A stretch of 64,000 bases of DNA. It comes from Bacillus sp. FJAT-22090 (GTDB lineage: Bacteria; Bacillota; Bacilli; Bacillales_A; Planococcaceae). Location of the stretch: the NCBI RefSeq assembly GCF_001278755.1, contig NZ_CP012601.1, positions 682,001 to 746,000 of the forward strand. Direction: 5' to 3'. Shown here piece after piece: positions 1 through 64,000 of this stretch (position 1 is its first letter; each line of letters opens with the position of its first letter). The position numbers were made by a program, and so were the translations under genes. Under the pieces are notes generated by a model that searched no databases, was not told where the DNA came from, and was given only the letters and a program-made list of their open reading frames with translations.

Positions 1-771
1 CTTTTAGTCGTAAATGCATCTAATATTGAAAAAGATTTTGAATGGCTGAAGCAAAATGCATCTGGTGATGTAGAACTTGTCAATAAATCAGATGATTATG
101 GACTGTTAGCGTTACAAGGACCACTCGCACAAAGTATTTTACAAAAGTTAACTTCCAAAAATCTAGAGGAAATTGGATTTTTCCGATTTGCAGATCATGT
201 CGAAGTAGCTGGAAAATCGGTTCTTGTTTCTCGTACTGGTTATACAGGTGAGGATGGATTTGAACTTTATGCAGCTAGTACGGATCTTTCCGAATTATGG
301 AGCAGCATTTTAAATGCTGGTAAAGAGGAAGGTTTACTTCCTTGTGGACTTGGAGCACGCGATACTTTACGTTTTGAAGCATGTCTTCCTTTATACGGGC
401 AAGAGCTTTCAAAAGATATTTCTCCATTAGAAGCTGGAATCGGATTTGTTGTGAAGCTCAAAAAAGAGCAAGACTTCAACGGTAAATCTGTACTAGTTGA
501 ACAAAAAGAGAATGGTGTACCGAGAAAAAGCGTTGGTATTGAAATGATTGATAAAGGAATTCCTCGTACAGGGTATCCAGTTTTCGCTGGTGAAAAACAA
601 ATTGGATTTGTAACTACTGGAACGCAATCTCCTACTCTTAAAAAGAATATTGGCCTTGCACTGATCGATGCCGACTTTACAGAAATCGGCACGCAATTAG
701 AAGTTGAAATTAGAAATAAGCGTTTGAAAGCTGTCACAGTAGCTACGCCATTTTATAAAAAACAAAAATAA
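1..771 (+). CDS. gcvT: Aminomethyltransferase GcvT (glycine cleavage T protein), 5' end outside window
   Basis: The first 257 codons of the window, read in frame 1 without a stop, form the C-terminal two thirds of the T protein. It transfers the methylene group from the lipoyl-bound aminomethyl intermediate on GcvH to tetrahydrofolate, releasing ammonia. The segment shows the family pattern [14 protein letters not shown] followed by [13 protein letters not shown] and, near the C terminus, [16 protein letters not shown]. gcvPA follows 21 bases later and gcvPB overlaps gcvPA, the usual gcvT-gcvPA-gcvPB operon of Bacillales. Any glycine riboswitch would lie upstream, outside the window. Identity is secure; only the start cannot be seen. 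Confidence 0.97.
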
Positions 772-792
772 TCGCAGAAAGAGGTTGTCCAT

Positions 793-2142
793 TTGATAAA
801 GCATCGTTATTTACCAATGACTGAACAAGATCAAAAGGAAATGCTAGATGTTATAGGCATTTCTTCCGTTGATGAATTGTTTGCAGACATTCCGGAGAAA
901 GTGCGTTTTAAAGGTGAGTATAATATTAAACCTGCTAAAGCGGAGTCTGCTTTGTTAAAAGAATTATCTGTACTTGCTGATAAAAATGCACATAGTAAAA
1001 AGTATGCTTCCTTTCTTGGTGCAGGAGTTTACGATCATTTTAAACCGATAATCGTAGATCACGTTATTTCAAGATCTGAATTTTACACTGCTTATACACC
1101 TTATCAACCGGAGATCTCTCAAGGTGAACTACAAGCTATTTTTGAATTTCAAACAATGATCTGTGAGCTTACTGGAATGGATCTAGCAAACTCTTCTATG
1201 TATGACGGTGGTACTGCACTTGCGGAAGCTGGTAACTTGGCAGCTGGTCACACGCGTAGAAAAAAACTATTAGTTTCGGAAGCTGTTCACCCAGAGTATA
1301 TTGATGTAGTAAAAATGTATGCAAAAGGTCAAAACGTTCAAGTTGTGACGATTCCTACTAACAATGGTGTAACTGATTTAGCGAAATTAGAAGAGTTAGT
1401 AGATGAAGAAACAGCAGCTGTTTTAGTCCAATATCCTAATTTCTTCGGTCAAATTGAAGATTTAGCAAAAGTGGAGCAACTAACACATGCTCAAAAAGCA
1501 TTATTTGTTGTATCTGCAAATCCACTTGCTCTTGGAGCTTTAACTCCTCCAGGAAAGTTTGGTGCAGATATTACAGTTGGGGATGCTCAACCTTTTGGTA
1601 TCTCAGAAGCATTTGGTGGACCTCATTGTGGTTTCTTTGCTGTATCTTCTAAGCTTATGCGTAAAGTTCCAGGACGTTTAGTAGGGGAAACAACAGATGA
1701 AGAAGGTCGACGTGGGTATGTTTTAACATTACAAGCTCGTGAACAACATATTCGTCGTGACAAGGCAACTTCAAATATCTGTTCAAACCAAGCGTTAAAT
1801 GCACTTGCCGCATCAGTAGCAATGACTGCTCTTGGTAAAAAAGGTGTAAAAGAAATGGCAATTCAAAATATCACAAAGACTCATTATGCAAAACAAGCAT
1901 TTGAAAAAGCTGGATTTGAAGTTCCTTTCCAAGGACCTCACTTCAATGAAATTGTAGTTAAAGTAAATGGATCTGTAGCAGATGCAAACAAAGCACTTCT
2001 TGAAAAAGGAATTATTGGAGGTTTCGACCTAGGTCGTGTTATCTCTGACCTTAAAAATCATGTATTAATTGCCGTTACAGAGCAACGTACAAAAGAAGAA
2101 ATAGATGCACTCGTGCAAGAAATGGGGGCTCTTTATGCATAA
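793..2142 (+). CDS. gcvPA: Glycine dehydrogenase (decarboxylating) subunit 1
   Basis: 449-residue alpha subunit of the two-part P protein, which decarboxylates glycine and passes the aminomethyl group to the lipoyl arm of GcvH. The N terminus has the conserved [18 protein letters not shown] pattern, and the central region carries [13 protein letters not shown] and the [20 protein letters not shown] segment typical of the family. This subunit lacks the PLP lysine, which is in GcvPB. Translation starts at a TTG codon preceded by AGAAAGAGG. The 3' end overlaps the chosen gcvPB start by 8 bases, so the two subunits are probably translationally coupled in equal amounts. Confidence 0.97.
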
Positions 2143-3595
2143 GGATAATCAACCACTAGTTTTTGAAATTACAAAGGAAGGTAGAGTAGGATATAGTCTA
2201 CCTGAGCTCGATGTTCCAGAAGTAGATATTAATTCTTTGTTGCCACAGGGCTTACTTCGAGAAGAAGAAGCGGAGCTACCAGAAGTATCAGAGCTTGATA
2301 TTATGCGTCACTATACAGCTCTATCGAATCGTAACCATGGAGTAGATACTGGTTTCTATCCACTTGGATCTTGTACGATGAAGTACAATCCAAAAATTAA
2401 TGAATCAGTAGCACGTTTCCCTGGATTTGCAAATATTCACCCATTACAAGATGAGTCTTCTGTGCAAGGTGCTATGGAATTAATGTATGATCTACAACAA
2501 CATTTAGTAGAAATTACTGGAATGGATGAAGTAACACTACAACCAGCAGCTGGTGCCCATGGTGAATGGACTGCATTAATGATGATTCGTGCATTCCATG
2601 AGGCAAATGGAGATACTCAGCGTACAAAAGTAATTGTTCCTGACTCCGCACATGGTACAAATCCAGCATCAGCTACAGTTGCAGGTTTTGAAACGATTAC
2701 AGTAAAATCAGACGAAAATGGTTTAGTAGATTTAGAGGATCTTCGTCGCGTTGCTGGTCAAGATACAGCAGCTTTAATGCTTACAAATCCAAATACGCTT
2801 GGTTTATTTGAGGAAAGTATTTTAGAATTAGCGGAAATCATTCACGGTGTAGGTGGAAAACTATACTATGATGGCGCTAACTTAAATGCGGTTATGTCTA
2901 AAGCACGCCCTGGAGATATGGGCTTTGACTGTGTTCATTTAAACTTGCATAAAACATTTACAGGTCCTCATGGTGGCGGTGGTCCAGGTTCAGGTCCGGT
3001 TGGAGTTAAAGCAGATCTAATTCCTTTCTTACCAAGCCCAGTTCTTGTAAAAGAAAATGATCAATATAAATTTGACTATAATCGTCCTCAAACAATTGGA
3101 CGTGTGAAACCATTCTACGGAAACTTTGGAATTAACGTACGTGCATACACATACATTCGTTCAATGGGTCCAGATGGTCTAAAAGCTGTAACTGAATACG
3201 CAGTTCTAAATGCAAACTATATGATGAGACGTTTAGAAGCATATTTTGATTTACCATATAACCGCCATTGCAAGCACGAATTCGTACTTAGCGGTCGTCG
3301 TCAAAAGAAATTAGGTGTCCGTACACTTGATATGTCAAAACGTCTGCTTGACTTCGGATATCATCCACCAACAATCTACTTCCCATTAAATGTAGAAGAA
3401 GGTATGATGATCGAACCAACAGAAACAGAATCAAAAGAAACATTAGATGCTTTCTGTGATGCAATGATTCAAATTGCAAAAGAAGTAGAAGAAAATCCAG
3501 AAATCGTTCAACACGCACCACATACGACAGTAATCAATCGCTTAGACGAAACAAAAGCTGCTCGTCATCCAGTATTGCGCTATACAAAAGCATAA
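2135..3595 (+). CDS. gcvPB: Glycine dehydrogenase (decarboxylating) subunit 2
   Basis: 486-residue beta subunit of the glycine decarboxylase. It carries the PLP-binding lysine, seen as K273 in [18 protein letters not shown], and the SCTMKYNPK motif. The reading frame is open further upstream (another ATG at 2105), but the ATG at 2135 has a GGGGG ribosome-binding sequence 6 bases away. It gives the expected family N terminus [20 protein letters not shown]. The start lies inside the end of gcvPA, implying coupling. A strong hairpin terminator 40 bases downstream closes the operon. Confidence 0.97.
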
Positions 3596-3636
3596 AACTT
3601 GAAAAGAGATTCGAGATAATCGCATTTCTAATTATA

Positions 3637-3686
3637 GACAAAAGGTATCAAGAGGATGTCCTCTCGGTACCTTTTGTCATTTTTTT
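3637..3686 (+). terminator. Rho-independent terminator of the gcv operon
   Basis: Two arms, 3637-3656 and 3659-3678, pair over almost 20 bases (GACAAAAGGTATC against GGTACCTTTTGTC) and are followed by a run of seven T. It lies 41 bases after the gcvPB stop. Confidence 0.93.
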
Positions 3687-3899
3687 GATTTTAATAGAAA
3701 AGCTGAGGATGCTACTTATACAGGGGAATCTTACCTTGTACATGTAGCGAGAGTAAAAGTAAGCATTGTTTGCGGGTACATTTTTTTAAACCTCGTAAAG
3801 TTGTCTATCGTTTAACTTGGTTTTCAACATTAAGATATCTCAAATCGAAAGGACTGTTTATTCATTTCTATAGTTAGAGTAGTTTGTATTATTCATGTA

Positions 3900-4150
3900 C
3901 TGAAACGGAGGAGCGCGAATCCAGTAGGAAATGCGTGTCCAGGTATATGGAGCCATCAGTAGATTGATACGGAGGACGACGACTCCAGCGGGAACAGCGT
4001 GTCCTTGTGAGACCCCACAGGAGCTAACAAAGGAACGAAGGCTAAGGACGCCACTTCGTGTGGCAACGCCTTCATGACCAACATCCTGTCGGCCTGAGGA
4101 GGCTCACGGACCGCCCGCGGAAAGCGTCCGTCCGCAGTTGAAAATCAGCG
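3900..4150. repeat. GC-rich dispersed repeat, copy 1, with a partial tandem copy in front
   Basis: A GC-rich block in an AT-rich intergenic region. It begins near GATTGATACGGAGGACGACG (3963), contains GACTCCAGCGGGAACAGCG, GACCCCACAGGAGC and GAGGAGGCTCACGGACCGCC, and ends with CGCGGAAAGCGTCCGTCCGC then GAAAATCA. The same ordered blocks recur at 12133-12256 and, degenerated, at 54325-54523. A partial second copy of the left end lies at 3900-3940 (TGAAACGGAGGAGCGCGAAT). About 60 bases with their own hairpin (GCCAC/GTGGC, 4050-4064) interrupt the centre. Repeats of this kind are widespread in Bacillaceae; their function is unknown. The surrounding 3690-4268 holds no gene. Confidence 0.8.
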
Positions 4151-4268
4151 GTAATAGAATCTAAAAATGTTTAGATGAAAATTCTGTCCAGACCGTAGGG
4201 CAACCTCGATATTCTTCGCGTTTGTCCACAGTCTAAAATAGCCAATAGAAGCTATTCACTTCTTCGAT

Positions 4269-5537
4269 TCAAAAGCCAATAGAATGTTCGTCATTCTCCC
4301 ATTCTTTTTTCATAGATCTTTTATTTTGTTTTAACAACTCTTCAATACGCTCTTCATATGCCAGTTTCCCATCATAATGCCAATTTAATGCAACCGACAT
4401 ATACAATTCGTTAAGCTGGGACATAGATAACCCTTTTGAACGTTTCGCCATATCTGTAAATTGTTCGTCCGTAAAAATATGTCTAATATCTAACTTTCGT
4501 AAGTACTGCTCTCGAACTTTATCCGAAGGAGATGGTATCTCGTATGCACGGTCAAACCGACCTGCACGATTGATAAGCGCTGGATCTATTTTTTCCGGGT
4601 AGTTTGTCGTTCCGATGATAAATAACCCTTCTCGAGATTGAACACCGTCTAGAGTGTTTAAAAAAACGGATCTCGTATATTCAGGCATCGAATCAATATC
4701 TTCAATAACGAGAATTGCAGGAGCAAGTCTTGTCACGATACCGAATACTTCTTGAATAGAATGACTTCCAGTAAATTCGGTAATTTGCCAATAAACAACA
4801 GGTGCTTTCGTTGAGCCTGTGATGGACTTAACTAAAGTTGTTTTCCCATTCCCAGGACTGCCATATAGTAAAATTCCTCGTTTATAGGGTAGGCCATATT
4901 CTTTGAAAAAATGACCGTCCTCTTTAAAAAATTCATCAATAGAACGAAATATATCTTGCTTTATGCTATGTGCTAATAATACGTCCTCACGATTCACAAC
5001 AGCTTGCTCGCCATAATTTCTTCGTTGGACTCCATTTTCTGTATCAACTAAATAAGTAATCGATTGCATAAGTAATTGTCTTAACTTTTCGTTGATATCG
5101 TTTAAAAATAGTAACGCTTTTTCTGCTGACGTAGAAAAGAAACGATATTCCGGCCAACTATGACTAGAAGAATAGTTAAAAGACAATGTCATTCCTACAT
5201 CATATTCTGGAAAGTAGATCAATTTATTTTCAAAGGTTTCCGTAATTTCTAAACCTGTCCCTAAATTTAAAGTAGATTTACTCATAATTTTACCTAGAGG
5301 CTGTGTTTCGAAAATATAGCTCAGTGTTTCATAAGCTAATAATTTTTTCTCCATCATTTCTAATAAGTTTGCATCAAGTTGAGATATTGTTTCTCCAATT
5401 GAGATATTTTTCCAATCACCTTGTTTTCTTTCATTTAAGGCCCAAATGATCCTTTTTGAAACAAGCGCAAAGTCCTCATAATTAGGAAGAGTATTTCTAA
5501 AATCCTCGTGATGTGAAAATAACGTTTTCTCTTTCAT
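4269..5537 (-). CDS. AAA family ATPase, YjoB-like
   Basis: 422-residue protein with a roughly 190-residue N-terminal domain of unknown fold followed by one AAA+ module. Walker A is GSPGNGKTT (residues 226-234), Walker B ILVIEDID (275-282), and the sensor/arginine-finger region includes FIIGTTNYPEKIDPALINRAGRFD. The length and layout match the uncharacterised B. subtilis ATPase YjoB, and the AAA domain resembles the Bcs1/protease-type subfamily, suggesting a chaperone- or unfoldase-like role. That role is inference. The start has GGAGG 6 bases upstream. It is the downstream gene after the rhodanese gene but a terminator separates the two, so a promoter must lie in or near the short gap. No protease domain is fused to it. 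Confidence 0.8.
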   Translation of the reverse strand: MKEKTLFSHHEDFRNTLPNYEDFALVSKRIIWALNERKQGDWKNISIGETISQLDANLLEMMEKKLLAYETLSYIFETQPLGKIMSKSTLNLGTGLEITETFENKLIYFPEYDVGMTLSFNYSSSHSWPEYRFFSTSAEKALLFLNDINEKLRQLLMQSITYLVDTENGVQRRNYGEQAVVNREDVLLAHSIKQDIFRSIDEFFKEDGHFFKEYGLPYKRGILLYGSPGNGKTTLVKSITGSTKAPVVYWQITEFTGSHSIQEVFGIVTRLAPAILVIEDIDSMPEYTRSVFLNTLDGVQSREGLFIIGTTNYPEKIDPALINRAGRFDRAYEIPSPSDKVREQYLRKLDIRHIFTDEQFTDMAKRSKGLSMSQLNELYMSVALNWHYDGKLAYEERIEELLKQNKRSMKKEWENDEHSIGF

Positions 5538-5572
5538 TCCATACCTCCAGAAAATTTAGTGAGTGTTGAAAT

Positions 5573-5605
5573 AAAAAAGGTTCCTCTAACGATAAGAAGA
5601 ACCTT
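5573..5605 (-). terminator. Terminator after the rhodanese-like gene
   Basis: On the minus strand, arms AAGGTTCTTC (5596-5605) and GAGGAACCTT (5577-5586) are followed by a T run. It sits 6 bases after the stop of the rhodanese-like gene. Confidence 0.85.
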
Positions 5606-5611
5606 TATGTA

Positions 5612-5995
5612 TTATTTAGATTTAATTTTACCTGTCCAAGTTTTAAATCCGCCTTGAAGTTGGTTTAATTGTGTATATCCTTTTTTCTTTAGGAACATTG
5701 CTGCACGTGCACTTCTTGCGCCGTTTTGATCATATAGATAAACTGGTTTATCTGGACGAATTTCTTTATAACGTTGACGAAGCTGTGTGGAAGGGATATT
5801 TCTTGCGCCAAGAATATGACCTGAATCAAACTCCTTAGGTTCTCTCACATCAATTAATTGTGCCTTACGATAGCCTTCGATAAATTGCTCCTGATTAAGG
5901 TTTGTAACGGTCTTCTTTAAACGGAGAGCTTGGATACCAGCATAAACTAGTAAAACAATAATTACTACAAGTAGAGTGTATAAAATATTTAACAC
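5612..5995 (-). CDS. yqhL: Membrane-anchored rhodanese-like domain protein (YqhL)
   Basis: 127 residues: one N-terminal membrane helix (about residues 3-24) and a rhodanese fold (about 35-123) with the LIDVREPKEFDSGHILGARNIP signature. In place of the catalytic loop cysteine of sulfurtransferases there is Asp89 in YLYDQNGARSARAA, so classic sulfur transfer is not expected. A binding or signalling role is more likely. The start is a GTG with AAAGGGG 7 bases upstream. Its position next to lipM and divergent from it matches the yqhL-lipM arrangement of B. subtilis. The length is as expected. Confidence 0.88.
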   Translation of the reverse strand: MLNILYTLLVVIIVLLVYAGIQALRLKKTVTNLNQEQFIEGYRKAQLIDVREPKEFDSGHILGARNIPSTQLRQRYKEIRPDKPVYLYDQNGARSARAAMFLKKKGYTQLNQLQGGFKTWTGKIKSK

Positions 5996-6097
5996 GGTCT
6001 TTCCCCTTTCTATGTTTCCATATTCATTATAAAAGATTCACTAGATACAATTCAATCTATTTGATAAAATGAATAAGGTTGTTAGGGGGAAGATTTG

Positions 6098-6934
6098 ATG
6101 GAAAAGAAAAAATGGTACTTTATTAATTCTGGACCTTGTAGTCCATCTTATAACATGGCGCTTGATGAGGCTTTGCTAGATTGGCACAGTGAAGGGCTGA
6201 TTCCACCAGTAATTCGTTTTTATGAATGGAATCCAGCGACTCTATCGATCGGTTATTTTCAATCTGTTGAAAAAGAAATAGATTTAGATGCAGTAAATCG
6301 TTTAGGTCTGGGGTTTGTTCGTAGACCTACTGGGGGAAGAGGAGTACTACATGAGCATGAACTAACATATAGCGTGATTGTGACTGAAAGTTATCCTGAT
6401 ATGCCAGCAACCGTGACAGAAGCTTATCGTGTGATAAGTGAAGGGTTATTGCTTGGATTTCAAAATCTAGGTTTAGATGCATACTTTTCTATTCCAGACA
6501 CAGAAGAGAAAAAGCAAAATCTAAAGAAGCCTAAAACTGCTGTCTGCTTTGATTCGCCAAGTTGGTATGAATTAGTAGTAGAAGGAAAGAAAGTTGCAGG
6601 AAGTGCCCAAACACGTCAAAAAGGTGTTATTTTACAGCATGGTGCAATCTTATTAGATCTGGATGAAGATAAACTTATCCAGACGTTTAAATTTTCTTCT
6701 GAAGCGCTACGTGAGAGAGTAAAAGCAAGTTTATCTAAAAAAGCTGTGGCCATCAACAAAATTAGTCAAAATCCTGTAACAATCGACGAGTGCAAAAAAG
6801 CATTCAAAAAAGGATTTGAAGATTCGTTGCAGATTGAATTAGTAGAATTTGCCCTATCAGAAGAACAAGAATTATACGTAAATGCGCTTGAAAAAAAGCG
6901 TTATGATAATAATCAATGGAATTTTAAAAAATAA
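6098..6934 (+). CDS. lipM: Octanoyl-[GcvH]:protein N-octanoyltransferase LipM
   Basis: 278-residue BPL/LPL-fold transferase that moves octanoate from acyl carrier protein to the E2-type lipoyl domain of GcvH, the first step of lipoate assembly in Bacillales. The catalytic cysteine falls at residue 150 in [11 protein letters not shown], the position known for LipM, and [18 protein letters not shown] forms the binding-loop motif. An in-frame TTG lies directly before the ATG, but the ATG at 6098 has AGGGGGA at a proper distance and gives the exact known length. It serves the gcv operon in the same window and, through lipoyl relay, BkdB. Confidence 0.96.
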
Positions 6935-7002
6935 AATTTATTTTTTTAGGAAATAAGTCCATTGACCATTGCTACATATGACTTTTGACGAAATTCATAT
7001 AT

Positions 7003-7031
7003 TTGCAAAAAAACACAACATATAGTATGGT
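7003..7031 (+). promoter_or_regulatory. Probable sigma-A promoter of nrdJ
   Basis: TTGCAA (7003-7008), a 17-base spacer and TATGGT (7026-7031) stand 60 bases before nrdJ. The -10 region is covered by the first NrdR box, which would explain repression. The match is fair, not perfect. Confidence 0.5.
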
Positions 7032-7061
7032 TTAAAAATAACCATACACCATATATGGTGT
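7013..7061 (+). promoter_or_regulatory. Pair of NrdR boxes upstream of the class II ribonucleotide reductase
   Basis: Box 1 ACACAACATATAGTAT (7013-7028) and box 2 ACACCATATATGGTGT (7046-7061) each agree at 14 of 16 positions with the NrdR consensus ACACWATATATWGTGT, and box 2 is a perfect palindrome. The 33-base offset, about three helical turns, is typical of paired NrdR operators. NrdR represses ribonucleotide reductase genes when dATP is high. Confidence 0.82.
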
Positions 7062-7090
7062 GTTTTATTTTTAAATAAAAGGGAGGCAAT

Positions 7091-9658
7091 ATGATGGTAT
7101 TAGCATCTCAGAACAATAATGCAACCATTAACATTGATCAGTTAAACAAAGACATTCAACTATTTCCACAAGTACACCCAATTACAGAAGACATGAAATT
7201 GACGCACAAAGGTGTTTCCCGACTAGTAATGATTGACCGTTATTCATTTAAAGATACGGAAAAGAAAACGCTAAAAGCAGGAGATTTTGTCGTTCTTACT
7301 GTAAAAGCTGACCCGAAATTTCCTGCACGCGGTTTAGGTCATATCGTTTCAATCGACCAATCGACAAAAACTGCAGAAGTGCTTATTGAAGAAGACTATA
7401 GAAGTGCAATTGATGATCAAGATGAACTTGAATCAGGAATTGTAAAACGTTCTCTTAATGTTATTGAGAAACCGTTGGAAGTGTATTATGAGCAAATTGC
7501 CAAACGCAATGCTACTGGACTTGCTTCAGTTGAAAAAACAGAGGAAAAACGCAAGGAATGGTTTGAGAAGTTCTACCAACAATTAGTTTCTTTAAAATTT
7601 ATTCCAGCTGGACGAGTTCTTTATGGAGCGGGTACAGGTACAGACGTAACTTACTTTAACTGCTACGTAATGCCATTTGTTCCCGATTCACGCGAGGGAA
7701 TTAGTGACCATCGTAAGCAAGTGATGGAAATTATGAGTCGTGGTGGTGGTGTTGGAACGAACGGTTCGACGCTTCGCCCGCGTAATACATTAGCTAGAGG
7801 TGTAAATGGTAAATCTTCTGGTTCGGTATCATGGCTAGATGATATTGCTAAACTAACTCACTTAGTTGAGCAAGGTGGTTCCCGAAGAGGAGCACAAATG
7901 ATAATGCTTGCTGACTGGCACCCGGATATTGCGGAATTTATCATTTCTAAAATGCAAAACCCTCGAATTCTTCGTTTTTTAATTGAAAATACGAATGATG
8001 AGACGATTAAACAATTAGCTAAGGACAAGCTTAAATTTACCCCTTTATCCAATCAAGAAGAAGCAATGTACCAGGGAATAGTAAATTATAAAGCGATTCC
8101 TGGATTAGGTGGCTTCAGCGATGATATCATTCGTGAAGCAGAAACAAAACTTCGTGATGGTGGTAATTTTACTGTTCACAATCCTGAATTTTTAACAGGT
8201 GCAAATATTTCTGTGACGTTGACAGATGACTTTATGAAAGCAGTCGAAGAGGATGCAGACTTCGAACTACGTTTCCCGGCAATTGAAACCTATTCTCCAG
8301 AAGAGATGGTATTTTATAACAAACATTGGCATGAAGTTGGAGATGTTCGTGAATGGGAGAAAATGGGTTATGCTGTTCGAACATATCGCACTGTAAAAGC
8401 AAAAGAGTTATGGAATTTAATTAATATTTGTGCTACTTATTCTGCTGAGCCAGGTATTTTCTTTATTGATAATGCGAATGAAAAAACGAATGCAAAAGCA
8501 TATGGACAAAAAGTAGTTGCTACGAATCCATGTGGGGAACAGCCGCTTGCTCCATATTCAGTTTGTAACCTTGCAGCTGTTAATTTAGCTCAATTTGCTA
8601 ACAAGGAAACTAAAACGGTTAACTTTGAAGCTCTAAAAGAAACAGTGAGTGTTGGGGTTCGTATGCAGGATAATGTAATAGATGCAACTCCATATTTCTT
8701 AGAAGAAAATAAAGTACAAGCTTTAGGTGAAAGACGCGTAGGTCTTGGAGTTATGGGATTAGCAGATCTTTTAATCTACTGCGAAAAAGAGTACGGATCT
8801 GAGGAAGGCAATATTCTCGTTGACGAGGTATTTAAAACGATTGCAATTGCTGCTTATGAAACTTCAGCGAACTTAGCAATTGAACGAGGAAGTTTCCCAT
8901 TTTTAACTGCAGAAACAGAAGAAGAAACAAATCGTCTACGTAAAGCATTTACAGAGACTGGTTTTATGCAATCTATGCCAGAGGAAATCAGAAATTCTAT
9001 CGTTGAAAATGGAATTAGAAACTCACATCTACTAACAGTTGCTCCAACAGGATCTACTGGAACTATGGTAGGAGTCTCTACTGGTTTAGAACCTTATTAT
9101 TCTTTCACTTATTATAGAAGTGGACGTTTAGGAAAGTTCATTGAAGTAAAAGCGGATATCGTTCAAGAGTACTTGCAAGCAAACAATGATGCAGATGAAA
9201 ACAACTTACCTGAATGGTTTGTTACTGCAATGGAGTTAGCGCCAGAAGCTCATGCGGATGTTCAATGTATTATTCAACGCTGGATTGATAGTTCAATCTC
9301 TAAAACAGTTAATGCACCAAGAGGCTATACGGTTGAACAAGTAGAAGGTGTATATGAACGTCTATACCGTGGCGGAGCTAAAGGTGGAACTGTTTATGTT
9401 GATGGAAGTCGAGATTCTCAAGTTCTAACATTGAAAGCAGAAGAAAATACGCTTGACGATCAAAGACAAGAAGAAAAAGTATTTGAAAAACGACCAATCG
9501 TTTTAATTGATACGATTCAGGATTTGCGTTCAACAAATGTTACAATCGGTTCTGAAGTTGGTAATACTTGTCCAGTTTGCCGAAAAGGAACAGTGGAAGA
9601 AATGGGCGGATGTAACACATGTACAAATTGTAATGCGCAATTAAAGTGCGGATTATAA
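7091..9658 (+). CDS. nrdJ: Class II (adenosylcobalamin-dependent) ribonucleoside reductase
   Basis: 855 residues. Reduces ribonucleotides to deoxyribonucleotides using an adenosylcobalamin-generated thiyl radical, independent of oxygen. The thiyl cysteine is C481 in TNPCGEQPLAPYSVCNL. Its 11-residue distance to the redox cysteine C492 equals that of the Lactobacillus enzyme, and the partner cysteine is C191 in FNCYVMPF. APTGSTGTMVGVSTGLEP is a conserved catalytic-barrel loop. The C terminus is a four-cysteine zinc ribbon (CPVC, CNTC, CNAQLKC) that ends in the shuttle cysteine. Two ATGs (7091, 7094) are possible; GGGAGG at 7081 suits either. No class I genes are adjacent. It sits between lipM and yqhR, where B. 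subtilis has other genes, so it is an insertion relative to that order. Confidence 0.93.
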   Translation: MMVLASQNNNATINIDQLNKDIQLFPQVHPITEDMKLTHKGVSRLVMIDRYSFKDTEKKTLKAGDFVVLTVKADPKFPARGLGHIVSIDQSTKTAEVLIEEDYRSAIDDQDELESGIVKRSLNVIEKPLEVYYEQIAKRNATGLASVEKTEEKRKEWFEKFYQQLVSLKFIPAGRVLYGAGTGTDVTYFNCYVMPFVPDSREGISDHRKQVMEIMSRGGGVGTNGSTLRPRNTLARGVNGKSSGSVSWLDDIAKLTHLVEQGGSRRGAQMIMLADWHPDIAEFIISKMQNPRILRFLIENTNDETIKQLAKDKLKFTPLSNQEEAMYQGIVNYKAIPGLGGFSDDIIREAETKLRDGGNFTVHNPEFLTGANISVTLTDDFMKAVEEDADFELRFPAIETYSPEEMVFYNKHWHEVGDVREWEKMGYAVRTYRTVKAKELWNLINICATYSAEPGIFFIDNANEKTNAKAYGQKVVATNPCGEQPLAPYSVCNLAAVNLAQFANKETKTVNFEALKETVSVGVRMQDNVIDATPYFLEENKVQALGERRVGLGVMGLADLLIYCEKEYGSEEGNILVDEVFKTIAIAAYETSANLAIERGSFPFLTAETEEETNRLRKAFTETGFMQSMPEEIRNSIVENGIRNSHLLTVAPTGSTGTMVGVSTGLEPYYSFTYYRSGRLGKFIEVKADIVQEYLQANNDADENNLPEWFVTAMELAPEAHADVQCIIQRWIDSSISKTVNAPRGYTVEQVEGVYERLYRGGAKGGTVYVDGSRDSQVLTLKAEENTLDDQRQEEKVFEKRPIVLIDTIQDLRSTNVTIGSEVGNTCPVCRKGTVEEMGGCNTCTNCNAQLKCGL

Positions 9659-9668
9659 AATAAATGCG

Positions 9669-9716
9669 CAAAAAAACACATGCTCGAGAGTAACTCCTCG
9701 GTATGTGTTTTTTTGT
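9669..9716 (+). terminator. Bidirectional terminator after nrdJ
   Basis: AAAAAACACATGCTCGAGAG pairs with CTCCTCGGTATGTGTTTTTT through a stem flanked by A and T runs. Confidence 0.88.
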
Positions 9717-9791
9717 TTTTTAGAAGTTTTATTCCTTTTTGTTTAATATTCATCTTTCAGCATCAAACTGAAGCAAAAAGGAGAGATGATT

Positions 9792-10220
9792 ATGAAAGAA
9801 AAGGGATTATCAGTTAGTACTAGTTTTGTAGCTGCATTAATTTGCACTTTATTGCTTAAAGTGATCGATTTGTTTCATTGGATCAAGTGGAGTCCAATTG
9901 GTTATGCAGAAAAATTACAAATGTTCGAATCAGTCCGTGCTCTAGGGAAATGGGTCATTCTTTTTATTGTAGTATGGTTTATTTGTTTTGTATTTTATTA
10001 TATAAGTCTGATTTTTATTAAAATTCCTACCTCTATTACTAGCTTGGCACTTGGAATCATTCTTGCAATTATTATGGAATGGATATTTTTAGATAAGGAT
10101 ACGCTTGCGAAAACAATTAAACATTTGTCGATTCCATTTATTTGTATCGTTGTAATGTTAGTAAGGTTTATGATGGAATCTGCTATTTTTCATGCACAGG
10201 ATAATCCTCTTAGTAAATGA
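9792..10220 (+). CDS. yqhR: Conserved membrane protein YqhR
   Basis: 142-residue integral membrane protein with about four hydrophobic helices (roughly residues 9-30, 52-76, 82-100 and 112-135). No enzymatic motif is visible. Its place just before the M24 peptidase and efp matches yqhR of B. subtilis, the basis for the name. The ATG at 9792 is preferred because AAGGAG lies 8 bases upstream; an ATG at 9786 is too close to it. Function unknown. Confidence 0.75.
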   Translation: MKEKGLSVSTSFVAALICTLLLKVIDLFHWIKWSPIGYAEKLQMFESVRALGKWVILFIVVWFICFVFYYISLIFIKIPTSITSLALGIILAIIMEWIFLDKDTLAKTIKHLSIPFICIVVMLVRFMMESAIFHAQDNPLSK

Positions 10221-10293
10221 AAAATTTACCCGCGTCTCTTCCTATGATAAAATAAAGTGAAGATATAAATAGAAAATGAGATGGGGTATAATG

Positions 10294-11355
10294 ATGAAAC
10301 TTGAGAAGTTACGTGCTGCTTTAGAAGAACAAGGTGTGGATGCTTTACTGATTACAAACGGTTATAGTAGACGTTATATGACTGGTTTTACTGGTACAGC
10401 TGGTGTAGCAATTGTGTCCAAAAACGATGCAGTATTCATTACAGATTTTCGTTACACAGAGCAAGCAGCTAGTCAGATAAAGGACTACCGTATTGTACAG
10501 CATACAAAAACTTTAATAGAAGAAATTGCTAACCAAGTGACAGAAATGGGCATTAATTCTATTGGATTTGAAAAAGACGATTTAACGTATAGTGGCTATG
10601 AATTGTATAAACAAGCTATCCAAGCAGATTTAGTGCCACTGTCAGGACTAGTGGAAAAAATTCGCTTGATTAAGACCGAGGAAGAGATTAGTATTATAAA
10701 GTCGGCTTGTCGTATTGCGGATGAGGCTTTTAACCATATTGTTACATACATAAAACCGGGGATGACAGAGCTTGAAGTGTCAAATGAGCTTGAATTCTTC
10801 ATGAGAAAACTTGGTGCCTCGTCTTCATCTTTTGATACGATCGTTGCTTCTGGTGTAAGATCTGCACTACCTCATGGCGTTGCAACTAGCAAAGTCATTG
10901 AAGTAGGGGACTTTGTAACACTTGACTTCGGTGCACTTTATAATGGGTATATTTCAGATACAACTCGAACAATTGCTGTTGGGGAACCGAGTGACCAATT
11001 AAAAGAGATTTATCAAGTAGTTTTAGATGCACAATTACTTTCATTGGAAAAAATAAAACCAGGAATGACAGGTAAAGAAGCAGACGCAATTGCACGAGAC
11101 TATATTGCTTCAAAAGGATATGGGGAAGCATTTGGTCACTCTTTAGGTCACGGAATTGGACTTGAAGTACATGAAGGTCCAGGGCTTTCTTTCCGATCTG
11201 ATATTACACTAGAACCAGGGATGATTATTACAATTGAGCCGGGAATTTACTTACCGAATATCGGTGGAGTTCGTATAGAGGACGATGCAATTGTAACTGA
11301 AAATGGTCTAGAAAAACTTACGCATTCGACAAAAGAATTACTCATTTTATCTTAA
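10294..11355 (+). CDS. M24B family Xaa-Pro peptidase (YqhT)
   Basis: 353-residue creatinase/prolidase-fold aminopeptidase that removes N-terminal residues before proline or acts as a dipeptidase. The N-terminal domain spans residues 1-125. The catalytic pita-bread domain supplies the metal ligands: two Asp in [18 protein letters not shown], His in [16 protein letters not shown], and two Glu in TIEPGIY and GGVRIEDD. The frame opens at 10276, but ATG 10294 follows GGGG by 7 bases and gives exactly the length known for YqhT. Located 17 bases before efp, with which it is probably co-transcribed, as in many Firmicutes. It may help recycle proline peptides, but a link to EF-P is only positional. 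Confidence 0.93.
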
Positions 11356-11372
11356 TATTTGGAGGAAAAATA

Positions 11373-11930
11373 ATGATTTCTGTAAATGATTTTAAAACAG
11401 GTTTAACAATAGTAGTAGATGGAGTACTTTATCGTGTACTGGATTTCCAACACGTTAAACCAGGTAAAGGAGCAGCGTTTGTTCGCTCTAAACTTAGAAA
11501 CCTTAGAAATGGTTCAGTAAATGAGAAAACTTTCCGTGCTGGTGAAAAAGTAGAGAAAGCTCAAATTGATAACAGAAAAATGCAATATCTATATGCAAGT
11601 GGAGATCAACACATTTTCATGGATACAGATTCTTATGAGCAACTTGAATTAAACGAAACACAAATCGAATACGAATTAAAATACTTACGTGAAAACATGG
11701 AAATTCATGTTATTCAGTACCAAGGAGAAACACTTGGAGTGGAATTACCAAAATCAGTTGAACTGGAAGTGACTGAAACTGAACCTGGTATTAAAGGGGA
11801 TACTTCTGGCGGTGGTTCTAAAACTGCAACTCTTGAAACTGGTTTAGTCGTAACTGTTCCACTTTTCATCAATGTTGGAGATCGACTAATTATCAACACA
11901 GATGAAGGATCATACGTATCAAGAGCTTAA
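11373..11930 (+). CDS. efp: Translation elongation factor P
   Basis: 185 residues, the standard length. Three beta-barrel domains: a KOW-like N-terminal domain with the modifiable loop [15 protein letters not shown], whose tip lysine is K32, and two OB domains ending in [35 protein letters not shown] relieves ribosome stalling at consecutive prolines. GGAGG lies 7 bases before the ATG. In B. subtilis the spoIIIA operon follows; here a terminator and a dispersed repeat lie between. Confidence 0.98.
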
Positions 11931-12002
11931 TTTAAAAATAGTTATATAGTTTAATTTCATTAAAGAGTCATGCAAAAATGTGACTCCTTATTAAGAAATA
12001 GA

Positions 12003-12038
12003 GGCAGTTGGAATGATTTCATTCTAACTGCCTTTTTT
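12003..12038 (+). terminator. Terminator downstream of efp
   Basis: GGCAGTTGGAATGA (12003-12016) pairs with TCATTCTAACTGCC (12019-12032), followed by TTTTTT. A weaker GAGTCA/TGACTC hairpin precedes it at 11967-11988. Confidence 0.92.
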
Positions 12039-12132
12039 GCTGTATCATATAATTATATCTTAATGAATAAATTTCATAATTGCTTCTTGTAACTAAAAAC
12101 ACGAATATTCACTTATATAGAGTTCTATTACG

Positions 12133-12256
12133 TTGATTGGAGCGGAAGGCGGCGACTCCTGCGGGATTAGCTTGAGCTGAAGACCCCGCAGGAGCGATAG
12201 CTCCGAGGAGGCTGAAGCCAAGCCCGCGGAAAGCGTCCGCCTGGAACGAAAATCAA
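12133..12256. repeat. GC-rich dispersed repeat, copy 2
   Basis: Begins GATTGGAGCGGAAGGCGGCG, continues GACTCCTGCGGGATTAGC, GAAGACCCCGCAGGAGCG and CCGAGGAGGCTGAAGCC, and ends CCCGCGGAAAGCGTCCGCC then GAACGAAAATCA. CTCCTGCGGG pairs with CCCCGCAGGAG and GGCGG with the terminal CCGCC, so the element can fold on itself. It is the least damaged of three copies in the window. It lies exactly in the efp-spoIIIAC interval where spoIIIAA and spoIIIAB would be expected. The remaining parts of 12039-12310 show no gene. Confidence 0.85.
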
Positions 12257-12310
12257 TAGTTTCAATTTTTAATGCAAAAGAAACAATAAACTTCAGGTTT
12301 ATCTAAAGAT

Positions 12311-12341
12311 AAAAGAGTCACGCAAAATGCGTGACTCTTTT
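12311..12341 (+). terminator. Terminator directly upstream of the spoIIIA promoter
   Basis: AAAGAGTCACGCA and TGCGTGACTCTTT form a perfect stem followed by T residues. It insulates the sporulation operon from the repeat and efp side. Confidence 0.85.
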
Positions 12342-12370
12342 TCATATTTGAAGAACTTGTATCATATGCT
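12342..12370 (+). promoter_or_regulatory. Predicted sigma-E promoter of the spoIIIA operon
   Basis: TCATATT (12342-12348) fits the sigma-E -35 consensus KMATATT at every position. It is followed by a 14-base spacer and CATATGCT (12363-12370), which keeps the CATA and final T of the sigma-E -10 element. This is the mother-cell promoter expected for spoIIIA, but it stands only about 25 bases before spoIIIAC rather than before spoIIIAA. Confidence 0.75.
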
Positions 12371-12394
12371 GAAGATATGGAAGGGGGAGGCATT

Positions 12395-12604
12395 GTGGAA
12401 CTTCACGATGTACTTCGAGTTGCTGGTATAGGGTTATTAATTGCTATACTTCATTTGTTTTTTGAATCAACCGGAAAAAAAGAGTTTGCCTTTTTTTTAT
12501 TTTTTGTAGGATATATTTATATGACCATTGAGCTGCTTCGTTTACTGAGGGTGTTTTTTTATGAAATATCCACATTCCTTGAATGGCTTATTATGTCGAG
12601 TTAG
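12395..12604 (+). CDS. spoIIIAC: Stage III sporulation protein AC
   Basis: 69-residue protein with two membrane helices (about residues 5-23 and 30-52) separated by a short polar loop, as in SpoIIIAC (68 residues in B. subtilis). The sequence ELHDVLRVAGIGLLIAILH with GKKEFAFFLFFVGYIYM aligns well with the family. It is part of the A-Q feeding-tube complex in the outer forespore membrane. The frame opens at an ATG at 12377, but the GTG at 12395 has GGGGGAGG 4 bases upstream. It is the first gene of the operon here. Confidence 0.86.
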   Translation: MELHDVLRVAGIGLLIAILHLFFESTGKKEFAFFLFFVGYIYMTIELLRLLRVFFYEISTFLEWLIMSS

Positions 12605-12607
12605 CAA

Positions 12608-12991
12608 ATGATAGTATACATAACGATTATAATCGCATTCATTTTGCTGCAATTTATTGATGAAACTTATCCACGACTTCACTCTATTATTTATACAATT
12701 TTTATATTTTTATTCTTAACATACTTATTAATGACTTATATTATCCCTAATACAAATCAATTTATCTCCGTTATACCAACTAATCTCTTACCAGTATTTA
12801 AGCTACTTATGTTCTCTGTCATTCTTTTAATAGTTTCTCAAATAATTGAGGAACTTTTGACGGATTATGAGTATACAAGCCTTGCAACTATACTAACTTT
12901 TACAACAAAAGCAATATTGCTACTTGCCTGGCTCGATCATATGAAACAATTTTACTCTAAATTCTTTTCCATAATGGGACTACTTTCTTGA
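12608..12991 (+). CDS. spoIIIAD: Stage III sporulation protein AD
   Basis: 127-residue membrane protein with about four hydrophobic segments, close to the 133 residues of B. subtilis SpoIIIAD. The conserved central stretch LLPVFKLLMFSVILLIVSQIIEE agrees with the family. It starts 3 bases after spoIIIAC with a poor ribosome-binding site, so translation is probably coupled. It is a membrane component of the SpoIIIA channel complex made in the mother cell. Confidence 0.8.
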   Translation: MIVYITIIIAFILLQFIDETYPRLHSIIYTIFIFLFLTYLLMTYIIPNTNQFISVIPTNLLPVFKLLMFSVILLIVSQIIEELLTDYEYTSLATILTFTTKAILLLAWLDHMKQFYSKFFSIMGLLS

Positions 12992-13005
12992 AGGAATGAA
13001 TCAAA

Positions 13006-13917
13006 ATGGATGAAATGCTCACGAATTTGCTACTCCCAGTAAAAGAAGTCATTCAAACATTTACGTATATCCTGCTATTTGGTTTTATTTTTCTTTGCTT
13101 AGAATGGTTCATTCCTAAGAGCAAAAGATTGTTAAAGTTATTATTTATTTATCTTATTTGCTTCTTATGTTTAGAACCTGCTTATCGAACGCTAGAAATG
13201 ATTCAAACCCTTACTAGCCAGTTAGTTACAGTCTTTTTAGGAATGTATCCAGTACTGACCGCAGGTATTGCTGTTTCTGGTGGAGCGTTGCTAGTAACTT
13301 TATGGAATCCAGCGGTAGTATTCTTTTCAACGTTTACAGCATTTATGGCAGAGAAAGTATTGATACCATCAATTATGGCTGCATTTCTTCTAGATTTGAT
13401 CAGTCGAATACATCCAGCGACCTCTTTTTCGAAACTGTCAGATCTTATTAGGATGACATTAATTGGTATTACGTCAGTAATCCTTGTATTATACAGCTTC
13501 TTCATAACAGTCAATGGTGTGATTACATGGACGGTAGGAGGAGCGGTTAATGAATCTGTTAAACGATTAATACAAAACTCTATCCCATTTGTAGGGTCAT
13601 TATTAACCGAAAGTATTAGCACGATGAAAACATATTCTTCATCAGCCTCGGTTATAACTGGAAATTCATTACTAATCTCCGTATTAGTGTTAGTTTCGAT
13701 TCCAACGATTCAAACAATATTAATTGCTTTTTTATATAGACTATTAGCTGCAATTTTGGAACCGTTTTTAGATTCAGGGATAAGTGGGCTTCTAGATGAT
13801 ATTGGAAGAACACTTTTTGTACTATCTATTATTTCGGTATTGATTGCTTTTGCGTTCTTTTTCACGATTATATTAACGATGCTCTTTGCAAAACTATTAG
13901 TTAGTGGGAAAGGATAA
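13006..13917 (+). CDS. spoIIIAE: Stage III sporulation protein AE, short N terminus
   Basis: 303-residue polytopic membrane protein with about eight hydrophobic segments and the family pattern VFLGMYPVLTAGIAVSGGA, then RLLAAILEPFLDSGISGLLDDIGRTL. B. subtilis SpoIIIAE has about 399 residues. The missing part is the N-terminal signal peptide and extracytoplasmic segment, and here the protein starts right at the membrane domain. AAGGAATG lies 8 bases before the ATG and the upstream intergenic space is only 14 bases, so a longer start is not available. It is a channel-like core component of the SpoIIIA complex. Confidence 0.83.
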   Translation: MDEMLTNLLLPVKEVIQTFTYILLFGFIFLCLEWFIPKSKRLLKLLFIYLICFLCLEPAYRTLEMIQTLTSQLVTVFLGMYPVLTAGIAVSGGALLVTLWNPAVVFFSTFTAFMAEKVLIPSIMAAFLLDLISRIHPATSFSKLSDLIRMTLIGITSVILVLYSFFITVNGVITWTVGGAVNESVKRLIQNSIPFVGSLLTESISTMKTYSSSASVITGNSLLISVLVLVSIPTIQTILIAFLYRLLAAILEPFLDSGISGLLDDIGRTLFVLSIISVLIAFAFFFTIILTMLFAKLLVSGKG

Positions 13918-13922
13918 CTCTC

Positions 13923-14072
13923 ATCATTCAAACAATTTTATTTGGCATATTAATCATTGTCGTAATTGGGGAGCTTATTTCAATTCTATTAGAACATGTA
14001 GATAAAGAGAAATCGAGCTTTATAGTAAAAATTGCGATAATATTTTGGATTCTGTCTAATCTCTTCATATAA
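13923..14072 (+). CDS. spoIIIAF: Minimal SpoIIIAF-like membrane protein with no standard start codon
   Basis: An open frame of 49 codons lies between spoIIIAE and spoIIIAG. It encodes two hydrophobic helices (about residues 2-19 and 33-48) around a polar turn ELISILLEHVDKEKSS, the layout of the N-terminal membrane part of SpoIIIAF. B. subtilis SpoIIIAF continues for about 150 more residues that are absent here. There is no ATG, GTG or TTG in the frame. GGGAAAGGA ends 8 bases before an ATC codon (13923), followed by ATT, so a rare initiation codon or a decayed gene are the options. Assignment rests mainly on position and hydropathy. Confidence 0.45.
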   Translation: MIQTILFGILIIVVIGELISILLEHVDKEKSSFIVKIAIIFWILSNLFI

Positions 14073-14127
14073 ATAGTTTTTGATGCATAAAGTATTATAT
14101 CCATAATGAAAAGAAGGGTGAAGCACT

Positions 14128-14550
14128 ATCACACTTAAACAAAAACCCACTTTTCGTTTTGTTGTTATAGGAGGAGCAGTACTTTTCATAAGTCTACTTT
14201 TTTCAGGTCTTCTCAATATGGATAATGTTGGTAAAACAGAAACGAATGTAGAAGAACTTCAAACACCAGATGAGTTAGCTTCTGTTCTTGAAAGAATTAG
14301 AGGCGTTGGTCGAGTAGCTGTTTATTATCATTATTCAAATGGATCTGAGGAAGCTACGGAGAGTGATGTATCATTTTTCCAATGGACAAGTGACAGCAAA
14401 AGGGACAAGGAGGAGCTAATTGGAGTATTAGTTGTGGCGGAAGGAGCGAGCGATAAACGCATTCAAAACAAGCTTGTAATAACACTTTCATCTGTTTTAC
14501 AAATATCCCCACATAGAATTGTGATTGAAGAAATGGAATTGGAGGAATAA
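14128..14550 (+). CDS. spoIIIAG: Stage III sporulation protein AG, shortened, apparent ATC start
   Basis: Up to 140 residues (229 in B. subtilis): a membrane helix (about residues 10-30, FVVIGGAVLFISLLFSGLL) followed by the extracellular ring-building domain with LERIRGVGRVAVYYHYSNG and GVLVVAEGA. SpoIIIAG forms a large oligomeric ring in the intermembrane space. The only ATG (14218) lies after the helix and lacks a ribosome-binding site. GAAGGGTGA ends 6 bases before an ATC (14128) that would include the helix. An ATG at 14106 is in another frame and would need a frameshift. The long linker of the family is missing. Confidence 0.78.
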   Translation: MTLKQKPTFRFVVIGGAVLFISLLFSGLLNMDNVGKTETNVEELQTPDELASVLERIRGVGRVAVYYHYSNGSEEATESDVSFFQWTSDSKRDKEELIGVLVVAEGASDKRIQNKLVITLSSVLQISPHRIVIEEMELEE

Positions 14551-14554
14551 TAAC

Positions 14555-15088
14555 ATGAATGTAAAAAAGAGATCTATTTGGTTTTTAACTTTAATTAGTT
14601 TAGTAGCTGTTATTACTGTTTTTTATGTAACAGATCGACCATCGCCTTTCGATGGAATAGCATTATTCTCAAATGATACAATTGAAGATGTAGACCTAGT
14701 TGAAACCTCTTCCACAAACGAACAGTCATTTACTTCAAGTAGCAATGCCTTTGAAGAAATGAGAATGGAAGTTCAAGGGAAAAGAAGTCAACTTCGTGAG
14801 CAATTAACGACTAAAGTAGGTAGTAACGATTTCACTGCAGAAGAAAAAGATGAAGCATATAACCAAATTGAAGAATTAGTGAAAATAGATTCAACAGAGG
14901 CAATGCTGGAGCTAATTATCAAATCATTAGGTTATGATGATGCGCTAGTAAGAATTGAAAATGAATCTGTATTAATAGATGTTGTGTCAAATGAGCAGTC
15001 CTCTCAAAAAGCGGATGAGATCATTTATGCTGTAAAAAGAGAGTGGCCACAAGCTTATAAGGTAGAAGTTAAGTTTGACGGTCAATAA
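14555..15088 (+). CDS. spoIIIAH: Stage III sporulation protein AH
   Basis: 177 residues (218 in B. subtilis). One N-terminal membrane helix (about residues 7-24), a low-complexity Ser/Thr/Glu linker, and a C-terminal YscJ/FliF-type domain with FTAEEKDEAYNQIEELVKIDSTEAMLE. In the family it spans the septal space and binds forespore SpoIIQ. The in-frame ATG at 14525 overlaps spoIIIAG without a good site; ATG 14555 has GGAGG 9 bases away and is chosen. It is the last gene of the operon, followed by a terminator. Confidence 0.88.
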   Translation: MNVKKRSIWFLTLISLVAVITVFYVTDRPSPFDGIALFSNDTIEDVDLVETSSTNEQSFTSSSNAFEEMRMEVQGKRSQLREQLTTKVGSNDFTAEEKDEAYNQIEELVKIDSTEAMLELIIKSLGYDDALVRIENESVLIDVVSNEQSSQKADEIIYAVKREWPQAYKVEVKFDGQ

Positions 15089-15108
15089 CATATATTATAG
15101 GTTCTGTC

Positions 15109-15139
15109 AAAAAAAGTGCCATACTGGCGCTTTTTTTTA
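15109..15139 (+). terminator. Terminator of the spoIIIA operon
   Basis: AAAAAAAGTGCCA and TGGCGCTTTTTTTT around a three-base loop, 20 bases after the spoIIIAH stop. Confidence 0.88.
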
Positions 15140-15241
15140 TTATTTCCGAAGTTTTATCCTCTAGCTATTTAAAATTATCATAAAAACGTCTAAAATGAGA
15201 AGAGTAAGTATAATTATGTATACAAAAGGGAGACAGGTAAA

Positions 15242-15739
15242 ATGAAAATCCAAGAAATTAGAGAAATTATTAAATTAATTGATCAGTCCACACTAGATGA
15301 ATTTTTATATGAATCAGAAGGAACTAAAATCAAATTAAAAAAGAATGATAAAGGTTCTGTAACTTCTACTGGATTCGCATTAGAAAGTTCTGTTGTTTCA
15401 GAACAACCTATAGTAGTGGAAGAAAAACAAGTACAGGTAAGTGAAACTCCTAAAGAAAAAGTGGAGGAAAAAGTGGAAGAAGTTGTAGAAGAAACTTCAT
15501 TACATAAAATCACATCACCTATGGTAGGTACTTTCTATCAATCATCATCTCCTGATGCTGATGCATACGTTCAAGTTGGGACGAAGATTTCGACTGATTC
15601 TGTTGTGTGCATTGTAGAAGCAATGAAGTTATTCAATGAAATTGAAGCAGAAGTAAATGGAGAAGTGGTTGAGATCCTTGTAAAAGATGGACAATTAGTA
15701 GAATATGGTCAGCCTTTGTTCCTTGTAAAAGAAGTTTAA
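15242..15739 (+). CDS. accB: Acetyl-CoA carboxylase biotin carboxyl carrier protein
   Basis: 165 residues. The C-terminal biotinyl domain (about 86-165) has the biotinylation motif EAMKLFNEI with K129 as attachment site. The N-terminal helix region is followed by a Glu/Val-rich flexible linker (about 45-85). It carries the carboxyl group between AccC and the carboxyltransferase in the first step of fatty acid synthesis. GGGAG lies upstream of the ATG. accC follows 82 bases later. Confidence 0.97.
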   Translation: MKIQEIREIIKLIDQSTLDEFLYESEGTKIKLKKNDKGSVTSTGFALESSVVSEQPIVVEEKQVQVSETPKEKVEEKVEEVVEETSLHKITSPMVGTFYQSSSPDADAYVQVGTKISTDSVVCIVEAMKLFNEIEAEVNGEVVEILVKDGQLVEYGQPLFLVKEV

Positions 15740-15821
15740 AAAGCAGACGCTATCTTCAACAAGGTAGATTCGGTTTAATGAAAAAATTTGCTTTTTAATT
15801 ACGGAGGAAGGGGCAAGATTG

Positions 15822-17171
15822 ATGAAAAAAGTATTAATAGCCAATCGTGGAGAAATTGCGGTTCGTATCATTCGAGCTTGCAAAGAAATGGATATAGAGA
15901 CAGTTGCAGTATATTCAGAAGCAGATCGCGACGCGTTACATGTTCAGATAGCGGATGAAGCTTATTGTATCGGTCCGAGATTATCGAAGGATTCTTATTT
16001 AAATTTTTCTAATATTATTAGTGTTGCTAAACTAACTGGTTGTGATGGAATTCATCCTGGGTACGGATTTTTGGCAGAAAATGCAAGCTTTGCAGAGTTA
16101 TGTGAAGAATGTGCTATCACATTTATCGGACCATCCTCATCTGCCATCTCAAGTATGGGTACTAAGGACGTTGCAAGAGAAACAATGAGAAAAGCTGGAG
16201 TACCAGTAGTACCAGGTTCTGTTGGAATTGTCGCAGATGAAGAAGAGGGTTTGAAAATTGCTAATGAGATTGGTTTTCCAGTAATCATTAAAGCAACTGC
16301 TGGAGGCGGCGGTAAAGGAATTCGTGTTGCTAGGGATGAAGAAGAACTAGTAAAAGGAATTAAAATTACTCAAAAAGAAGCCGCTGCTGCATTTGGTAAT
16401 CCAGGAGTTTACTTAGAGAAATTTATAGAAGAATTTAGACATGTTGAAATCCAAGTATTGGCAGATGGACAAGGAAATGCTATACACTTAGGTGAGCGTG
16501 ATTGTTCTATTCAACGTAGAATGCAGAAGCTCGTGGAAGAAGCACCGTCTCCAGCATTATCTGAAGAAATTCGTTCTGCAATGGGAGAGGCAGCTGTAAA
16601 AGCTGCGCTTGCTGTAGACTATAAGAGTGCTGGAACAGTAGAATTTATATTTGATCATATCAATCAAAAATTTTACTTTATGGAAATGAATACGCGTATT
16701 CAAGTAGAGCATCCAGTTACTGAAATGGTTACTGGTATTGATTTGATTCAACAACAGTTAAAAATTGCTTCTGGAGAAAAATTAGCTTTTGAACAAAAAG
16801 ATATTCAAATTAAGGGATGGGCAATCGAATGTCGTATCAATGCAGAAAATCCAGCTAAAAATTTCATGCCATCTCCAGGGAAAATTGACATGTATCTTGC
16901 TCCAGGTGGGTATGGTGTTCGTGTTGATTCTGCAATGTATCCAGGTTATAGTATTCCACCATTTTATGATTCGATGGTAGCTAAACTAATTACGTTTGGA
17001 GATACTCGTGAAGAAGCAATTGCAAAAATGAAACGCGCATTAGGTGAATTTGTCATAGATGGTGTGGAAACGACTATTTTATTCCACGAAAAATTGATGA
17101 ATCACGAAGTGTTTGTTTCTGGAGATTTTGACACAAAATTTTTAGAGAAGTACGATGTAATCAATTCATAA
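15822..17171 (+). CDS. accC: Acetyl-CoA carboxylase biotin carboxylase subunit
   Basis: 449 residues, the usual length. It carboxylates biotin on AccB with ATP and bicarbonate. ATP-grasp features visible: KATAGGGGKGIRVA (glycine-rich loop), EKFIEEFRHVEIQVL, GERDCSIQRRMQKLVEEAPS, and the active-site segment YFMEMNTRIQVEHPVTEMVTG. The ATG at 15822 is preferred over the TTG just before it, with AAGGGG 8 bases upstream. The accB-accC-yqhY-nusB order is as in B. subtilis. Confidence 0.97.
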   Translation: MKKVLIANRGEIAVRIIRACKEMDIETVAVYSEADRDALHVQIADEAYCIGPRLSKDSYLNFSNIISVAKLTGCDGIHPGYGFLAENASFAELCEECAITFIGPSSSAISSMGTKDVARETMRKAGVPVVPGSVGIVADEEEGLKIANEIGFPVIIKATAGGGGKGIRVARDEEELVKGIKITQKEAAAAFGNPGVYLEKFIEEFRHVEIQVLADGQGNAIHLGERDCSIQRRMQKLVEEAPSPALSEEIRSAMGEAAVKAALAVDYKSAGTVEFIFDHINQKFYFMEMNTRIQVEHPVTEMVTGIDLIQQQLKIASGEKLAFEQKDIQIKGWAIECRINAENPAKNFMPSPGKIDMYLAPGGYGVRVDSAMYPGYSIPPFYDSMVAKLITFGDTREEAIAKMKRALGEFVIDGVETTILFHEKLMNHEVFVSGDFDTKFLEKYDVINS

Positions 17172-17185
17172 AAGGAGTGAAAAAA

Positions 17186-17578
17186 ATGTCAGAAACAAAC
17201 GAACAAAAATTTGTTCAAATGACTCCTGAAGGAAAAGATGACTTAGGGACAATTGAAATTGCACCTGAAGTTATTACTGTAATCGCAGGCATTGCAACAA
17301 ATGAAGTAGATGGTATCGCTGGAACACGCGGAAACCTTGCTTCGGGAGTTGTAGAGCGTCTGGGTAAAAAAGTGCATGGCAAAGGTATTAAGACAGAAAT
17401 AACAGCTGATGGTTTGTTTATCGATGTATATTGCCTTGTAAAATACGGTGCTTCCGTTCCCACGGTTGCTAGAGAAGTGCAATCTCAAATCCGACAAGCA
17501 ATTGAAAATATGACTAGTTTAGTGCCAAAAGAAGTGAATGTTCATATTACAGGTGTACAATTCGATTCAGCCGAATAA
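17186..17578 (+). CDS. yqhY: Asp23/Gls24 family protein YqhY
   Basis: 130-residue Asp23/Gls24 domain protein with the family pattern GTIEIAPEVITVIAGIATNEVDGIAG, GKGIKTEI, GLFIDVYCLVKYGASVP and VNVHITGVQF. In B. subtilis, YqhY follows accBC and its loss disturbs acetyl-CoA carboxylase activity, so a modulating role on fatty acid synthesis is known for the family, though the mechanism is unclear. AAAGGAGTG precedes the ATG by 7 bases. It starts 14 bases after accC and is surely co-transcribed with it. Confidence 0.93.
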   Translation: MSETNEQKFVQMTPEGKDDLGTIEIAPEVITVIAGIATNEVDGIAGTRGNLASGVVERLGKKVHGKGIKTEITADGLFIDVYCLVKYGASVPTVAREVQSQIRQAIENMTSLVPKEVNVHITGVQFDSAE

Positions 17579-17582
17579 ATAG

Positions 17583-17611
17583 AAAGAGTCATCCATGGAT
17601 GGCTCTTTTTA
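17583..17611 (+). terminator. Terminator after yqhY
   Basis: AAGAGTCATCC and GGATGGCTCTT with a short loop, followed by a T run. Confidence 0.85.
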
Positions 17612-17726
17612 TATTTAGTATCTATTCTCCATGCATTTTCTTTATATTTTCTGCTTTCTAGTACGCAATCTAAAGAGAAATATGCTATGATTGTTTAGAT
17701 AGTTACATTTAAAGGAGAACTAAATA

Positions 17727-18104
17727 ATGAAACGAAGAAAAGCAAGAGAGCTAGCATTACAAGCGCTATTTCAGTTAGATAATCATGAAATTTCTATAGA
17801 GGAAGCAATTGGTCATGTTACAGATGAACAAGATACTTTTCTAACAATGTTAGTTAGTGGTGTGATTGAGCATAAAGAGCAGATTGATGCTTCATTAACA
17901 GAAAAGCTAGAAAATTGGTCGCTTTCTCGACTACCAAAAATTGAACGCACAGTTCTACGTATTGCTGTTTTTGAACTAATGTTTACAGAAGAAACCCCTG
18001 CAAAAGTAGCTATTAACGAGGCTTTAGAAATTTGTAAGGTTTTCGGAGATGAGAAATCTAGCCGATTTGTAAATGGTGTGTTATCTAAATATACAGATCA
18101 ATAA
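17727..18104 (+). CDS. nusB: Transcription antitermination factor NusB
   Basis: 125-residue all-helical RNA-binding protein. The N-terminal [17 protein letters not shown] motif and [23 protein letters not shown] are diagnostic. With NusE (S10) it binds boxA in rRNA leader transcripts and supports antitermination. AAAGGAG lies 8 bases before the ATG. folD begins 23 bases after its stop. Confidence 0.97.
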
Positions 18105-18127
18105 TGGTCCGGAGTGAAGGAGAGTTA

Positions 18128-18985
18128 ATGGTGTTAGACAATTTAATTGATGGTAAACAAATTGCTGGACAAGTTACAGAAAAAGTCCAAAAAAGAGTAG
18201 AAGCTTTAAAAGCAAAAGGTATTACACCTGGATTGGCTGTTGTGTTAGTTGGAAATAATCCCGCTTCTCAAACATATGTAAATAACAAAACTAAAACTTG
18301 TGAGAGATTAGGGATGTATTCTATCCTTATCCAATTGGACGAGGATGTTTCAGAAGCTGAATTATTGAAACAAGTGGAGCTATTAAACAACGATGAAAAA
18401 ATCCATGGAATCCTAGTTCAACTACCTTTACCAAAACAAATTGATGAAGATCGAGTGATCGCAAAAATCTCACCACTTAAAGATGTTGATGGTTTTCACC
18501 CCGAAAGTGTTGGTAAAATGATGATCGGACAACAAACCTTCCTTCCATGTACCCCATTTGGTATTTTAAAATTATTAGAATACAGTAATATTGATGTTGC
18601 AGGAAAACATGCTGTAATTATTGGTAGAAGTAATATTGTAGGTAAGCCAATGGGACAACTTTTACTCCAAAAAGATGCAACTGTTACATATTGTCATTCC
18701 AGAACAAAAGACCTACATGCATTTACAAAACAAGCGGATATTTTAGTAGTGGCAACTGGTCGTGCTAAAATGATCGATGCTAGCTATGTAAAAGAAGGTG
18801 CAGTTGTAATTGATGTAGGTATTAACCGAGATGAAAATAACAAATTATGTGGGGATGTAAATTTTGCTTCTGTAAAAGAAGTCGCATCTAAAATTACCCC
18901 AGTACCGGGTGGAGTAGGTCCAATGACGATTGCTATGCTAATGGAAAACACATGCCTAGCAGCCGAAAATACATCTAAAAATTAA
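18128..18985 (+). CDS. folD: Bifunctional methylenetetrahydrofolate dehydrogenase / cyclohydrolase
   Basis: 285 residues. Interconverts 5,10-methylene- and 10-formyl-tetrahydrofolate using NADP. Motifs: the [14 protein letters not shown] active-site helix with its conserved lysine, [18 protein letters not shown], the Rossmann signature [17 protein letters not shown], and [18 protein letters not shown]. The frame extends upstream to 18104, but AAGGAGAG at 18117-18124 selects the ATG at 18128 (or the GTG at 18131). Methylene-THF made by the glycine cleavage system in this window is its substrate. Confidence 0.97.
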
Positions 18986-19007
18986 TAAGCTATAAGCTGT
19001 TTTTCTA

Positions 19008-19064
19008 GAAAAGCGAAAGTGACTTATGTCTTCTTCTTGAGAGGACATAGGCGCCGAAGCCTAG
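19008..19064. repeat. Short remnant of a second dispersed intergenic element
   Basis: AGAAAAGCGAAAGTGACTTA, then TGTC and an inverted GGACATAGGCGCCGAAGC with CTAGACAGG. It resembles the AAAAGCG...GACTTATGxC...GACATAGGCGCC...AGCTxGACA elements that I recall from Bacillaceae intergenic regions. TATGTC pairs with GGACATA. It is the only notable feature in the folD-xseA gap. Confidence 0.4.
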
Positions 19065-19147
19065 ACAGGTAAAAAGTAAAGTATAACTACTTTGTAATCT
19101 GTTTAGAAAGGCAGCTTTTACCTTGTGATCATAATGGAGTTGTTCTT

Positions 19148-20506
19148 GTGACTGCACAAACACATACATACTTAACGGTAAAAGCTTTAACTAAATACAT
19201 AAAACGTAAATTTGACGCAGATACTCACTTACGAGACGTATACGTAAAAGGGGAACTATCAAATGTGAAGGTTCACAGTAGTGGACATATTTACTTCACT
19301 TTAAAAGACGATACTGCACGTTTAACATCCGTTATGTTTGCCATGCACGCAAGATCGTTAAAGTTTAAACCAGAAAGCGGGATGAATGTACTCGTTCGTG
19401 GTGATATTAACGTTTTTGAAGCTGCTGGGCAATACCAATTATACGCTTCCACTATTCAACCGGATGGTATTGGGGAGCTTTTTTTAGCATTTGAACAATT
19501 AAAAAAGAAACTGGAGCAGGAAGGATTATTCCATCCTAGTCGTAAAAAACAGATTCCTATATTTCCTAAAATGATAGGTGTAGTTACTTCTAAAACCGGT
19601 GCAGCTATTCGTGATGTTTTGACAACGTTAGAACGTAGATATCCAATAAGTGAGGTAGTCGTTTTTCCAACTATTGTCCAAGGACCTCAAGCTGCCCCAT
19701 CCATTGTAAAGTCAATTGAGCAAGCAAATAATATGCAAAACATTGATGTCTTAATTGTTGGTCGAGGTGGAGGATCTATCGAAGATTTATGGGCATTTAA
19801 CGAGGAAGCGGTAGCAAGGGCTATTTCCAATAGTACTATTCCTATTATAAGTGCTGTTGGGCATGAGACGGATACAACAATTGCCGATTTTGTTGCCGAT
19901 TTACGAGCACCAACACCAACTGCAGCTGCTGAAATGGCTGTTCCTAGTAAAGAAAATTTATTAAAAAATATTTTTTCCTTCCAATCCGCTTGCTTGAATT
20001 TTGTTTCTAAGAAGCTACAGGATGAAAAAAATAGATATAACCGAGCTATACAATCTCCTGTACTTGCAACTCCTGAGAAACTATATCGTCCTTTTATAGA
20101 AAGATATGTACGTGTGGAGCAGCAATTACAAAGAGAAACTAATCGCTTGTATCGTGAAAAAGAACGAAACTTTATGCAAGTAGAAAAAAGAATGCTCCAA
20201 CTTTCACCAAAAAAATTGATTGATTTGCAGTATAAGTCAGTCCAAGTCTTAACTAATCAACTAAATCAAGCAACTGTTTCTACCTACGAAAAACATCGAC
20301 AGCATTTTCATGGGTCGATTCGTACGTTAGAAGCTTTGAACCCATTGAAAATAATAGATCGTGGTTATAGTATTACGTATAAAAATGGAAAAGTGGTTAA
20401 ATCGGTGGAAGAAGTAGCTAAAGGAGATTCCATATTTGTTACACTCCCGGATGGCCAAGTTGAAGCGATTGTAAAAGATGCTGAGAAGAGAGGGAAAGGG
20501 GACTAA
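19148..20506 (+). CDS. xseA: Exodeoxyribonuclease VII large subunit
   Basis: 452 residues, standard length. N-terminal OB fold (residues 5-105, [21 protein letters not shown]), then the catalytic region with [41 protein letters not shown] and [28 protein letters not shown], then a coiled-coil C-terminal half. It degrades single-stranded DNA to oligonucleotides with XseB. The start is a GTG with GGAG 8 bases upstream. xseB begins 5 bases after its stop. Confidence 0.97.
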
Positions 20507-20511
20507 TTTTC

Positions 20512-20733
20512 ATGGCTAAAAAAGAAATCCCGTTTGATGAGGCGATGTTGCAATTAGAAAATATCGTTCGTCAATTGGAGCAAGGCGACGTACCACTTGA
20601 AAATGCAATCGAACTCTATCAAAAAGGGATGGAGTTATCAAAATTATGTAGTGAAAAATTACAAAGTGCTGAAAAACAGCTAGTCTCTTATATAGGGGAT
20701 AATACGGAAAAAGAAGGTAATAGTAATGAATAA
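20512..20733 (+). CDS. xseB: Exodeoxyribonuclease VII small subunit
   Basis: 73-residue helical-hairpin protein with the family core [39 protein letters not shown]. Several copies bind the XseA coiled coil. It overlaps ispA by 8 bases, as is usual for the xseAB-ispA-dxs operon. Confidence 0.96.
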
Positions 20734-21610
20734 TTTATTGCATTCTTTTATCGATTCAAATTTACCAACTATTGAGCAAAAGATGTCTATATTAATAAAT
20801 GACCTTAAAGCACCCCAGGAACTGAAAGATGCAATGGATTACTCTTTACAAGCAGGGGGTAAAAGAATAAGACCGTTATTCACATTAGCAGTTTTAAAAG
20901 AACTGCAAACAAATAATGAGGATGCTCTTGTTGTTGCCAGTGCGATTGAAATGATTCATACTTATTCACTGATACACGATGATCTACCGGCAATGGACAA
21001 CGATGATCTTCGCCGTGGTAAACCGACGAATCATGTAGTCTTTGGAGAAGCACTTGCAATATTAGCAGGTGACGCACTTGTGACATTTTCTTTCGGGATA
21101 ATTGCACGACTTCCGAATCTTACTGCAGAACAAAAAGTAAAATTGATTGACAAGTTAAGTTTTTCAGCTGGTGCAGAAGGAATGGTCGGTGGGCAGGTTC
21201 TAGATATGCTAGGAGAAGGAAGATCTTTAACACTAGCGGAATTAGAAAAAGTTCATGTAAATAAAACTGGTGCACTCCTTACAATAAGTATTTTAGCAGG
21301 AGGCATCATAGCTAATGCAAGCGATGAAATAATGGAAGCATTAATGAACTATGCATACCATATAGGATTAGCATTTCAAATACAAGACGATATTCTGGAT
21401 ATAGAAGGAACTTCTGAACAATTAGGCAAAACTGCTGGAAAAGATATTTTGAGTGAGAAAAATACATACCCATCTATCTTAACACTAGAAGGGGCAAAAG
21501 AAGAGTTGCAAAACCAATATAATATGGCTATTCAAGCTCTTCAGGAAGTTAATTTACATCAAGGTCTATTAGTGGAACTTGCAAATTATATAACGAAAAG
21601 GGCCAATTGA
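20726..21610 (+). CDS. ispA: Polyprenyl (farnesyl) diphosphate synthase
   Basis: 294-residue all-helical prenyltransferase. The first Asp-rich motif is [17 protein letters not shown] and the second is [18 protein letters not shown] is the allylic-substrate loop. It condenses isopentenyl diphosphate with DMAPP and GPP to make farnesyl diphosphate for undecaprenyl and quinone synthesis. It overlaps xseB and lies ahead of dxs, so early and late isoprenoid steps are co-transcribed. Confidence 0.95.
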
Positions 21611-21699
21611 TAGCGAATAATTTTGTTTTATAACAGTTTATTGGTATGATATTACCTAACGTATTACGAAGGAAATCTAAAAGAAGGTGTGTGATGGCA

Positions 21700-23595
21700 A
21701 TGGATTTAACTTCAATTTCTAGCCCATCCTTTTTGAAAAGTTTAAATAACGAACAATTAAAGGAATTAAGTGAAGACATCCGATCGTTTTTAATAGAAAA
21801 GTTATCTGTAACAGGTGGGCATATCGGCCCAAATCTTGGAGTAGTAGAGCTCACTATTGCACTTCATCGTGCATTTAACAGTCCGGTAGATAAACTATTG
21901 TGGGATGTAGGACATCAAGCATATGTGCACAAAATTTTAACTGGCAGAGCAGATCAGTTTGATACACTACGCCAATTTAAAGGATTGTGTGGATTTCCAA
22001 AGCGTATAGAAAGCGAACATGACGTGTGGGAAGCAGGTCATAGTTCTACGTCTCTTTCTGCTGCGATGGGAATGGCAAAGTCTCGTGATTTACAAAAAAA
22101 ATCTAATTTCGTTATTCCGATTATTGGGGACGGAGCACTTACTGGCGGCATGGCTCTTGAGGCGCTAAACCACATTGGGCATGAAAAAACAGATATGATT
22201 GTTATTTTAAATGATAATGAAATGTCTATAGCTCCAAACGTTGGGGCGCTTCATAATATACTTGGAAAATTACGCACCCATGGTACGTATAACAGAGCTA
22301 AAGATGATTTAGAATATTTATTAAAAAAAATACCTGCAGTAGGTGGAAAGTTAGCAGGAACAGCAGAACGTGTAAAAGATAGTTTAAAATATTTACTTGT
22401 ATCTGGTGTCTTTTTTGAAGAACTAGGATTTACGTATCTAGGTCCAATAGACGGGCATAACTTTGAAGCATTAGAAGAAAATCTTAAAAATGCCAAAAAG
22501 ATGAAAGGCCCTGTCCTTCTTCATGTGATAACGAAAAAAGGTAAAGGCTACAAACCTGCTGAAAATGATAAAATAGGAACTTGGCATGGAACTGGTCCAT
22601 ATAAAATGGAAACAGGTGACCTTATCAAATCCTCATCAAAAGCACCATCTTGGAGTGGTTTAATCGCTGAGACCGCACGTAAATTGGCAAGGGATGATAA
22701 GCGTATCGTTGCTATTACACCTGCGATGCCAGTTGGATCTAAACTCGAGGGATTTGCTTCGGAATTTCCTGATCGTATGATTGATGTAGGTATTGCAGAA
22801 CAACATGCAACTACAATGGCTGCGGGTCTTGCAGTAGACGGTATGAAACCGTTCTTAGTCATTTATTCCACATTTCTACAACGTGCTTATGATCAAGTAC
22901 TGCACGATATTTGTCGCCAAAACTTAAATGTGGTCATTGGTATTGATCGGGCAGGATTAGTCGGTGCAGATGGAGAGACCCATCAAGGTGTATTTGATAT
23001 TCCATTTTTACGTCATATGCCTAATATGGTATTAATGATGCCAAAAGACGAAAATGAAGGGCAGCATATGGTTAAAACTGCATTTGAATATGCAGATGGA
23101 CCAATAGCGCTTCGATATCCTCGAGGAAATGGACTAGGAGTACCAATGGATGAGGATTTAAAGTCAATTCCTATAGGTACTTGGGAAGTATTGAAAGAAG
23201 GCACTCAAGCTTCGATTTTAACTTTTGGTACAACAATTCCAATGGCGCTTCAAGCTGCAGAACGACTTGAACAATCAAATATTTCAGTAAAAGTGATCAA
23301 TGCTCGTTTCATTAAGCCTTTAGATGAAGAGATGCTTCGTTCTTTACAACAACGTAATATACCAATTATTACTGTAGAAGAAAGCATGCTCGAAGGTGGT
23401 TTCGGAAGTGCAGTTCTTGAATTCTTCAATGACAACAATTTACAAGCAAATGTTAATCGTATTGGTATTCCAGATATGTTTATCGAACACGGTGACGTCA
23501 ATCAATTATTAGAAGAAATTAATATCACGAGTGATGATATAGTTGAATTAGTAGAAAAATCAGTCGCGTCAAATAACAGGTATATATCATCATGA
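21700..23595 (+). CDS. dxs: 1-deoxy-D-xylulose-5-phosphate synthase
   Basis: About 631 residues. Thiamine diphosphate enzyme that joins pyruvate and glyceraldehyde 3-phosphate in the first step of the MEP pathway. Visible: [14 protein letters not shown], the ThDP motif [18 protein letters not shown] to [12 protein letters not shown], and the transketolase pyrimidine domain [15 protein letters not shown] with [11 protein letters not shown]. The frame is open from 21646. The ATG at 21700 matches the family N terminus (MDLTSI); ATG 21694, closer to AGAAGGTG, would add two residues. Its stop overlaps tlyA by 4 bases. Confidence 0.97.
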
Positions 23596-24407
23596 CGAAG
23601 TCTTCAAAAGAACGAGTAGATATATTATTAGTTGAACAAGGCTTATTTGAAACTCGAGAAAAAGCAAAGCGCGCCATAATGGCAGGGCAAATTTATCTTA
23701 AAGAAGAACGTATAGATAAACCAGGCGAAAAAATAGATGTTAACTCTATTTTATCTGTGAAGGGTCAAGTATTGAAATATGTCAGTAGAGGCGGTCTGAA
23801 GCTTGAAAAGGCATTAGAACAATTTGAACTGACAATTCAAGACAAAATCATGTTAGATATTGGCTCTTCTACAGGTGGTTTTACTGATTGTGGATTACAA
23901 AATGGTGTTAAACATGCTTATGCACTTGATGTTGGTAGTAACCAGCTTGCATGGAAAATTCGTCAAGATTCACGAGTTACTGTGATGGAAAAGACAAATT
24001 TCCGGTACTCAACGCCTGCTGATTTCCATGAAGGATTACCTTCCTTTGCATCAATCGATGTTTCTTTTATATCTCTTAAACTAATCTTTCCTACTTTAAA
24101 AACTATTCTTGTTCCAAATGGTGATGTTATTGCGCTAGTCAAGCCTCAGTTTGAAGCTGGAAAAGATCGAGTTGGTAAAAAAGGGGTTGTTCGTGACAAA
24201 TCTGTTCATATTGATGTGTTGAATGATATTGCAGATTTTGCAGAAAGTCAACATTACCAACTGAAAGACGCTTCCTATTCTCCTATAACCGGTGGAGAAG
24301 GAAATATTGAATTCCTATTTCATTTAGTAAATGTTAATGAAGGTGAAGTAATTCCTCATCAAATAGATTTTAAACAGCTAGTGAACGAAGCGCATTCTCT
24401 ATTATAG
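23592..24407 (+). CDS. TlyA family rRNA (cytidine-2'-O)-methyltransferase (YqxC)
   Basis: 271 residues: an S4 RNA-binding domain (about 8-70, [25 protein letters not shown]) and an FtsJ-like Rossmann methyltransferase with [18 protein letters not shown]. In other bacteria TlyA 2'-O-methylates rRNA and affects capreomycin sensitivity; the Firmicute substrate is less certain. It overlaps dxs by ATGA and ends at a terminator before the arginine repressor. The name yqxC fits the synteny. Confidence 0.93.
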
Positions 24408-24412
24408 GTGAG

Positions 24413-24441
24413 CGCGACTCATAATTAGAGTCGCGTTTTTT
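24413..24441 (+). terminator. Terminator after tlyA
   Basis: CGCGACTC (24413-24420) and GAGTCGCG (24428-24435) followed by TTTTTT. Confidence 0.9.
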
Positions 24442-24510
24442 CTTGTGCCTTTTAGAATGAAATGCTAATGTATTAATTAACCGGTATAATTATACGAAGA
24501 GGTGAAAGAA

Positions 24511-24960
24511 ATGAATAAAGGACAAAGACATATTAGAATACGCGATATTATTGCTAATAATGAAATAGAAACGCAAGATGATTTAGTAGATTCTTTAAAA
24601 AATGCTGGATACAATGTCACACAAGCAACTGTCTCTAGAGATATAAAAGAATTGCATTTAGTGAAAGTACCTCTACCTAATGGAAGTTATAAATACAGTT
24701 TACCAGCTGATCAAAGATTCAATCCAACTCAAAAATTACGCCGTGCATTAACGGATGCATTTGTCAGTATTGATGGAGCAAGTCATTTTTTAGTCATGAA
24801 AACGTTACCAGGTAATGCACATGCTATCGGATCTTTGATCGATTATTTAGATTGGTCTGAAATATTAGGAACGATTTGTGGGGATGACACGTGTTTAATC
24901 TTATGTAGACAAGAATCGGAGACAGAAGAAGTAAAAAACCGATTACTTGAAATGCTATAA
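24511..24960 (+). CDS. argR: Arginine repressor ArgR/AhrC
   Basis: 149 residues, the exact length of B. subtilis AhrC. N-terminal winged helix ([19 protein letters not shown]) and C-terminal hexamerisation and arginine-binding domain ([31 protein letters not shown]). It represses arginine biosynthesis and activates catabolism when arginine is bound. An in-frame GTG at 24502 forms part of AGAGGTG, the ribosome-binding site, so the ATG at 24511 is the start. A TATAAT box lies at 24485-24490. Confidence 0.96.
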
Positions 24961-25038
24961 TATAATGTCTTTAGCGTAGCTCGTATTTTTTAATATGAGG
25001 TGTATCCTAAAGTTAATTTTATAATGAGGTGAAAGCTA

Positions 25039-26742
25039 GTGTTAAAAGAATTATCGATTAAAAATTTTGCAATTATAGACGAATTAACAGTTAGCTTTGA
25101 AGAAGGACTTACAGTGTTAACTGGAGAGACAGGTGCAGGAAAATCGATAATAATTGATGCTGTACATTTATTGTGTGGTGGAAGAGGTTCGCAAGAATTT
25201 ATAAGACATGGAACAAAGAAAGCAGAATTAGAAGGGTTATTCATAATTACGAATCCTAAACATGTAGTTTTTAACAAAATGGCGGATGTAGGTATAGATT
25301 TAGATGAAGAAACCATCATTTTAAGAAGAGATATTAATGACTCTGGAAAAAGTGTTTGTCGAATAAACGGTAAGCTAGTAACCATTGGTATATTACGTGA
25401 GATTGGAGCCTCTCTCATTGATATACATGGTCAGCACGAGAGCCAAGAATTAATGGATGAAAAAGCACATATTTATTTATTAGATCAGTTTGCAGGGGAA
25501 AAAATAAGACTTGTAAAAGAGTCATATAAAGAACTTTTTACAAAATATAAAAAGTTGAAAAAAGATTTAGCGACTTTAACTGAGAATGAACAGCAAATCG
25601 CTCATAAAATAGACCTGTTTACATTTCAAGTAGATGAAATAAATGATGCCAATTTAATTGTTGGGGAAGAGGAACAACTTCAAGAAGAAAAAAAGAAGCT
25701 CCAAAATTTTCATAAGGTATTTGACAAAATGAGTAGCGCTTATGAAGCGATACTATCCGAATCTAAAGGGTTAGATTATATCGGAACTGCTATGGCAGAC
25801 TTACAGGATATTTCCGATATTGATAAAAATATGCTCGAGTTAAGTGAAAATGTATCATCCGCATTTTACATTTTACAAGATGCTGCATACCAATTAAAAA
25901 GTGAATTAGACGAAATGGAGTACGACAGCAATCAACTTCAAATTGTAGAAGACCGACTAGCATTTATTCAATCCTTAAAAAGGAAGTATGGCCAATCGAT
26001 TGAAGATATTTTAGAATATAAAAATAAAATATCAAATAGTCTCGAGCAGTTAGTCAACAGAGATGAGCAAATTCAAAAAACTGCAGAAAAGATAAAACAA
26101 ATAGAAAAAGATTTAGAATTAGAAGCTAAAGATTTAACGGATAAACGAAAAATAGCTGCAAAGCAACTAAGTAAAGCTATTATGGAACAATTAAAAGAAC
26201 TCTATATGGAAAAAGCGACTTTTTCTGTTATGTTTCATGAGCAAGCCAATACAACGTATAACGAAAATGGTATAGACGATTTATCATTTTATATATCAAC
26301 AAATGTAGGTGAACCACTTAAAGCGTTAACTAAAATCGCATCTGGTGGAGAATTATCGAGGATGATGCTTGCATTAAAAAGCATTTTCTCCAAGCACCAA
26401 GGAATAACGTCCATTATATTTGATGAGGTAGATACTGGTGTAAGTGGACGAGTAGCCCAAGCGATTGCAGAAAAGATTGCAGGAATTGCAACAGATTCAC
26501 AAGTATTATGCATTTCGCACTTACCACAAGTTGCAGCAATGGCCGATCAGCATTTAATGATAAAAAAGATTGTTTCAAGAAACAGAACATACACGAATCT
26601 GGAAGAAGTAGTTGATGATCAGCGAGCGGAGGAATTAAGTCGCATGATGTCAGGAGCTGAAATTACAAGCACTACATTGCAGCATTCAAAAGAACTGCTT
26701 AAATTGGCAAATGAAAGAAAAAAAATGTTAAGACATGCGTGA
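25039..26742 (+). CDS. recN: DNA repair protein RecN
   Basis: 567-residue SMC-like ATPase. Walker A GETGAGKSIIIDA near residue 33; signature motif SGGELSRMMLALK and Walker B SIIFDEVDTGVSGRVAQ in the C-terminal half; coiled coil between about residues 150 and 370. RecN acts early at double-strand breaks and tethers DNA ends. It starts at a GTG with GAGGTGAAAG upstream. The terminator begins in its last codon. Confidence 0.97.
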   Translation: MLKELSIKNFAIIDELTVSFEEGLTVLTGETGAGKSIIIDAVHLLCGGRGSQEFIRHGTKKAELEGLFIITNPKHVVFNKMADVGIDLDEETIILRRDINDSGKSVCRINGKLVTIGILREIGASLIDIHGQHESQELMDEKAHIYLLDQFAGEKIRLVKESYKELFTKYKKLKKDLATLTENEQQIAHKIDLFTFQVDEINDANLIVGEEEQLQEEKKKLQNFHKVFDKMSSAYEAILSESKGLDYIGTAMADLQDISDIDKNMLELSENVSSAFYILQDAAYQLKSELDEMEYDSNQLQIVEDRLAFIQSLKRKYGQSIEDILEYKNKISNSLEQLVNRDEQIQKTAEKIKQIEKDLELEAKDLTDKRKIAAKQLSKAIMEQLKELYMEKATFSVMFHEQANTTYNENGIDDLSFYISTNVGEPLKALTKIASGGELSRMMLALKSIFSKHQGITSIIFDEVDTGVSGRVAQAIAEKIAGIATDSQVLCISHLPQVAAMADQHLMIKKIVSRNRTYTNLEEVVDDQRAEELSRMMSGAEITSTTLQHSKELLKLANERKKMLRHA

Positions 26743-26772
26743 AGACCTTTCTAAAAGAGGTCTTCTTTTTTT
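26741..26772 (+). terminator. Terminator of recN
   Basis: GAAGACCT and AGGTCTTC arms with a short loop and seven T, overlapping the recN stop codon. Confidence 0.92.
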
Positions 26773-26836
26773 ATCAATTATTTACCTCACATAGACTTTA
26801 TTCAACAGGATATAGTATTTGTATAGGAGGTGAAAT

Positions 26837-27799
26837 ATGAAGCCAAGCTATCGTATATGGTCGCTAATTACAATACTTTTCTTTACTTTATTCTTTGCAG
26901 TCAACTCCACTTTTGCACAAAATACTACTTCCTCAGTTGTCCCATTAGGACAATCCATTCAAATTGACCTACAGTACGGAGCTGTGGTACTTGGCAATGA
27001 TGTCTTACTAACCGATGATTATTGGTTGCGAACAGGTGACGCAATTAAACAGGTCAATTCCGAAAATGTTCGAACGATGGAAGACGTTAAAACCCATATA
27101 AAAGATAAAGAACAAATCACTATTCATTATGAGCGAAATAAAAAAATGTATACAAAAGAAATCACTTCTGACCAAATACTGAAACTTCTTCCATTTTTGA
27201 AAGATGCTACAGAAGGAATCGGTACATTAACGTATTTTGATTTGGAAACGAATGAATTTGGTGCCTTAGGACATCAAATTGTGGATCATCCATCCGGTTT
27301 AACACCAAGTTTTTCGGAAGGCTCGATATACTTGTCTTCCATACTTCAAATAAAGAAAAGTATTCCAGGTAAGCCAGGATACAAAATTACCTCACATCAA
27401 AATAACACTTCTCCCATCGGAGGAGTAAATGAAAACAATGTGTACGGTATTTTTGGAAAACTTGAAAAAAATGCGATTGAAAATATTCCGATGCAAGAAG
27501 TAGAAGTAGCTGACAAGGAAGCAATAACGACAGGTAAAGCAATTATGCGAACTTCAATCGATGGCGAAAAAGTACAGGACTTTTCAATAGAAATTACAAC
27601 TGTTGAGGATTATCTTTTTCAGTTTACAGTAATTGATAAAACGCTCATAGAAAAAACAGGAGGAATTCTCCAAGGCATGAGTGGAAGTCCTATTATACAG
27701 CAAGATAAGCTAATCGGTGTTGTCACGCATATGTATGTAGATAAACCAAAAAACGGTGCAGCTTTGTCCATAAAAGAAATGATGAAAAAAAATCCATGA
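26837..27799 (+). CDS. spoIVB: SpoIVB peptidase (S55), shorter than usual
   Basis: 320 residues; B. subtilis SpoIVB has 426. A signal-anchor helix (about 8-27), a trimmed PDZ-like domain (about 36-110), and the S55 serine protease domain. The likely triad is H146 (GALGHQIVD), D267 and S282 (GGILQGMSGSPII). Made in the forespore, it cleaves SpoIVFA to start pro-sigma-K processing and thus links forespore and mother cell. AGGAGG lies 7 bases before the ATG. Catalytic motifs are intact, so it should work despite the reduced length. It lies between recN and spo0A, as in other Bacillales. Confidence 0.93.
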   Translation: MKPSYRIWSLITILFFTLFFAVNSTFAQNTTSSVVPLGQSIQIDLQYGAVVLGNDVLLTDDYWLRTGDAIKQVNSENVRTMEDVKTHIKDKEQITIHYERNKKMYTKEITSDQILKLLPFLKDATEGIGTLTYFDLETNEFGALGHQIVDHPSGLTPSFSEGSIYLSSILQIKKSIPGKPGYKITSHQNNTSPIGGVNENNVYGIFGKLEKNAIENIPMQEVEVADKEAITTGKAIMRTSIDGEKVQDFSIEITTVEDYLFQFTVIDKTLIEKTGGILQGMSGSPIIQQDKLIGVVTHMYVDKPKNGAALSIKEMMKKNP

Positions 27800-27808
27800 T
27801 AAAAATGT

Positions 27809-27845
27809 AAAAGGCTACACCGTAATTAGGTGTAGCCTTTTTTGC
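27809..27845 (+). terminator. Terminator after spoIVB
   Basis: AAAGGCTACACC and GGTGTAGCCTTT around a six-base loop, with a T run. Confidence 0.93.
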
Positions 27846-27874
27846 TGACAACATATACAATGAAATAAAGAAAA

Positions 27875-27984
27875 TTCGACAAAAGGGTAGAAACCATTAC
27901 CATATTGTCGTAATACAAAGAAATCGTATTAGTAAAGACTTATTTTTAATAAAAATAAAGGAAGAAGTCAAAAAAGAGCGAATA
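27875..27984 (+). promoter_or_regulatory. spo0A control region: 0A boxes and sigma-H promoter
   Basis: TTCGACA at 27875-27881 is the complement of the Spo0A box TGTCGAA; TGTCGTA at 27906-27912 is a 6/7 match. AAAGGAAGA (27957-27965), a 13-base spacer and CGAATA (27979-27984) fit the sigma-H consensus RWAGGAWWT and HGAATW. Spo0A autoregulation through a sigma-H promoter is known from B. subtilis. Confidence 0.65.
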
Positions 27985-28023
27985 CTATCTAAGTGAAAAA
28001 TTACAAAAGGTGGATGAGGCAAA

Positions 28024-28815
28024 ATGGAAAAAATAAAAATTGTAATAGTGGATGACAATAAAGATTTAATTCGGACAATGGATTCATATTTTGACAAACA
28101 TTCGGAAATAGAAGTAGTTGGTACAGCTGTCAATGGGAAACTTTGTTTAGAATTACTCGAAACAGTTGAACCTGACGTACTACTATTAGATATAATAATG
28201 CCTCATTTAGATGGTATTGCTGTATTGGATAGTTTGCAAAAAAATGACAAAATCAATAATCTTCAAGTCATTATGTTAACTGCCTTTGGTCAAGAGGATG
28301 TAATGAAACAAGCAGCTGAACTTGGAGCATCTTATTTTATGCTGAAGCCTTTTGAATTTGACCGTTTAGTTACTCAGATCAAACAAGTGGCTGGTAGAAA
28401 AGAAAGCATACAAGAAGTACCAGCAAAAGCAAATCCGGAAAGAGAAGCAATGCAAAATAAACGAGTTATTGACAACATCATCACAAATGTTATAAAAGAA
28501 ATTGGTGTTCCTGCACATATAAAAGGTTATTCATATTTAAGAGAGGCAATTCAAATGGTATACACGGATATTGAGTTACTTGGTTCTATTACAAAAGTTC
28601 TTTATCCAGAAATCGCGAAAAAGTTCCAAACAACGCCATCTCGTGTAGAAAGAGCGATTCGTCATGCCATCGAAGTAGCATGGAACCGCGGAAATTACGA
28701 AACTATTTCTAAAATGTTTGGTTATACGGTACATCATCTGAAAAGCAAGCCAACTAATAGCGAATTCATCGCAATGATTGCAGACAAGATTCGTATGGAG
28801 AATATGGCTAGCTGA
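28024..28815 (+). CDS. spo0A: Sporulation transcription factor Spo0A
   Basis: 263 residues. The receiver domain has the acidic pocket DDN, the phospho-acceptor Asp in [12 protein letters not shown] and the [10 protein letters not shown] and KPFEFD switch residues. The C-terminal DNA-binding domain carries [16 protein letters not shown] and the recognition helix region [21 protein letters not shown]. It is the master regulator of sporulation entry, phosphorylated by the kinase phosphorelay. Length and motifs are complete. A sigma-H promoter and 0A boxes lie upstream and a terminator follows. Confidence 0.98.
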
Positions 28816-28848
28816 AATTCATAAATTAACTGAAAAGTTATACATTAC

Positions 28849-28889
28849 AAAGTATCTTCCTTTGCTATAATAAATGAAGATACTTTTTA
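28849..28889 (+). terminator. Terminator after spo0A
   Basis: AAAGTATCTTC (28849-28859) and GAAGATACTTT (28876-28886) pair perfectly, followed by a short T run. Confidence 0.85.
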
Positions 28890-28951
28890 TATTGTTGCCC
28901 TTATATTTTGAAAAGTGAGTATAATAGTAAGAGAAAGGATGTGAAGCATTT

Positions 28952-30523
28952 ATGATAATAGAAGAAACGGATGAAATTATTCTTTCAGAAGAAAATGGAA
29001 GGGTTTTCATCGAGATAAAAAATAATAGTTTTAATTTGAAAAAGTTTGATCAAATGACTCGTAAATATGCTCGATTAAGAATTTCAAATTTTATGGCCTT
29101 AAAAAAAGCAGTTGATAAAAAGTCACTCGAACAGATAGAAATTGGTAGTTGGATTGATAGTGTTGAACTGGAAATAAGTCCTGATAAAATGCAAGCATTG
29201 GTAACAATTTATGAATCCCAAAGTTATATTCAAGAGCATACACAAGAAATTCAAACGATAATTCATAAACTTCTAGCTGATCATCAAATTATTTATGGAC
29301 AAGTACCAATTGATTTTCAAAAAGTTATGACAGGAAAACCCTACATAGTTGCAACAGGCTTGCACCCAAAAAAAGGTGCAGATGCGCAAATAACATACTT
29401 ACAACAGGCAGAAAAGAAACCTGAAATAAAGGAAGACGGAAAAGCAGATTACTTTGATATGAACTTTTTAGTCGAAATAAAAGAAGGATCATGGCTAGGA
29501 GAAAAAATTCCACCACGTAAAGGTATAGATGGTATAAATATATTTGGACAAGAAATAGCTGCGAGTATGGGTGAAGATCTACCATTAAAATATGATCCGC
29601 AAACTGCATATGAAGTCGAAGAAATTGGGAAGACCGTTTTGCGTTCCAAAACAAATGGAGTAATTGGAGAAGTAAATGGAGCACTCACCGTTCAGAAGCA
29701 TCTAGTTATTGATGGAGATGTCGGTTTAGAAACCGGAAACTTAAAATTTGATGGTTCGATTCAGGTGAAAGGAACTGTGATGCCGGGTTATTCGATTGTC
29801 GCTTCCGGAGACATTTCTATTGAAGCAAAAGATGGGGTAAATGCCGCAGAGCTTATTAAGTCTACTGAAGGTGATGTCTTTATCAAAGGTGGTATTTTTG
29901 GAAAAGATGTCACGAAAGTAGAGGCATTTAGAAATATATTCATCAAACATGCAAATGAATGTTCTTTAGAAGCAAAGGAAAACGTTCATATTGGACTTTA
30001 TAGTTTAGGTTCCACTGTTTTCGGGAATGAAATTATTTTAGACGATAGAAAAGGCAAAATCATTGGTGGAAAAGCAATTGCTATTAATTCCATCACTACT
30101 GCATACTCAGGAAACAATTTGGAGAGAAAAACGGAACTTATTGTGCAAGGGATAGATCGAAAAATATTAACAGAAAATGCAAAGATAAAAGCAGAAGAGT
30201 TAATGAAGCTACAAAATGAGTCCACAAAATTAAATGCTACCGTTAGTCAGCTACACCAATTTAAAGATACAATGTCTAAAGAGCAAATTGCTGTCTATGA
30301 ACAGACAAAACAAAAGTACAATGTGTTGCAAGCAAATATGAAGGATTTGGATATAGAGATTCAGCGTATATTGAAGATGCTTCGTCAAACAACTGACTAT
30401 TATATTAATATTACAAAAGAAGCAAGTCCAGGTACTATTATTCAAATTAGCAATAAGTCATCGTTATTAACAAAATCAACAAAAGGTAAATTTAAGCTTG
30501 AAAATGGGGAATTAAATGTATAA
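28952..30523 (+). CDS. FapA family (DUF342) protein
   Basis: 523 residues. A mixed N-terminal region, a FapA/DUF342 beta-helix core (about 170-395) with the turn pattern NGVIGEVNGALTVQKHLVIDGDVGLETGNLKFDGS-like repeats, and a C-terminal coiled coil (about 405-480). In other bacteria FapA proteins affect polar flagellar placement; in Bacillales the role is not established. The last 8 bases overlap the GDPD gene, so both are one transcript. No flagellar genes are near; the neighbour is spo0A. Start chosen for GGATGTG 8 bases upstream. Confidence 0.82.
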   Translation: MIIEETDEIILSEENGRVFIEIKNNSFNLKKFDQMTRKYARLRISNFMALKKAVDKKSLEQIEIGSWIDSVELEISPDKMQALVTIYESQSYIQEHTQEIQTIIHKLLADHQIIYGQVPIDFQKVMTGKPYIVATGLHPKKGADAQITYLQQAEKKPEIKEDGKADYFDMNFLVEIKEGSWLGEKIPPRKGIDGINIFGQEIAASMGEDLPLKYDPQTAYEVEEIGKTVLRSKTNGVIGEVNGALTVQKHLVIDGDVGLETGNLKFDGSIQVKGTVMPGYSIVASGDISIEAKDGVNAAELIKSTEGDVFIKGGIFGKDVTKVEAFRNIFIKHANECSLEAKENVHIGLYSLGSTVFGNEIILDDRKGKIIGGKAIAINSITTAYSGNNLERKTELIVQGIDRKILTENAKIKAEELMKLQNESTKLNATVSQLHQFKDTMSKEQIAVYEQTKQKYNVLQANMKDLDIEIQRILKMLRQTTDYYINITKEASPGTIIQISNKSSLLTKSTKGKFKLENGELNV

Positions 30524-31235
30524 CATACCGGTTTATGCGCATAGAGGTGTTTCCAATAAATCAGTAGAAAATTCTTTGAATGCTTTTAAAAAAGCTGTAG
30601 ATGTTCGTGTAGATGGCATTGAGTTAGATTTGCAATTATCTGCTGACGGCGTTGCATTTGTTACGCATGATATCGATTTTTTCCGTTTAGCTGGCAATAA
30701 ACGAAGAATTACGGACATGCTTGCAGAAGAGGTTTTACAACTGAAACTAGGAAGTAGTTTTTTTCGAAAGTTTTTCGGAAGTAGAGTCTTAACCTTTGAT
30801 CAATTCCTACAATTTATCATTCCGACAGGCATGAAGCTTAATATTGAATTGAAAGAATCCTTTCTAGGAAAAAGTGAAAAGATTCGTGAAGTTGTCGAAA
30901 AGAGCATGGCAGTAAATGATGTTCATTTTTCATCTTTTGAATTTAGTATTTTAGAAACGATACACGCTATGAATTTAGATGTGCAAACTGCTTTTATTGG
31001 GAAAAAAAATTCTGATTGGGATTATGTCCTTTCTATAAAAAAGTTTAACGCAATTCATTTGAACAAAAAGTTCTATGGAACTAAGTTGATGAACACCATT
31101 TGGAATGAAGGTTATCCTATGCGGTTTTACAATATAAAAGGAAATGAAAAATACCTACAAAATCCATATGAATGTGTTATTGGTTGGATTACTGACTATC
31201 CAGAAAAAGTATTAAACATACAAAAAAGACGATGA
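30516..31235 (+). CDS. Glycerophosphodiester phosphodiesterase family protein (YqiK)
   Basis: 239-residue GDPD TIM barrel: HRGVSNKSVENSLNAFKKAV with the catalytic His-Arg, GIELDLQLSADG with metal-binding Glu and Asp, and THD with the second catalytic His. Later conserved features, LNIELKE and a late GWITDYP, are present. It hydrolyses deacylated phospholipid head-group diesters to glycerol 3-phosphate. The position downstream of spo0A matches yqiK of B. subtilis. No signal peptide, so it acts in the cytoplasm. It starts inside the end of fapA. Confidence 0.88.
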   Translation: MYNIPVYAHRGVSNKSVENSLNAFKKAVDVRVDGIELDLQLSADGVAFVTHDIDFFRLAGNKRRITDMLAEEVLQLKLGSSFFRKFFGSRVLTFDQFLQFIIPTGMKLNIELKESFLGKSEKIREVVEKSMAVNDVHFSSFEFSILETIHAMNLDVQTAFIGKKNSDWDYVLSIKKFNAIHLNKKFYGTKLMNTIWNEGYPMRFYNIKGNEKYLQNPYECVIGWITDYPEKVLNIQKRR

Positions 31236-31258
31236 TCTGTTTAATCATCGTCTTTTTT
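31224..31258 (+). terminator. Terminator between the GDPD gene and the convergent DUF2627 gene
   Basis: AAAAGACGATGAT and ATCATCGTCTTTTTT form a strong stem at the end of the GDPD gene; it can serve both strands. Confidence 0.9.
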
Positions 31259-31264
31259 GTATTG

Positions 31265-31510
31265 CTAGTCCTTCTTCTTCTCAAAGCGAGGAGCTACTTT
31301 TCCATTTTTTCGATCTCTGTTCAACAAAAAGCCTGCGAAGAAACCAAGACCTAAAACAGTAAAAACTATTCCGCAAATAAATTGAAACCATAAAGCACCA
31401 AAAGGGAGAATATGTATTCCGAAAAAGGTATCTCTCATTAATTTAATCCCAAATGCAGCTAAAATTCCAGGAATCAATAATACGATCAAAGCAGCTAAAC
31501 GAGCCAACAT
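31265..31510 (-). CDS. yqzF: DUF2627 family small membrane protein (YqzF)
   Basis: 81 residues with two membrane helices (about 3-22 and 38-62) and a basic tail ending KVAPRFEKKKD. Length and pattern fit the DUF2627 family, and B. subtilis has yqzF at the same place between yqiK and bkdR. Function unknown. The frame opens at a GTG at 31516 that overlaps the AGGAGTG site; the ATG at 31510 is the better start. Confidence 0.8.
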   Translation of the reverse strand: MLARLAALIVLLIPGILAAFGIKLMRDTFFGIHILPFGALWFQFICGIVFTVLGLGFFAGFLLNRDRKNGKVAPRFEKKKD

Positions 31511-31701
31511 TATCACTCCTGTATCTTATAAGCTTCATGCGCCGTCCAAAATTTAAAGTCGCCTTAAGACAGACGCCTTCCGCATTTCTACTTATAATTT
31601 AATATTACATGTGAGAAAATTATTGTCAACTCATGGAACTTACGTTATGATTATGAAGAAGTGCAATTACTTGCAGAGTTTAAATGGGGGTGTGCATATT
31701 T

Positions 31702-33723
31702 TTGCAAAACATATTAATCGTTGGAGCAGGTAAAGGCGGATATGCACTTTTGAAGTTATTTGAAGAGGCAGACTACCTTCAAGTGAAAGCAGTAGTTGAT
31801 ATTGACGAAAATGCTCTTGGCATGCAATATGCAAAAAAACAGCAAATTCCTACATATACCGATTGGAAGGATCTTATAAAAGGTGATATCCAAATAATTA
31901 TTGACGTCACTGGAAAAAAAGAAGTTTTTTTAGAACTTCTAGCAGATAGACCGGCAACGGCAGTTTTAATTCCAGGTGAAATTGCAAATTTAATCGTCAC
32001 ATTATTAGAAGAGAAAAATAAATTTATTCAAATTTTAGATAACAAAAATACAATACAAGAACTAATTTTTAATTCAGTTGAAGAAGGTATGATTGGTATT
32101 GATGAAAATGGCATCGTGAACTTTTTTAATAAAAGCGCCTCAAAAATGACTAATGTCTCTATAGAGGATGCCATAGGAGAGCATATTTATAATGTTATTT
32201 CTCAAAGTGAGTTACCAAGAGTATTCGATACAGGACAGACTGAGTTAAATAAAGAACTAATTCTTGAAAGCGGTACCAAAATAGTCACCTCAAGATATCC
32301 GATGATTAATGAGGAAGGACAAAAGATTGGTGCATTTGCTGTTTTTAAAGATATAACAGAAGTTGTCCAACTTGCAGAAGAAATCACCAATTTAACAGAA
32401 ATACAAACGATGCTGGAAGCAATTATCCAGTCTAGCGATGATGCTATTTCCGTAGTAGATGAGGATGGAAAAGGGATACTTATTAATCCTGCATATTCGC
32501 GGATTACTGGATTGAAGGAAGAAGAAGTAATAGGGAAACCTGCGACAGCGGATATTTCTGAAGGAGAGAGTATACATTTAAAAGTTCTCCAAACACGCAA
32601 GCCTATTCGAGGAGTTAATATAAGAGTAGGTAAGGAGAAAAAAGATGTTATTGTGAACGTTGCTCCAATTGTTGTCAATGACCGACTTAAAGGTAGTGTA
32701 GGTGTTATACACGATATGACCGAAATGAGATCTCTCATGAAAGAGCTCGATCAAGCACGTACACTCATTCGAAACTTGGAGTTTAGCTTTTCATTTGAAG
32801 ATATTGTCGGTAAATCTGAAATCATTCAATTTGCAGTCAATCAAGCAAAGCTTGCTGCAAGCGTTCCGGTAACCGTGCTTTTAAGGGGAGAAGTCGGTTC
32901 GGGTAAAGAATTGTTCGCACATGCAATTCATAGTGCCAGTAATAGAAAATTTAAGCAATTCATCCGAGTAAATTGTAGCTCTCAGGAAGAACACTTATTA
33001 GAGCGTGAATTATTTGGTTATGATGATGGTGAAGTTAGCTATCCTGGCCTTTTTGATGAAGCAAATATGGGTACCATTTTCTTAGACGAAGTCGGTGAGT
33101 TAACTATTAGAACACAAGCGAAGTTACTCCGTGTACTTAGAGAAAATGCAATTGTAAGAGTAGGTGGTACCACACCTATTCCAGTCGATGTCCGAATAAT
33201 AGCAGCGAGTTATTTTAATCTGGAGAAGTTAATGCGTGAAAGTACATTTCGAGAGGACTTTTATTTTCAGTTAAGCCGTATGCCGATCCATGTACCATCT
33301 TTAAGAGAGAGAAAACAAGACCTACCAGATATTGCGGATCATTTACTTGTGAAATTAAATAAGGAATTCGGTCGAAATATCGAAGGATTTACAAAATCCG
33401 CAATGGAAAGCTTGTTGTTATATGATTGGCCAGGAAATATACGTGAGCTTGAAAATGTTATTAGTCGAGCAATGATTTTTCTGGAAGCGCAAGATCGAAT
33501 AATAGAAGAACATCATTTACCTAAATCGATATTGTCTATTTCAGATGACGCACAGGATGAAGTACAGATAGGTACACTTGCAGAGCAAATGGATGTTATG
33601 GAGAAAAAAGTACTACTGAATGCTCTCCGAGTTTGTGGAGGAAATAAATCTCAAACTGCAAAAAAGCTGAATATTTCATTGCGTACTTTATATTACAAAT
33701 TAGAAAAATATAATCTAGATTAA
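31702..33723 (+). CDS. bkdR: BkdR-type regulator of branched-chain amino acid catabolism, GAFTGA loop absent
   Basis: 673 residues. An N-terminal Rossmann-like domain (NILIVGAGKGGYALLKLFEE), two PAS-type segments (about 120-340), an AAA+ bacterial enhancer-binding domain and a C-terminal Fis-type helix-turn-helix (NKSQTAKKLNISLRTLYYKL). Walker A is GEVGSGKE and Walker B is GTIFLDEVGEL. Where sigma-54 activators have GAFTGA, this protein reads ELFGYDDGEVSYPGLFDEA, so the sigma-54 contact loop is deleted. The ATG at 31684 lies in the ribosome-binding stretch; the TTG at 31702 with ATGGGGGTG 9 bases upstream is preferred. It stands directly before bcd-lpdV-bkd. Confidence 0.88.
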   Translation: MQNILIVGAGKGGYALLKLFEEADYLQVKAVVDIDENALGMQYAKKQQIPTYTDWKDLIKGDIQIIIDVTGKKEVFLELLADRPATAVLIPGEIANLIVTLLEEKNKFIQILDNKNTIQELIFNSVEEGMIGIDENGIVNFFNKSASKMTNVSIEDAIGEHIYNVISQSELPRVFDTGQTELNKELILESGTKIVTSRYPMINEEGQKIGAFAVFKDITEVVQLAEEITNLTEIQTMLEAIIQSSDDAISVVDEDGKGILINPAYSRITGLKEEEVIGKPATADISEGESIHLKVLQTRKPIRGVNIRVGKEKKDVIVNVAPIVVNDRLKGSVGVIHDMTEMRSLMKELDQARTLIRNLEFSFSFEDIVGKSEIIQFAVNQAKLAASVPVTVLLRGEVGSGKELFAHAIHSASNRKFKQFIRVNCSSQEEHLLERELFGYDDGEVSYPGLFDEANMGTIFLDEVGELTIRTQAKLLRVLRENAIVRVGGTTPIPVDVRIIAASYFNLEKLMRESTFREDFYFQLSRMPIHVPSLRERKQDLPDIADHLLVKLNKEFGRNIEGFTKSAMESLLLYDWPGNIRELENVISRAMIFLEAQDRIIEEHHLPKSILSISDDAQDEVQIGTLAEQMDVMEKKVLLNALRVCGGNKSQTAKKLNISLRTLYYKLEKYNLD

Positions 33724-33730
33724 TGAGGTA

Positions 33731-33814
33731 TTTTACATGGGGATGTAAAATCAAAGGAATGTCCATTGATATTTTTTCAAAGGGGTTTCAAACATAAAAT
33801 TACATGGGGATGTA
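33731..33814 (+). promoter_or_regulatory. Two TACAT-GGGG-ATGTA palindromes before bcd
   Basis: TTTTACATGGGGATGTAAAA (33731-33750) is a perfect 8+8 inverted repeat around GGGG. TACATGGGGATGTA (33801-33814) repeats its core 67 bases further on. The half-site GGGGATGTAAAA recurs before lpdV at 35050-35061. They look like operators for the bkd operon, perhaps for BkdR. A CGAAAAT-AAT-ATTTTCG palindrome follows at about 33820-33836. I found no sigma-54 -24/-12 element. Confidence 0.6.
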
Positions 33815-33876
33815 TTTTACGAAAATAATATTTTCGAAAAAATAAATAATAACTTAACTACTAGGAGGAACTACAG

Positions 33877-34971
33877 ATGGAAATTTTCAAATATATGGAG
33901 ACTTACGATTATGAGCAATTGGTATTTTGCCAAGACAAAACATCCGGATTAAAAGCGATTATCGCTATTCATGATACTACATTAGGACCTGCTCTTGGAG
34001 GTACTCGCATGTGGAACTACGCAACAGAAGAAGAAGCGATTGAAGATGCACTACGATTGGCAAAGGGAATGACTTATAAAAATGCAGCTGCGGGCTTAAA
34101 CTTAGGTGGCGGAAAAACTGTTATTATTGGAGATCCATTGAAAGATAAAAATGAAGAAATGTTCCGTGCATTTGGTCGATTCATTCAAGGTTTAAACGGA
34201 CGATATATTACTGCGGAAGATGTTGGTACAACAGTAGCAGATATGGATTTAATTCATGAAGAAACAAACTATGTGACTGGAATTTCTGAAGCGTTTGGTT
34301 CGTCAGGTAATCCTTCTCCAGTTACAGCTTATGGTGTGTATGTTGGAATGAAAGCTGCAGCAAAAGAAGCATTTGGTTCAGATTCATTAGCAGGAAAAAC
34401 AGTTGCGGTACAAGGTGTAGGAAACGTAGCATACACTTTATGTGAGTATTTACACAATGAAGGTGCTAAACTAATTATAGCGGACATCAACCAAGCTTCG
34501 GTTGATCGTGCTGTAAATGCATTTGGAGCAGTTCAAGTTGGCGTGGATGAGATATATTCACAAGAAGCAGATATTTTTGCACCATGTGCACTTGGAGCAA
34601 TTATTAACGATTCTACAATTCCACAGCTAAAAGCTAAAGTTATTGCAGGTTCTGCAAATAACCAATTAAAAGATACAAAGCACGGTGATTTGATCCACGA
34701 AATGGGAATTGCATATGCACCTGATTATGTTATCAACTCTGGTGGAGTGATCAATGTTGCAGATGAATTATATGGCTATAATCATGACCGTGCAATGAAC
34801 CGAGTTGCAGGTATTTATGATAAAATCGAACGAATTTTTGAAATTTCTAAACGTGATGGTATTCCAACTTACGTTGCGGCTGACCGTTTAGCAGAAGAGC
34901 GTATTGCACGCGTAAGCAAATCACGTAGCCAATTCTTACAAAACGGAAAACATATCATCACAGGAAGATAA
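33877..34971 (+). CDS. bcd: Leucine dehydrogenase
   Basis: 364 residues. NAD-dependent oxidative deamination of leucine, isoleucine and valine to 2-oxo acids. The substrate-binding motif [11 protein letters not shown] places the catalytic lysine at residue 80, and the nucleotide-binding motif is [23 protein letters not shown] lies 8 bases before the ATG. It is the first gene of the bkd operon here. In B. subtilis ptb precedes and buk follows it; both are missing in this window. Confidence 0.97.
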
Positions 34972-34988
34972 GTCGAACAACTAAATTC

Positions 34989-35043
34989 ATCCAATAACAG
35001 AATGGCCGTTTTTCTTAACAGTGAAGCGGCCTTCAAGATGGAT
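34989..35043 (+). other. Nested inverted repeats between bcd and lpdV
   Basis: ATCCA (34989-34993) pairs with TGGAT (35039-35043) and GGCCG (35004-35008) with CGGCC (35027-35031). This forms a two-level hairpin without a T run just before the lpdV ribosome-binding site. It could stabilise or process the operon mRNA where the ptb/buk-type genes would be expected. Confidence 0.45.
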
Positions 35044-35062
35044 TAATAAGGGGATGTAAAAG

Positions 35063-36493
35063 TTGGCAAAAGAATATGATGTAGTCATTATTGGTGGCGG
35101 TACTGGTGGTTATGTAGCCGCTATTCGTTCAGCTCAATTAGGTTTGAAAACAGCAATTGTAGAAAAAGGAAATTTAGGTGGTACTTGCTTGCACAAAGGG
35201 TGTATACCAAGTAAAGCTTTACTCCGAAGTGCTGAAGTATACGCCACAACGAAAAATCATGCTGCAGAATTTGGTGTAAATACCTCAGAAGTTACGCTTG
35301 ATTTTAATCGAGTTCAATCTAGAAAAGAATCGATTGTCAGCCAATTACATCAAGGTGTGCAAGGCTTGATGAAAAAAGGGAAAATTGATGTCTATGAGGG
35401 TACAGGAAGAATGCTAGGGCCATCTATTTTCTCACCTTCTCCAGGCGGAACTATCTCAGTGGAGATGAATAGCGGCGATGAAAATGAGATGCTTATCCCT
35501 AAAAATGTAGTAATCGCTACTGGCTCTAGACCGCGTACCCTACCAGGATTAACAATTGATGGGGAATATGTTATGAGCTCTGATGAAGCATTAGCTATGA
35601 CAGAATTGCCGAAGTCAATTTTAATAGTTGGTGGAGGAGTAATTGGAATCGAGTGGGCTTCTATGTTAAATGATTTTGGTGTAGAAGTGACGGTTATCGA
35701 ATATGCCGATCGTATTATTCCTACAGAAGATAAAGATATTTCAAAAGAAATGCAAAAACTTCTATCTAAAAAAGGGGTAACCTTTGCCACAAGTGCTAAG
35801 GTTCTTCCAGAGACACTTCAAACAGCGGATAATCAGGTGACTATTTCTGCTGAACTTAATGGAGAAACTAAAACTTTTACTGCTGAAAAAATGCTTGTAT
35901 CAGTCGGACGTCAAGCAAATGTTGAGGGCATCGGAATTGAGAATACGGATATAATTGTTGAAAATGGATTTATCCAAGTATCTGAAACTTTTCAAACGAA
36001 AGAATCTCATATTTATGCGATTGGGGATGTAATTGGTGGGCTTCAGCTGGCCCATGTTGCAAGTCATGAAGGTATTAATGCAATTGAACATATTGCCGGC
36101 AACCACACATTACCTATCGACTATAAATTAGTTTCGCGTTGTATCTATTCTAGCCCAGAGGCTTCAAGTGTTGGTATTACAGAACAACAAGCAAAAGAAC
36201 AAGGCTTTGATGTTAAAATAGGAAAATTCTCATTTAAAGCAATTGGGAAAGCACTAGTTTATGGGGAATCAGATGGTTTCGTTAAAATTGTTGCGGATAA
36301 AGAAACAAATGATATTTTAGGAGTTCATATGATTGGTCCACACGTGACGGATATGATATCTGAAGCTGGTCTTGCTATGGTTCTTGATGCAACACCATGG
36401 GAAATTGCACATACGATTCATCCACACCCAACGCTTAGCGAAGTAATTGGTGAAGCGGCATTAGCTGTTGACGGAAAAGCTATTCATATGTAA
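35063..36493 (+). CDS. lpdV: Dihydrolipoyl dehydrogenase, E3 of the branched-chain complex
   Basis: 476-residue FAD flavoprotein disulfide oxidoreductase. N-terminal GGGTGGYVAAIRSAQLG, the redox disulfide C42/C47 in GGTCLHKGCIPSK, a second nucleotide motif LIVGGGVIGIEWASML, AIGDVIGG, and the C-terminal HPHPTLSE with the catalytic His. It reoxidises the lipoyl groups of BkdB. It begins at a TTG with AAGGGG about 9 bases upstream, inside the third GGGGATGTAAAA copy. Confidence 0.96.
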   Translation: MAKEYDVVIIGGGTGGYVAAIRSAQLGLKTAIVEKGNLGGTCLHKGCIPSKALLRSAEVYATTKNHAAEFGVNTSEVTLDFNRVQSRKESIVSQLHQGVQGLMKKGKIDVYEGTGRMLGPSIFSPSPGGTISVEMNSGDENEMLIPKNVVIATGSRPRTLPGLTIDGEYVMSSDEALAMTELPKSILIVGGGVIGIEWASMLNDFGVEVTVIEYADRIIPTEDKDISKEMQKLLSKKGVTFATSAKVLPETLQTADNQVTISAELNGETKTFTAEKMLVSVGRQANVEGIGIENTDIIVENGFIQVSETFQTKESHIYAIGDVIGGLQLAHVASHEGINAIEHIAGNHTLPIDYKLVSRCIYSSPEASSVGITEQQAKEQGFDVKIGKFSFKAIGKALVYGESDGFVKIVADKETNDILGVHMIGPHVTDMISEAGLAMVLDATPWEIAHTIHPHPTLSEVIGEAALAVDGKAIHM

Positions 36494-36507
36494 AAGGAGG
36501 AGTTCTG

Positions 36508-37518
36508 ATGACAACAAATCGTCATGAAGAATTAGGTTTAACAAATGAAGATGTGCTAAAAATGTTTGAAACGATGTTAATGGCTCGTCGTATTGATGAA
36601 CGTATGTGGTTATTAAACCGAGCAGGGAAAATTCCATTCGTTATTTCCTGCCAAGGTCAAGAAGCTGCACAAGTAGGCGCTGCGTATGCGCTTGATAATA
36701 CAAAAGACTATATCGCACCATATTATCGTGATATGGGTGTAGTATTACACTTTGGTATGACACCTAGAGATTTAATGTTATCTGCTTTTGCAAAAGCAGA
36801 GGATCCAAACTCTGGTGGTCGTCAGATGCCAGGTCATTTTGGTCAAAAGAAAAATAGAATTTTAACTGGCTCATCACCAGTTACTACTCAATTACCACAT
36901 GCGGTAGGCGTAGCATTAGCTGCTAAAATTGAGAAAAAAGATTTTATTACATTCGTAACTCTTGGAGAAGGCTCTTCGAACCAAGGAGACTTTCACGAAG
37001 GCTTGAACTTTGCAGGAGTACACCAATTACCTTGTATAACTATGGTTGAGAACAACAAATATGCAATTTCTGTCCCATTTGAACGCCAAGTGGCAAGTAA
37101 AAATGTAGCAGACCGTGCTATTAGTTATGGAATGCCTGGTGTTACAGTAGATGGTAAAGATCCTATTGAAGTGTATAAAGTAGTAAAAGAAGCAGCGGAT
37201 CGTGCTCGTAATGGTGGAGGACCTAGCTTAATTGAAGCGGTAACATACCGTTTGACAGCCCATTCTTCAGATGATGATGACCGCCAATATCGTACAGCAG
37301 AAGATATAGCAGAAGGTAAAGCCCTAGACCCACTTATTACATTTGCTAAATATTTAAGAGATCTTGATATTTTATCAACGGATTTAGAAAAAGAAATAAA
37401 CGACCGTGTGATGAAAGAAGTAAATGAAGCTACTGACTATGCAGAAAATGCGCCTTATGCTGCTCCCGAAGATGCATTGAAGCATGTATATGCTGAAAAA
37501 GATGGGGGGAATGCATAA
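36508..37518 (+). CDS. bkdAA: Branched-chain 2-oxo acid dehydrogenase E1 alpha
   Basis: 336 residues. The thiamine diphosphate half-site has the phosphorylation-loop-like SSDDDDRQYR and the ThDP motif GEGSSNQGDFHEGLNFAGVHQLPCITMVENN. It decarboxylates 2-oxoisocaproate and related acids. AAAGGAGGAG lies upstream. The stop overlaps the bkdAB start by one base (TAATG), which supports equal synthesis of alpha and beta. Confidence 0.97.
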   Translation: MTTNRHEELGLTNEDVLKMFETMLMARRIDERMWLLNRAGKIPFVISCQGQEAAQVGAAYALDNTKDYIAPYYRDMGVVLHFGMTPRDLMLSAFAKAEDPNSGGRQMPGHFGQKKNRILTGSSPVTTQLPHAVGVALAAKIEKKDFITFVTLGEGSSNQGDFHEGLNFAGVHQLPCITMVENNKYAISVPFERQVASKNVADRAISYGMPGVTVDGKDPIEVYKVVKEAADRARNGGGPSLIEAVTYRLTAHSSDDDDRQYRTAEDIAEGKALDPLITFAKYLRDLDILSTDLEKEINDRVMKEVNEATDYAENAPYAAPEDALKHVYAEKDGGNA

Positions 37519-38501
37519 TGGCAGTTATGTCTTATATCGATGCAATCACACTTGCAATGAAAGAAGAAATGACTCGTGATGAGCGCGTCTTCATCTTAGG
37601 TGAAGACGTAGGTCGTAAAGGTGGCGTATTCAAAGCAACAAATGGACTATATGATGAGTTTGGGGAATACCGTGTCCTTGATACACCACTTGCTGAATCT
37701 GCGATTGCTGGAGTTGGAATTGGTGCCGCTATGTATGGTTTACGTCCGATTGCAGAAATGCAATTTGCTGACTTTATCATGCCAGCAGTGAACCAAATTA
37801 TTTCCGAAGCATCCCGTATTCGTTACCGTTCTAATAATGATTGGACCTGTCCAATTGTTATTCGTGCTCCTTTTGGTGGCGGTATTCATGGTGCACTCTA
37901 TCATTCCCAATCAGTAGAGGCAGTTTTTGCAAACCAACCTGGTTTAAAAATTGTAATTCCTTCTACTCCATATGATGCAAAGGGATTACTAAAAGCAGCT
38001 ATTCGTGATGAGGACCCAGTTATGTTCTTTGAGCATAAGCGTGCATATCGTCTAATTAAAGGTGAAGTGCCAGAAGACGATTATACAATTGAAATTGGTA
38101 AAGCAGATGTAAAACGTGAAGGGGAAGATATTACGGTTATTACGTATGGTCTAGCTGTTCACTTTGCACTCCAAGCAGCTGAACGATTAGAAAAAGACGG
38201 AATTTCTGCCCATATTCTAGATTTACGTACGATTTATCCTTTAGATAAAGAAGCGATTATAGAAGCCGCATCTAAAACAGGAAAAGTATTACTTGTTACA
38301 GAAGATAACAAAGAAGGTAGTATCATCAGTGAGGTTGCTGCAATCATTGCAGAAAACTGCTTATTTGATTTAGATGCTCCGATTATGCGTCTTGCTGGTC
38401 CTGATGTTCCTGCTATGCCATATGCACCAACGATGGAAAAATTCTTCATGATCAATCCAGACAAAGTCGAAAAAGCAATGCGCGAGCTAGCGGAATATTA
38501 A
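37518..38501 (+). CDS. bkdAB: Branched-chain 2-oxo acid dehydrogenase E1 beta
   Basis: 327 residues, as in B. subtilis. N-terminal MAVMSYIDAITLAMKEEM, FILGEDVGRKGGVFKAT, DTPLAESAIAGVGIGAAMYG and EMQFADFIMPAVNQI are family signatures, followed by the transketolase C-terminal domain. It completes the E1 active site with BkdAA. bkdB starts 18 bases downstream. Confidence 0.98.
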   Translation: MAVMSYIDAITLAMKEEMTRDERVFILGEDVGRKGGVFKATNGLYDEFGEYRVLDTPLAESAIAGVGIGAAMYGLRPIAEMQFADFIMPAVNQIISEASRIRYRSNNDWTCPIVIRAPFGGGIHGALYHSQSVEAVFANQPGLKIVIPSTPYDAKGLLKAAIRDEDPVMFFEHKRAYRLIKGEVPEDDYTIEIGKADVKREGEDITVITYGLAVHFALQAAERLEKDGISAHILDLRTIYPLDKEAIIEAASKTGKVLLVTEDNKEGSIISEVAAIIAENCLFDLDAPIMRLAGPDVPAMPYAPTMEKFFMINPDKVEKAMRELAEY

Positions 38502-38519
38502 CAGGAAGGAGTAATTCAT

Positions 38520-39818
38520 ATGGCTCTAGAACAAATTAAAATGCCCCAGCTTGGTGAGAGTGTGACCGAGGGAACGATTGAAAAGTGGTTAGTAAAGCCA
38601 GGGGATCACGTAAACAAATACGATGCACTTGCAGAAGTAAATACAGACAAAGTAACAGCTGAAGTACCTTCTTCCTTTACAGGTGTTATTAAAGAGCTTA
38701 TCGCCAACGAGGGAGATACACTTGCTGTTGGAGAAGTAGTCTGTACAATTGAAACAGAAGGTGGCTCTTCAGAAGAAGTAAATGAAGCAGCTCCTGAACA
38801 GCCTACTGCTGAAACAGTTAAACTGGCTGAATTACAAAAGCTTGATACTCCTGCACCAGTTCACCGTGAAAAAGGTGCAAAAGCACGCTATTCACCTGCT
38901 GTTTTAAAACTATCACAAGAACATGGTATTGATCTCTCACTAGTAAATGGTACTGGTAATGAAGGTCGTATAACTCGTAAAGATTTACTGAAAATTATTG
39001 AGAGTGGAGATATCCCAGTTGCAGCTCCTGAAATCTCTAAAGAAGAAAAGGTACATGAAACAGTGCAAACTACTTCAGCCCCAAAATCAGCTCCAGCTAA
39101 TATTCCTGTAGCAGTTGGTGATATAGAGATTCCTGTGACAGGCGTTCGTAAAGCTATCGCTGCAAATATGCTTCGTAGTAAACACGAAGCCCCACATGCT
39201 TGGACAATGATTGAAGTGGATGTGACAAGTTTAGTTAACTACCGTGACTCCATTAAAAATGAGTTCAAGCAAAAAGAAGGCTTTAACGTTACCTATTTTG
39301 CGTTCTTCGTAAAAGCAGTTGCACAAGCGCTAAAAGAATTCCCTATGATGAATTCAATGTGGGCAGGAGATAAAATTGTACAGAAAAAAGATATCAACAT
39401 ATCAATTGCCGTAGCAACTGAAGATGCTCTTTTCGTTCCTGTTATTAAAAATGCAGATGAAAAAACGATTAAAGGTATAGCTCGTGAAGTAAACGAGCTT
39501 GCTTCAAAAGTTCGTTCTGGCAAATTAAAATCAGAGGAAATGCAAGGTGGTACATTCACTGTAAACAACACAGGGTCATTTGGTTCTGTTCAGTCGATGG
39601 GAATCATCAACTACCCGCAAGCAGCCATTCTTCAAGTAGAATCTATCGTGAAACGTCCAGTAATAATGGATGGCGGTATGATTGCAGCGCGTGATATGGT
39701 AAACCTTTGCCTTTCTTTAGATCATCGTGTACTTGACGGTCTAGTTTGTGGTCGCTTCCTAGCTAGAGTAAAAGAAATTTTAGAAAATATTTCTAAAGAA
39801 AATACATCTGTTTATTAA
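38520..39818 (+). CDS. bkdB: Branched-chain 2-oxo acid dehydrogenase E2 (lipoamide acyltransferase)
   Basis: 432 residues. One lipoyl domain with K44 in EVNTDKVTAEVPS, a peripheral-subunit-binding domain (about 120-155, YSPAVLKLSQEHGIDLSLVNGTG), and the catalytic core ending in SLDHRVLDGLVCGRF with the HxxxDG motif. It transfers branched acyl groups to CoA, giving primers for iso and anteiso fatty acids. It is the last gene of the operon; the terminator follows within 10 bases. Confidence 0.97.
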   Translation: MALEQIKMPQLGESVTEGTIEKWLVKPGDHVNKYDALAEVNTDKVTAEVPSSFTGVIKELIANEGDTLAVGEVVCTIETEGGSSEEVNEAAPEQPTAETVKLAELQKLDTPAPVHREKGAKARYSPAVLKLSQEHGIDLSLVNGTGNEGRITRKDLLKIIESGDIPVAAPEISKEEKVHETVQTTSAPKSAPANIPVAVGDIEIPVTGVRKAIAANMLRSKHEAPHAWTMIEVDVTSLVNYRDSIKNEFKQKEGFNVTYFAFFVKAVAQALKEFPMMNSMWAGDKIVQKKDINISIAVATEDALFVPVIKNADEKTIKGIAREVNELASKVRSGKLKSEEMQGGTFTVNNTGSFGSVQSMGIINYPQAAILQVESIVKRPVIMDGGMIAARDMVNLCLSLDHRVLDGLVCGRFLARVKEILENISKENTSVY

Positions 39819-39825
39819 CAAAAGA

Positions 39826-39863
39826 GGCTCAAAATCGGTAAGATACGATTTTGAGTCATTTTT
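39826..39863 (+). terminator. Terminator of the bkd operon
   Basis: CTCAAAATCG (39828-39837) pairs with CGATTTTGAG (39846-39855), followed by a T-rich tail. Confidence 0.88.
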
Positions 39864-39980
39864 ACATAATGGATGAAAAAAATTATAAAACATAAAATTT
39901 GATCGTCCAAAAAACTAATTGCAAAGTTAAATTTAATGCAATTTAGTTCATTCTAAATGGTACTATTGAAACATTAAAAG

Positions 39981-40028
39981 AAAAAAAATCCCCGTTTGCT
40001 ACTCTAATGTTAGTGTAACAGACCGGGG
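39981..40028 (-). terminator. Terminator of the small lipoprotein gene
   Basis: On the minus strand CCCCG (40024-40028) pairs with CGGGG (39990-39994), with inner pairs GTTAC and GTAGC arms in between, followed by eight T. Confidence 0.8.
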
Positions 40029-40050
40029 AGATGATTCTGCTTAATATATA

Positions 40051-40245
40051 TTATGATCCAGCGTCTTCCGTATCAGAATCCTCATTTTTTTTGTTCTCAT
40101 CAGGAACACCACTGTCATTTTGGCCGTCATCTTCTAATAAAGGATCGTTTACTTCAATTTCTTCTACATCTTTGTCCTCTCCACATGCTCCGAGTAAGAA
40201 GATAGAAGACAGTGCTAATGGTAATGCAATCGTTCTTTTTTTCAT
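40051..40245 (-). CDS. Small acidic lipoprotein, unknown function
   Basis: 64 residues. A lipoprotein signal peptide MKKRTIALPLALSSIFLLGAC with lipobox LGAC, leaving a mature chain of about 44 residues that is almost all Asp, Glu, Asn, Gly and Ser with no predicted fold. It has its own AGGAGGG site and its own terminator, which supports a real gene. I do not recognise the family. Surface charge, metal binding or a spacer role are possible but not shown. Confidence 0.72.
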   Translation of the reverse strand: MKKRTIALPLALSSIFLLGACGEDKDVEEIEVNDPLLEDDGQNDSGVPDENKKNEDSDTEDAGS

Positions 40246-40447
40246 TGTTTATCCCTCCTAATATTAGGTTCTTTCTATTTATCTACCTCATTAATAATTT
40301 TATAAACTTATATTGAGTGTAATTAAAGAATAAATAGATTAATTAGAAGTGTAATATCATGTATAATAGATTATTACCGTTTAAAATAAGTATTTTTAAT
40401 GAATTAAGAATCTCTTGCTGCTAATACAGAAGAGAGGAGGATATCTA

Positions 40448-41683
40448 TTGCTAGAAACTTTTTTGATAAATATATTATTTATGATTTTTCCTGTGCTATT
40501 GTTTGTGATTTTCTTTGATAATTATAAAAAGGAATATAGCTATTCTCTCGTTATATTTTCTTTCTCTATATCAATGATTCTTTGCATGCTATATCCGATC
40601 GAATTGGAACTGGGATTTAATATTGATTTGCGATATATTGCATTTATAATTGTTGGACTTTATGGTGGATATAGAGGATTATTTCCACTTTACCTAGTAC
40701 TGAATATATATCGATTTATTATTGGAGGAGAAGGTACATTACAATCTTTAATTCATTCGACTTTGGCTTTTATTGTTATACCATTATTATCTAAACAGTT
40801 CAATGAATATAGTCCAAAAAGGCGTATTATTACAGCTATAATGGTTGCATCCTTGAATGTTATTATATATCTGATTGTATTGTCTAATTATTTTGATGTA
40901 TTAACGAATGAATATTGGTCATCAGCGTTTTTTATGTTGATCACTTCAATTATGGTGATGGGGCTAAATATGCTGATGATTGAAAAGATAATTTCCAACA
41001 TTAAAAATCGGGAGAACCTCCTACGAACAGAGCGTTTACATGTTATGAGCGAACTTTCTGCAAGTGTATCCCATGAAATACGTAATCCGCTCACTGTTAC
41101 AAAAGGGTTTCTTCAGTTATTGAATGTCTCCAAAACTATTTCAGCTCAAGATAAGAAATGCATAGATTACTCTTTAAAAGAATTGTTACGAGCAGAAAAT
41201 ATTATAAATGATTATTTAGCATTTTCTAAACCACAATCGGAGCATATGGTTTACTCAAATTTAAAAGAAGAGCTGGAATATGTCCAAAATGTATTAAGTC
41301 CTTATGCTCTATACAATAAAGTTGAGATTGTCACTAAATTTTCGAACACATTAAAAAAGGAATATGATCAAAATCAAATAAAGCAATGTTTTATCAACTT
41401 GATGAAAAATGGAATTGAAGCAATGAAGGGAGAAGGTGGTATTTTAAACGTTGAAATAATGGAGCAAGGCAGTAATATTATCATTTGTATAAAAGATTGC
41501 GGTGTAGGAATGACTAAAGATGAAATTCTTCAATTAGGAAAACCGTATTTTTCAAATAAAAAAGAGGGAACCGGTCTTGGAATGTTAATGGTCTATGGAA
41601 CTCTAAGCAAGATGAAGGGGAAAATTGATGTACAAAGCAAAAAAGGAGTAGGAACAACTTTTACCATTACTATACCGACCTGA
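40448..41683 (+). CDS. Membrane sensor histidine kinase, 5TMR-LYT / KinB-like
   Basis: 411 residues. About six membrane helices fill the first 180 residues (a 5TM-LYT type sensor with YIAFIIVGLYGGYRGLFPLYLV). Then comes a HisKA domain with the phospho-acceptor H209 in SVSHEIRNPLTVTKGFLQLL and a HATPase domain with NLMKNGIEAM and KEGTGLGM. No response regulator gene is adjacent. With this layout and length it resembles the orphan sporulation kinase KinB, so feeding the phosphorelay to Spo0A is plausible but inferred. The TTG at 40448 has GAGGAGG 7 bases upstream and is preferred over the TTG at 40415. Confidence 0.85.
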   Translation: MLETFLINILFMIFPVLLFVIFFDNYKKEYSYSLVIFSFSISMILCMLYPIELELGFNIDLRYIAFIIVGLYGGYRGLFPLYLVLNIYRFIIGGEGTLQSLIHSTLAFIVIPLLSKQFNEYSPKRRIITAIMVASLNVIIYLIVLSNYFDVLTNEYWSSAFFMLITSIMVMGLNMLMIEKIISNIKNRENLLRTERLHVMSELSASVSHEIRNPLTVTKGFLQLLNVSKTISAQDKKCIDYSLKELLRAENIINDYLAFSKPQSEHMVYSNLKEELEYVQNVLSPYALYNKVEIVTKFSNTLKKEYDQNQIKQCFINLMKNGIEAMKGEGGILNVEIMEQGSNIIICIKDCGVGMTKDEILQLGKPYFSNKKEGTGLGMLMVYGTLSKMKGKIDVQSKKGVGTTFTITIPT

Positions 41684-41954
41684 ACCAATAACGGTCACAT
41701 TGTCTATCAAATTGTAAAAGATTTGGTAGGCATTTTCTTTGTCAAAATACATCCTATTATAAAAAGAAGGTATCTATCTTCAAATCGTACTTTTATCAGC
41801 ATGAAAGATGAGTTCGTTATAAAAATAGAAAGAAATAATAATATGGGATGTTTTATGTTGTATTTATGAGTTTCATATTCTTACTCAACTTGAAGGAATA
41901 TAATGGTAGAGTGTTAAATTGTTCTAAAAACTATTTACTACGGAGGAATATACA

Positions 41955-42500
41955 ATGATTATAAAAAAACAGGAGTTTAATGTTAATGGGATATATTATA
42001 TTGTTAGATCAGCAATGGTTCAGGATGCACAAGAATTGTCAGAACTAAGAGTACAGATTGATAGTGAGACAGAAAATATGGACAGAGAAAAAGGGGAAGC
42101 TTTCATAGATACGCTTGGTTTTGAAAATTTAATCAAAACGGATACAGAAAGTAAGTGTAATCTTTTTTTAGTTGGAGTGGTGAATAATCGGATTGTTGCT
42201 TTTTCAAGGTGTGAGGGTAATCCCTTGAAACGCTTTGCACATAAAGTAGAATTTGGGGTTTGTGTATTAAAAGACTACTGGGGGTTCAAGATTGGAACAA
42301 ATCTATTAAAAGAATCTATTGCTTGGGCAGATGCAAATGGACTAAAAAAAATAACCTTAAATGTTTTGGAAACAAACGAAAAAGCGATCAATCTATATAA
42401 AAAATATGGTTTTAGAACCGAAGGAATTTTACAAAATGACAAAATCCTTTCAGACGGTGAATTTTACAATACGGTAGTTATGGGAAGATATAATGGATAA
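41955..42500 (+). CDS. GNAT family N-acetyltransferase
   Basis: 181-residue single GNAT domain: N-terminal beta strand YYIVRSAMVQDAQELSELR, the acetyl-CoA motif region VCVLKDYWGFKIGTNLLKESI and the C-terminal LNVLETNEKAINLYKKYGF. That last pattern is common in RimJ/RimL-like and antibiotic acetyltransferases. Substrate unknown. CGGAGG lies 7 bases before the ATG and a TATAAT box is at 41899-41904. No operon partner: a 490-base gap follows. Confidence 0.85.
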   Translation: MIIKKQEFNVNGIYYIVRSAMVQDAQELSELRVQIDSETENMDREKGEAFIDTLGFENLIKTDTESKCNLFLVGVVNNRIVAFSRCEGNPLKRFAHKVEFGVCVLKDYWGFKIGTNLLKESIAWADANGLKKITLNVLETNEKAINLYKKYGFRTEGILQNDKILSDGEFYNTVVMGRYNG

Positions 42501-42991
42501 AAGACTATAGCTCAGCTGAACAGTAGAATAAGGGAGTAAATAGGTTACATAAAAATAGTACGGAGAGATGAATATTGAAAAATGTAAACATCAAGCTTTC
42601 CTTCCTTTAGTAGGAATAAAATCATCCAGCATTTGCATATTGTATACTTCTCATGCATAGCCACCAACAGGATATCCACCTAAAAAAATCATTACCTTCG
42701 TCCATCATCTAAGATTGCACACTGCAATAATAATTCCAGTTGGAAGATCTCTTCGTTTCATACTTCGCCAGAACCTTTTCAAAGTCATTTTTTCCTATGT
42801 AGTCCAAAAAGAAACAAATTAATAGAAACAGTTTAAAGAAAAAATGGGAAATATTACTTTTCTATTAATACCATCATTTGAAAGGTATTAACTTTTCGGA
42901 AATGTTTAAAATTTTTAACGTTTTCAAAGAGGATATAAACATAGAAACATAGAATATATTTAGTGACATTTAACAAGGGGAGGCAAATGAT
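42501..42991. other. Gene-free stretch, possible decayed minus-strand gene
   Basis: No intact ORF with a ribosome-binding site. On the minus strand between about 42820 and 42690 a short frame reads GKNDFEKVLAKYETKRSSNWNYY before a stop, and further protein-like scraps follow in shifted frames, which suggests an old pseudogene. I could not assign it. The right end supplies the start region of the VOC gene (GGGGAGG at 42977). Confidence 0.3.
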
Positions 42992-43411
42992 TTGAACAAT
43001 AAATTGTTAAGAGTAGGAACTACTTATATACCAGTATCAAATGTAGAGCTCTCATCAGAATGGTATATAAACAAATTAGGTGCAGAGCTTAGCTATAAGG
43101 ATGAGGATAAAGCAATTCTAAATTTTGCTAACCAAAGTTTATTTCTTGTTCGAGCAAAAGATGGCCAAAGTTCCAACTTTCTTGATATTAACGGGGAAGA
43201 ACGTTTTTCAATGACATTTGAAGTGAATGGTTTAGATGCTTTAGAAACTATTCATAAAGACTTTTTAGAAAAAGAGATAAAAGTAGGGGGAATTGAAAAC
43301 AGAGGTCATGCAGGAAGGAACTTTGTATTTTATGATCCGGACGGTAACAAGTTTGATGTTTGGAGTGAATTGAGTCCAAAATTTTTACATTTAGTGACTG
43401 TAAGAAGTTAA
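42992..43411 (+). CDS. VOC superfamily (glyoxalase/bleomycin-resistance-like) protein
   Basis: 139 residues with two beta-alpha-beta-beta-beta units: YIPVSNVELSSEWYINKLGAEL at the N terminus and the second-half pattern FVFYDPDGNKFDVWSE. Metal-ligand positions are partly kept, notably the Glu in the last motif. Family members detoxify methylglyoxal, fosfomycin or bleomycin-type compounds, or are dioxygenases; the substrate here cannot be told. It starts at a TTG with GGGGAGG 8 bases upstream and leads a likely VOC-GyrI-GNAT operon. Confidence 0.85.
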   Translation: MNNKLLRVGTTYIPVSNVELSSEWYINKLGAELSYKDEDKAILNFANQSLFLVRAKDGQSSNFLDINGEERFSMTFEVNGLDALETIHKDFLEKEIKVGGIENRGHAGRNFVFYDPDGNKFDVWSELSPKFLHLVTVRS

Positions 43412-43441
43412 GCTTATCATTAGTTAGGGGGCTAAGAGGAT

Positions 43442-43888
43442 ATGGAATTCAAACAGATAAAAAAGAATTTTAAAGTAGTAGGTATGAAAAATAGTGGTGT
43501 TTTTGCTGATTATGGGAATGAGGTTCCCAAGTTTGCACAGCAATTTCTGAGACGAGCAAATGAGATAAAAAATAGTTCAGAAACTGAAATTGCACTTTAT
43601 GAACAAAAAAGAAATGATAACCATCTCGAGGGTCAGTATTATGTGGGGTTAATTGTTAATGGTACTCTAAATGAAGTTCCAACCGGTATGGAATATATTG
43701 AAACTACCCAGGACTACGTTAATATGAGAGGTAAAATTTCTGATATAGGAAAACTCCATAATGAATTATTAAAATGGGCAGATGAACAAGGATTTCAAAG
43801 GGATTTAGAATCTTATATTGTTGAAACATATCATCAAAATGAAAATAATGAAGAGGAGGTAGAGATATACTTGCCAATACTTTTATAA
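43442..43888 (+). CDS. GyrI-like (AraC effector-binding fold) protein, copy A
   Basis: 148 residues of the SHV2/GyrI-like small-molecule-binding fold: VVGMKNSGVFADYGNEVPKFAQQFLRRANEI, YYVGLIVNG, VPTGMEYIETTQDYV, then the helical segment HNELLKWADEQGFQRDLE and the terminal VEIYLPI. No DNA-binding domain is fused. Such stand-alone proteins bind or hydrolyse small toxic molecules in some species. It is 30 bases downstream of the VOC gene. A second, divergent family member is at 47282. Confidence 0.85.
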   Translation: MEFKQIKKNFKVVGMKNSGVFADYGNEVPKFAQQFLRRANEIKNSSETEIALYEQKRNDNHLEGQYYVGLIVNGTLNEVPTGMEYIETTQDYVNMRGKISDIGKLHNELLKWADEQGFQRDLESYIVETYHQNENNEEEVEIYLPILL

Positions 43889-43926
43889 ATGATAGCAAAC
43901 ATTTATGTATGGGTAGGAGGTATTTA

Positions 43927-44445
43927 ATGCAGTACGCTAACTGGGAAGAGTTTAAAATAATAATTGCAACTAACGATAAGTGCATGACTATTATTGACAT
44001 GTTAAAGCAAGTTGCTCTATGGCTGAAAAAAAAAGAAATTAACCAATGGAGATTTCTGTTAGATAGCGGTGAAGATAAAGAAATTGAGCAAGACATAAAT
44101 AATCGAAACACATATATTGTTTTAAAAGATGATGAAATCGTAGCAACATTTACTCTTCTATCTAAACAAAGTGAATGGGATAGGCACATTTGGGGGGATG
44201 ATCTAACATCAACTTCGCTATATTTACATAGACTCGCAATCCAGCCCAATTATATGAACAAAGGAATAGGATCTAGTATTTTAGAGTGGATTCAAAAGAA
44301 TATTAGAAGAGATATAGAATGTATAAAACTAGATTGTGTTGCTGACAATGTAAAACTAAATAAATTTTATAAGAGCAATGGCTTTGAACTAGTGGGCATA
44401 GAAGACGGTCATAGTAAATTTCAAAAAAGTGTAATAATAGATTAA
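43927..44445 (+). CDS. GNAT family N-acetyltransferase
   Basis: 172 residues. The core runs from YIVLKDDEIVATFTLLSKQ through LHRLAIQPNYMNKGIGSSILEWIQ (acetyl-CoA loop NKGIGS) to LDCVADNVKLNKFYKSNGFELVG. The ATG at 43909 is in frame, but TAGGAGG (43914-43920) sits 6 bases before the ATG at 43927, which is therefore the start. It is the last gene of the VOC-GyrI-GNAT group. Substrate unknown; a drug or polyamine is possible. Confidence 0.85.
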   Translation: MQYANWEEFKIIIATNDKCMTIIDMLKQVALWLKKKEINQWRFLLDSGEDKEIEQDINNRNTYIVLKDDEIVATFTLLSKQSEWDRHIWGDDLTSTSLYLHRLAIQPNYMNKGIGSSILEWIQKNIRRDIECIKLDCVADNVKLNKFYKSNGFELVGIEDGHSKFQKSVIID

Positions 44446-44515
44446 TTCTTATAGTATAAAATGATAAAAAACTAATAGTCCCTTTAGTAATGAAGAATAT
44501 AGTTTAGTTGATAGC

Positions 44516-44609
44516 ATTCAGCTTTTGACAGAACAGCTCTTTCTTCTTCAACTAAAGAATGTTTTAGTTGAAGAAGAAAGTACATAAAATTTTAAGGGAG
44601 CTGCTGAAT
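44516..44609. repeat. Large nested inverted repeat between convergent genes
   Basis: CTTTCTTCTTCAACTAAA (44539-44556) and its exact complement (44563-44580) form an 18-base-pair hairpin with a six-base loop. An outer pair ATTCAGC (44516-44522) and GCTGAAT (44603-44609), plus CAGCTC/GAGCTG, extends it. It lies between the GNAT stop and the convergent ktrA stop and may terminate both, although the inner stem lacks a T run. Confidence 0.6.
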
Positions 44610-44661
44610 TTTTCTTAAGAACAAAGCTCATCATCTCTTTAAATTTTTCGATTACTATAGT

Positions 44662-45327
44662 TTACAACATCTTTTCTTCAAAGCGTTTTAAGTCATTATT
44701 ATTACCCATTGCCACTAGTACATCGTTTTCTCGAATAATATCAGTAGGTAATGGAGAAACGTTAATTTGTTCATTTCTAATAATTGCTAGAATTGTAATG
44801 CCGAATTTTGCCCGTACATCTAAATCAAGCAATGATCGACTATGTATTAGATTTGTAGCTCGAAGTTCTACTACACTATATTCTTTGGACAAGTTAATAT
44901 AATCTAACAATCGATCCGAGGACATAGATTGAGCAGTTCGAATTCCCATTTCCACTTCAGGATGTATAACACGATCTGCTCCAATTTTCTCTAAAACCTT
45001 TTGATGGTACGTATTTTGGGCTTTGACCCATACAGTATGAACCCCAAATTCCTTTAAATTGAGAGTCGTGAGTACACTATCTTGAATATTCTCTCCGATT
45101 GCTACTACAACATGGTCAAAATTCCGTATCCCGATCGACTTAAGAAAAGCCTCGTCTGTGGAGTTTCCATGAATTGCATGGGTTGAATACTGTATAAAGT
45201 TTTCAACTCTGTCTAGGTCACGATCTATTGCCAACACTTCATGACCAAGCGTATATAACTCTCTACACACACTTCCTCCAAATCTTCCCAATCCAATAAC
45301 AGCAAATAGTTTCTCTTGTTTTGGCAT
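44662..45327 (-). CDS. ktrA: Potassium uptake regulatory subunit KtrA
   Basis: 221 residues: an RCK N-terminal Rossmann domain (VIGLGRFGGSVCREL, then DRDLDRVENF and the GNSTDEAFL loop) and an RCK_C domain (about 135-221). It forms the cytosolic octameric ring that gates KtrB in response to ATP and ADP; c-di-AMP binds the RCK_C part in relatives. AGAGGAGG lies 7 bases before the ATG at 45327, and a longer frame to 45348 runs through that site. It is downstream of ktrB, the reverse of the B. subtilis ktrAB order. Confidence 0.93.
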   Translation of the reverse strand: MPKQEKLFAVIGLGRFGGSVCRELYTLGHEVLAIDRDLDRVENFIQYSTHAIHGNSTDEAFLKSIGIRNFDHVVVAIGENIQDSVLTTLNLKEFGVHTVWVKAQNTYHQKVLEKIGADRVIHPEVEMGIRTAQSMSSDRLLDYINLSKEYSVVELRATNLIHSRSLLDLDVRAKFGITILAIIRNEQINVSPLPTDIIRENDVLVAMGNNNDLKRFEEKML

Positions 45328-45441
45328 TTTGTTACCTCCTCTTTTCATTTGTAGACATCTAAAAAAATACTATTCGATTTATTGGCAATCACAAAGTTAG
45401 TTAGGAACTAAAATGATTTATATAGTAATCCTAAAGGTGAT

Positions 45442-46770
45442 TTATCCAGTAAATACTTGGTCATATGGATAGCGATAATGAACCTTTTTAGGTTTCATTA
45501 GCAAGAAAAATAAAGTCAATGGACCAATTCTTCCTACGAACATAACCATACATAAAAGGACTTCACCTATATCGCTTAGTTGAGCTGTTATTCCCATTGA
45601 CAATCCAACAGTGCCGAAAGCTGATACCACTTCAAACGCAAGTGGAAGGAAGGGAATATTTTCGGTAATGGTTAATAAAAAGATAAATGAAAGGACGATG
45701 AATAACCCGATTGTTGCAATCGCTAAAGATCGTATTACTATATCGAGACGAATAGATCGTCCAAATAATTCTGGTTCTCCACGTTGACGCAAGAATGCCA
45801 GTGTAGCAAGAATAATAACGATAAAAGTTGTTAGCTTTATCCCTGATGCTGTTGATGCACTTCCAGCACCAATAAACATTAAGACCATCGTCAAAAGAAT
45901 TGTAGGATCTTCCATATCACCATAATTTAACGTATTAAACCCTGCAGTGCGAGGGGATACGCCTTGAAAGTAGGAAACCATCACTTTCTCATATAATGGC
46001 ATATTGCCGATAGTTGCTGGATTATCATTTTCGAGTATGAAAACTATGCAGACAGCTACAACGTTAATGATAATTGTGCCGATAATCATCATTTTCGTAT
46101 GAAGTGACCATTCCTTGAATGATTTTTTCTGATGAATATCATATAAAACGGTAAAACCGATACCACCAATTATAAAAAGCGCTGTTATCACAATATTCAC
46201 AATAGGATCGTTTGCAAATTCGATTAAGTTATCTGGAAATAAGGAAAAACCTGCATTATTAAAGGCAGAAATAACATGGAAAATACTTATATACACGGCA
46301 TCCTTAAAGCCAAAAGTAGGAATCCAGTGTATGCTCAATATGATTATTGCAAAAAGTTGAACCGATAAAACAAATGATAATATCAGCTTAACTAATTTGA
46401 TAATGCCACCTATTGACTCTTGATTAAAAGATTCTTGCATATAAATACGATTTTGTAACCCAATTTTCTTTTTAAGAAGAATAAGTATAGCTACTGCAAA
46501 TGTCATCAAGCCGATACCACCACATTGTATTAAAATCATTAATACAATTTCCCCAAACAGAGTGAGCGTAGTACCAGGGTCAAAAACACTGAGCCCAGTA
46601 ACTGTAGTTGCTGACGTTGCTACGAATAATGCATCCGTCCATGATATATAGGTCGTAGTAGCAAAGGGGAGCTTTAAGCAAAGTGTCCCAATCATTATTA
46701 AAAATAAGAAACTTCCAGCAATAATAACAGGAGGTGAAACTACAATTCTTTTCTTTTTAATTCCACGCAT
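45442..46770 (-). CDS. ktrB: Potassium transporter KtrB
   Basis: 442-residue membrane protein of the Trk/Ktr family with four MPM repeats. Filter-like loops seen are SATTVTGLSVFDPG, NAGFSLFPDN, SPRTAGFNTLNYG and SAFGTVGLSMG, each with the conserved glycine. It imports K+ with Na+ coupling. The ATG at 46770 has GGGGAG 7 bases upstream; an in-frame TTG at 46785 overlaps that site. Expression is under a c-di-AMP riboswitch and attenuator (46855-47055). Confidence 0.95.
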   Translation of the reverse strand: MRGIKKKRIVVSPPVIIAGSFLFLIMIGTLCLKLPFATTTYISWTDALFVATSATTVTGLSVFDPGTTLTLFGEIVLMILIQCGGIGLMTFAVAILILLKKKIGLQNRIYMQESFNQESIGGIIKLVKLILSFVLSVQLFAIIILSIHWIPTFGFKDAVYISIFHVISAFNNAGFSLFPDNLIEFANDPIVNIVITALFIIGGIGFTVLYDIHQKKSFKEWSLHTKMMIIGTIIINVVAVCIVFILENDNPATIGNMPLYEKVMVSYFQGVSPRTAGFNTLNYGDMEDPTILLTMVLMFIGAGSASTASGIKLTTFIVIILATLAFLRQRGEPELFGRSIRLDIVIRSLAIATIGLFIVLSFIFLLTITENIPFLPLAFEVVSAFGTVGLSMGITAQLSDIGEVLLCMVMFVGRIGPLTLFFLLMKPKKVHYRYPYDQVFTG

Positions 46771-46854
46771 GCTAACACTCCCCAAAGAGTAAATTTAGAA
46801 ACAAAACTCGAAAATCTTAGCATTACATAACATCACAAAATAATGGCTAAATAC

Positions 46855-46893
46855 AAAAAAAGTCCACAAGGCATAGGTAATAGCCTAGTGGAC
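46855..46893 (-). terminator. Attenuator terminator between riboswitch and ktrB
   Basis: On the minus strand GTCCACTAGGC (46883-46893) pairs with GCCTTGTGGAC (46862-46872), followed by seven T. It stands between the aptamer and the ktrB start, so premature termination is the expected output of ligand binding. Confidence 0.9.
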
Positions 46894-46920
46894 ATTATTT
46901 CATTCTCACTAGCTCCAATT

Positions 46921-47055
46921 CCTCTCTCAGAACGCTTACGAGGTTAGCTGTCGGATTTGGGCCAATAGAGTAGCCCTACCTACATTCATAGGATTCACCC
47001 CACGCGGCATAAATGCCACAAATGGTTCCCCCGTTTCTAATGAATTAAGCGATTT
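46921..47055 (-). ncRNA. c-di-AMP riboswitch (ydaO-yuaA class)
   Basis: Read on the minus strand: AAATCGCTTAATT at the 5' end, ACGGGGGAACCA, GGGGTGAATCC, then CCGACAGCTAACCTCGTAAG with CGTTCTGAGAGAGG at the 3' end. These are the invariant blocks of the ydaO aptamer in the right order and spacing. The class senses c-di-AMP and turns off K+ uptake and osmoprotectant genes. Here it controls ktrB and ktrA. Confidence 0.96.
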
Positions 47056-47076
47056 AGAAATATGAAACTGCAAGTA

Positions 47077-47105
47077 ATAATACTCCTATAAATTTAACTT
47101 GTAAA
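47077..47105 (-). promoter_or_regulatory. Sigma-A promoter of the riboswitch-ktrBA transcript
   Basis: On the minus strand TTTACA (47100-47105), a 17-base spacer and TATTAT (47077-47082) place the start of transcription about 15 bases before the aptamer. Confidence 0.72.
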
Positions 47106-47281
47106 TAGAATTTTTATGAGTGTAAATTGTTCTCGATATATACCCTTTTCTAAGCTCTGATTACGATGGTGTTTCCGCGAAGAAAAAGCGCTTAAAAATT
47201 TTAGTTTTACTTCATGAACAGGAATATTTCTAGAGTTTGTAGAAGTTTATAGAGAGTGTTAATAGATAAGGGGGAAAATTT

Positions 47282-47764
47282 ATGACAAAACAATTCTTAC
47301 AGAATCCATCTATTGAATGCCTTGATGAAATTAAGTTAGTTGGCTTTCGTATATTATGTGAGGGTACTCAATATGTAAACGAAATACCCAAGGTAGCTAA
47401 CCATCTAAATGAACGATTAAGTGAGATTAAAAATGTTCTAAATCCATTTGTACAATTTGGAGCATTTGTTGTTGATAGTCTTTCCGAAAATCAAGATGGC
47501 TACTGGGTATGTATGCAGGTTAAAGAGTATGAGGAGATTCCAGAAGGGATGGTTACTTTAACTGTTCCACCTCAAAAATATATTGTGTGGAGACATAAGG
47601 GACCAAACCTTAAAATCAGAGATGCTTACGAACGTTTACATTCTTGGATGGAAGCAAACGGGTATGAAAGACAATTGGATAAATGGCATTTAGAGAGATT
47701 TCATAGTTGGAATTATACAGAAAATGTGGATGTAGAGCTATTGGACACGGTTAAAATTGATTAA
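47282..47764 (+). CDS. GyrI-like (AraC effector-binding fold) protein, copy B
   Basis: 160 residues. Pattern: CLDEIKLVGFRILCEGTQYVNEIP at the N terminus, VQFGAFVVDSLSENQDGYWVCMQVKEYEEIPEGMVTLTVPPQKYIVWRH-type core, and HSWMEANGYERQLDKWHLERF near the end. It is the same fold as the protein at 43442 but of a different subgroup. No DNA-binding domain. AAGGGGGAAAA lies upstream of the ATG. It faces away from ktrB. The role is probably binding small toxic compounds; inferred only. Confidence 0.82.
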   Translation: MTKQFLQNPSIECLDEIKLVGFRILCEGTQYVNEIPKVANHLNERLSEIKNVLNPFVQFGAFVVDSLSENQDGYWVCMQVKEYEEIPEGMVTLTVPPQKYIVWRHKGPNLKIRDAYERLHSWMEANGYERQLDKWHLERFHSWNYTENVDVELLDTVKID

Positions 47765-47852
47765 ACCTGTTGAACTCACATATTCGTATTTTATGAAGCT
47801 TTACAGCATAAAAAATATAGGTAAAAATATAGAGAAATTTAAGGGGATCTAA

Positions 47853-49319
47853 ATGAAGATCAAGTTCAAACATTTTTTTAAAGAAGAATTAACGATACAT
47901 GAAATACAGGATGCATTAGAAGAAGGGGAAATAACCTCAAAAGAGTTAGTTATGTATTACCTTGATAGAATAGCGAAGTTTGACCAAGAAGGTCCGATGG
48001 TAAATTCTGTCCTTGAAATAAATCCAGATGCTATTTTTATAGCCGAAGCACTTGATCATGAAAGAAAGACAAAAGGAGCTAGAGGGCTTTTACATGGAAT
48101 TCCTGTATTGCTTAAAGACAATATTGAAACAAATGATTTCATGCATACAAGTGCCGGAACACTCGCTTTAGAAAATCATCTTAGTAAGCATGACGCATTT
48201 CTTGTTGAAAAACTACGCGTATCAGGTGCAATTATTTTAGGTAAATCAAATATGACTGAATTGGCTAATGGAATGTCCTCTACTATGTGGGCAGGTTATA
48301 GTTCTAGAGGTGGACAAGTATTAAATCCATATGGGAGTGATCTATTTGTCGGTGGTTCTAGCTCGGGTTCTGCTGTGGCGGTTGCTTCCAATTTTACGGT
48401 AGTATCTGTTGGTACTGAGACAGATGCTTCTATACTCAGTCCTGCCATTCAAAATTCAGTAGTTGGAATTAAACCTACAGTTGGATTAATTAGTCGAACA
48501 GGAATCGTACCATTTACATATTCTCAAGATACTGCAGGACCTTTTGCAAGATCAGTTACGGATGCAGCAATTTTATTGGGTGCCATGACAGGAGTCGATA
48601 AATTGGATGCAGCTACGCTTAAAAGTGAAGGTATTTCAAAGCATGATTATACTGTATTCCTAGATTCTAAAGGATTGAAAGGAGCTAGAATCGGAGTATT
48701 TAACAATGCATCTGAAGATTTTTATACATCAGGGGAATACGATGAAAAACTGTTTTTAAAAGTTATTCAGACATTAAACGAAGAAGGAGCAGAAATTGTT
48801 GAAAATATCGAAATTCCTTCTTTTAAAAGGGATTGGAGTTGGGGAGTTCCTATATATGAACTGAAGCATAGTTTAGGAAATTATTTATCACAGCTTCCAC
48901 ACTACATACCAGTCCATTCAGATACCGAATTAATTCAATTCAATAAACAAAATGAGCAGAAAACATTAAAGTATGGGCAAAATAAGTTGGAATTTAGAGA
49001 AAGCCTTCCAAACACATTAAGAAACCCTGAATATTTAAATGCAAAATTAGAAGATTTGTATTTTTCACAGGAGATGGGAATCGACTATACTTTTAAAAAA
49101 TATAACCTTGACGCAATTCTTTTTCCATCTTATATAGGATCTACAATAAGTGCTAAAGCTGGCTATCCATCTATAGCAGTTCCTGCTGGCTACATAGATA
49201 GTGGAAGACCATTTGGTGTAACTTTTGCAGGTATCGCATTTAGTGAGGGCGTATTAATAAAGCTTGCTTATGCTTTTGAACAAGCAACAAAACAACGAGT
49301 TTGTCCTGAATTTACATAA
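47853..49319 (+). CDS. Amidase signature family enzyme
   Basis: 488 residues. The Ser-cisSer-Lys triad is visible: K88 in GIPVLLKDNIETND, the cis-serine in FVGGSSSGSAVAVA (about residues 167-173), and the nucleophile S193 in GTETDASILSPA. No signal peptide. Not a GatA: gatB and gatC are absent and the C-terminal half differs. Substrate could be a small amide or peptide amide. Its 88-base distance from the GyrI-like gene leaves co-transcription open. Confidence 0.88.
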   Translation: MKIKFKHFFKEELTIHEIQDALEEGEITSKELVMYYLDRIAKFDQEGPMVNSVLEINPDAIFIAEALDHERKTKGARGLLHGIPVLLKDNIETNDFMHTSAGTLALENHLSKHDAFLVEKLRVSGAIILGKSNMTELANGMSSTMWAGYSSRGGQVLNPYGSDLFVGGSSSGSAVAVASNFTVVSVGTETDASILSPAIQNSVVGIKPTVGLISRTGIVPFTYSQDTAGPFARSVTDAAILLGAMTGVDKLDAATLKSEGISKHDYTVFLDSKGLKGARIGVFNNASEDFYTSGEYDEKLFLKVIQTLNEEGAEIVENIEIPSFKRDWSWGVPIYELKHSLGNYLSQLPHYIPVHSDTELIQFNKQNEQKTLKYGQNKLEFRESLPNTLRNPEYLNAKLEDLYFSQEMGIDYTFKKYNLDAILFPSYIGSTISAKAGYPSIAVPAGYIDSGRPFGVTFAGIAFSEGVLIKLAYAFEQATKQRVCPEFT

Positions 49320-49434
49320 TATAACTGTTAGGGAGAAATTAATTTTGGAATAGTATGGTATAATTTATTTTGCCTAAAAATTCAATTATTCTTATATTTT
49401 GTTGATAGGTATTATTGCTAGGGGGGCGTTCATT

Positions 49435-49491
49435 ATGGTAAACAAAAGACTCTATATTGTGAATGACATTAAGGGGATTACGCTTTTTTAA
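49435..49491 (+). CDS. Candidate 18-residue leader peptide
   Basis: ATG 49435 to TAA 49491 encodes MVNKRLYIVNDIKGITLF. GGGGGG (49421-49426) is an unusually strong ribosome-binding site at 8 bases. The ORF ends 38 bases before the acetyltransferase, and its last codons hold one arm (GGGGATTACGC) of a hairpin that competes with sequestration of the next ribosome-binding site. The layout is that of a translational attenuation leader; there is no direct proof that it is translated. Confidence 0.5.
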   Translation: MVNKRLYIVNDIKGITLF

Positions 49492-49524
49492 AATACACGC
49501 GTTTCCCCAAAACAAAAAGGGGAA
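49473..49524 (+). promoter_or_regulatory. Mutually exclusive hairpins: putative translational attenuator
   Basis: Segment A GGGGATTACGC (49473-49483) can pair with B GCGTTTCCCC (49499-49508) using GGGG:CCCC and ACGC:GCGT. B can instead pair through TTCCCC (49503-49508) with C GGGGAA (49519-49524), which is the ribosome-binding site of the acetyltransferase at 49530. A lies inside the leader ORF. The outcome would depend on where ribosomes sit on the leader. Confidence 0.5.
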
Positions 49525-49529
49525 GTTTT

Positions 49530-49985
49530 ATGAGAACAAATAATGTAAGATTGGTAGAATTAAATGAAGATAACTGGTATGAATGTTGTCAATTAGAGAT
49601 TTCAGAAGAACAAAGCAATTATATTGAACCAAATGCCATATCTATAGCTCAGTCTAAGTTCGAACCTACATTAGAGCTATATGGTATTTACTTAGAAGAA
49701 AAAGTTGTTGGTTTTTTAATGTATAACTCTGTTCCAGAAGAACTTGAGGGACATTGGGTATATAGAATAATGGTGGATAAGCAATTCCAGGGTCAAGGTA
49801 TTGGTAAAGCTGCAACTACGCTAATGATTAATGAGATGGCTAAATTACCAAATGTAAAGAAAATCGTAGTTGGTTATCATCCAGAAAATTTGGGGGCACA
49901 TAATTTGTATGCCAGTTTGGGATTTATTGATCATGGTGATAGATTTGGAAAAGAAATGGCAGTTATTAAACATATAATTGAGTAA
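49530..49985 (+). CDS. GNAT acetyltransferase, BltD/spermine acetyltransferase-like
   Basis: 151 residues. N-terminal VRLVELNEDNWYECCQLEISEEQSNYIEP with the NYIEPNAISIAQ stretch typical of BltD-like polyamine acetyltransferases, the acetyl-CoA loop VDKQFQGQGIGKAATTLM, and HPENLGAHNLYASLGF. It may acetylate spermine or spermidine, or an antibiotic. Expression is probably controlled by the leader and hairpins just upstream. A terminator follows 20 bases after the stop, so it is monocistronic. Confidence 0.82.
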   Translation: MRTNNVRLVELNEDNWYECCQLEISEEQSNYIEPNAISIAQSKFEPTLELYGIYLEEKVVGFLMYNSVPEELEGHWVYRIMVDKQFQGQGIGKAATTLMINEMAKLPNVKKIVVGYHPENLGAHNLYASLGFIDHGDRFGKEMAVIKHIIE

Positions 49986-50005
49986 TATATACATGGATGA
50001 GTGAA

Positions 50006-50036
50006 GAAAAAGGATCATTTATTGGTCCTTTTTTTA
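50006..50036 (+). terminator. Terminator after the BltD-like gene
   Basis: AAAAAGGATCA and TGGTCCTTTTTTT arms with a short loop. Confidence 0.85.
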
Positions 50037-50102
50037 TGAAAAATATTTTTTCTAAGAACTTAATCTTTTGCTAATCGTCTTATATTTAAAAGGTGGGTGT
50101 GT

Positions 50103-50753
50103 ATGGAACAAGCAATTATATTTGATATGGATGGTACATTATTTCGAACTAATTTAATTTTAGAGCCTGCATTAGAAAAAACGTTTAATATGCTAAGAAA
50201 GGAAAATTTATGGACTGGAGAAACACCTATTAATAAGTATCGTGAAATTATGGGTGTGCCGTTACCAGAGGTTTGGAAAACATTATGTCCAAACCACTCT
50301 ATTGAGATAAGAGAAAAAAGCAATGAGTTCTTCCAAGAAAAGTTAATTGAATTAATTAAAAAAGGAAAGGGTTCATTATATCCTTATTCGGAAATGGTGC
50401 TGGAATTGTTAAGTAAGAAGTATAATCTCTACATAGCTAGCAATGGACAAGAAGATTACTTACAAGCAATTGTTCATACATATACATTAGACAAGTATAT
50501 TAAAAAGATATACAGTATTCAGTCAATACCTTCAGGACATAAATCTGATTTAGTAAAGAAGGTACTACAGGAAAATAATATTAGTACTGGATCAGTTGTT
50601 GGTGACCGTTTATCGGATATTAACGCAGCCAAGGACAACGGGTTAGTTTCTATAGGAGTGAATTTTGATTTTGCTCAATCGATTGAATTAGAAAAAGCAG
50701 ATATAGTCATTGATGATTTAAGGGAGCTTATAAACATCGAGTTAAGAAATTAA
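50103..50753 (+). CDS. HAD family hydrolase (PGP-like phosphatase)
   Basis: 216 residues. Motif I IIFDMDGTLFRT with nucleophile Asp and acid/base Asp, motif II IASNGQED, motif III lysine in GHKSDLVKKVL, motif IV VVGDRLSDINAAKDNG. A helical cap after motif I places it with phosphoglycolate-phosphatase or beta-phosphoglucomutase-type HADs. The physiological substrate is unknown. The frame opens at a GTG at 50097 within the GGTGGGTG site; ATG 50103 is chosen. Confidence 0.87.
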   Translation: MEQAIIFDMDGTLFRTNLILEPALEKTFNMLRKENLWTGETPINKYREIMGVPLPEVWKTLCPNHSIEIREKSNEFFQEKLIELIKKGKGSLYPYSEMVLELLSKKYNLYIASNGQEDYLQAIVHTYTLDKYIKKIYSIQSIPSGHKSDLVKKVLQENNISTGSVVGDRLSDINAAKDNGLVSIGVNFDFAQSIELEKADIVIDDLRELINIELRN

Positions 50754-50797
50754 ATGTGTCAGGCACTTTAAAAAGTAACTTCCCAAAAAATATTGTG

Positions 50798-50823
50798 TAT
50801 AGCACCGAAAATTCGGTGCTATA
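50798..50823. terminator. Hairpin between convergent HAD and SgrR-like genes
   Basis: TATAGCACCGAA and TTCGGTGCTATA are perfectly complementary around two A. There is no strong T run on the plus strand; on the minus strand TTTTTT follows after nine bases. It probably ends transcription from either side. GTGTCAGGCAC at 50756-50766 is a short motif common in Bacillus intergenic regions. Confidence 0.6.
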
Positions 50824-50826
50824 AAT

Positions 50827-52470
50827 TTAATTACAAGTAGGTCTAACCCAAAGCTTTGAAAAGTCTACATACCCAAAATGTTTTATATTAATATTCATTA
50901 AATCTGCGGAGAAAGGAATTTGACGTTTCGCATAATAAAGTGGAACAAAAATAGATTCGTCAATCAATGCTTTCTCTACCTTTAAATTTAATGATGTCCA
51001 ATCTTCAAATGGAGTGTTTATGTATTCCTCTAAATAGTCCATCCATTTATTATTTTCTTTCAAAACAGATGCTAATGGAGAAAAACCATTTCTTAAGAAA
51101 TAAAAGAATGAAAAGTTTTGATTCATTTCAAAAACTTCACCATGAATAAAGAGATCTACTTCTTCGTTCTTCACATTATTTGCTATCGTATCTTTAAAAG
51201 AGACCCATTTTATATGAACTGGAACTCCTTCTCTTTCAAATATAGTTTTCAACCAATTAGTAGTATTTTCCGTGTAATTTACTAACTTTATTATAAGTGA
51301 TTCTGAAAATGATGGGCGTTCCACTTCTGACAACATGTATTTCTTACTATGACCAATAAGGCAGCCATGAGGATTAGGTAGAATTCTCTGATCCACCTTA
51401 CCAATTGTATGTCTATACTTTGCGATTATAAAATGTAAATAATCACGTACTTCTTTTCTTTGAATAGCAGAGTTACGGTTTACATTCATGACAACCAATC
51501 CAAAGCCAGAATCACTTTCCACTTGAAATGTAGGCTGATTTTCTGTTGAAGAACGATACACTATCTCAAATCCGACTGGTAATTGGACAAACTCAATTAT
51601 GTCTAATAAAGGTCTTTCTCCGTAAAACTCTTTAAACGCGACTAATTTTGTTTTGTAATCATTGTTCTCCTCGAGATAAAAGCAACCAGTCCCTATTACG
51701 TTTCCTTTGATTTCTTTATAAATACTAGCATTCATTGTACCGAGCATTTGTAAACAATAGCTGCAACCTCTCGGAAAATGTATATCTACAACTAATGGAG
51801 CAGCTACAACAATTTTTTGTACTGGCTCCCACAAATCTTTATAACAATCATGCTTTCGTATCCTTTCCAAACAGTCTGTAACATCTTCTGCAGTTAATAT
51901 GGAACCATCATGGAATTTAATATCTTTTTTTAAATATATTCGAAGCTTAGTTTCACCTATGTCCCAGCTGTGAGCTAGTTCCGGGTATACAATTCCTTCT
52001 TCATCCACAAAAACTAATCGGTTATAAATCGTTGCGACAATATTTGCGCTATGTACATCAGCAGCTTCAAGAGGATGCTTTGTTAAAAATGGAAATTTTC
52101 TTGGGACGACAAGTTTGTCATTTGTATTTTGAACATAACCGAAATTTGACCGAAATTTATTCATTAACCGCAGTTTACTTTCCAATGACCATTCGAATAA
52201 CAAATATTTGCTACTTATATCAACGGCTTCCTCATCAATGATCTTCATAGCATGTTCTTCAAAAATACTTTCCACATCTTTTAGCCATTGTAGGTTAGAT
52301 ACCTTGCCACGTCCACGTCCAGAAGTATAAGTGAGCCAGCCTTCTTTAGACCATTTCTGTATATTACGTGTGGTTTGTTTTGTGCTTAATTGGAGGACAT
52401 CTGCTAATTCTTCTTGTTTTATTGGTCCTGAAGACACTGAATGCCAAAGCTTTAATAAATTCTTATCCAT
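50827..52470 (-). CDS. SgrR-like transcriptional regulator with solute-binding domain
   Basis: 547 residues. N-terminal winged helix (about 1-65, ELADVLQLSTKQTTRNIQKWSKEGWLTY), a linker, then a DppA/OppA-type extracellular-solute-binding fold (SBP_bac_5; AHSWDIGETKLRIYLKKDIKFHDGSILTAEDVTDCLERI) used inside the cell as a ligand sensor. SgrR itself senses glucose-phosphate stress. Here the divergent neighbour is an MFS pump, so it probably regulates that pump in response to a peptide-like or sugar ligand. No signal peptide. Complete length for the family. Confidence 0.87.
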   Translation of the reverse strand: MDKNLLKLWHSVSSGPIKQEELADVLQLSTKQTTRNIQKWSKEGWLTYTSGRGRGKVSNLQWLKDVESIFEEHAMKIIDEEAVDISSKYLLFEWSLESKLRLMNKFRSNFGYVQNTNDKLVVPRKFPFLTKHPLEAADVHSANIVATIYNRLVFVDEEGIVYPELAHSWDIGETKLRIYLKKDIKFHDGSILTAEDVTDCLERIRKHDCYKDLWEPVQKIVVAAPLVVDIHFPRGCSYCLQMLGTMNASIYKEIKGNVIGTGCFYLEENNDYKTKLVAFKEFYGERPLLDIIEFVQLPVGFEIVYRSSTENQPTFQVESDSGFGLVVMNVNRNSAIQRKEVRDYLHFIIAKYRHTIGKVDQRILPNPHGCLIGHSKKYMLSEVERPSFSESLIIKLVNYTENTTNWLKTIFEREGVPVHIKWVSFKDTIANNVKNEEVDLFIHGEVFEMNQNFSFFYFLRNGFSPLASVLKENNKWMDYLEEYINTPFEDWTSLNLKVEKALIDESIFVPLYYAKRQIPFSADLMNINIKHFGYVDFSKLWVRPTCN

Positions 52471-52567
52471 TCTATCCTCCTATTAAAGTGGACATAGATT
52501 AATTATTTGTCCGTTTTTATTTTTCTTAGTCTAGTTTAATATACTAAAGACAGAGGAGGGGAACAAC

Positions 52568-53785
52568 ATGGGTTGGAAGAACTATCCGCAAAATATTAAG
52601 GTTCGTCTCATTACTTCATTTTTTAATCGCGCGGTATCCTCCGCAGTAATGCCTTTTATGGCACTATTTTTTGCACAAGAAATGAATAAGGTATGGGCAG
52701 GACTCTTTCTAGTTTTTACTGTAATCATTAGTTTTTTTGTGAATCTTATCGGGGGCTATATTTCGGATCGTTTTCCACGAAAAAGAGTATTAGTACTAAC
52801 TTCATCTATTAGTGCATTCCTTTTTTTGTTGATGACAATTAGTTTATATCCTAGAGACAACATCATTTCGATTTTTGCCTTTGCTTACACATTATACATA
52901 GTGACAAGTAGCCTTGGACGTCCAGCGATGCACGCGATAATTATCGATTCGACCACTCCTGAAAACAGAAAAGAGGTGTATGCACTCGATTACTGGCTCG
53001 TAAATTTATCAATGGCTATAGGTGCTGCATTAGGCGGTTTGTTATATTTGCATCATCAAATAGAATTATTTGTATTGCTAACGATTACTTCAACGATATT
53101 ACCAATTGCTTATCAAATTTGGTTAATTGATGAGCATACCATTAGAAGAGAAAAGCAACATCAAAATGTGTTTTTGGATTTAATTCAAAACTACAAAGTT
53201 GCTTTTCAAGACAGACCCTTTGTGAAAGTAGTTATAGGATCCATGTTCATTTTTGCAGCGGAGTTTTCGTTAAACAGTTATATAGGTGTTCGATTAGCAG
53301 AGACGTTTGAATCTGTACATATAGGAAACTTTGAGATTGCTGGTGTTCGAATGTTAAGCATACTTAATATTGAGAATATGCTTCTTGTCGTATGTTTTAC
53401 GTTTCTAATCAATAAACTAACGGATAAATTTAGTAATAAAAACGTTTTATTGATTGGCTTGATCATATATGGTATCGGTTATGTAACAGTTACTTCAGCT
53501 AATACTTTTTATGTGCTAATCTTGTTTAATTTGATAGCAACTATGGGAGAATTAATCTATTCTCCAGTTAGAAACGCTGAGCAAGCGAATATGATTCCAT
53601 CAGACAAAAGAGGTTCTTATTCTGCGTTCACGAACTTTTCTTTTAGCGGTGCAGATCTGATTGCCCGTTCCACAATAATCATAGGGGCGTTTTTAATACC
53701 TACCATGATGTCTGTATATATTGGCATTTTAATTATGTTTGGAACTCTGTTAGTATACGCAGGATTATTTATGAGAAAAACTTAA
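52568..53785 (+). CDS. MFS transporter
   Basis: 405 residues with twelve predicted helices. The MFS motif A is GGYISDRFPRKRVLVL between helices 2 and 3. The N-terminal half, with SSLGRPAMHAIIIDSTTPENRKEVYALDYWLVNLSMAIGAALGG, resembles the YttB/MdtH-type drug exporters of Bacillus. GAGGAGGGG lies 7 bases before the ATG. It is divergent from the SgrR-like regulator with a 97-base shared promoter region. Substrate unknown. Confidence 0.87.
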   Translation: MGWKNYPQNIKVRLITSFFNRAVSSAVMPFMALFFAQEMNKVWAGLFLVFTVIISFFVNLIGGYISDRFPRKRVLVLTSSISAFLFLLMTISLYPRDNIISIFAFAYTLYIVTSSLGRPAMHAIIIDSTTPENRKEVYALDYWLVNLSMAIGAALGGLLYLHHQIELFVLLTITSTILPIAYQIWLIDEHTIRREKQHQNVFLDLIQNYKVAFQDRPFVKVVIGSMFIFAAEFSLNSYIGVRLAETFESVHIGNFEIAGVRMLSILNIENMLLVVCFTFLINKLTDKFSNKNVLLIGLIIYGIGYVTVTSANTFYVLILFNLIATMGELIYSPVRNAEQANMIPSDKRGSYSAFTNFSFSGADLIARSTIIIGAFLIPTMMSVYIGILIMFGTLLVYAGLFMRKT

Positions 53786-53849
53786 ATTAGATTTGTTGAG
53801 AACTATATATTACTAACCCATTTTAATCGAAGTGGGTTCAGACTGTATA

Positions 53850-53883
53850 CAAAGTACCCCGAGAGTTCTTTAGGGGTACTTTG
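53850..53883 (+). terminator. Terminator after the MFS gene
   Basis: CAAAGTACCCC and GGGGTACTTTG pair exactly; the T-rich tail is modest. Confidence 0.75.
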
Positions 53884-53951
53884 TCAATTTTGAAGGTTTA
53901 AGTTCAAATTTCCCCTGAATTTTATGTGTGAGTCATCGCTACGAGACGTTT

Positions 53952-54235
53952 TCAACTCGCATTAGGCAGCTTCCATGTCCAAGTGGCGAGCTTTTTCAAA
54001 TTCATCGCACAAAAGTAAGTATCGCTTGCATAGACAATTTTTTAAGGGCCCGAAAGGTTGTCCAACGCATACCATGCTTTTCTTTCACATCAGCAAAGAC
54101 GCGTTCAATTGTTTCTTTGCGTTTAGCATATATCTCTTTTACTTCCACATAATACGTAGATGTTCCGCTTCCTCCACATACCCTTCCTAAATGTGTCGTT
54201 GAATCAGCTTCGTTTTTCAAGTTGTTCACGTTCAT
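53952..54235 (-). pseudogene. IS1182-family transposase, C-terminal remnant with frameshifts
   Basis: The readable part YAKRKETIERVFADVKEKHG with MRWTTFRALKKLSMQAILTF is the conserved C terminus of IS1182-type DDE transposases. The natural continuation CAMNLKKLATWTWK is in a different frame. Upstream, RHI-stop-EGYVEEAEHLRI is in a third frame, so at least two frameshifts and a stop have accumulated. The N-terminal and catalytic parts are gone and I see no terminal inverted repeats. It marks past IS activity in the accessory region. Confidence 0.82.
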
Positions 54236-54324
54236 TAATTTGGTTTTTAGTCAGAATGATATTCAACACCTCAACGTCTTAGAAGATTTAGAAACTCAAC
54301 ACTTTTTAAATTAGTCAACACTAG

Positions 54325-54523
54325 TCGATTGGAGTGGAAGGTGCGAAGACTCCTACGGGAACAGCACGAGCCGAAGCACCCGGACTGAGCGTATCGAAAT
54401 TAATTTTTTCGACGAGCTTGCGCAGGAGCAATTTTTTTCTGCGACGAGCTTGCTCAGGAGCAAGGGAGAAGGTTGAGGCCGTGCCCGTGGAAAGCGTAGC
54501 GCCTGAAACGGAAATCGACGATT
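54325..54523. repeat. GC-rich dispersed repeat, copy 3, degenerated and internally duplicated
   Basis: Starts CGATTGGAGTGGAAGGTGCG and ends GTGGAAAGCGTAGCGCCTGA then AACGGAAATCGACG, matching the ends of the copies at 3964 and 12133. Inside, a unit containing CGACGAGCTTGCGCAGGAGC (54411-54430) is repeated as CGACGAGCTTGCTCAGGAGC (54443-54462), with T runs in between. A long reading frame across it (54334-54585) is a by-product of the GC-rich repeat. It lies between the transposase remnant and the ger operon. Confidence 0.78.
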
Positions 54524-54626
54524 TCTTACTATTTATTGCTTTAATAAATTTAATAACTTGGATAGGATTTTGTTCTTTCGGATAACCTATACGTATTACA
54601 GATTCTCATTAATTGAGGTGTATAAA

Positions 54627-55991
54627 TTGAATACAAATGAGAAAACGAATCCGCCAGAGTTAATGAAGCAGTTATCAGATAAGTTTAGTCCTTCCATTGA
54701 TGTTATGTTAATACCATTGCAAATGGAAGGAAATATAGTATACATTTTCTATTTAAAAACAGTTGTCAATGGAATTAAACTACATGAAATGATCATTAAA
54801 CCTTTTTTTGAGATTAAATCATGTACAAATTATAATTCGTATATTGCATCTTTACCTGACTTAATTGAAATGAAATCAGGGGAAGAACTGATGATTGAAA
54901 TAACGAAAGGACATGTTTTAGTTGCAATAGAGGATAATTTTTATCTTTTAGATATTAAATTTGTTAATTCGAATGTTGTACAACAAACATTAATGGAGCC
55001 AACTGTTTATGGTCCTCAATTAGCTCTAAGTGAGGATATAGAAACGAATCTGAACATTATCAGACATCGTTATCACGAGCCTTCCTTAAAGTTTGAATTA
55101 CATCAATTAAAGGATAAATCTCATCAACCGGTAGCAATTATTTATGATGAAAAGACAGTAAATCAATCGGTCCTACAAAATATTCAAAAAAGATTAAAAG
55201 GCATAGATGTATCTCTTATTCAATCCGCAGGAGATTTACAGCTACACCTAAATGGTTCAAAGATTTCCCTTTTTCCAACACTCATTTTAACGGAGCGGCC
55301 TGATCGGATATCCTATAATCTTGCTGCGGGTAAAGTTGTTCTTATGGTAAATGGGAGTCCTCACGCTTTAATAGCACCTGTAGTATTTTTCGATTTTATG
55401 CTTTCCATGGAAGATAATTATCATACTTTTTGGATAACTACGTTTACTTCGATTCTCCGATATATTGGTTTGATTGCTTGCCTAATCTTGCCTGCCATGT
55501 ATGTAGCAGTGACGTCGTATACTCCTGACATTTTGAGAACCGAATTAGCACTGACAGTTGCGGGGAGTAGAATTGGGATACCTTATCCGTCTTTTATAGA
55601 GGTATTATTAATGCTTATATTTATGGAGTTTCTTGTTGAGGCAAGTATACGGTTGCCTAAAGCCATTAGTGCAACTGCTACAACGGTTGGTGGATTAATC
55701 TTAGGTACTGCTGCTACAGAAGCTGCATTAACCTCTAACATAATGATTATTATTGTGTCTGCTGTTGCTATTACGAGCTTTGTAATTCCAATCAGTGAAA
55801 TGAGTTTTTCTATTAGAATCTGTAGATACATGTTGCTTATTTTTACAACGCTTTTTGGAACAATAGGGTTAATGTTAGGCTCTCTTGGGATTTTAATGTT
55901 TTTGACAAACAAAAGAAGTTTTGGAGAACCTTACTTAAAAATGAATTGGAAGAGTGAGAAGAAGGAAAAAGAGGTGAATACTACTGGATGA
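54627..55991 (+). CDS. Spore germination receptor A subunit (GerAA family)
   Basis: 454 residues. A hydrophilic N-terminal domain (about 1-260) followed by about five membrane helices. Family motifs include TERPDRISYNLAAGKVVLMVNGSPHALIAP, TSYTPDILRTELALTVAGSRIGIPYPSFIEVLLMEF-type core and FLVEASIRLPKAISATATTVGGLILGTAA. It forms a germinant receptor in the spore inner membrane with B and C subunits. The TTG at 54627 has GAGGTG 6 bases upstream; the frame is open back to 54558. It overlaps the B gene by 4 bases. Germinant unknown. Confidence 0.93.
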   Translation: MNTNEKTNPPELMKQLSDKFSPSIDVMLIPLQMEGNIVYIFYLKTVVNGIKLHEMIIKPFFEIKSCTNYNSYIASLPDLIEMKSGEELMIEITKGHVLVAIEDNFYLLDIKFVNSNVVQQTLMEPTVYGPQLALSEDIETNLNIIRHRYHEPSLKFELHQLKDKSHQPVAIIYDEKTVNQSVLQNIQKRLKGIDVSLIQSAGDLQLHLNGSKISLFPTLILTERPDRISYNLAAGKVVLMVNGSPHALIAPVVFFDFMLSMEDNYHTFWITTFTSILRYIGLIACLILPAMYVAVTSYTPDILRTELALTVAGSRIGIPYPSFIEVLLMLIFMEFLVEASIRLPKAISATATTVGGLILGTAATEAALTSNIMIIIVSAVAITSFVIPISEMSFSIRICRYMLLIFTTLFGTIGLMLGSLGILMFLTNKRSFGEPYLKMNWKSEKKEKEVNTTG

Positions 55992-57082
55992 GCCGCTATC
56001 TCTATTACTTAATTATTGTCACAATGGTTACGAATATCATTGCCTCTGTACCGAAAATTTTAATGAGTGAGAGTAAAAATGGAGTAATAATCTCTATGAT
56101 TATTGCGGTCATCGCTGGAGTTATCTTAACAACTGTAGTAATTAACTTGTTTAGCTATTTTCCTAGTATGACTTTACCTGAAATATTAAAGCAAAGCACT
56201 TCCAAATGGATTTATTATCCTGTTTTATTTTATTTTGCTGTTTCTTGGTATATAGCTGGACTCATAACACTTGTAACTTATGTGTTTTTGTTCAATACGT
56301 TTTTGTCATTTGAAACTTCAATTACAATTACCACTCTTGCATTCATATTGATTGCCTCTTTTGGTGTATTAATGAAAGAAAAAAGCGTTCTTTATACAAC
56401 TGAGCTCGTATTGGTCTTATTTTTACCTGTCATTTTCATATTGTTAATAAAAGCTTATTCAGACCCTCAGTTAGAATGGGATTTTGTAAAAGTAGCTATC
56501 ATGCACATCGATCAAAAACCAAGTTATAGTGCTTTTTCAGCGTCTACATATGTTTTTATAGGGGCAGTGAATATAATAATTTTTAACAAGTTTATGAATA
56601 TCACCCAAAGAATTGGCATAAAACAAGTAATATTTTTAGGCTTGGTCGGTATTTTTAGTTTATTTACTACGTATTTTATTCCTATTGGTTTTAATGGCTT
56701 CGAACAAATCGAAAATCTTACTTTTCCTTGGGTATCTACTAGTGATTCTATACGTTTGAGATATGGAATAATTGAACGAGTGATTTTCGTGTTTGTCATT
56801 GTATTTTTAGGCGTTGCTTTTATCAGCCTATTGATTCACTGGCATGTTTCTCTTAAATTGTTTGAGAGTATATTTCATTTTAAAAAGTTAAAATGGAAAA
56901 GCAAGAACCTTACATCCTATTTATTTGTTTTTTTGTTTGGTGTGATGGGAATCATTTCCACACGGCAAATAAATGAATATCAATTATTTAAATACTCCAG
57001 TTATTATTATAATACTTTACCAATTTTTTATGTCATTTTAATCAGTATTTTGCTATTTGCTAAACGGAGGTCAAATTCTTAA
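55988..57082 (+). CDS. Spore germination receptor B subunit (GerAB family)
   Basis: 364 residues with about ten membrane helices, the endospore germination permease fold related to amino acid/polyamine transporters. Helix 1 contains VTNIIASVPKILM and the central loop LPEILKQSTSKWIYYP is typical. This subunit binds the germinant in relatives. It starts with ATGA inside the A gene and ends one base into the C gene, so all three are translationally coupled. Confidence 0.93.
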   Translation: MSRYLYYLIIVTMVTNIIASVPKILMSESKNGVIISMIIAVIAGVILTTVVINLFSYFPSMTLPEILKQSTSKWIYYPVLFYFAVSWYIAGLITLVTYVFLFNTFLSFETSITITTLAFILIASFGVLMKEKSVLYTTELVLVLFLPVIFILLIKAYSDPQLEWDFVKVAIMHIDQKPSYSAFSASTYVFIGAVNIIIFNKFMNITQRIGIKQVIFLGLVGIFSLFTTYFIPIGFNGFEQIENLTFPWVSTSDSIRLRYGIIERVIFVFVIVFLGVAFISLLIHWHVSLKLFESIFHFKKLKWKSKNLTSYLFVFLFGVMGIISTRQINEYQLFKYSSYYYNTLPIFYVILISILLFAKRRSNS

Positions 57083-58185
57083 TGGCACATATAAAATTTC
57101 TAGCAATAATATTTGTCTTTACAATCTTTCTTTCAGGCTGCGGTTTTAAAGATATTGATAATCGAATATTTGTAACTGGGATTGGAATTGACCCTTCCGA
57201 GAAAGAAAATGGTAAATATAGAATCACACTAAAATTAGCTATTCCTGTTTCTCAAATTAAACAAGAAAAAGAACCAAGCTATCAATATTTAGTTCATGAT
57301 GGTGAAAATCTAGAAGAAGCGATTCGAATATTAGAAACACATACTGATAAAGTTTTAGAGTTTGGACACGCTAAAATAATATTAATAAATGAGTCACTCT
57401 TAGAAGAGGAATTAAAGGATTTTATGGACTATTTAGTTAGAAGAGGTGATATACAATTCATCGCTTGGATAGCGGCAGCTAAACCTTCTGCAGAAGCAAT
57501 TCTTCGAACAGAGCCAAAAGGGGAAGCTCCGGTAGCATCTCCCCTTACAAAGTTTTTCGGTAATACTGGCACCGAAAGTCCCTATATTGTCTCAACTTAT
57601 CTTTATGAATTTAGAAGGGATTATCATGGAAAAGGTGTTGATCCAATTTTGCCAGTAGTAGAAGCAAACGAAACAGGTACTCAACTAATAGTAAATAAAT
57701 CAGTGATAGTAAAAGAAAAAACTAAGCCATTAGAATTGCCATCAAGCTTAACAAGAGATTTCAATTCACTTGCAAACAGTATTCCTGGATATAGTTTTAA
57801 AATAACTACTGACGGTTTAAATTTAGTATTAAATATGGGTACCACTAAGATGAAATATAAAATAATGAAGGAAAATGGACAACCTACTTCTATTAAGATT
57901 AATGTTAAAATGTCCGGTGTAATAAGCCAGTCAAATAAAAATTTATCTCTAAAAAATTTAGACAACTATAATAAATTGGCTGCGAAAGAAATAAAAAAGG
58001 AACTAGAGAAATTATTTACTACTCTTCAAAAAGAAAAGCTAGATCCTTTTGGATTTGGCCTGAGGTATAGAACAATGCAGCTAAACCATAAAGATACATT
58101 TAAAAAGTGGGTAGAGGCTTATCCCACATTACCTTTTGATGTAACTGTTGATGTCGCATTAAAAAGTACAGGAACAATCGAGTGA
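57082..58185 (+). CDS. Spore germination receptor C subunit, Ger(x)C lipoprotein
   Basis: 367 residues. A lipoprotein signal peptide with lipobox FLSGCGFKDIDNR, the family start FVTGIGIDPSE, and the Ger(x)C C-terminal domain (about 200-365). It is a peripheral lipoprotein of the receptor, lipidated at Cys20 by Lgt. It completes the A-B-C operon. A terminator lies 8 bases after the stop. The D subunit found in some receptors is absent. Confidence 0.94.
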   Translation: MAHIKFLAIIFVFTIFLSGCGFKDIDNRIFVTGIGIDPSEKENGKYRITLKLAIPVSQIKQEKEPSYQYLVHDGENLEEAIRILETHTDKVLEFGHAKIILINESLLEEELKDFMDYLVRRGDIQFIAWIAAAKPSAEAILRTEPKGEAPVASPLTKFFGNTGTESPYIVSTYLYEFRRDYHGKGVDPILPVVEANETGTQLIVNKSVIVKEKTKPLELPSSLTRDFNSLANSIPGYSFKITTDGLNLVLNMGTTKMKYKIMKENGQPTSIKINVKMSGVISQSNKNLSLKNLDNYNKLAAKEIKKELEKLFTTLQKEKLDPFGFGLRYRTMQLNHKDTFKKWVEAYPTLPFDVTVDVALKSTGTIE

Positions 58186-58192
58186 TTTACTT

Positions 58193-58219
58193 CAGCTCTT
58201 CTATAGAGAAGAGCTGTTT
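58193..58219 (+). terminator. Terminator of the ger operon
   Basis: CAGCTCTTC and GAAGAGCTG with a five-base loop, then TTTTG. Confidence 0.82.
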
Positions 58220-58318
58220 TGTGATCACTAAGGAAGTTCTTCTTTATAATGCCCTGGTAGTCAGTTAAAATATATATAGCAATGTTTAGATTGCAAAGGG
58301 GGAAGCGTAAGCGATTAT

Positions 58319-59974
58319 ATGACAATACAAAAAATGAAAGAAACTACATTTAATCCTGCTACAATTACGGATTGGGAACAAGCAGCAATTAAAACATTAA
58401 AAAATAAACCATTTGAATCTTTATCAACTAAAACGTTGGAAGATATCATTTTGAAACCGCTTTATACTTTAGCTGATTTAACTAATATTCCTTCAAATCA
58501 AACTTCTATAATAAGAGATTCTAAGAGTTCCTCTGACTGGCTGATTGCACAAGCAGTTACAGGTAATACGAGTAAGGAGATACTAGAGGACCTGAAAGAG
58601 TCGATCTCAAAGGGTAATGAAATAATTTTTTATACAGTAGATACTCAACATAGTTGGGAAGGTTCAGAACTAGAGGAACTAAAGCTCTTGTTTAAGGAAC
58701 ATACTGTTTTACTCGATGTTACGAGCAATCCATCTTTTTTACATAACTTTACTGATTTAAATGGAATGATTAAAGGTGCAGATGGAAAAGAAAAAGATTT
58801 TCCAAATGCTCGAACTTATTTTTTGGATGCCTCTACTGTTCACAAACAAGGTGGAGATGCTATAAGTGAGCTTGCGAGTGTTCTAGTACAAGCAGATACA
58901 TTTGTAGCCTCAATAGACATAGATAAACTTAGCGAAAAAGCTTTTGTCCAATTTTCTGTGGATACAAATTTCTTTATGGAAATTGCAAAACTTCGTGCAT
59001 TTCGTATTCTTTGGAAAGCCTTTGGAGAAGCACATGGAATTTTAGATATCGATCCAATTCCTATTCATTCCGAAACTTCTCTACGTTCATTTTCGGCATT
59101 AGATTCTAATGTGAACATTCTTCGGGTAGGAAATAGTGCACTTTCTGCAGTTCTTGGAGGTTCAGACAGTATTACTACTTATCCACATGATTATTTGACT
59201 GGTGCAAAATCAACGTCAAAACGTATTGCACGTAATATGCAATTAGTTCTAAAAGAAGAGACTCACATTAATCGAGTATTAGATGCTTCAGGAGGCTCTT
59301 ACTTTATAGAAAAGCTTACGCATGAACTAGTAGAAAAAAGCTGGGCATACTTTCTAGAGCTAATGTCTGAAAATACATTAAATGAAAGAAATCAAAAGTT
59401 AAAAGAAAGAGCGGAGGCTAAATGGGATCAGCAAATAGAAAACTTATCTACTCGCAAAAAATCTCTCATTGGAACAAACGTGTATGCTAATCCAGATGAT
59501 TCATTGATATATCCAATTAAACCTACGGATTATTTACGCCTAGCAGAGCCTTTCGAATTATTGAGAAAAGCTTTCCTTCAAAACAGTTTGAAAACAGCAA
59601 TTATCCCATACGGAATCCTCAAGGAATACAAAGCTCGAATGGATTTTGTAAGTGGATTTTTAATAGCAATTGGTATTTCACCTTTGATAGCACCGGAAAA
59701 CTTAAAACCATTCGATTTGCAAAAGTGGATTGATGAACAGAACATAGATTATGTTGTATTTGTAGGAAACGATGAGCAAACTACTGGTCTAGTTCCAGCA
59801 TTATTAAAAGAGAAGTTATCTGTTCCTATCGATGTTGCAGGAAAATTTGAAGAATATGAAGATTGGTTAGAAGTAGGACTCTTCGGAAGAATTTATGCTG
59901 GACAATCACTACTGGAAAAAGGTAATGAATTGTTAGCACTTGCTAAACAGGAGGTTTCACATGAAAATGCCTAA
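58319..59974 (+). CDS. mutA: Methylmalonyl-CoA mutase small (beta) subunit
   Basis: 551 residues. The TIM-barrel half is recognised by [59 protein letters not shown] and the [28 protein letters not shown] segment. The C-terminal flavodoxin-like part lacks the cobalamin DxHxxG motif, as expected for the structural small subunit. AAAGGGGGAAG lies 13 bases before the ATG, longer than ideal. It overlaps mutB by 14 bases. It stabilises MutB in the heterodimer. Confidence 0.93.
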
Positions 59975-62120
59975 ATACTCAGATGTGAACATCGTAAAAG
60001 TTCTAGAAAGAACAACGAAGCAATTTAAAAATGAATCAATATCCTTTTTGACGAACGAAGGTATTGAATTAAAACAAACTTATAATGAATCAGATATAGA
60101 AAATTTAGTGCACATTCAAGATCTTCCGGGGATAGCTCCGAATACACGTGGACCTTATCCAACGATGTATGTAGCGAAACCATGGACAGTACGCCAATAT
60201 GCAGGGTTTTCTACAGCAGAAGAAAGTAACGCTTTTTATAGACGTAACTTGGCAATGGGGCAAAAAGGATTATCAGTTGCATTTGATTTGGCTACGCATC
60301 GCGGTTATGATTCTGACCATGAACGAGTAACAGGTGACGTTGGGAAAGCTGGGGTTGCTATAGATTCAGTAGAAGATATGAAGATATTGTTTGACGGAAT
60401 TCCGCTTGATCAGATGTCTGTTTCTATGACAATGAATGGTGCAGTACTGCCAATATTAGCTTTTTATATCGTAACAGCAGAGGAGCAAGGGGTAACACCA
60501 GAACAACTTGCAGGCACAATTCAAAATGACATTTTAAAAGAATATATGGTTCGTAACACATACATTTATACACCTGAAATGTCGATGAAAATAATTGCAG
60601 ATATCTTTTCTTACACTGCTAAAAACATGCCAAAGTTCAATTCCATTTCTATTTCTGGTTATCATATGCAAGAGGCGGGAGCTACTGCGGATATTGAACT
60701 TGCCTATACTTTAGCTGATGGTTTGGAGTATGTAAGAACGGGCCTGAATGCAGGAATAGACATTGATGCTTTCGCACCTAGACTCTCATTCTTTTGGGCT
60801 ATTGGGATGAATTATTTTATGGAAGTGGCTAAAATGCGAGCAGCACGTAGAATTTGGGCACAAATGATGTCGAGTTTTGATCCGAAAAACCCGAAATCTT
60901 TAGCATTACGTACACATTCTCAGACTTCTGGATGGAGTTTAACTGAACAAGATCCATTTAATAATGTAACAAGAACATTAGTAGAAGCAAATGCTGCAGC
61001 AATGGGACATACACAGTCCCTACACACGAATGCATTAGATGAAGCGATTGCACTTCCAACTGATTTCTCAGCACGGATAGCGCGTAATACTCAGCTATTC
61101 TTACAAGAAGAAACGAATATGACCAAAGTTATAGACCCTTGGGGCGGTTCTTACTATGTGGAAAAATTGACAAATGAACTGATGGAAAAAGCTTGGGCAC
61201 TAATTGAAGAAATAGAAGAGCTTGGTGGAATGGCAAAAGCTATTGAAACTGGCCTACCTAAAATGAAAATAGAAGAAGCAGCAGCAAAAAAACAAGCACA
61301 AATAGATTCTTCCAAAGAAATAATTATTGGCGTTAACAAATATAGATTAGAACAAGAAGATGCAATCGACATATTAAACATTGATAATACAGTCGTACGC
61401 CAAAAGCAAATGGAACGACTTGCTCAGTTAAAAGAAAAACGTGACGAAAATGCTGTAAAAGAGGCACTTTTGGCATTAACCGAAGCTGCTCGAACTGGAA
61501 ACGATAACTTGCTAGCTTCCGCGGTAATTGCTGCTAGATATCGTGCAACAATTGGAGAAATTTCAGATGCCATAGAAGTTGTAGCAGGAAGACATAAGGC
61601 GGTGATCCGTTCCGTGAGTGGTGTATATAGTGCAAACTTTAATGATGCCGAGGAAATTGAAGCTGTTAAACAAATGGCTGAAGATTTCCGAGAAAATGAA
61701 GGAAGACGACCTCGAATTTTAATCGCAAAAATGGGTCAAGATGGACATGACCGAGGTGCAAAAGTTATAGCTACTGCATTTGCTGATTTAGGATTTGATG
61801 TAGATATTAGTCCTTTATTTCAAACTCCAGCTGAAACTGCGCAACAAGCAGTTGAAAATGATGTCCATGTAGTTGGCGTTAGCTCATTGGCAGCTGGCCA
61901 TATGACGTTAGTTCCTGCTTTGAAAGAGGAACTTGCTAAGCTTGGTCGGGAAGATATATTGATCGTAGTAGGAGGCGTAATACCTGCACAGGACTATGCA
62001 TTCTTACGTGAAAACGGAGCTTCAGCTATTTTTGGACCAGGTACTGTAATTCCAGTTGCTGCTCAAAAAGTAATTGAAGAAATCTATAAAAGATTGGGTT
62101 ATGAGGAAGTGGAGGGCTAA
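59961..62120 (+). CDS. mutB: Methylmalonyl-CoA mutase large (alpha) subunit
   Basis: 719 residues. The catalytic TIM barrel holds [28 protein letters not shown] and [19 protein letters not shown]. The C-terminal B12 domain has [26 protein letters not shown] with the cobalt-ligating His near residue 596, plus [10 protein letters not shown] and VVGGVIP. It interconverts methylmalonyl-CoA and succinyl-CoA with adenosylcobalamin. The ATG at 59961 has CAGGAGG 6 bases away and lies inside mutA. In this organism it probably drains propionyl-CoA from isoleucine and valine breakdown. Confidence 0.97.
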
Positions 62121-63214
62121 TGGCTGAAACGGATAAGACAAACCAATCGGCAATGCATGTGATGGGTGGTATAAAGTCACAGCACGATGGAATGGGAAAA
62201 GCTTCTGTAAAAAAATTTTCAAAGAAGAAACCTTTTGTTATAGATCAAGCAGAATATGTTCAAGAAGTTCTAAATGGCTCCAGATTACATTTAGCAAAAA
62301 CGATTACTCTCATTGAAAGCACTGTGTCTGACCAACAAACAATAGGACAACAGATTTTGAAAGAACTACTCCCCTATACGGGAAATACGATTCGTATAGG
62401 TATTACAGGTGTGCCTGGTGCAGGGAAGAGTACATTTATCGAAGCTTTTGGAAAAATGCTATGTGACCAAGGATATAAAGTCGCCGTGCTAGCTATTGAT
62501 CCAAGTTCCTCTTTAACAGGAGGTAGTATACTGGGAGATAAAACTAGAATGGAAGAGCTTGCAAAACATCCAAATGCCTTTATTCGTCCTTCTCCATCTG
62601 CTGGTACATTGGGAGGGGTTCATAAGAAATCTAGAGAAACGATGTTAATATGTGAGGCTGCAGGATACGATGTAATTTTAGTAGAAACAGTAGGTGTTGG
62701 TCAAAGCGAGACAATCGTTCGAGGGATGGTAGATTTCTTTTTACTACTTGCATTAACTGGTGCTGGTGATGAGTTGCAAGGGATGAAAAAAGGAATAATG
62801 GAGCTGGCTGATGCCATTGTAGTAAATAAGGCAGATGGGTCAAATGAAAAACTAGCTAAAAAGACTGTAGCGGAATATAAACAAATCCTGCATTTTTTAG
62901 CACCAGCTTCACCTAACTGGACGACACCAGCTTTAGCAGTCTCTTCGTTGTACAAAACAGGCTTAGAAACAGTTTGGGAAACCATCCAAACGTTTAAGAA
63001 AGAAATGCTTTCGAATAATGTTTGGCAAAATCGTAGAAAAGAACAAACAGTCGCTTGGTTTAAAACAATGATTGTGGATCGATTATATGATGACTTTTTT
63101 TCTTCTACCGATAAAAAACAAAATATGGCTAAATTAGAAGGTTTAGTAAGGGATGGGCAAGTAACAGTTTCGCAAGCAGTTGAAGAGTTATTTTCCTCGA
63201 ATTCTAAGCAATAA
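62120..63214 (+). CDS. meaB: MeaB/ArgK-type GTPase chaperone of methylmalonyl-CoA mutase
   Basis: 364 residues. G3E-family GTPase: Walker A GITGVPGAGKSTFIEAFG (P-loop near residue 97), AIDPSSSLTGGSILGDKTRM, ETVGVGQSE, and the base-recognition NKAD. It loads and protects the B12 cofactor of MutB. The first 60 residues are a basic extension. It overlaps mutB by one base (TAATG), so the mutA-mutB-meaB genes form one unit. The old name ArgK is a misnomer. Confidence 0.95.
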   Translation: MAETDKTNQSAMHVMGGIKSQHDGMGKASVKKFSKKKPFVIDQAEYVQEVLNGSRLHLAKTITLIESTVSDQQTIGQQILKELLPYTGNTIRIGITGVPGAGKSTFIEAFGKMLCDQGYKVAVLAIDPSSSLTGGSILGDKTRMEELAKHPNAFIRPSPSAGTLGGVHKKSRETMLICEAAGYDVILVETVGVGQSETIVRGMVDFFLLLALTGAGDELQGMKKGIMELADAIVVNKADGSNEKLAKKTVAEYKQILHFLAPASPNWTTPALAVSSLYKTGLETVWETIQTFKKEMLSNNVWQNRRKEQTVAWFKTMIVDRLYDDFFSSTDKKQNMAKLEGLVRDGQVTVSQAVEELFSSNSKQ

Positions 63215-63253
63215 TCTGCTAATATAAAATTAATTGAAAAGGAGTGTTTTGAT

Positions 63254-63697
63254 ATGAATATGATGGATTTTAATTTATTAATGAATGATATGGTTCAGCA
63301 GGCTCGTGGAGAAATGGAAGCTAGTGGATATGAGCAACTAACTTCTCCAGAAGAAGTTGATTCTGCTTTTGCGCGCCCAGGAACAACTCTAGTTATGGTG
63401 AATTCGGTTTGTGGATGTGCTGGAGGTATCGCTCGTCCTGCAGCAGCAAACGCAATTCATTACGATAAAAGACCGGATCATTTAGTAACAGTTTTTGCAG
63501 GACAAGATAAATTAGCAACTCAACAAGCCCGCAATCTATTTGGTGAAGATCATTTACCATCTTCTCCATCGTTTGTTTTATTAAAAGATGGTCAGGCAGT
63601 AGCTGAAGTAGGTCGCCATGAAATAGAAGGACATGATCCAATGTCAGTTATCACTCATATTCAAGCATTGTTTGAAGAGCACTGCGAAGAAATTTAA
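63254..63697 (+). CDS. brxB: Bacilliredoxin BrxB (YqiW family)
   Basis: 147-residue thioredoxin-fold protein with the CGC motif [18 protein letters not shown] (C53, C55). It removes bacillithiol from mixed disulfides on proteins. B. subtilis has two paralogues, YphP (BrxA) and YqiW (BrxB); the place after bkdB and before the next core genes supports BrxB. AAAAGGAGTG lies 7 bases before the ATG; ATGs at 63260 and 63263 are alternatives. A terminator follows. Confidence 0.93.
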
Positions 63698-63708
63698 TAA
63701 TGTCATCG

Positions 63709-63745
63709 AAAAGAGCGGAGCAATTGATTGCCTCCGCTCTTTTTT
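63709..63745. terminator. Bidirectional terminator between brxB and prli42
   Basis: AAAAGAGCGGAG and CTCCGCTCTTTT arms flanked by A and T runs suit both convergent genes. Confidence 0.9.
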
Positions 63746-63752
63746 ATGAACA

Positions 63753-63848
63753 TTATAAGATAAAACTTAATCCAAAAAGTAGTGATGAAGCGACCATTGC
63801 AAAGATCATTAAATAGATTACGATTTTACGAAATGTTTGATTACGCAT
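63753..63848 (-). CDS. prli42: Stressosome-associated membrane microprotein Prli42
   Basis: 31 residues, MRNQTFRKIVIYLMIFAMVA then SSLLFGLSFIL. It has a short basic N terminus and one membrane helix. This matches the conserved Prli42 miniprotein of Listeria and other Firmicutes, which anchors the stressosome (RsbR) to the membrane for stress sensing. AAAAGGAGAG precedes the ATG by 7 bases. It is below the usual ORF length cut-off and easily missed. The assignment rests on recalled sequence similarity, which is strong over the entire length. Confidence 0.87.
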   Translation of the reverse strand: MRNQTFRKIVIYLMIFAMVASSLLFGLSFIL

Positions 63849-63944
63849 GAACTTCTCTCCTTTTACAATTACTTTTATTTTAACAAATTCGAAAAAAATC
63901 ACAAGAGGTAGCGTTTAATTTACCGATGAGAAGGCAAAACTTTT

Positions 63945-64000
63945 CTATTTATTAAATGTCCAGTCTTCAGCACATTGCCCCTCGAGGTAAAATCTTAATA
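63945..64000 (-). CDS. Possible C-terminal end of a gene running off the right edge
   Basis: On the minus strand the last 18 codons of the window read LRFYLEGQCAEDWTFNK then TAG, a balanced protein-like composition, whereas other frames stop earlier. No family can be assigned from so little sequence. Confidence 0.3.
   Translation of the reverse strand, partial: LRFYLEGQCAEDWTFNK

Follow-up and report, generated by a model that had tools for sequence, protein, structure and literature searches.

Does a bacterium without the first two genes of the spoIIIA operon still make a SpoIIIA-SpoIIQ channel, and does that channel work without its ATPase? This question is raised by a locus of Bacillus sp. 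FJAT-22090, within a 64,000-nucleotide stretch of its genome (hereafter, the window). The B. subtilis channel needs the SpoIIIAA ATPase as its motor. To our knowledge, the role of this ATPase in sporulation, the cargo of the channel and even the existence of a channel are still open questions.

We observed that a spoIIIAC-AD-AE-(AF)-AG-AH operon sits between efp and accB in the window, which comes from a Psychrobacillus. The 3' end of efp lies at position 11930 of the window. It is followed by two terminators, a sigma-E-like promoter and then spoIIIAC, as the initial annotation had described. The features of the locus are:

12000..12035, plus strand: terminator-like stem-loop 3' of efp, with a 16-pair stem and a T-rich tail
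~12135..12258, plus strand: GC-rich element between both terminators, recognised from its sequence
12311..12341, plus strand: second terminator-like stem-loop, with 14-nt arms that are 100% complementary
12342..12370, plus strand: sigma-E-like promoter TCATATT-N14-CATATGCT, 5' of spoIIIAC, at a conserved position
12395..12604, plus strand: spoIIIAC, 69 aa, GTG start
12608..12991, plus strand: spoIIIAD, 127 aa, divergent, assigned by place and homologues
13006..13917, plus strand: spoIIIAE, 303 aa, TIGR02829 (E = 4e-27) and PF09546
13923..14072, plus strand: mini-spoIIIAF, 49 aa, transmembrane hairpin only, probable ATC start
14128..14550, plus strand: spoIIIAG, 140 aa, ring-building motif with a shortened insert, probable ATC start
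14555..15088, plus strand: spoIIIAH, 177 aa, PF12685 (E = 2.4e-17, over cut-off)
15109..15137, plus strand: terminator-like stem-loop 3' of spoIIIAH

The second stem-loop abuts the -35 element of the promoter. The GC-rich element gave a weak, sub-threshold Rfam match to tsr24. Its earlier description as a repeat was not confirmed: its core is single-copy in the window, and an 18-base pattern taken from it occurred in 1 of 137 fetched loci.

The predicted near-consensus sigma-E promoter is a conserved promoter-like site. A sigma-E-like site was present at the homologous place in all 13 Psychrobacillus loci, as read by eye from the printed sequences (in locus L009 the script chose an equal-scoring site elsewhere, and the homologous site was assigned by reading). 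The site scored at least 13, a level also reached by 18 of 1000 stretches of 121 nt drawn at random from the window. A CATA...T element resembling a -10 box was present in loci from other genera as well, with a weaker -35 part in several.

Assembly error was ruled out as the origin of the arrangement, because the order AC-AE-AG-AH-accB was common to 12 independent Psychrobacillus contigs and to 20 loci from 12 other genera. In these 20 loci the distance from efp to spoIIIAC was at most 501 nt in 13 and 1.2-2.7 kb in six; efp fell outside the stretch in one. No ATPase-like open reading frame was seen in the 12 Psychrobacillus gaps (frames of at least 80 aa) or in the gaps longer than 400 nt (8 of the 20 other-genus loci; frames of at least 60 aa). 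The frames in these gaps, judged by reading, were nitronate-monooxygenase-like, von Willebrand-type, acetyltransferase-like, TPR-like or otherwise unrelated, and a new ATPase gene between efp and spoIIIAC was rejected for the loci examined.

We searched the complete genome (4.21 Mb, one contig) and 200 genomes of the family that holds the window, called Planococcaceae or Caryophanaceae and sampled evenly from a larger group. Psychrobacillus has been placed in Planococcaceae in the accessible text of PMC6971209. No protein reached the SpoIIIAA cut-off (TIGR02858) in the window's own genome or in any of the 200, and SpoIIIAB (TIGR02833) gave no match at E ≤ 0.001 in the 200 genomes, the window's own included. 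The B. subtilis control was over the cut-off for both profiles. The matches to the SpoIIIAA profile in the window's own genome were Rho and ComGA only. ComGA is like SpoIIIAA in matching this profile and in its T2SSE domain, but its own model assigns it to ComGA, and it reached ~24 bits against a SpoIIIAA cut-off of 281.3.

SpoIIIAE, in contrast, was kept in 150 of the 200 family genomes. Outside the family, all 104 AE-positive Bacilli sampled carried SpoIIIAA (102 over the cut-off; G227 and G258 at 217 bits). Counted over all 151 outside genomes, SpoIIIAA exceeded the cut-off in 103, and G244 carries it without SpoIIIAE. An order-level sample added nothing, as all 150 of its genomes were drawn from the same family. 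These data confirm a reduced operon that lacks spoIIIAA and spoIIIAB and starts at spoIIIAC. The initial annotation had considered the two genes either deleted or moved; the whole-genome searches support true loss and, within the sensitivity of the profiles, exclude relocation. It was right about their absence, and it overlooked a remnant of spoIIIAF, the cutting-down of SpoIIIAE, SpoIIIAF and SpoIIIAG, and the family-wide extent of the loss.

The membrane core of SpoIIIAC, SpoIIIAD and SpoIIIAE is present. SpoIIIAC and SpoIIIAE fell below their NCBIfam cut-offs yet exceeded the Pfam ones (SpoIIIAC: TIGR02848, E = 6.6e-9, and PF06686; SpoIIIAE: TIGR02829, covering model positions 133-377 of 381, and PF09546). 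SpoIIIAD matched none of the sporulation profiles. Of 32 fetched loci, 30 had a match to the window protein between spoIIIAC and spoIIIAE (E < 1e-3 in 29; E = 0.24 in L038); in the other two SpoIIIAD was recognised through the SpoIIIAD of a relative. Alignment with 15 outgroup loci showed that SpoIIIAE lacks the signal-peptide-like segment and the N-terminal ectodomain. Its open frames span 262-363 aa in the family versus 372-649 aa outside, the missing part being the N-terminus. A SpoIIIAE tree was built from 24 of 33 family rows, comprising the window, 20 further loci and 3 of the 12 Psychrobacillus loci, together with 15 rows from the outgroup. In it, the reduced forms made up one side of a single branch with support 100/100. 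The predicted structure of SpoIIIAE was too poor (pLDDT 43.7) to serve as evidence of a pore.

We observed that the soluble ring-building domain of SpoIIIAF is absent and that a ~50-aa N-terminal hairpin remains. The mini-SpoIIIAF frame aligned to the SpoIIIAF N-terminus (hhalign probability 90%, E = 1.5e-6; three control profiles below 1.5%) and had no match among PDB sequences. A corresponding frame was found by place and hydrophobicity in 33 of 33 family loci, a biased set because at each locus the choice fell on the frame with the highest hydrophobicity at the expected position. Outgroup SpoIIIAF frames were 215-303 aa long in 14 of 15 loci (that of L122 was not picked up).

SpoIIIAG matched TIGR02830 below the cut-off (E = 1.5e-13). 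It kept the ring-building motif and fold, and the best match of its predicted model was the SpoIIIAG structure 5wc3. Its insert comprises 27 residues in the window and 16-31 residues in 24 family rows, versus 60-61 in 13 outgroup rows; this count covers 24 of 33 family rows, as in the SpoIIIAE tree, and 13 of 15 outgroup rows, SpoIIIAG being unfound by phmmer in two. The lost insert is probably the collar, which SpoIIIAG has in common with FliF according to the accessible text of PMC8092281. Compared with ring-building motif proteins of the FliF/PrgK type (flagellar MS-ring, type III secretion), the SpoIIIAG of the window is probably missing its collar.

The partners of the operon were retained in part. 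SpoIIIAH matched PDB 3uz0_A (E = 9.9e-18). In the window's own genome, SpoIIQ matched PDB 3uz0_B (E = 3.3e-21) and NF053738 (E = 8.3e-47, below cut-off), and the spoIID-spoIIQ-spoIIID cluster was intact. SpoIIM was over the cut-off in none of the 200 family genomes; its four weak matches came from a single genus without SpoIIIAE. The Germane domain (PF10646) was absent from the window's own genome. Across the family it was found in 45 of 200 genomes at E ≤ 0.001 and in 31 of 200 over the Pfam cut-off, mostly in ~400-aa frames, some of which may be GerM; a family-wide loss of GerM is therefore not claimed.

Part of this loss is already in print. The accessible text of PMC7924749 (2021) describes Planococcaceae and Lysinibacillus gene sets without SpoIIIAA, SpoIIIAB and SpoIIM, so the headline loss is known, and it gives a Sporosarcina signature of Spo0A-AC-AD-AE-AG-AH-SpoIIQ-DP; one passage also scores SpoIIIAG as absent in Planococcaceae. 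Lysinibacillus sphaericus C3-41 is reported to lack the same three proteins in the accessible text of PMC3533761 (2012), where its genome was judged insufficiently reliable, whereas the 200 genomes here show that the loss is real. Both sources score SpoIIIAF as absent, in contrast to the remnant found here, and their accessible text describes none of the domain losses in SpoIIIAE and SpoIIIAG. Our literature searches found no earlier description of mini-SpoIIIAF or of the coordinated pruning, part of which Galperin 2022 (PMC9210971) may cover.

The remaining genes are under purifying selection. For the six frames from spoIIIAC to spoIIIAH, dN/dS was 0.025-0.23 (spoIIIAC, 0.025; spoIIIAD, 0.067; spoIIIAE, 0.050; mini-spoIIIAF, 0.18; spoIIIAH, 0.070), pooled from comparisons of the window with 12 Psychrobacillus loci at which synonymous sites are near saturation. 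A match to the sigma-G profile (E ≤ 1e-80) occurred in the same 150 of 200 family genomes as SpoIIIAE, and 50 of 200 were without both; none of the 150 matches reached the curated cut-off, and their sigma-G identity is drawn from rank and score. The SpoIIIAE count was made by script and the two carrier sets were compared by reading two lists. Together with the intact spoIID-spoIIQ-spoIIID cluster, selection and co-occurrence support the continued assembly of a SpoIIIA-SpoIIQ complex in the absence of SpoIIIAA. To that extent, the earlier proposal that this lineage builds its channel without the ATPase is supported.

In comparison with the B. subtilis Q-A channel (spoIIIAA-AH, spoIIQ), the gene order AC-AD-AE-(AF)-AG-AH, the sigma-E-like promoter, SpoIIQ beside spoIID, the efp-accB locus (as in outgroup locus L117) and the SpoIIIAH-like and SpoIIIAG-like ring-building domains are shared. 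The window differs in lacking SpoIIIAA, SpoIIIAB and SpoIIM, in a SpoIIIAE without its N-terminal ectodomain, in a SpoIIIAF that is only a hairpin and, as across the family, in a SpoIIIAG insert cut from 60 to 16-31 residues. We favour, with moderate confidence, a family-wide, functional, pared-down SpoIIIA complex that is independent of SpoIIIAA and that we infer to conduct with no other ATPase driving it. The family ancestor would have lost the ATPase arm on the cytoplasmic side (SpoIIIAA, with SpoIIIAB as its partner in the membrane) and alongside it the intermembrane domains: the SpoIIIAE N-terminal ectodomain, the SpoIIIAF soluble ring domain and the SpoIIIAG insert, probably the collar. 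It would have kept the membrane core (AC, AD, AE and the AF hairpin), the bare SpoIIIAG ring-building domain, SpoIIIAH and SpoIIQ, with the operon now downstream of a sigma-E-type promoter that may be either that of the ancestral spoIIIAA or a new one. The AC-AD-AE core itself could be a small-molecule conduit from mother cell to forespore, working through diffusion or ion gradients and docked to SpoIIQ through AG and AH, and the ATPase arm of B. subtilis may be an added module.

Another ATPase may instead replace SpoIIIAA and SpoIIIAB in trans, either the ComGA/ComGB pair or a pilus-type ATPase. The ComGA (NF041000) and ComGB (NF041012) genes are adjacent, both over cut-off and ~4 kb upstream of the window (locus L002), and this competence pair resembles SpoIIIAA and SpoIIIAB. 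PF00437, the domain of T2SS-type ATPases, was found in 198 of 200 family genomes, among them the window's own (ComGA, beside ComGB). All 150 AE-positive genomes carry it, and G034 and G050, which do not, are AE-negative. A surrogate motor is therefore possible, and this counts against the SpoIIIAA-independent complex we favour. However, PF00437 occurs just as often where SpoIIIAE is absent (48 of 50 genomes) and so does not track the channel, and the possible holders of an ATPase arm, namely SpoIIIAB, the ring domain of SpoIIIAF and the ectodomain of SpoIIIAE, are gone as well. We consider such a replacement unlikely. Somewhat less probable still is a purely structural anchor, without transport, that links the two membranes and positions SpoIIQ, SpoIIE and further proteins. 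It is in keeping with the match of SpoIIQ and SpoIIIAH to their solved B. subtilis relatives and with the accessible text of PMC12720343, in which direct SpoIIQ-SpoIIIAH contact is dispensable in B. subtilis and other protein-recruiting roles are proposed for SpoIIQ. Yet an anchor alone ought to have no use for the polytopic proteins AC, AD and AE, whose dN/dS is low (0.025-0.067), with that of AH close behind.

That the operon is a decaying relic of a lineage losing sporulation is very improbable. The related species P. syltrankelensis forms no visible endospores according to the accessible text of PMC13228071, and a quarter of the family sample is without SpoIIIAE and the sigma-G-like match. 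Against decay stand the selection on every remaining gene, retention of the operon in the same 150 genomes as the sigma-G-like factor, and the family members that are reported, in the accessible text of PMC7924749, to have lost the same genes and to sporulate. Marginally harder still to sustain is the idea that spoIIIAA and spoIIIAB were relocated or overlooked through divergence. The strong divergence of AD, AE and AG in the family makes this conceivable for AA and AB, but SpoIIIAA is strongly conserved outside the family, and relocation was rejected by the profile searches described above, with Rho and ComGA as the SpoIIIAA matches.

We give an even chance to the wider reading, in which this whole family of endospore formers runs its channel without any dedicated ATPase, the coordinated losses would mark out motor and scaffold as a single functional module, and AC-AD-AE with AG/AH-SpoIIQ is the minimal conduit. 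Because the family's channel is seemingly built without the motor that B. subtilis needs, nature provides a direct test of the motor's function. It is a natural experiment in which the ATPase and defined extracytoplasmic domains were removed together while the remainder stayed under selection. Their joint loss points to a single module and predicts which subunits touch each other. The reduced complex, being far smaller, also lends itself to structural work and to exchange with its B. subtilis counterpart.

Profile searches of the complete genome, a single 4.21-Mb contig in which the window covers bases 682001-746000, showed that spoIIIAA and spoIIIAB are absent. The SpoIIIAA profile (TIGR02858, cut-off 281.3 bits) gave two matches of about 24 bits each, and no SpoIIIAB match was found (TIGR02833). 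Both matches were rejected as SpoIIIAA: one is the transcription terminator Rho (TIGR00767, 668 bits) and the other is ComGA (NF041000, 349 bits), which is followed by ComGB (NF041012, 289 bits). B. subtilis, used as a positive control, scored over the cut-off with both profiles. The initial annotation had proposed that the two genes were either deleted or moved; at the sensitivity of these profiles, the searches show that they are truly gone.

We observed the same absence across the Planococcaceae, where none of 200 sampled genomes had SpoIIIAA over the cut-off (TIGR02858) or any SpoIIIAB match (TIGR02833). SpoIIIAE was found in 150 of these genomes (13 of 19 genera), with every match under the curated cut-off. 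In a wider sample of 151 Bacilli, including 12 family members, SpoIIIAE was present in 112 and SpoIIIAA over the cut-off in 103. Outside the family, SpoIIIAA accompanied SpoIIIAE in 104 of 104 genomes (102 over the cut-off; G227 and G258 at 217 bits), a fragmented genome (G244) had SpoIIIAA without SpoIIIAE, and 34 genomes had neither. In a SpoIIIAE tree of 24 family versus 15 other sequences, the reduced forms fell on one side of a single branch with a long stem (support 100/100), a pattern consistent with a single ancestral event and rapid change thereafter. The family's loss of SpoIIIAA and SpoIIIAB is already known, because available parts of two papers report such losses. Lysinibacillus sphaericus C3-41, a spore former whose genome was judged insufficiently reliable, was listed as missing spoIIIAA, AB, AD, AF and spoIIM (PMC3533761, 2012). 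Spore formers of the Planococcaceae/Lysinibacillus group were described as lacking SpoIIIAA, AB, AF, SpoIIM, SpoIIB and GerM, with the mechanism still to be elucidated (PMC7924749, 2021). The literature searched, as far as its text was accessible, held no account of a mini-SpoIIIAF or of SpoIIIAE and SpoIIIAG domain losses.

A search with the window's SpoIIIAE, which reaches close relatives only, returned 12 loci with 72–88% identity (best, P. vulpis). Since 11 are labelled Psychrobacillus and one Bacillus sp. FJAT-22090, we take the window's organism to be Psychrobacillus and compare 13 loci in all. The order efp-promoter-AC-AD-AE-AF remnant-AG-AH-accB was borne out in the window, with these features:

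11930, end of efp
12000-12035, terminator-like stem
12135-12258, GC-rich element between the two terminator-like stems
12311-12341, terminator-like stem
12342-12370, sigma-E-like site TCATATT-N14-CATATGCT, directly before spoIIIAC
12395, spoIIIAC start (GTG)
13923-14072, mini-spoIIIAF, putative ATC start
14128-14550, spoIIIAG, putative ATC start

Comparison of upstream sequences placed the sigma-E-like site in the homologous position in 13 of 13 loci (-35 TCATATT or TCATAAT; -10 CATATGYT or CATATAGT); as background, among 1000 segments of 121 nt drawn at random from the window, 18 reach a promoter score of at least 13. Among 20 loci from 12 other genera, the efp-spoIIIAC interval was at most 501 nt in 13 and 1.2-2.7 kb in 6, and efp lay outside the fetched stretch in one. 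The window has a single copy of the core of the GC-rich element, 1 of the 137 fetched loci carries it, and the element has a weak sub-threshold Rfam match (tsr24). An 855-aa ORF at 7091-9658 is presumably an adenosylcobalamin-dependent ribonucleotide reductase.

Comparison of the 13 loci suggests that mini-spoIIIAF and spoIIIAG probably use conserved non-AUG starts (ATC/ATT/ATA) behind good ribosome-binding sites. For mini-spoIIIAF, ATC or ATT lies 8 nt past AAAGGA in 11 loci, with no upstream in-frame canonical start; the other two (L010, L014) have ATG two codons upstream. Five of the 11, including the window, have no ATG, GTG or TTG in the first 15 codons. In the other six, a TTG or ATG at codons 5-10 could serve as a later start. 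For spoIIIAG, an ATH codon follows the invariant GAAGGGTGA by 5-6 nt in all 13 loci, and 9 lack an upstream in-frame canonical start. Ordinary gene callers may miss mini-spoIIIAF and clip the membrane anchor off spoIIIAG, whose start the ORF list places at 14218.

Pooled dN/dS between the window and the 12 loci, with synonymous sites near saturation, was 0.025 (AC), 0.067 (AD), 0.050 (AE), 0.234 (AG) and 0.070 (AH), alongside 0.035 for efp and 0.119 for accB. L013 (Psychrobacillus sp. NEAU-3TGS) has a split spoIIIAE frame around 6001-6908, with only 6120-6908 open and the match one base shorter than its relatives', reflecting a real disruption or a sequencing error. The genome also encodes SpoIID (over its cut-off), adjoined by SpoIIID (PF12116, over cut-off) and a 230-aa SpoIIQ (PDB 3uz0_B, E 3.3e-21; NF053738, E 8.3e-47, under that profile's cut-off). 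Sigma-G-profile matches (E<=1e-80, none reaching the curated cut-off) occurred in 150 of the 200 family genomes, the same genomes as the SpoIIIAE carriers when the two lists were compared by reading. SpoIIM over the cut-off was found in 0 of 200; weak SpoIIM-profile matches (frames of ~210 aa) occur in genus g9 (G028, G045, G069, G079), in genomes without SpoIIIAE.

According to the accessible text of PMC2703783, sigma-G activity and forespore integrity in B. subtilis need the SpoIIIAA ATPase motifs. Available portions of PMC12720343 report that deleting any one of AA, AB, AE and AG cuts sporulation to 0.001-0.003%, and deleting AH cuts it only to 5%. B. subtilis thus needs SpoIIIAA, and this lineage keeps the remaining genes under selection without it; therefore it has either a SpoIIIAA-free complex or another engine. 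ComGA and ComGB may stand in for SpoIIIAA and SpoIIIAB, but PF00437 ATPases are equally common in family genomes without SpoIIIAE (48/50) and with it (150/150). It is also possible, drawing on the same portions of PMC12720343, that the reduced complex is an anchor without transport. Under sporulation conditions, P. syltrankelensis shows no visible endospores and a small heat-resistant fraction outlives 80 C (PMC13228071, available text).

The lineage lacks a whole set of parts, namely SpoIIIAA, SpoIIIAB, the AF ring domain, the AE ectodomain and the AG insert, which may constitute an ATPase arm and scaffold. Their joint absence favors a separable module and, as the most likely arrangement, a minimal conduit that AC-AD-AE plus AG/AH-SpoIIQ would form.
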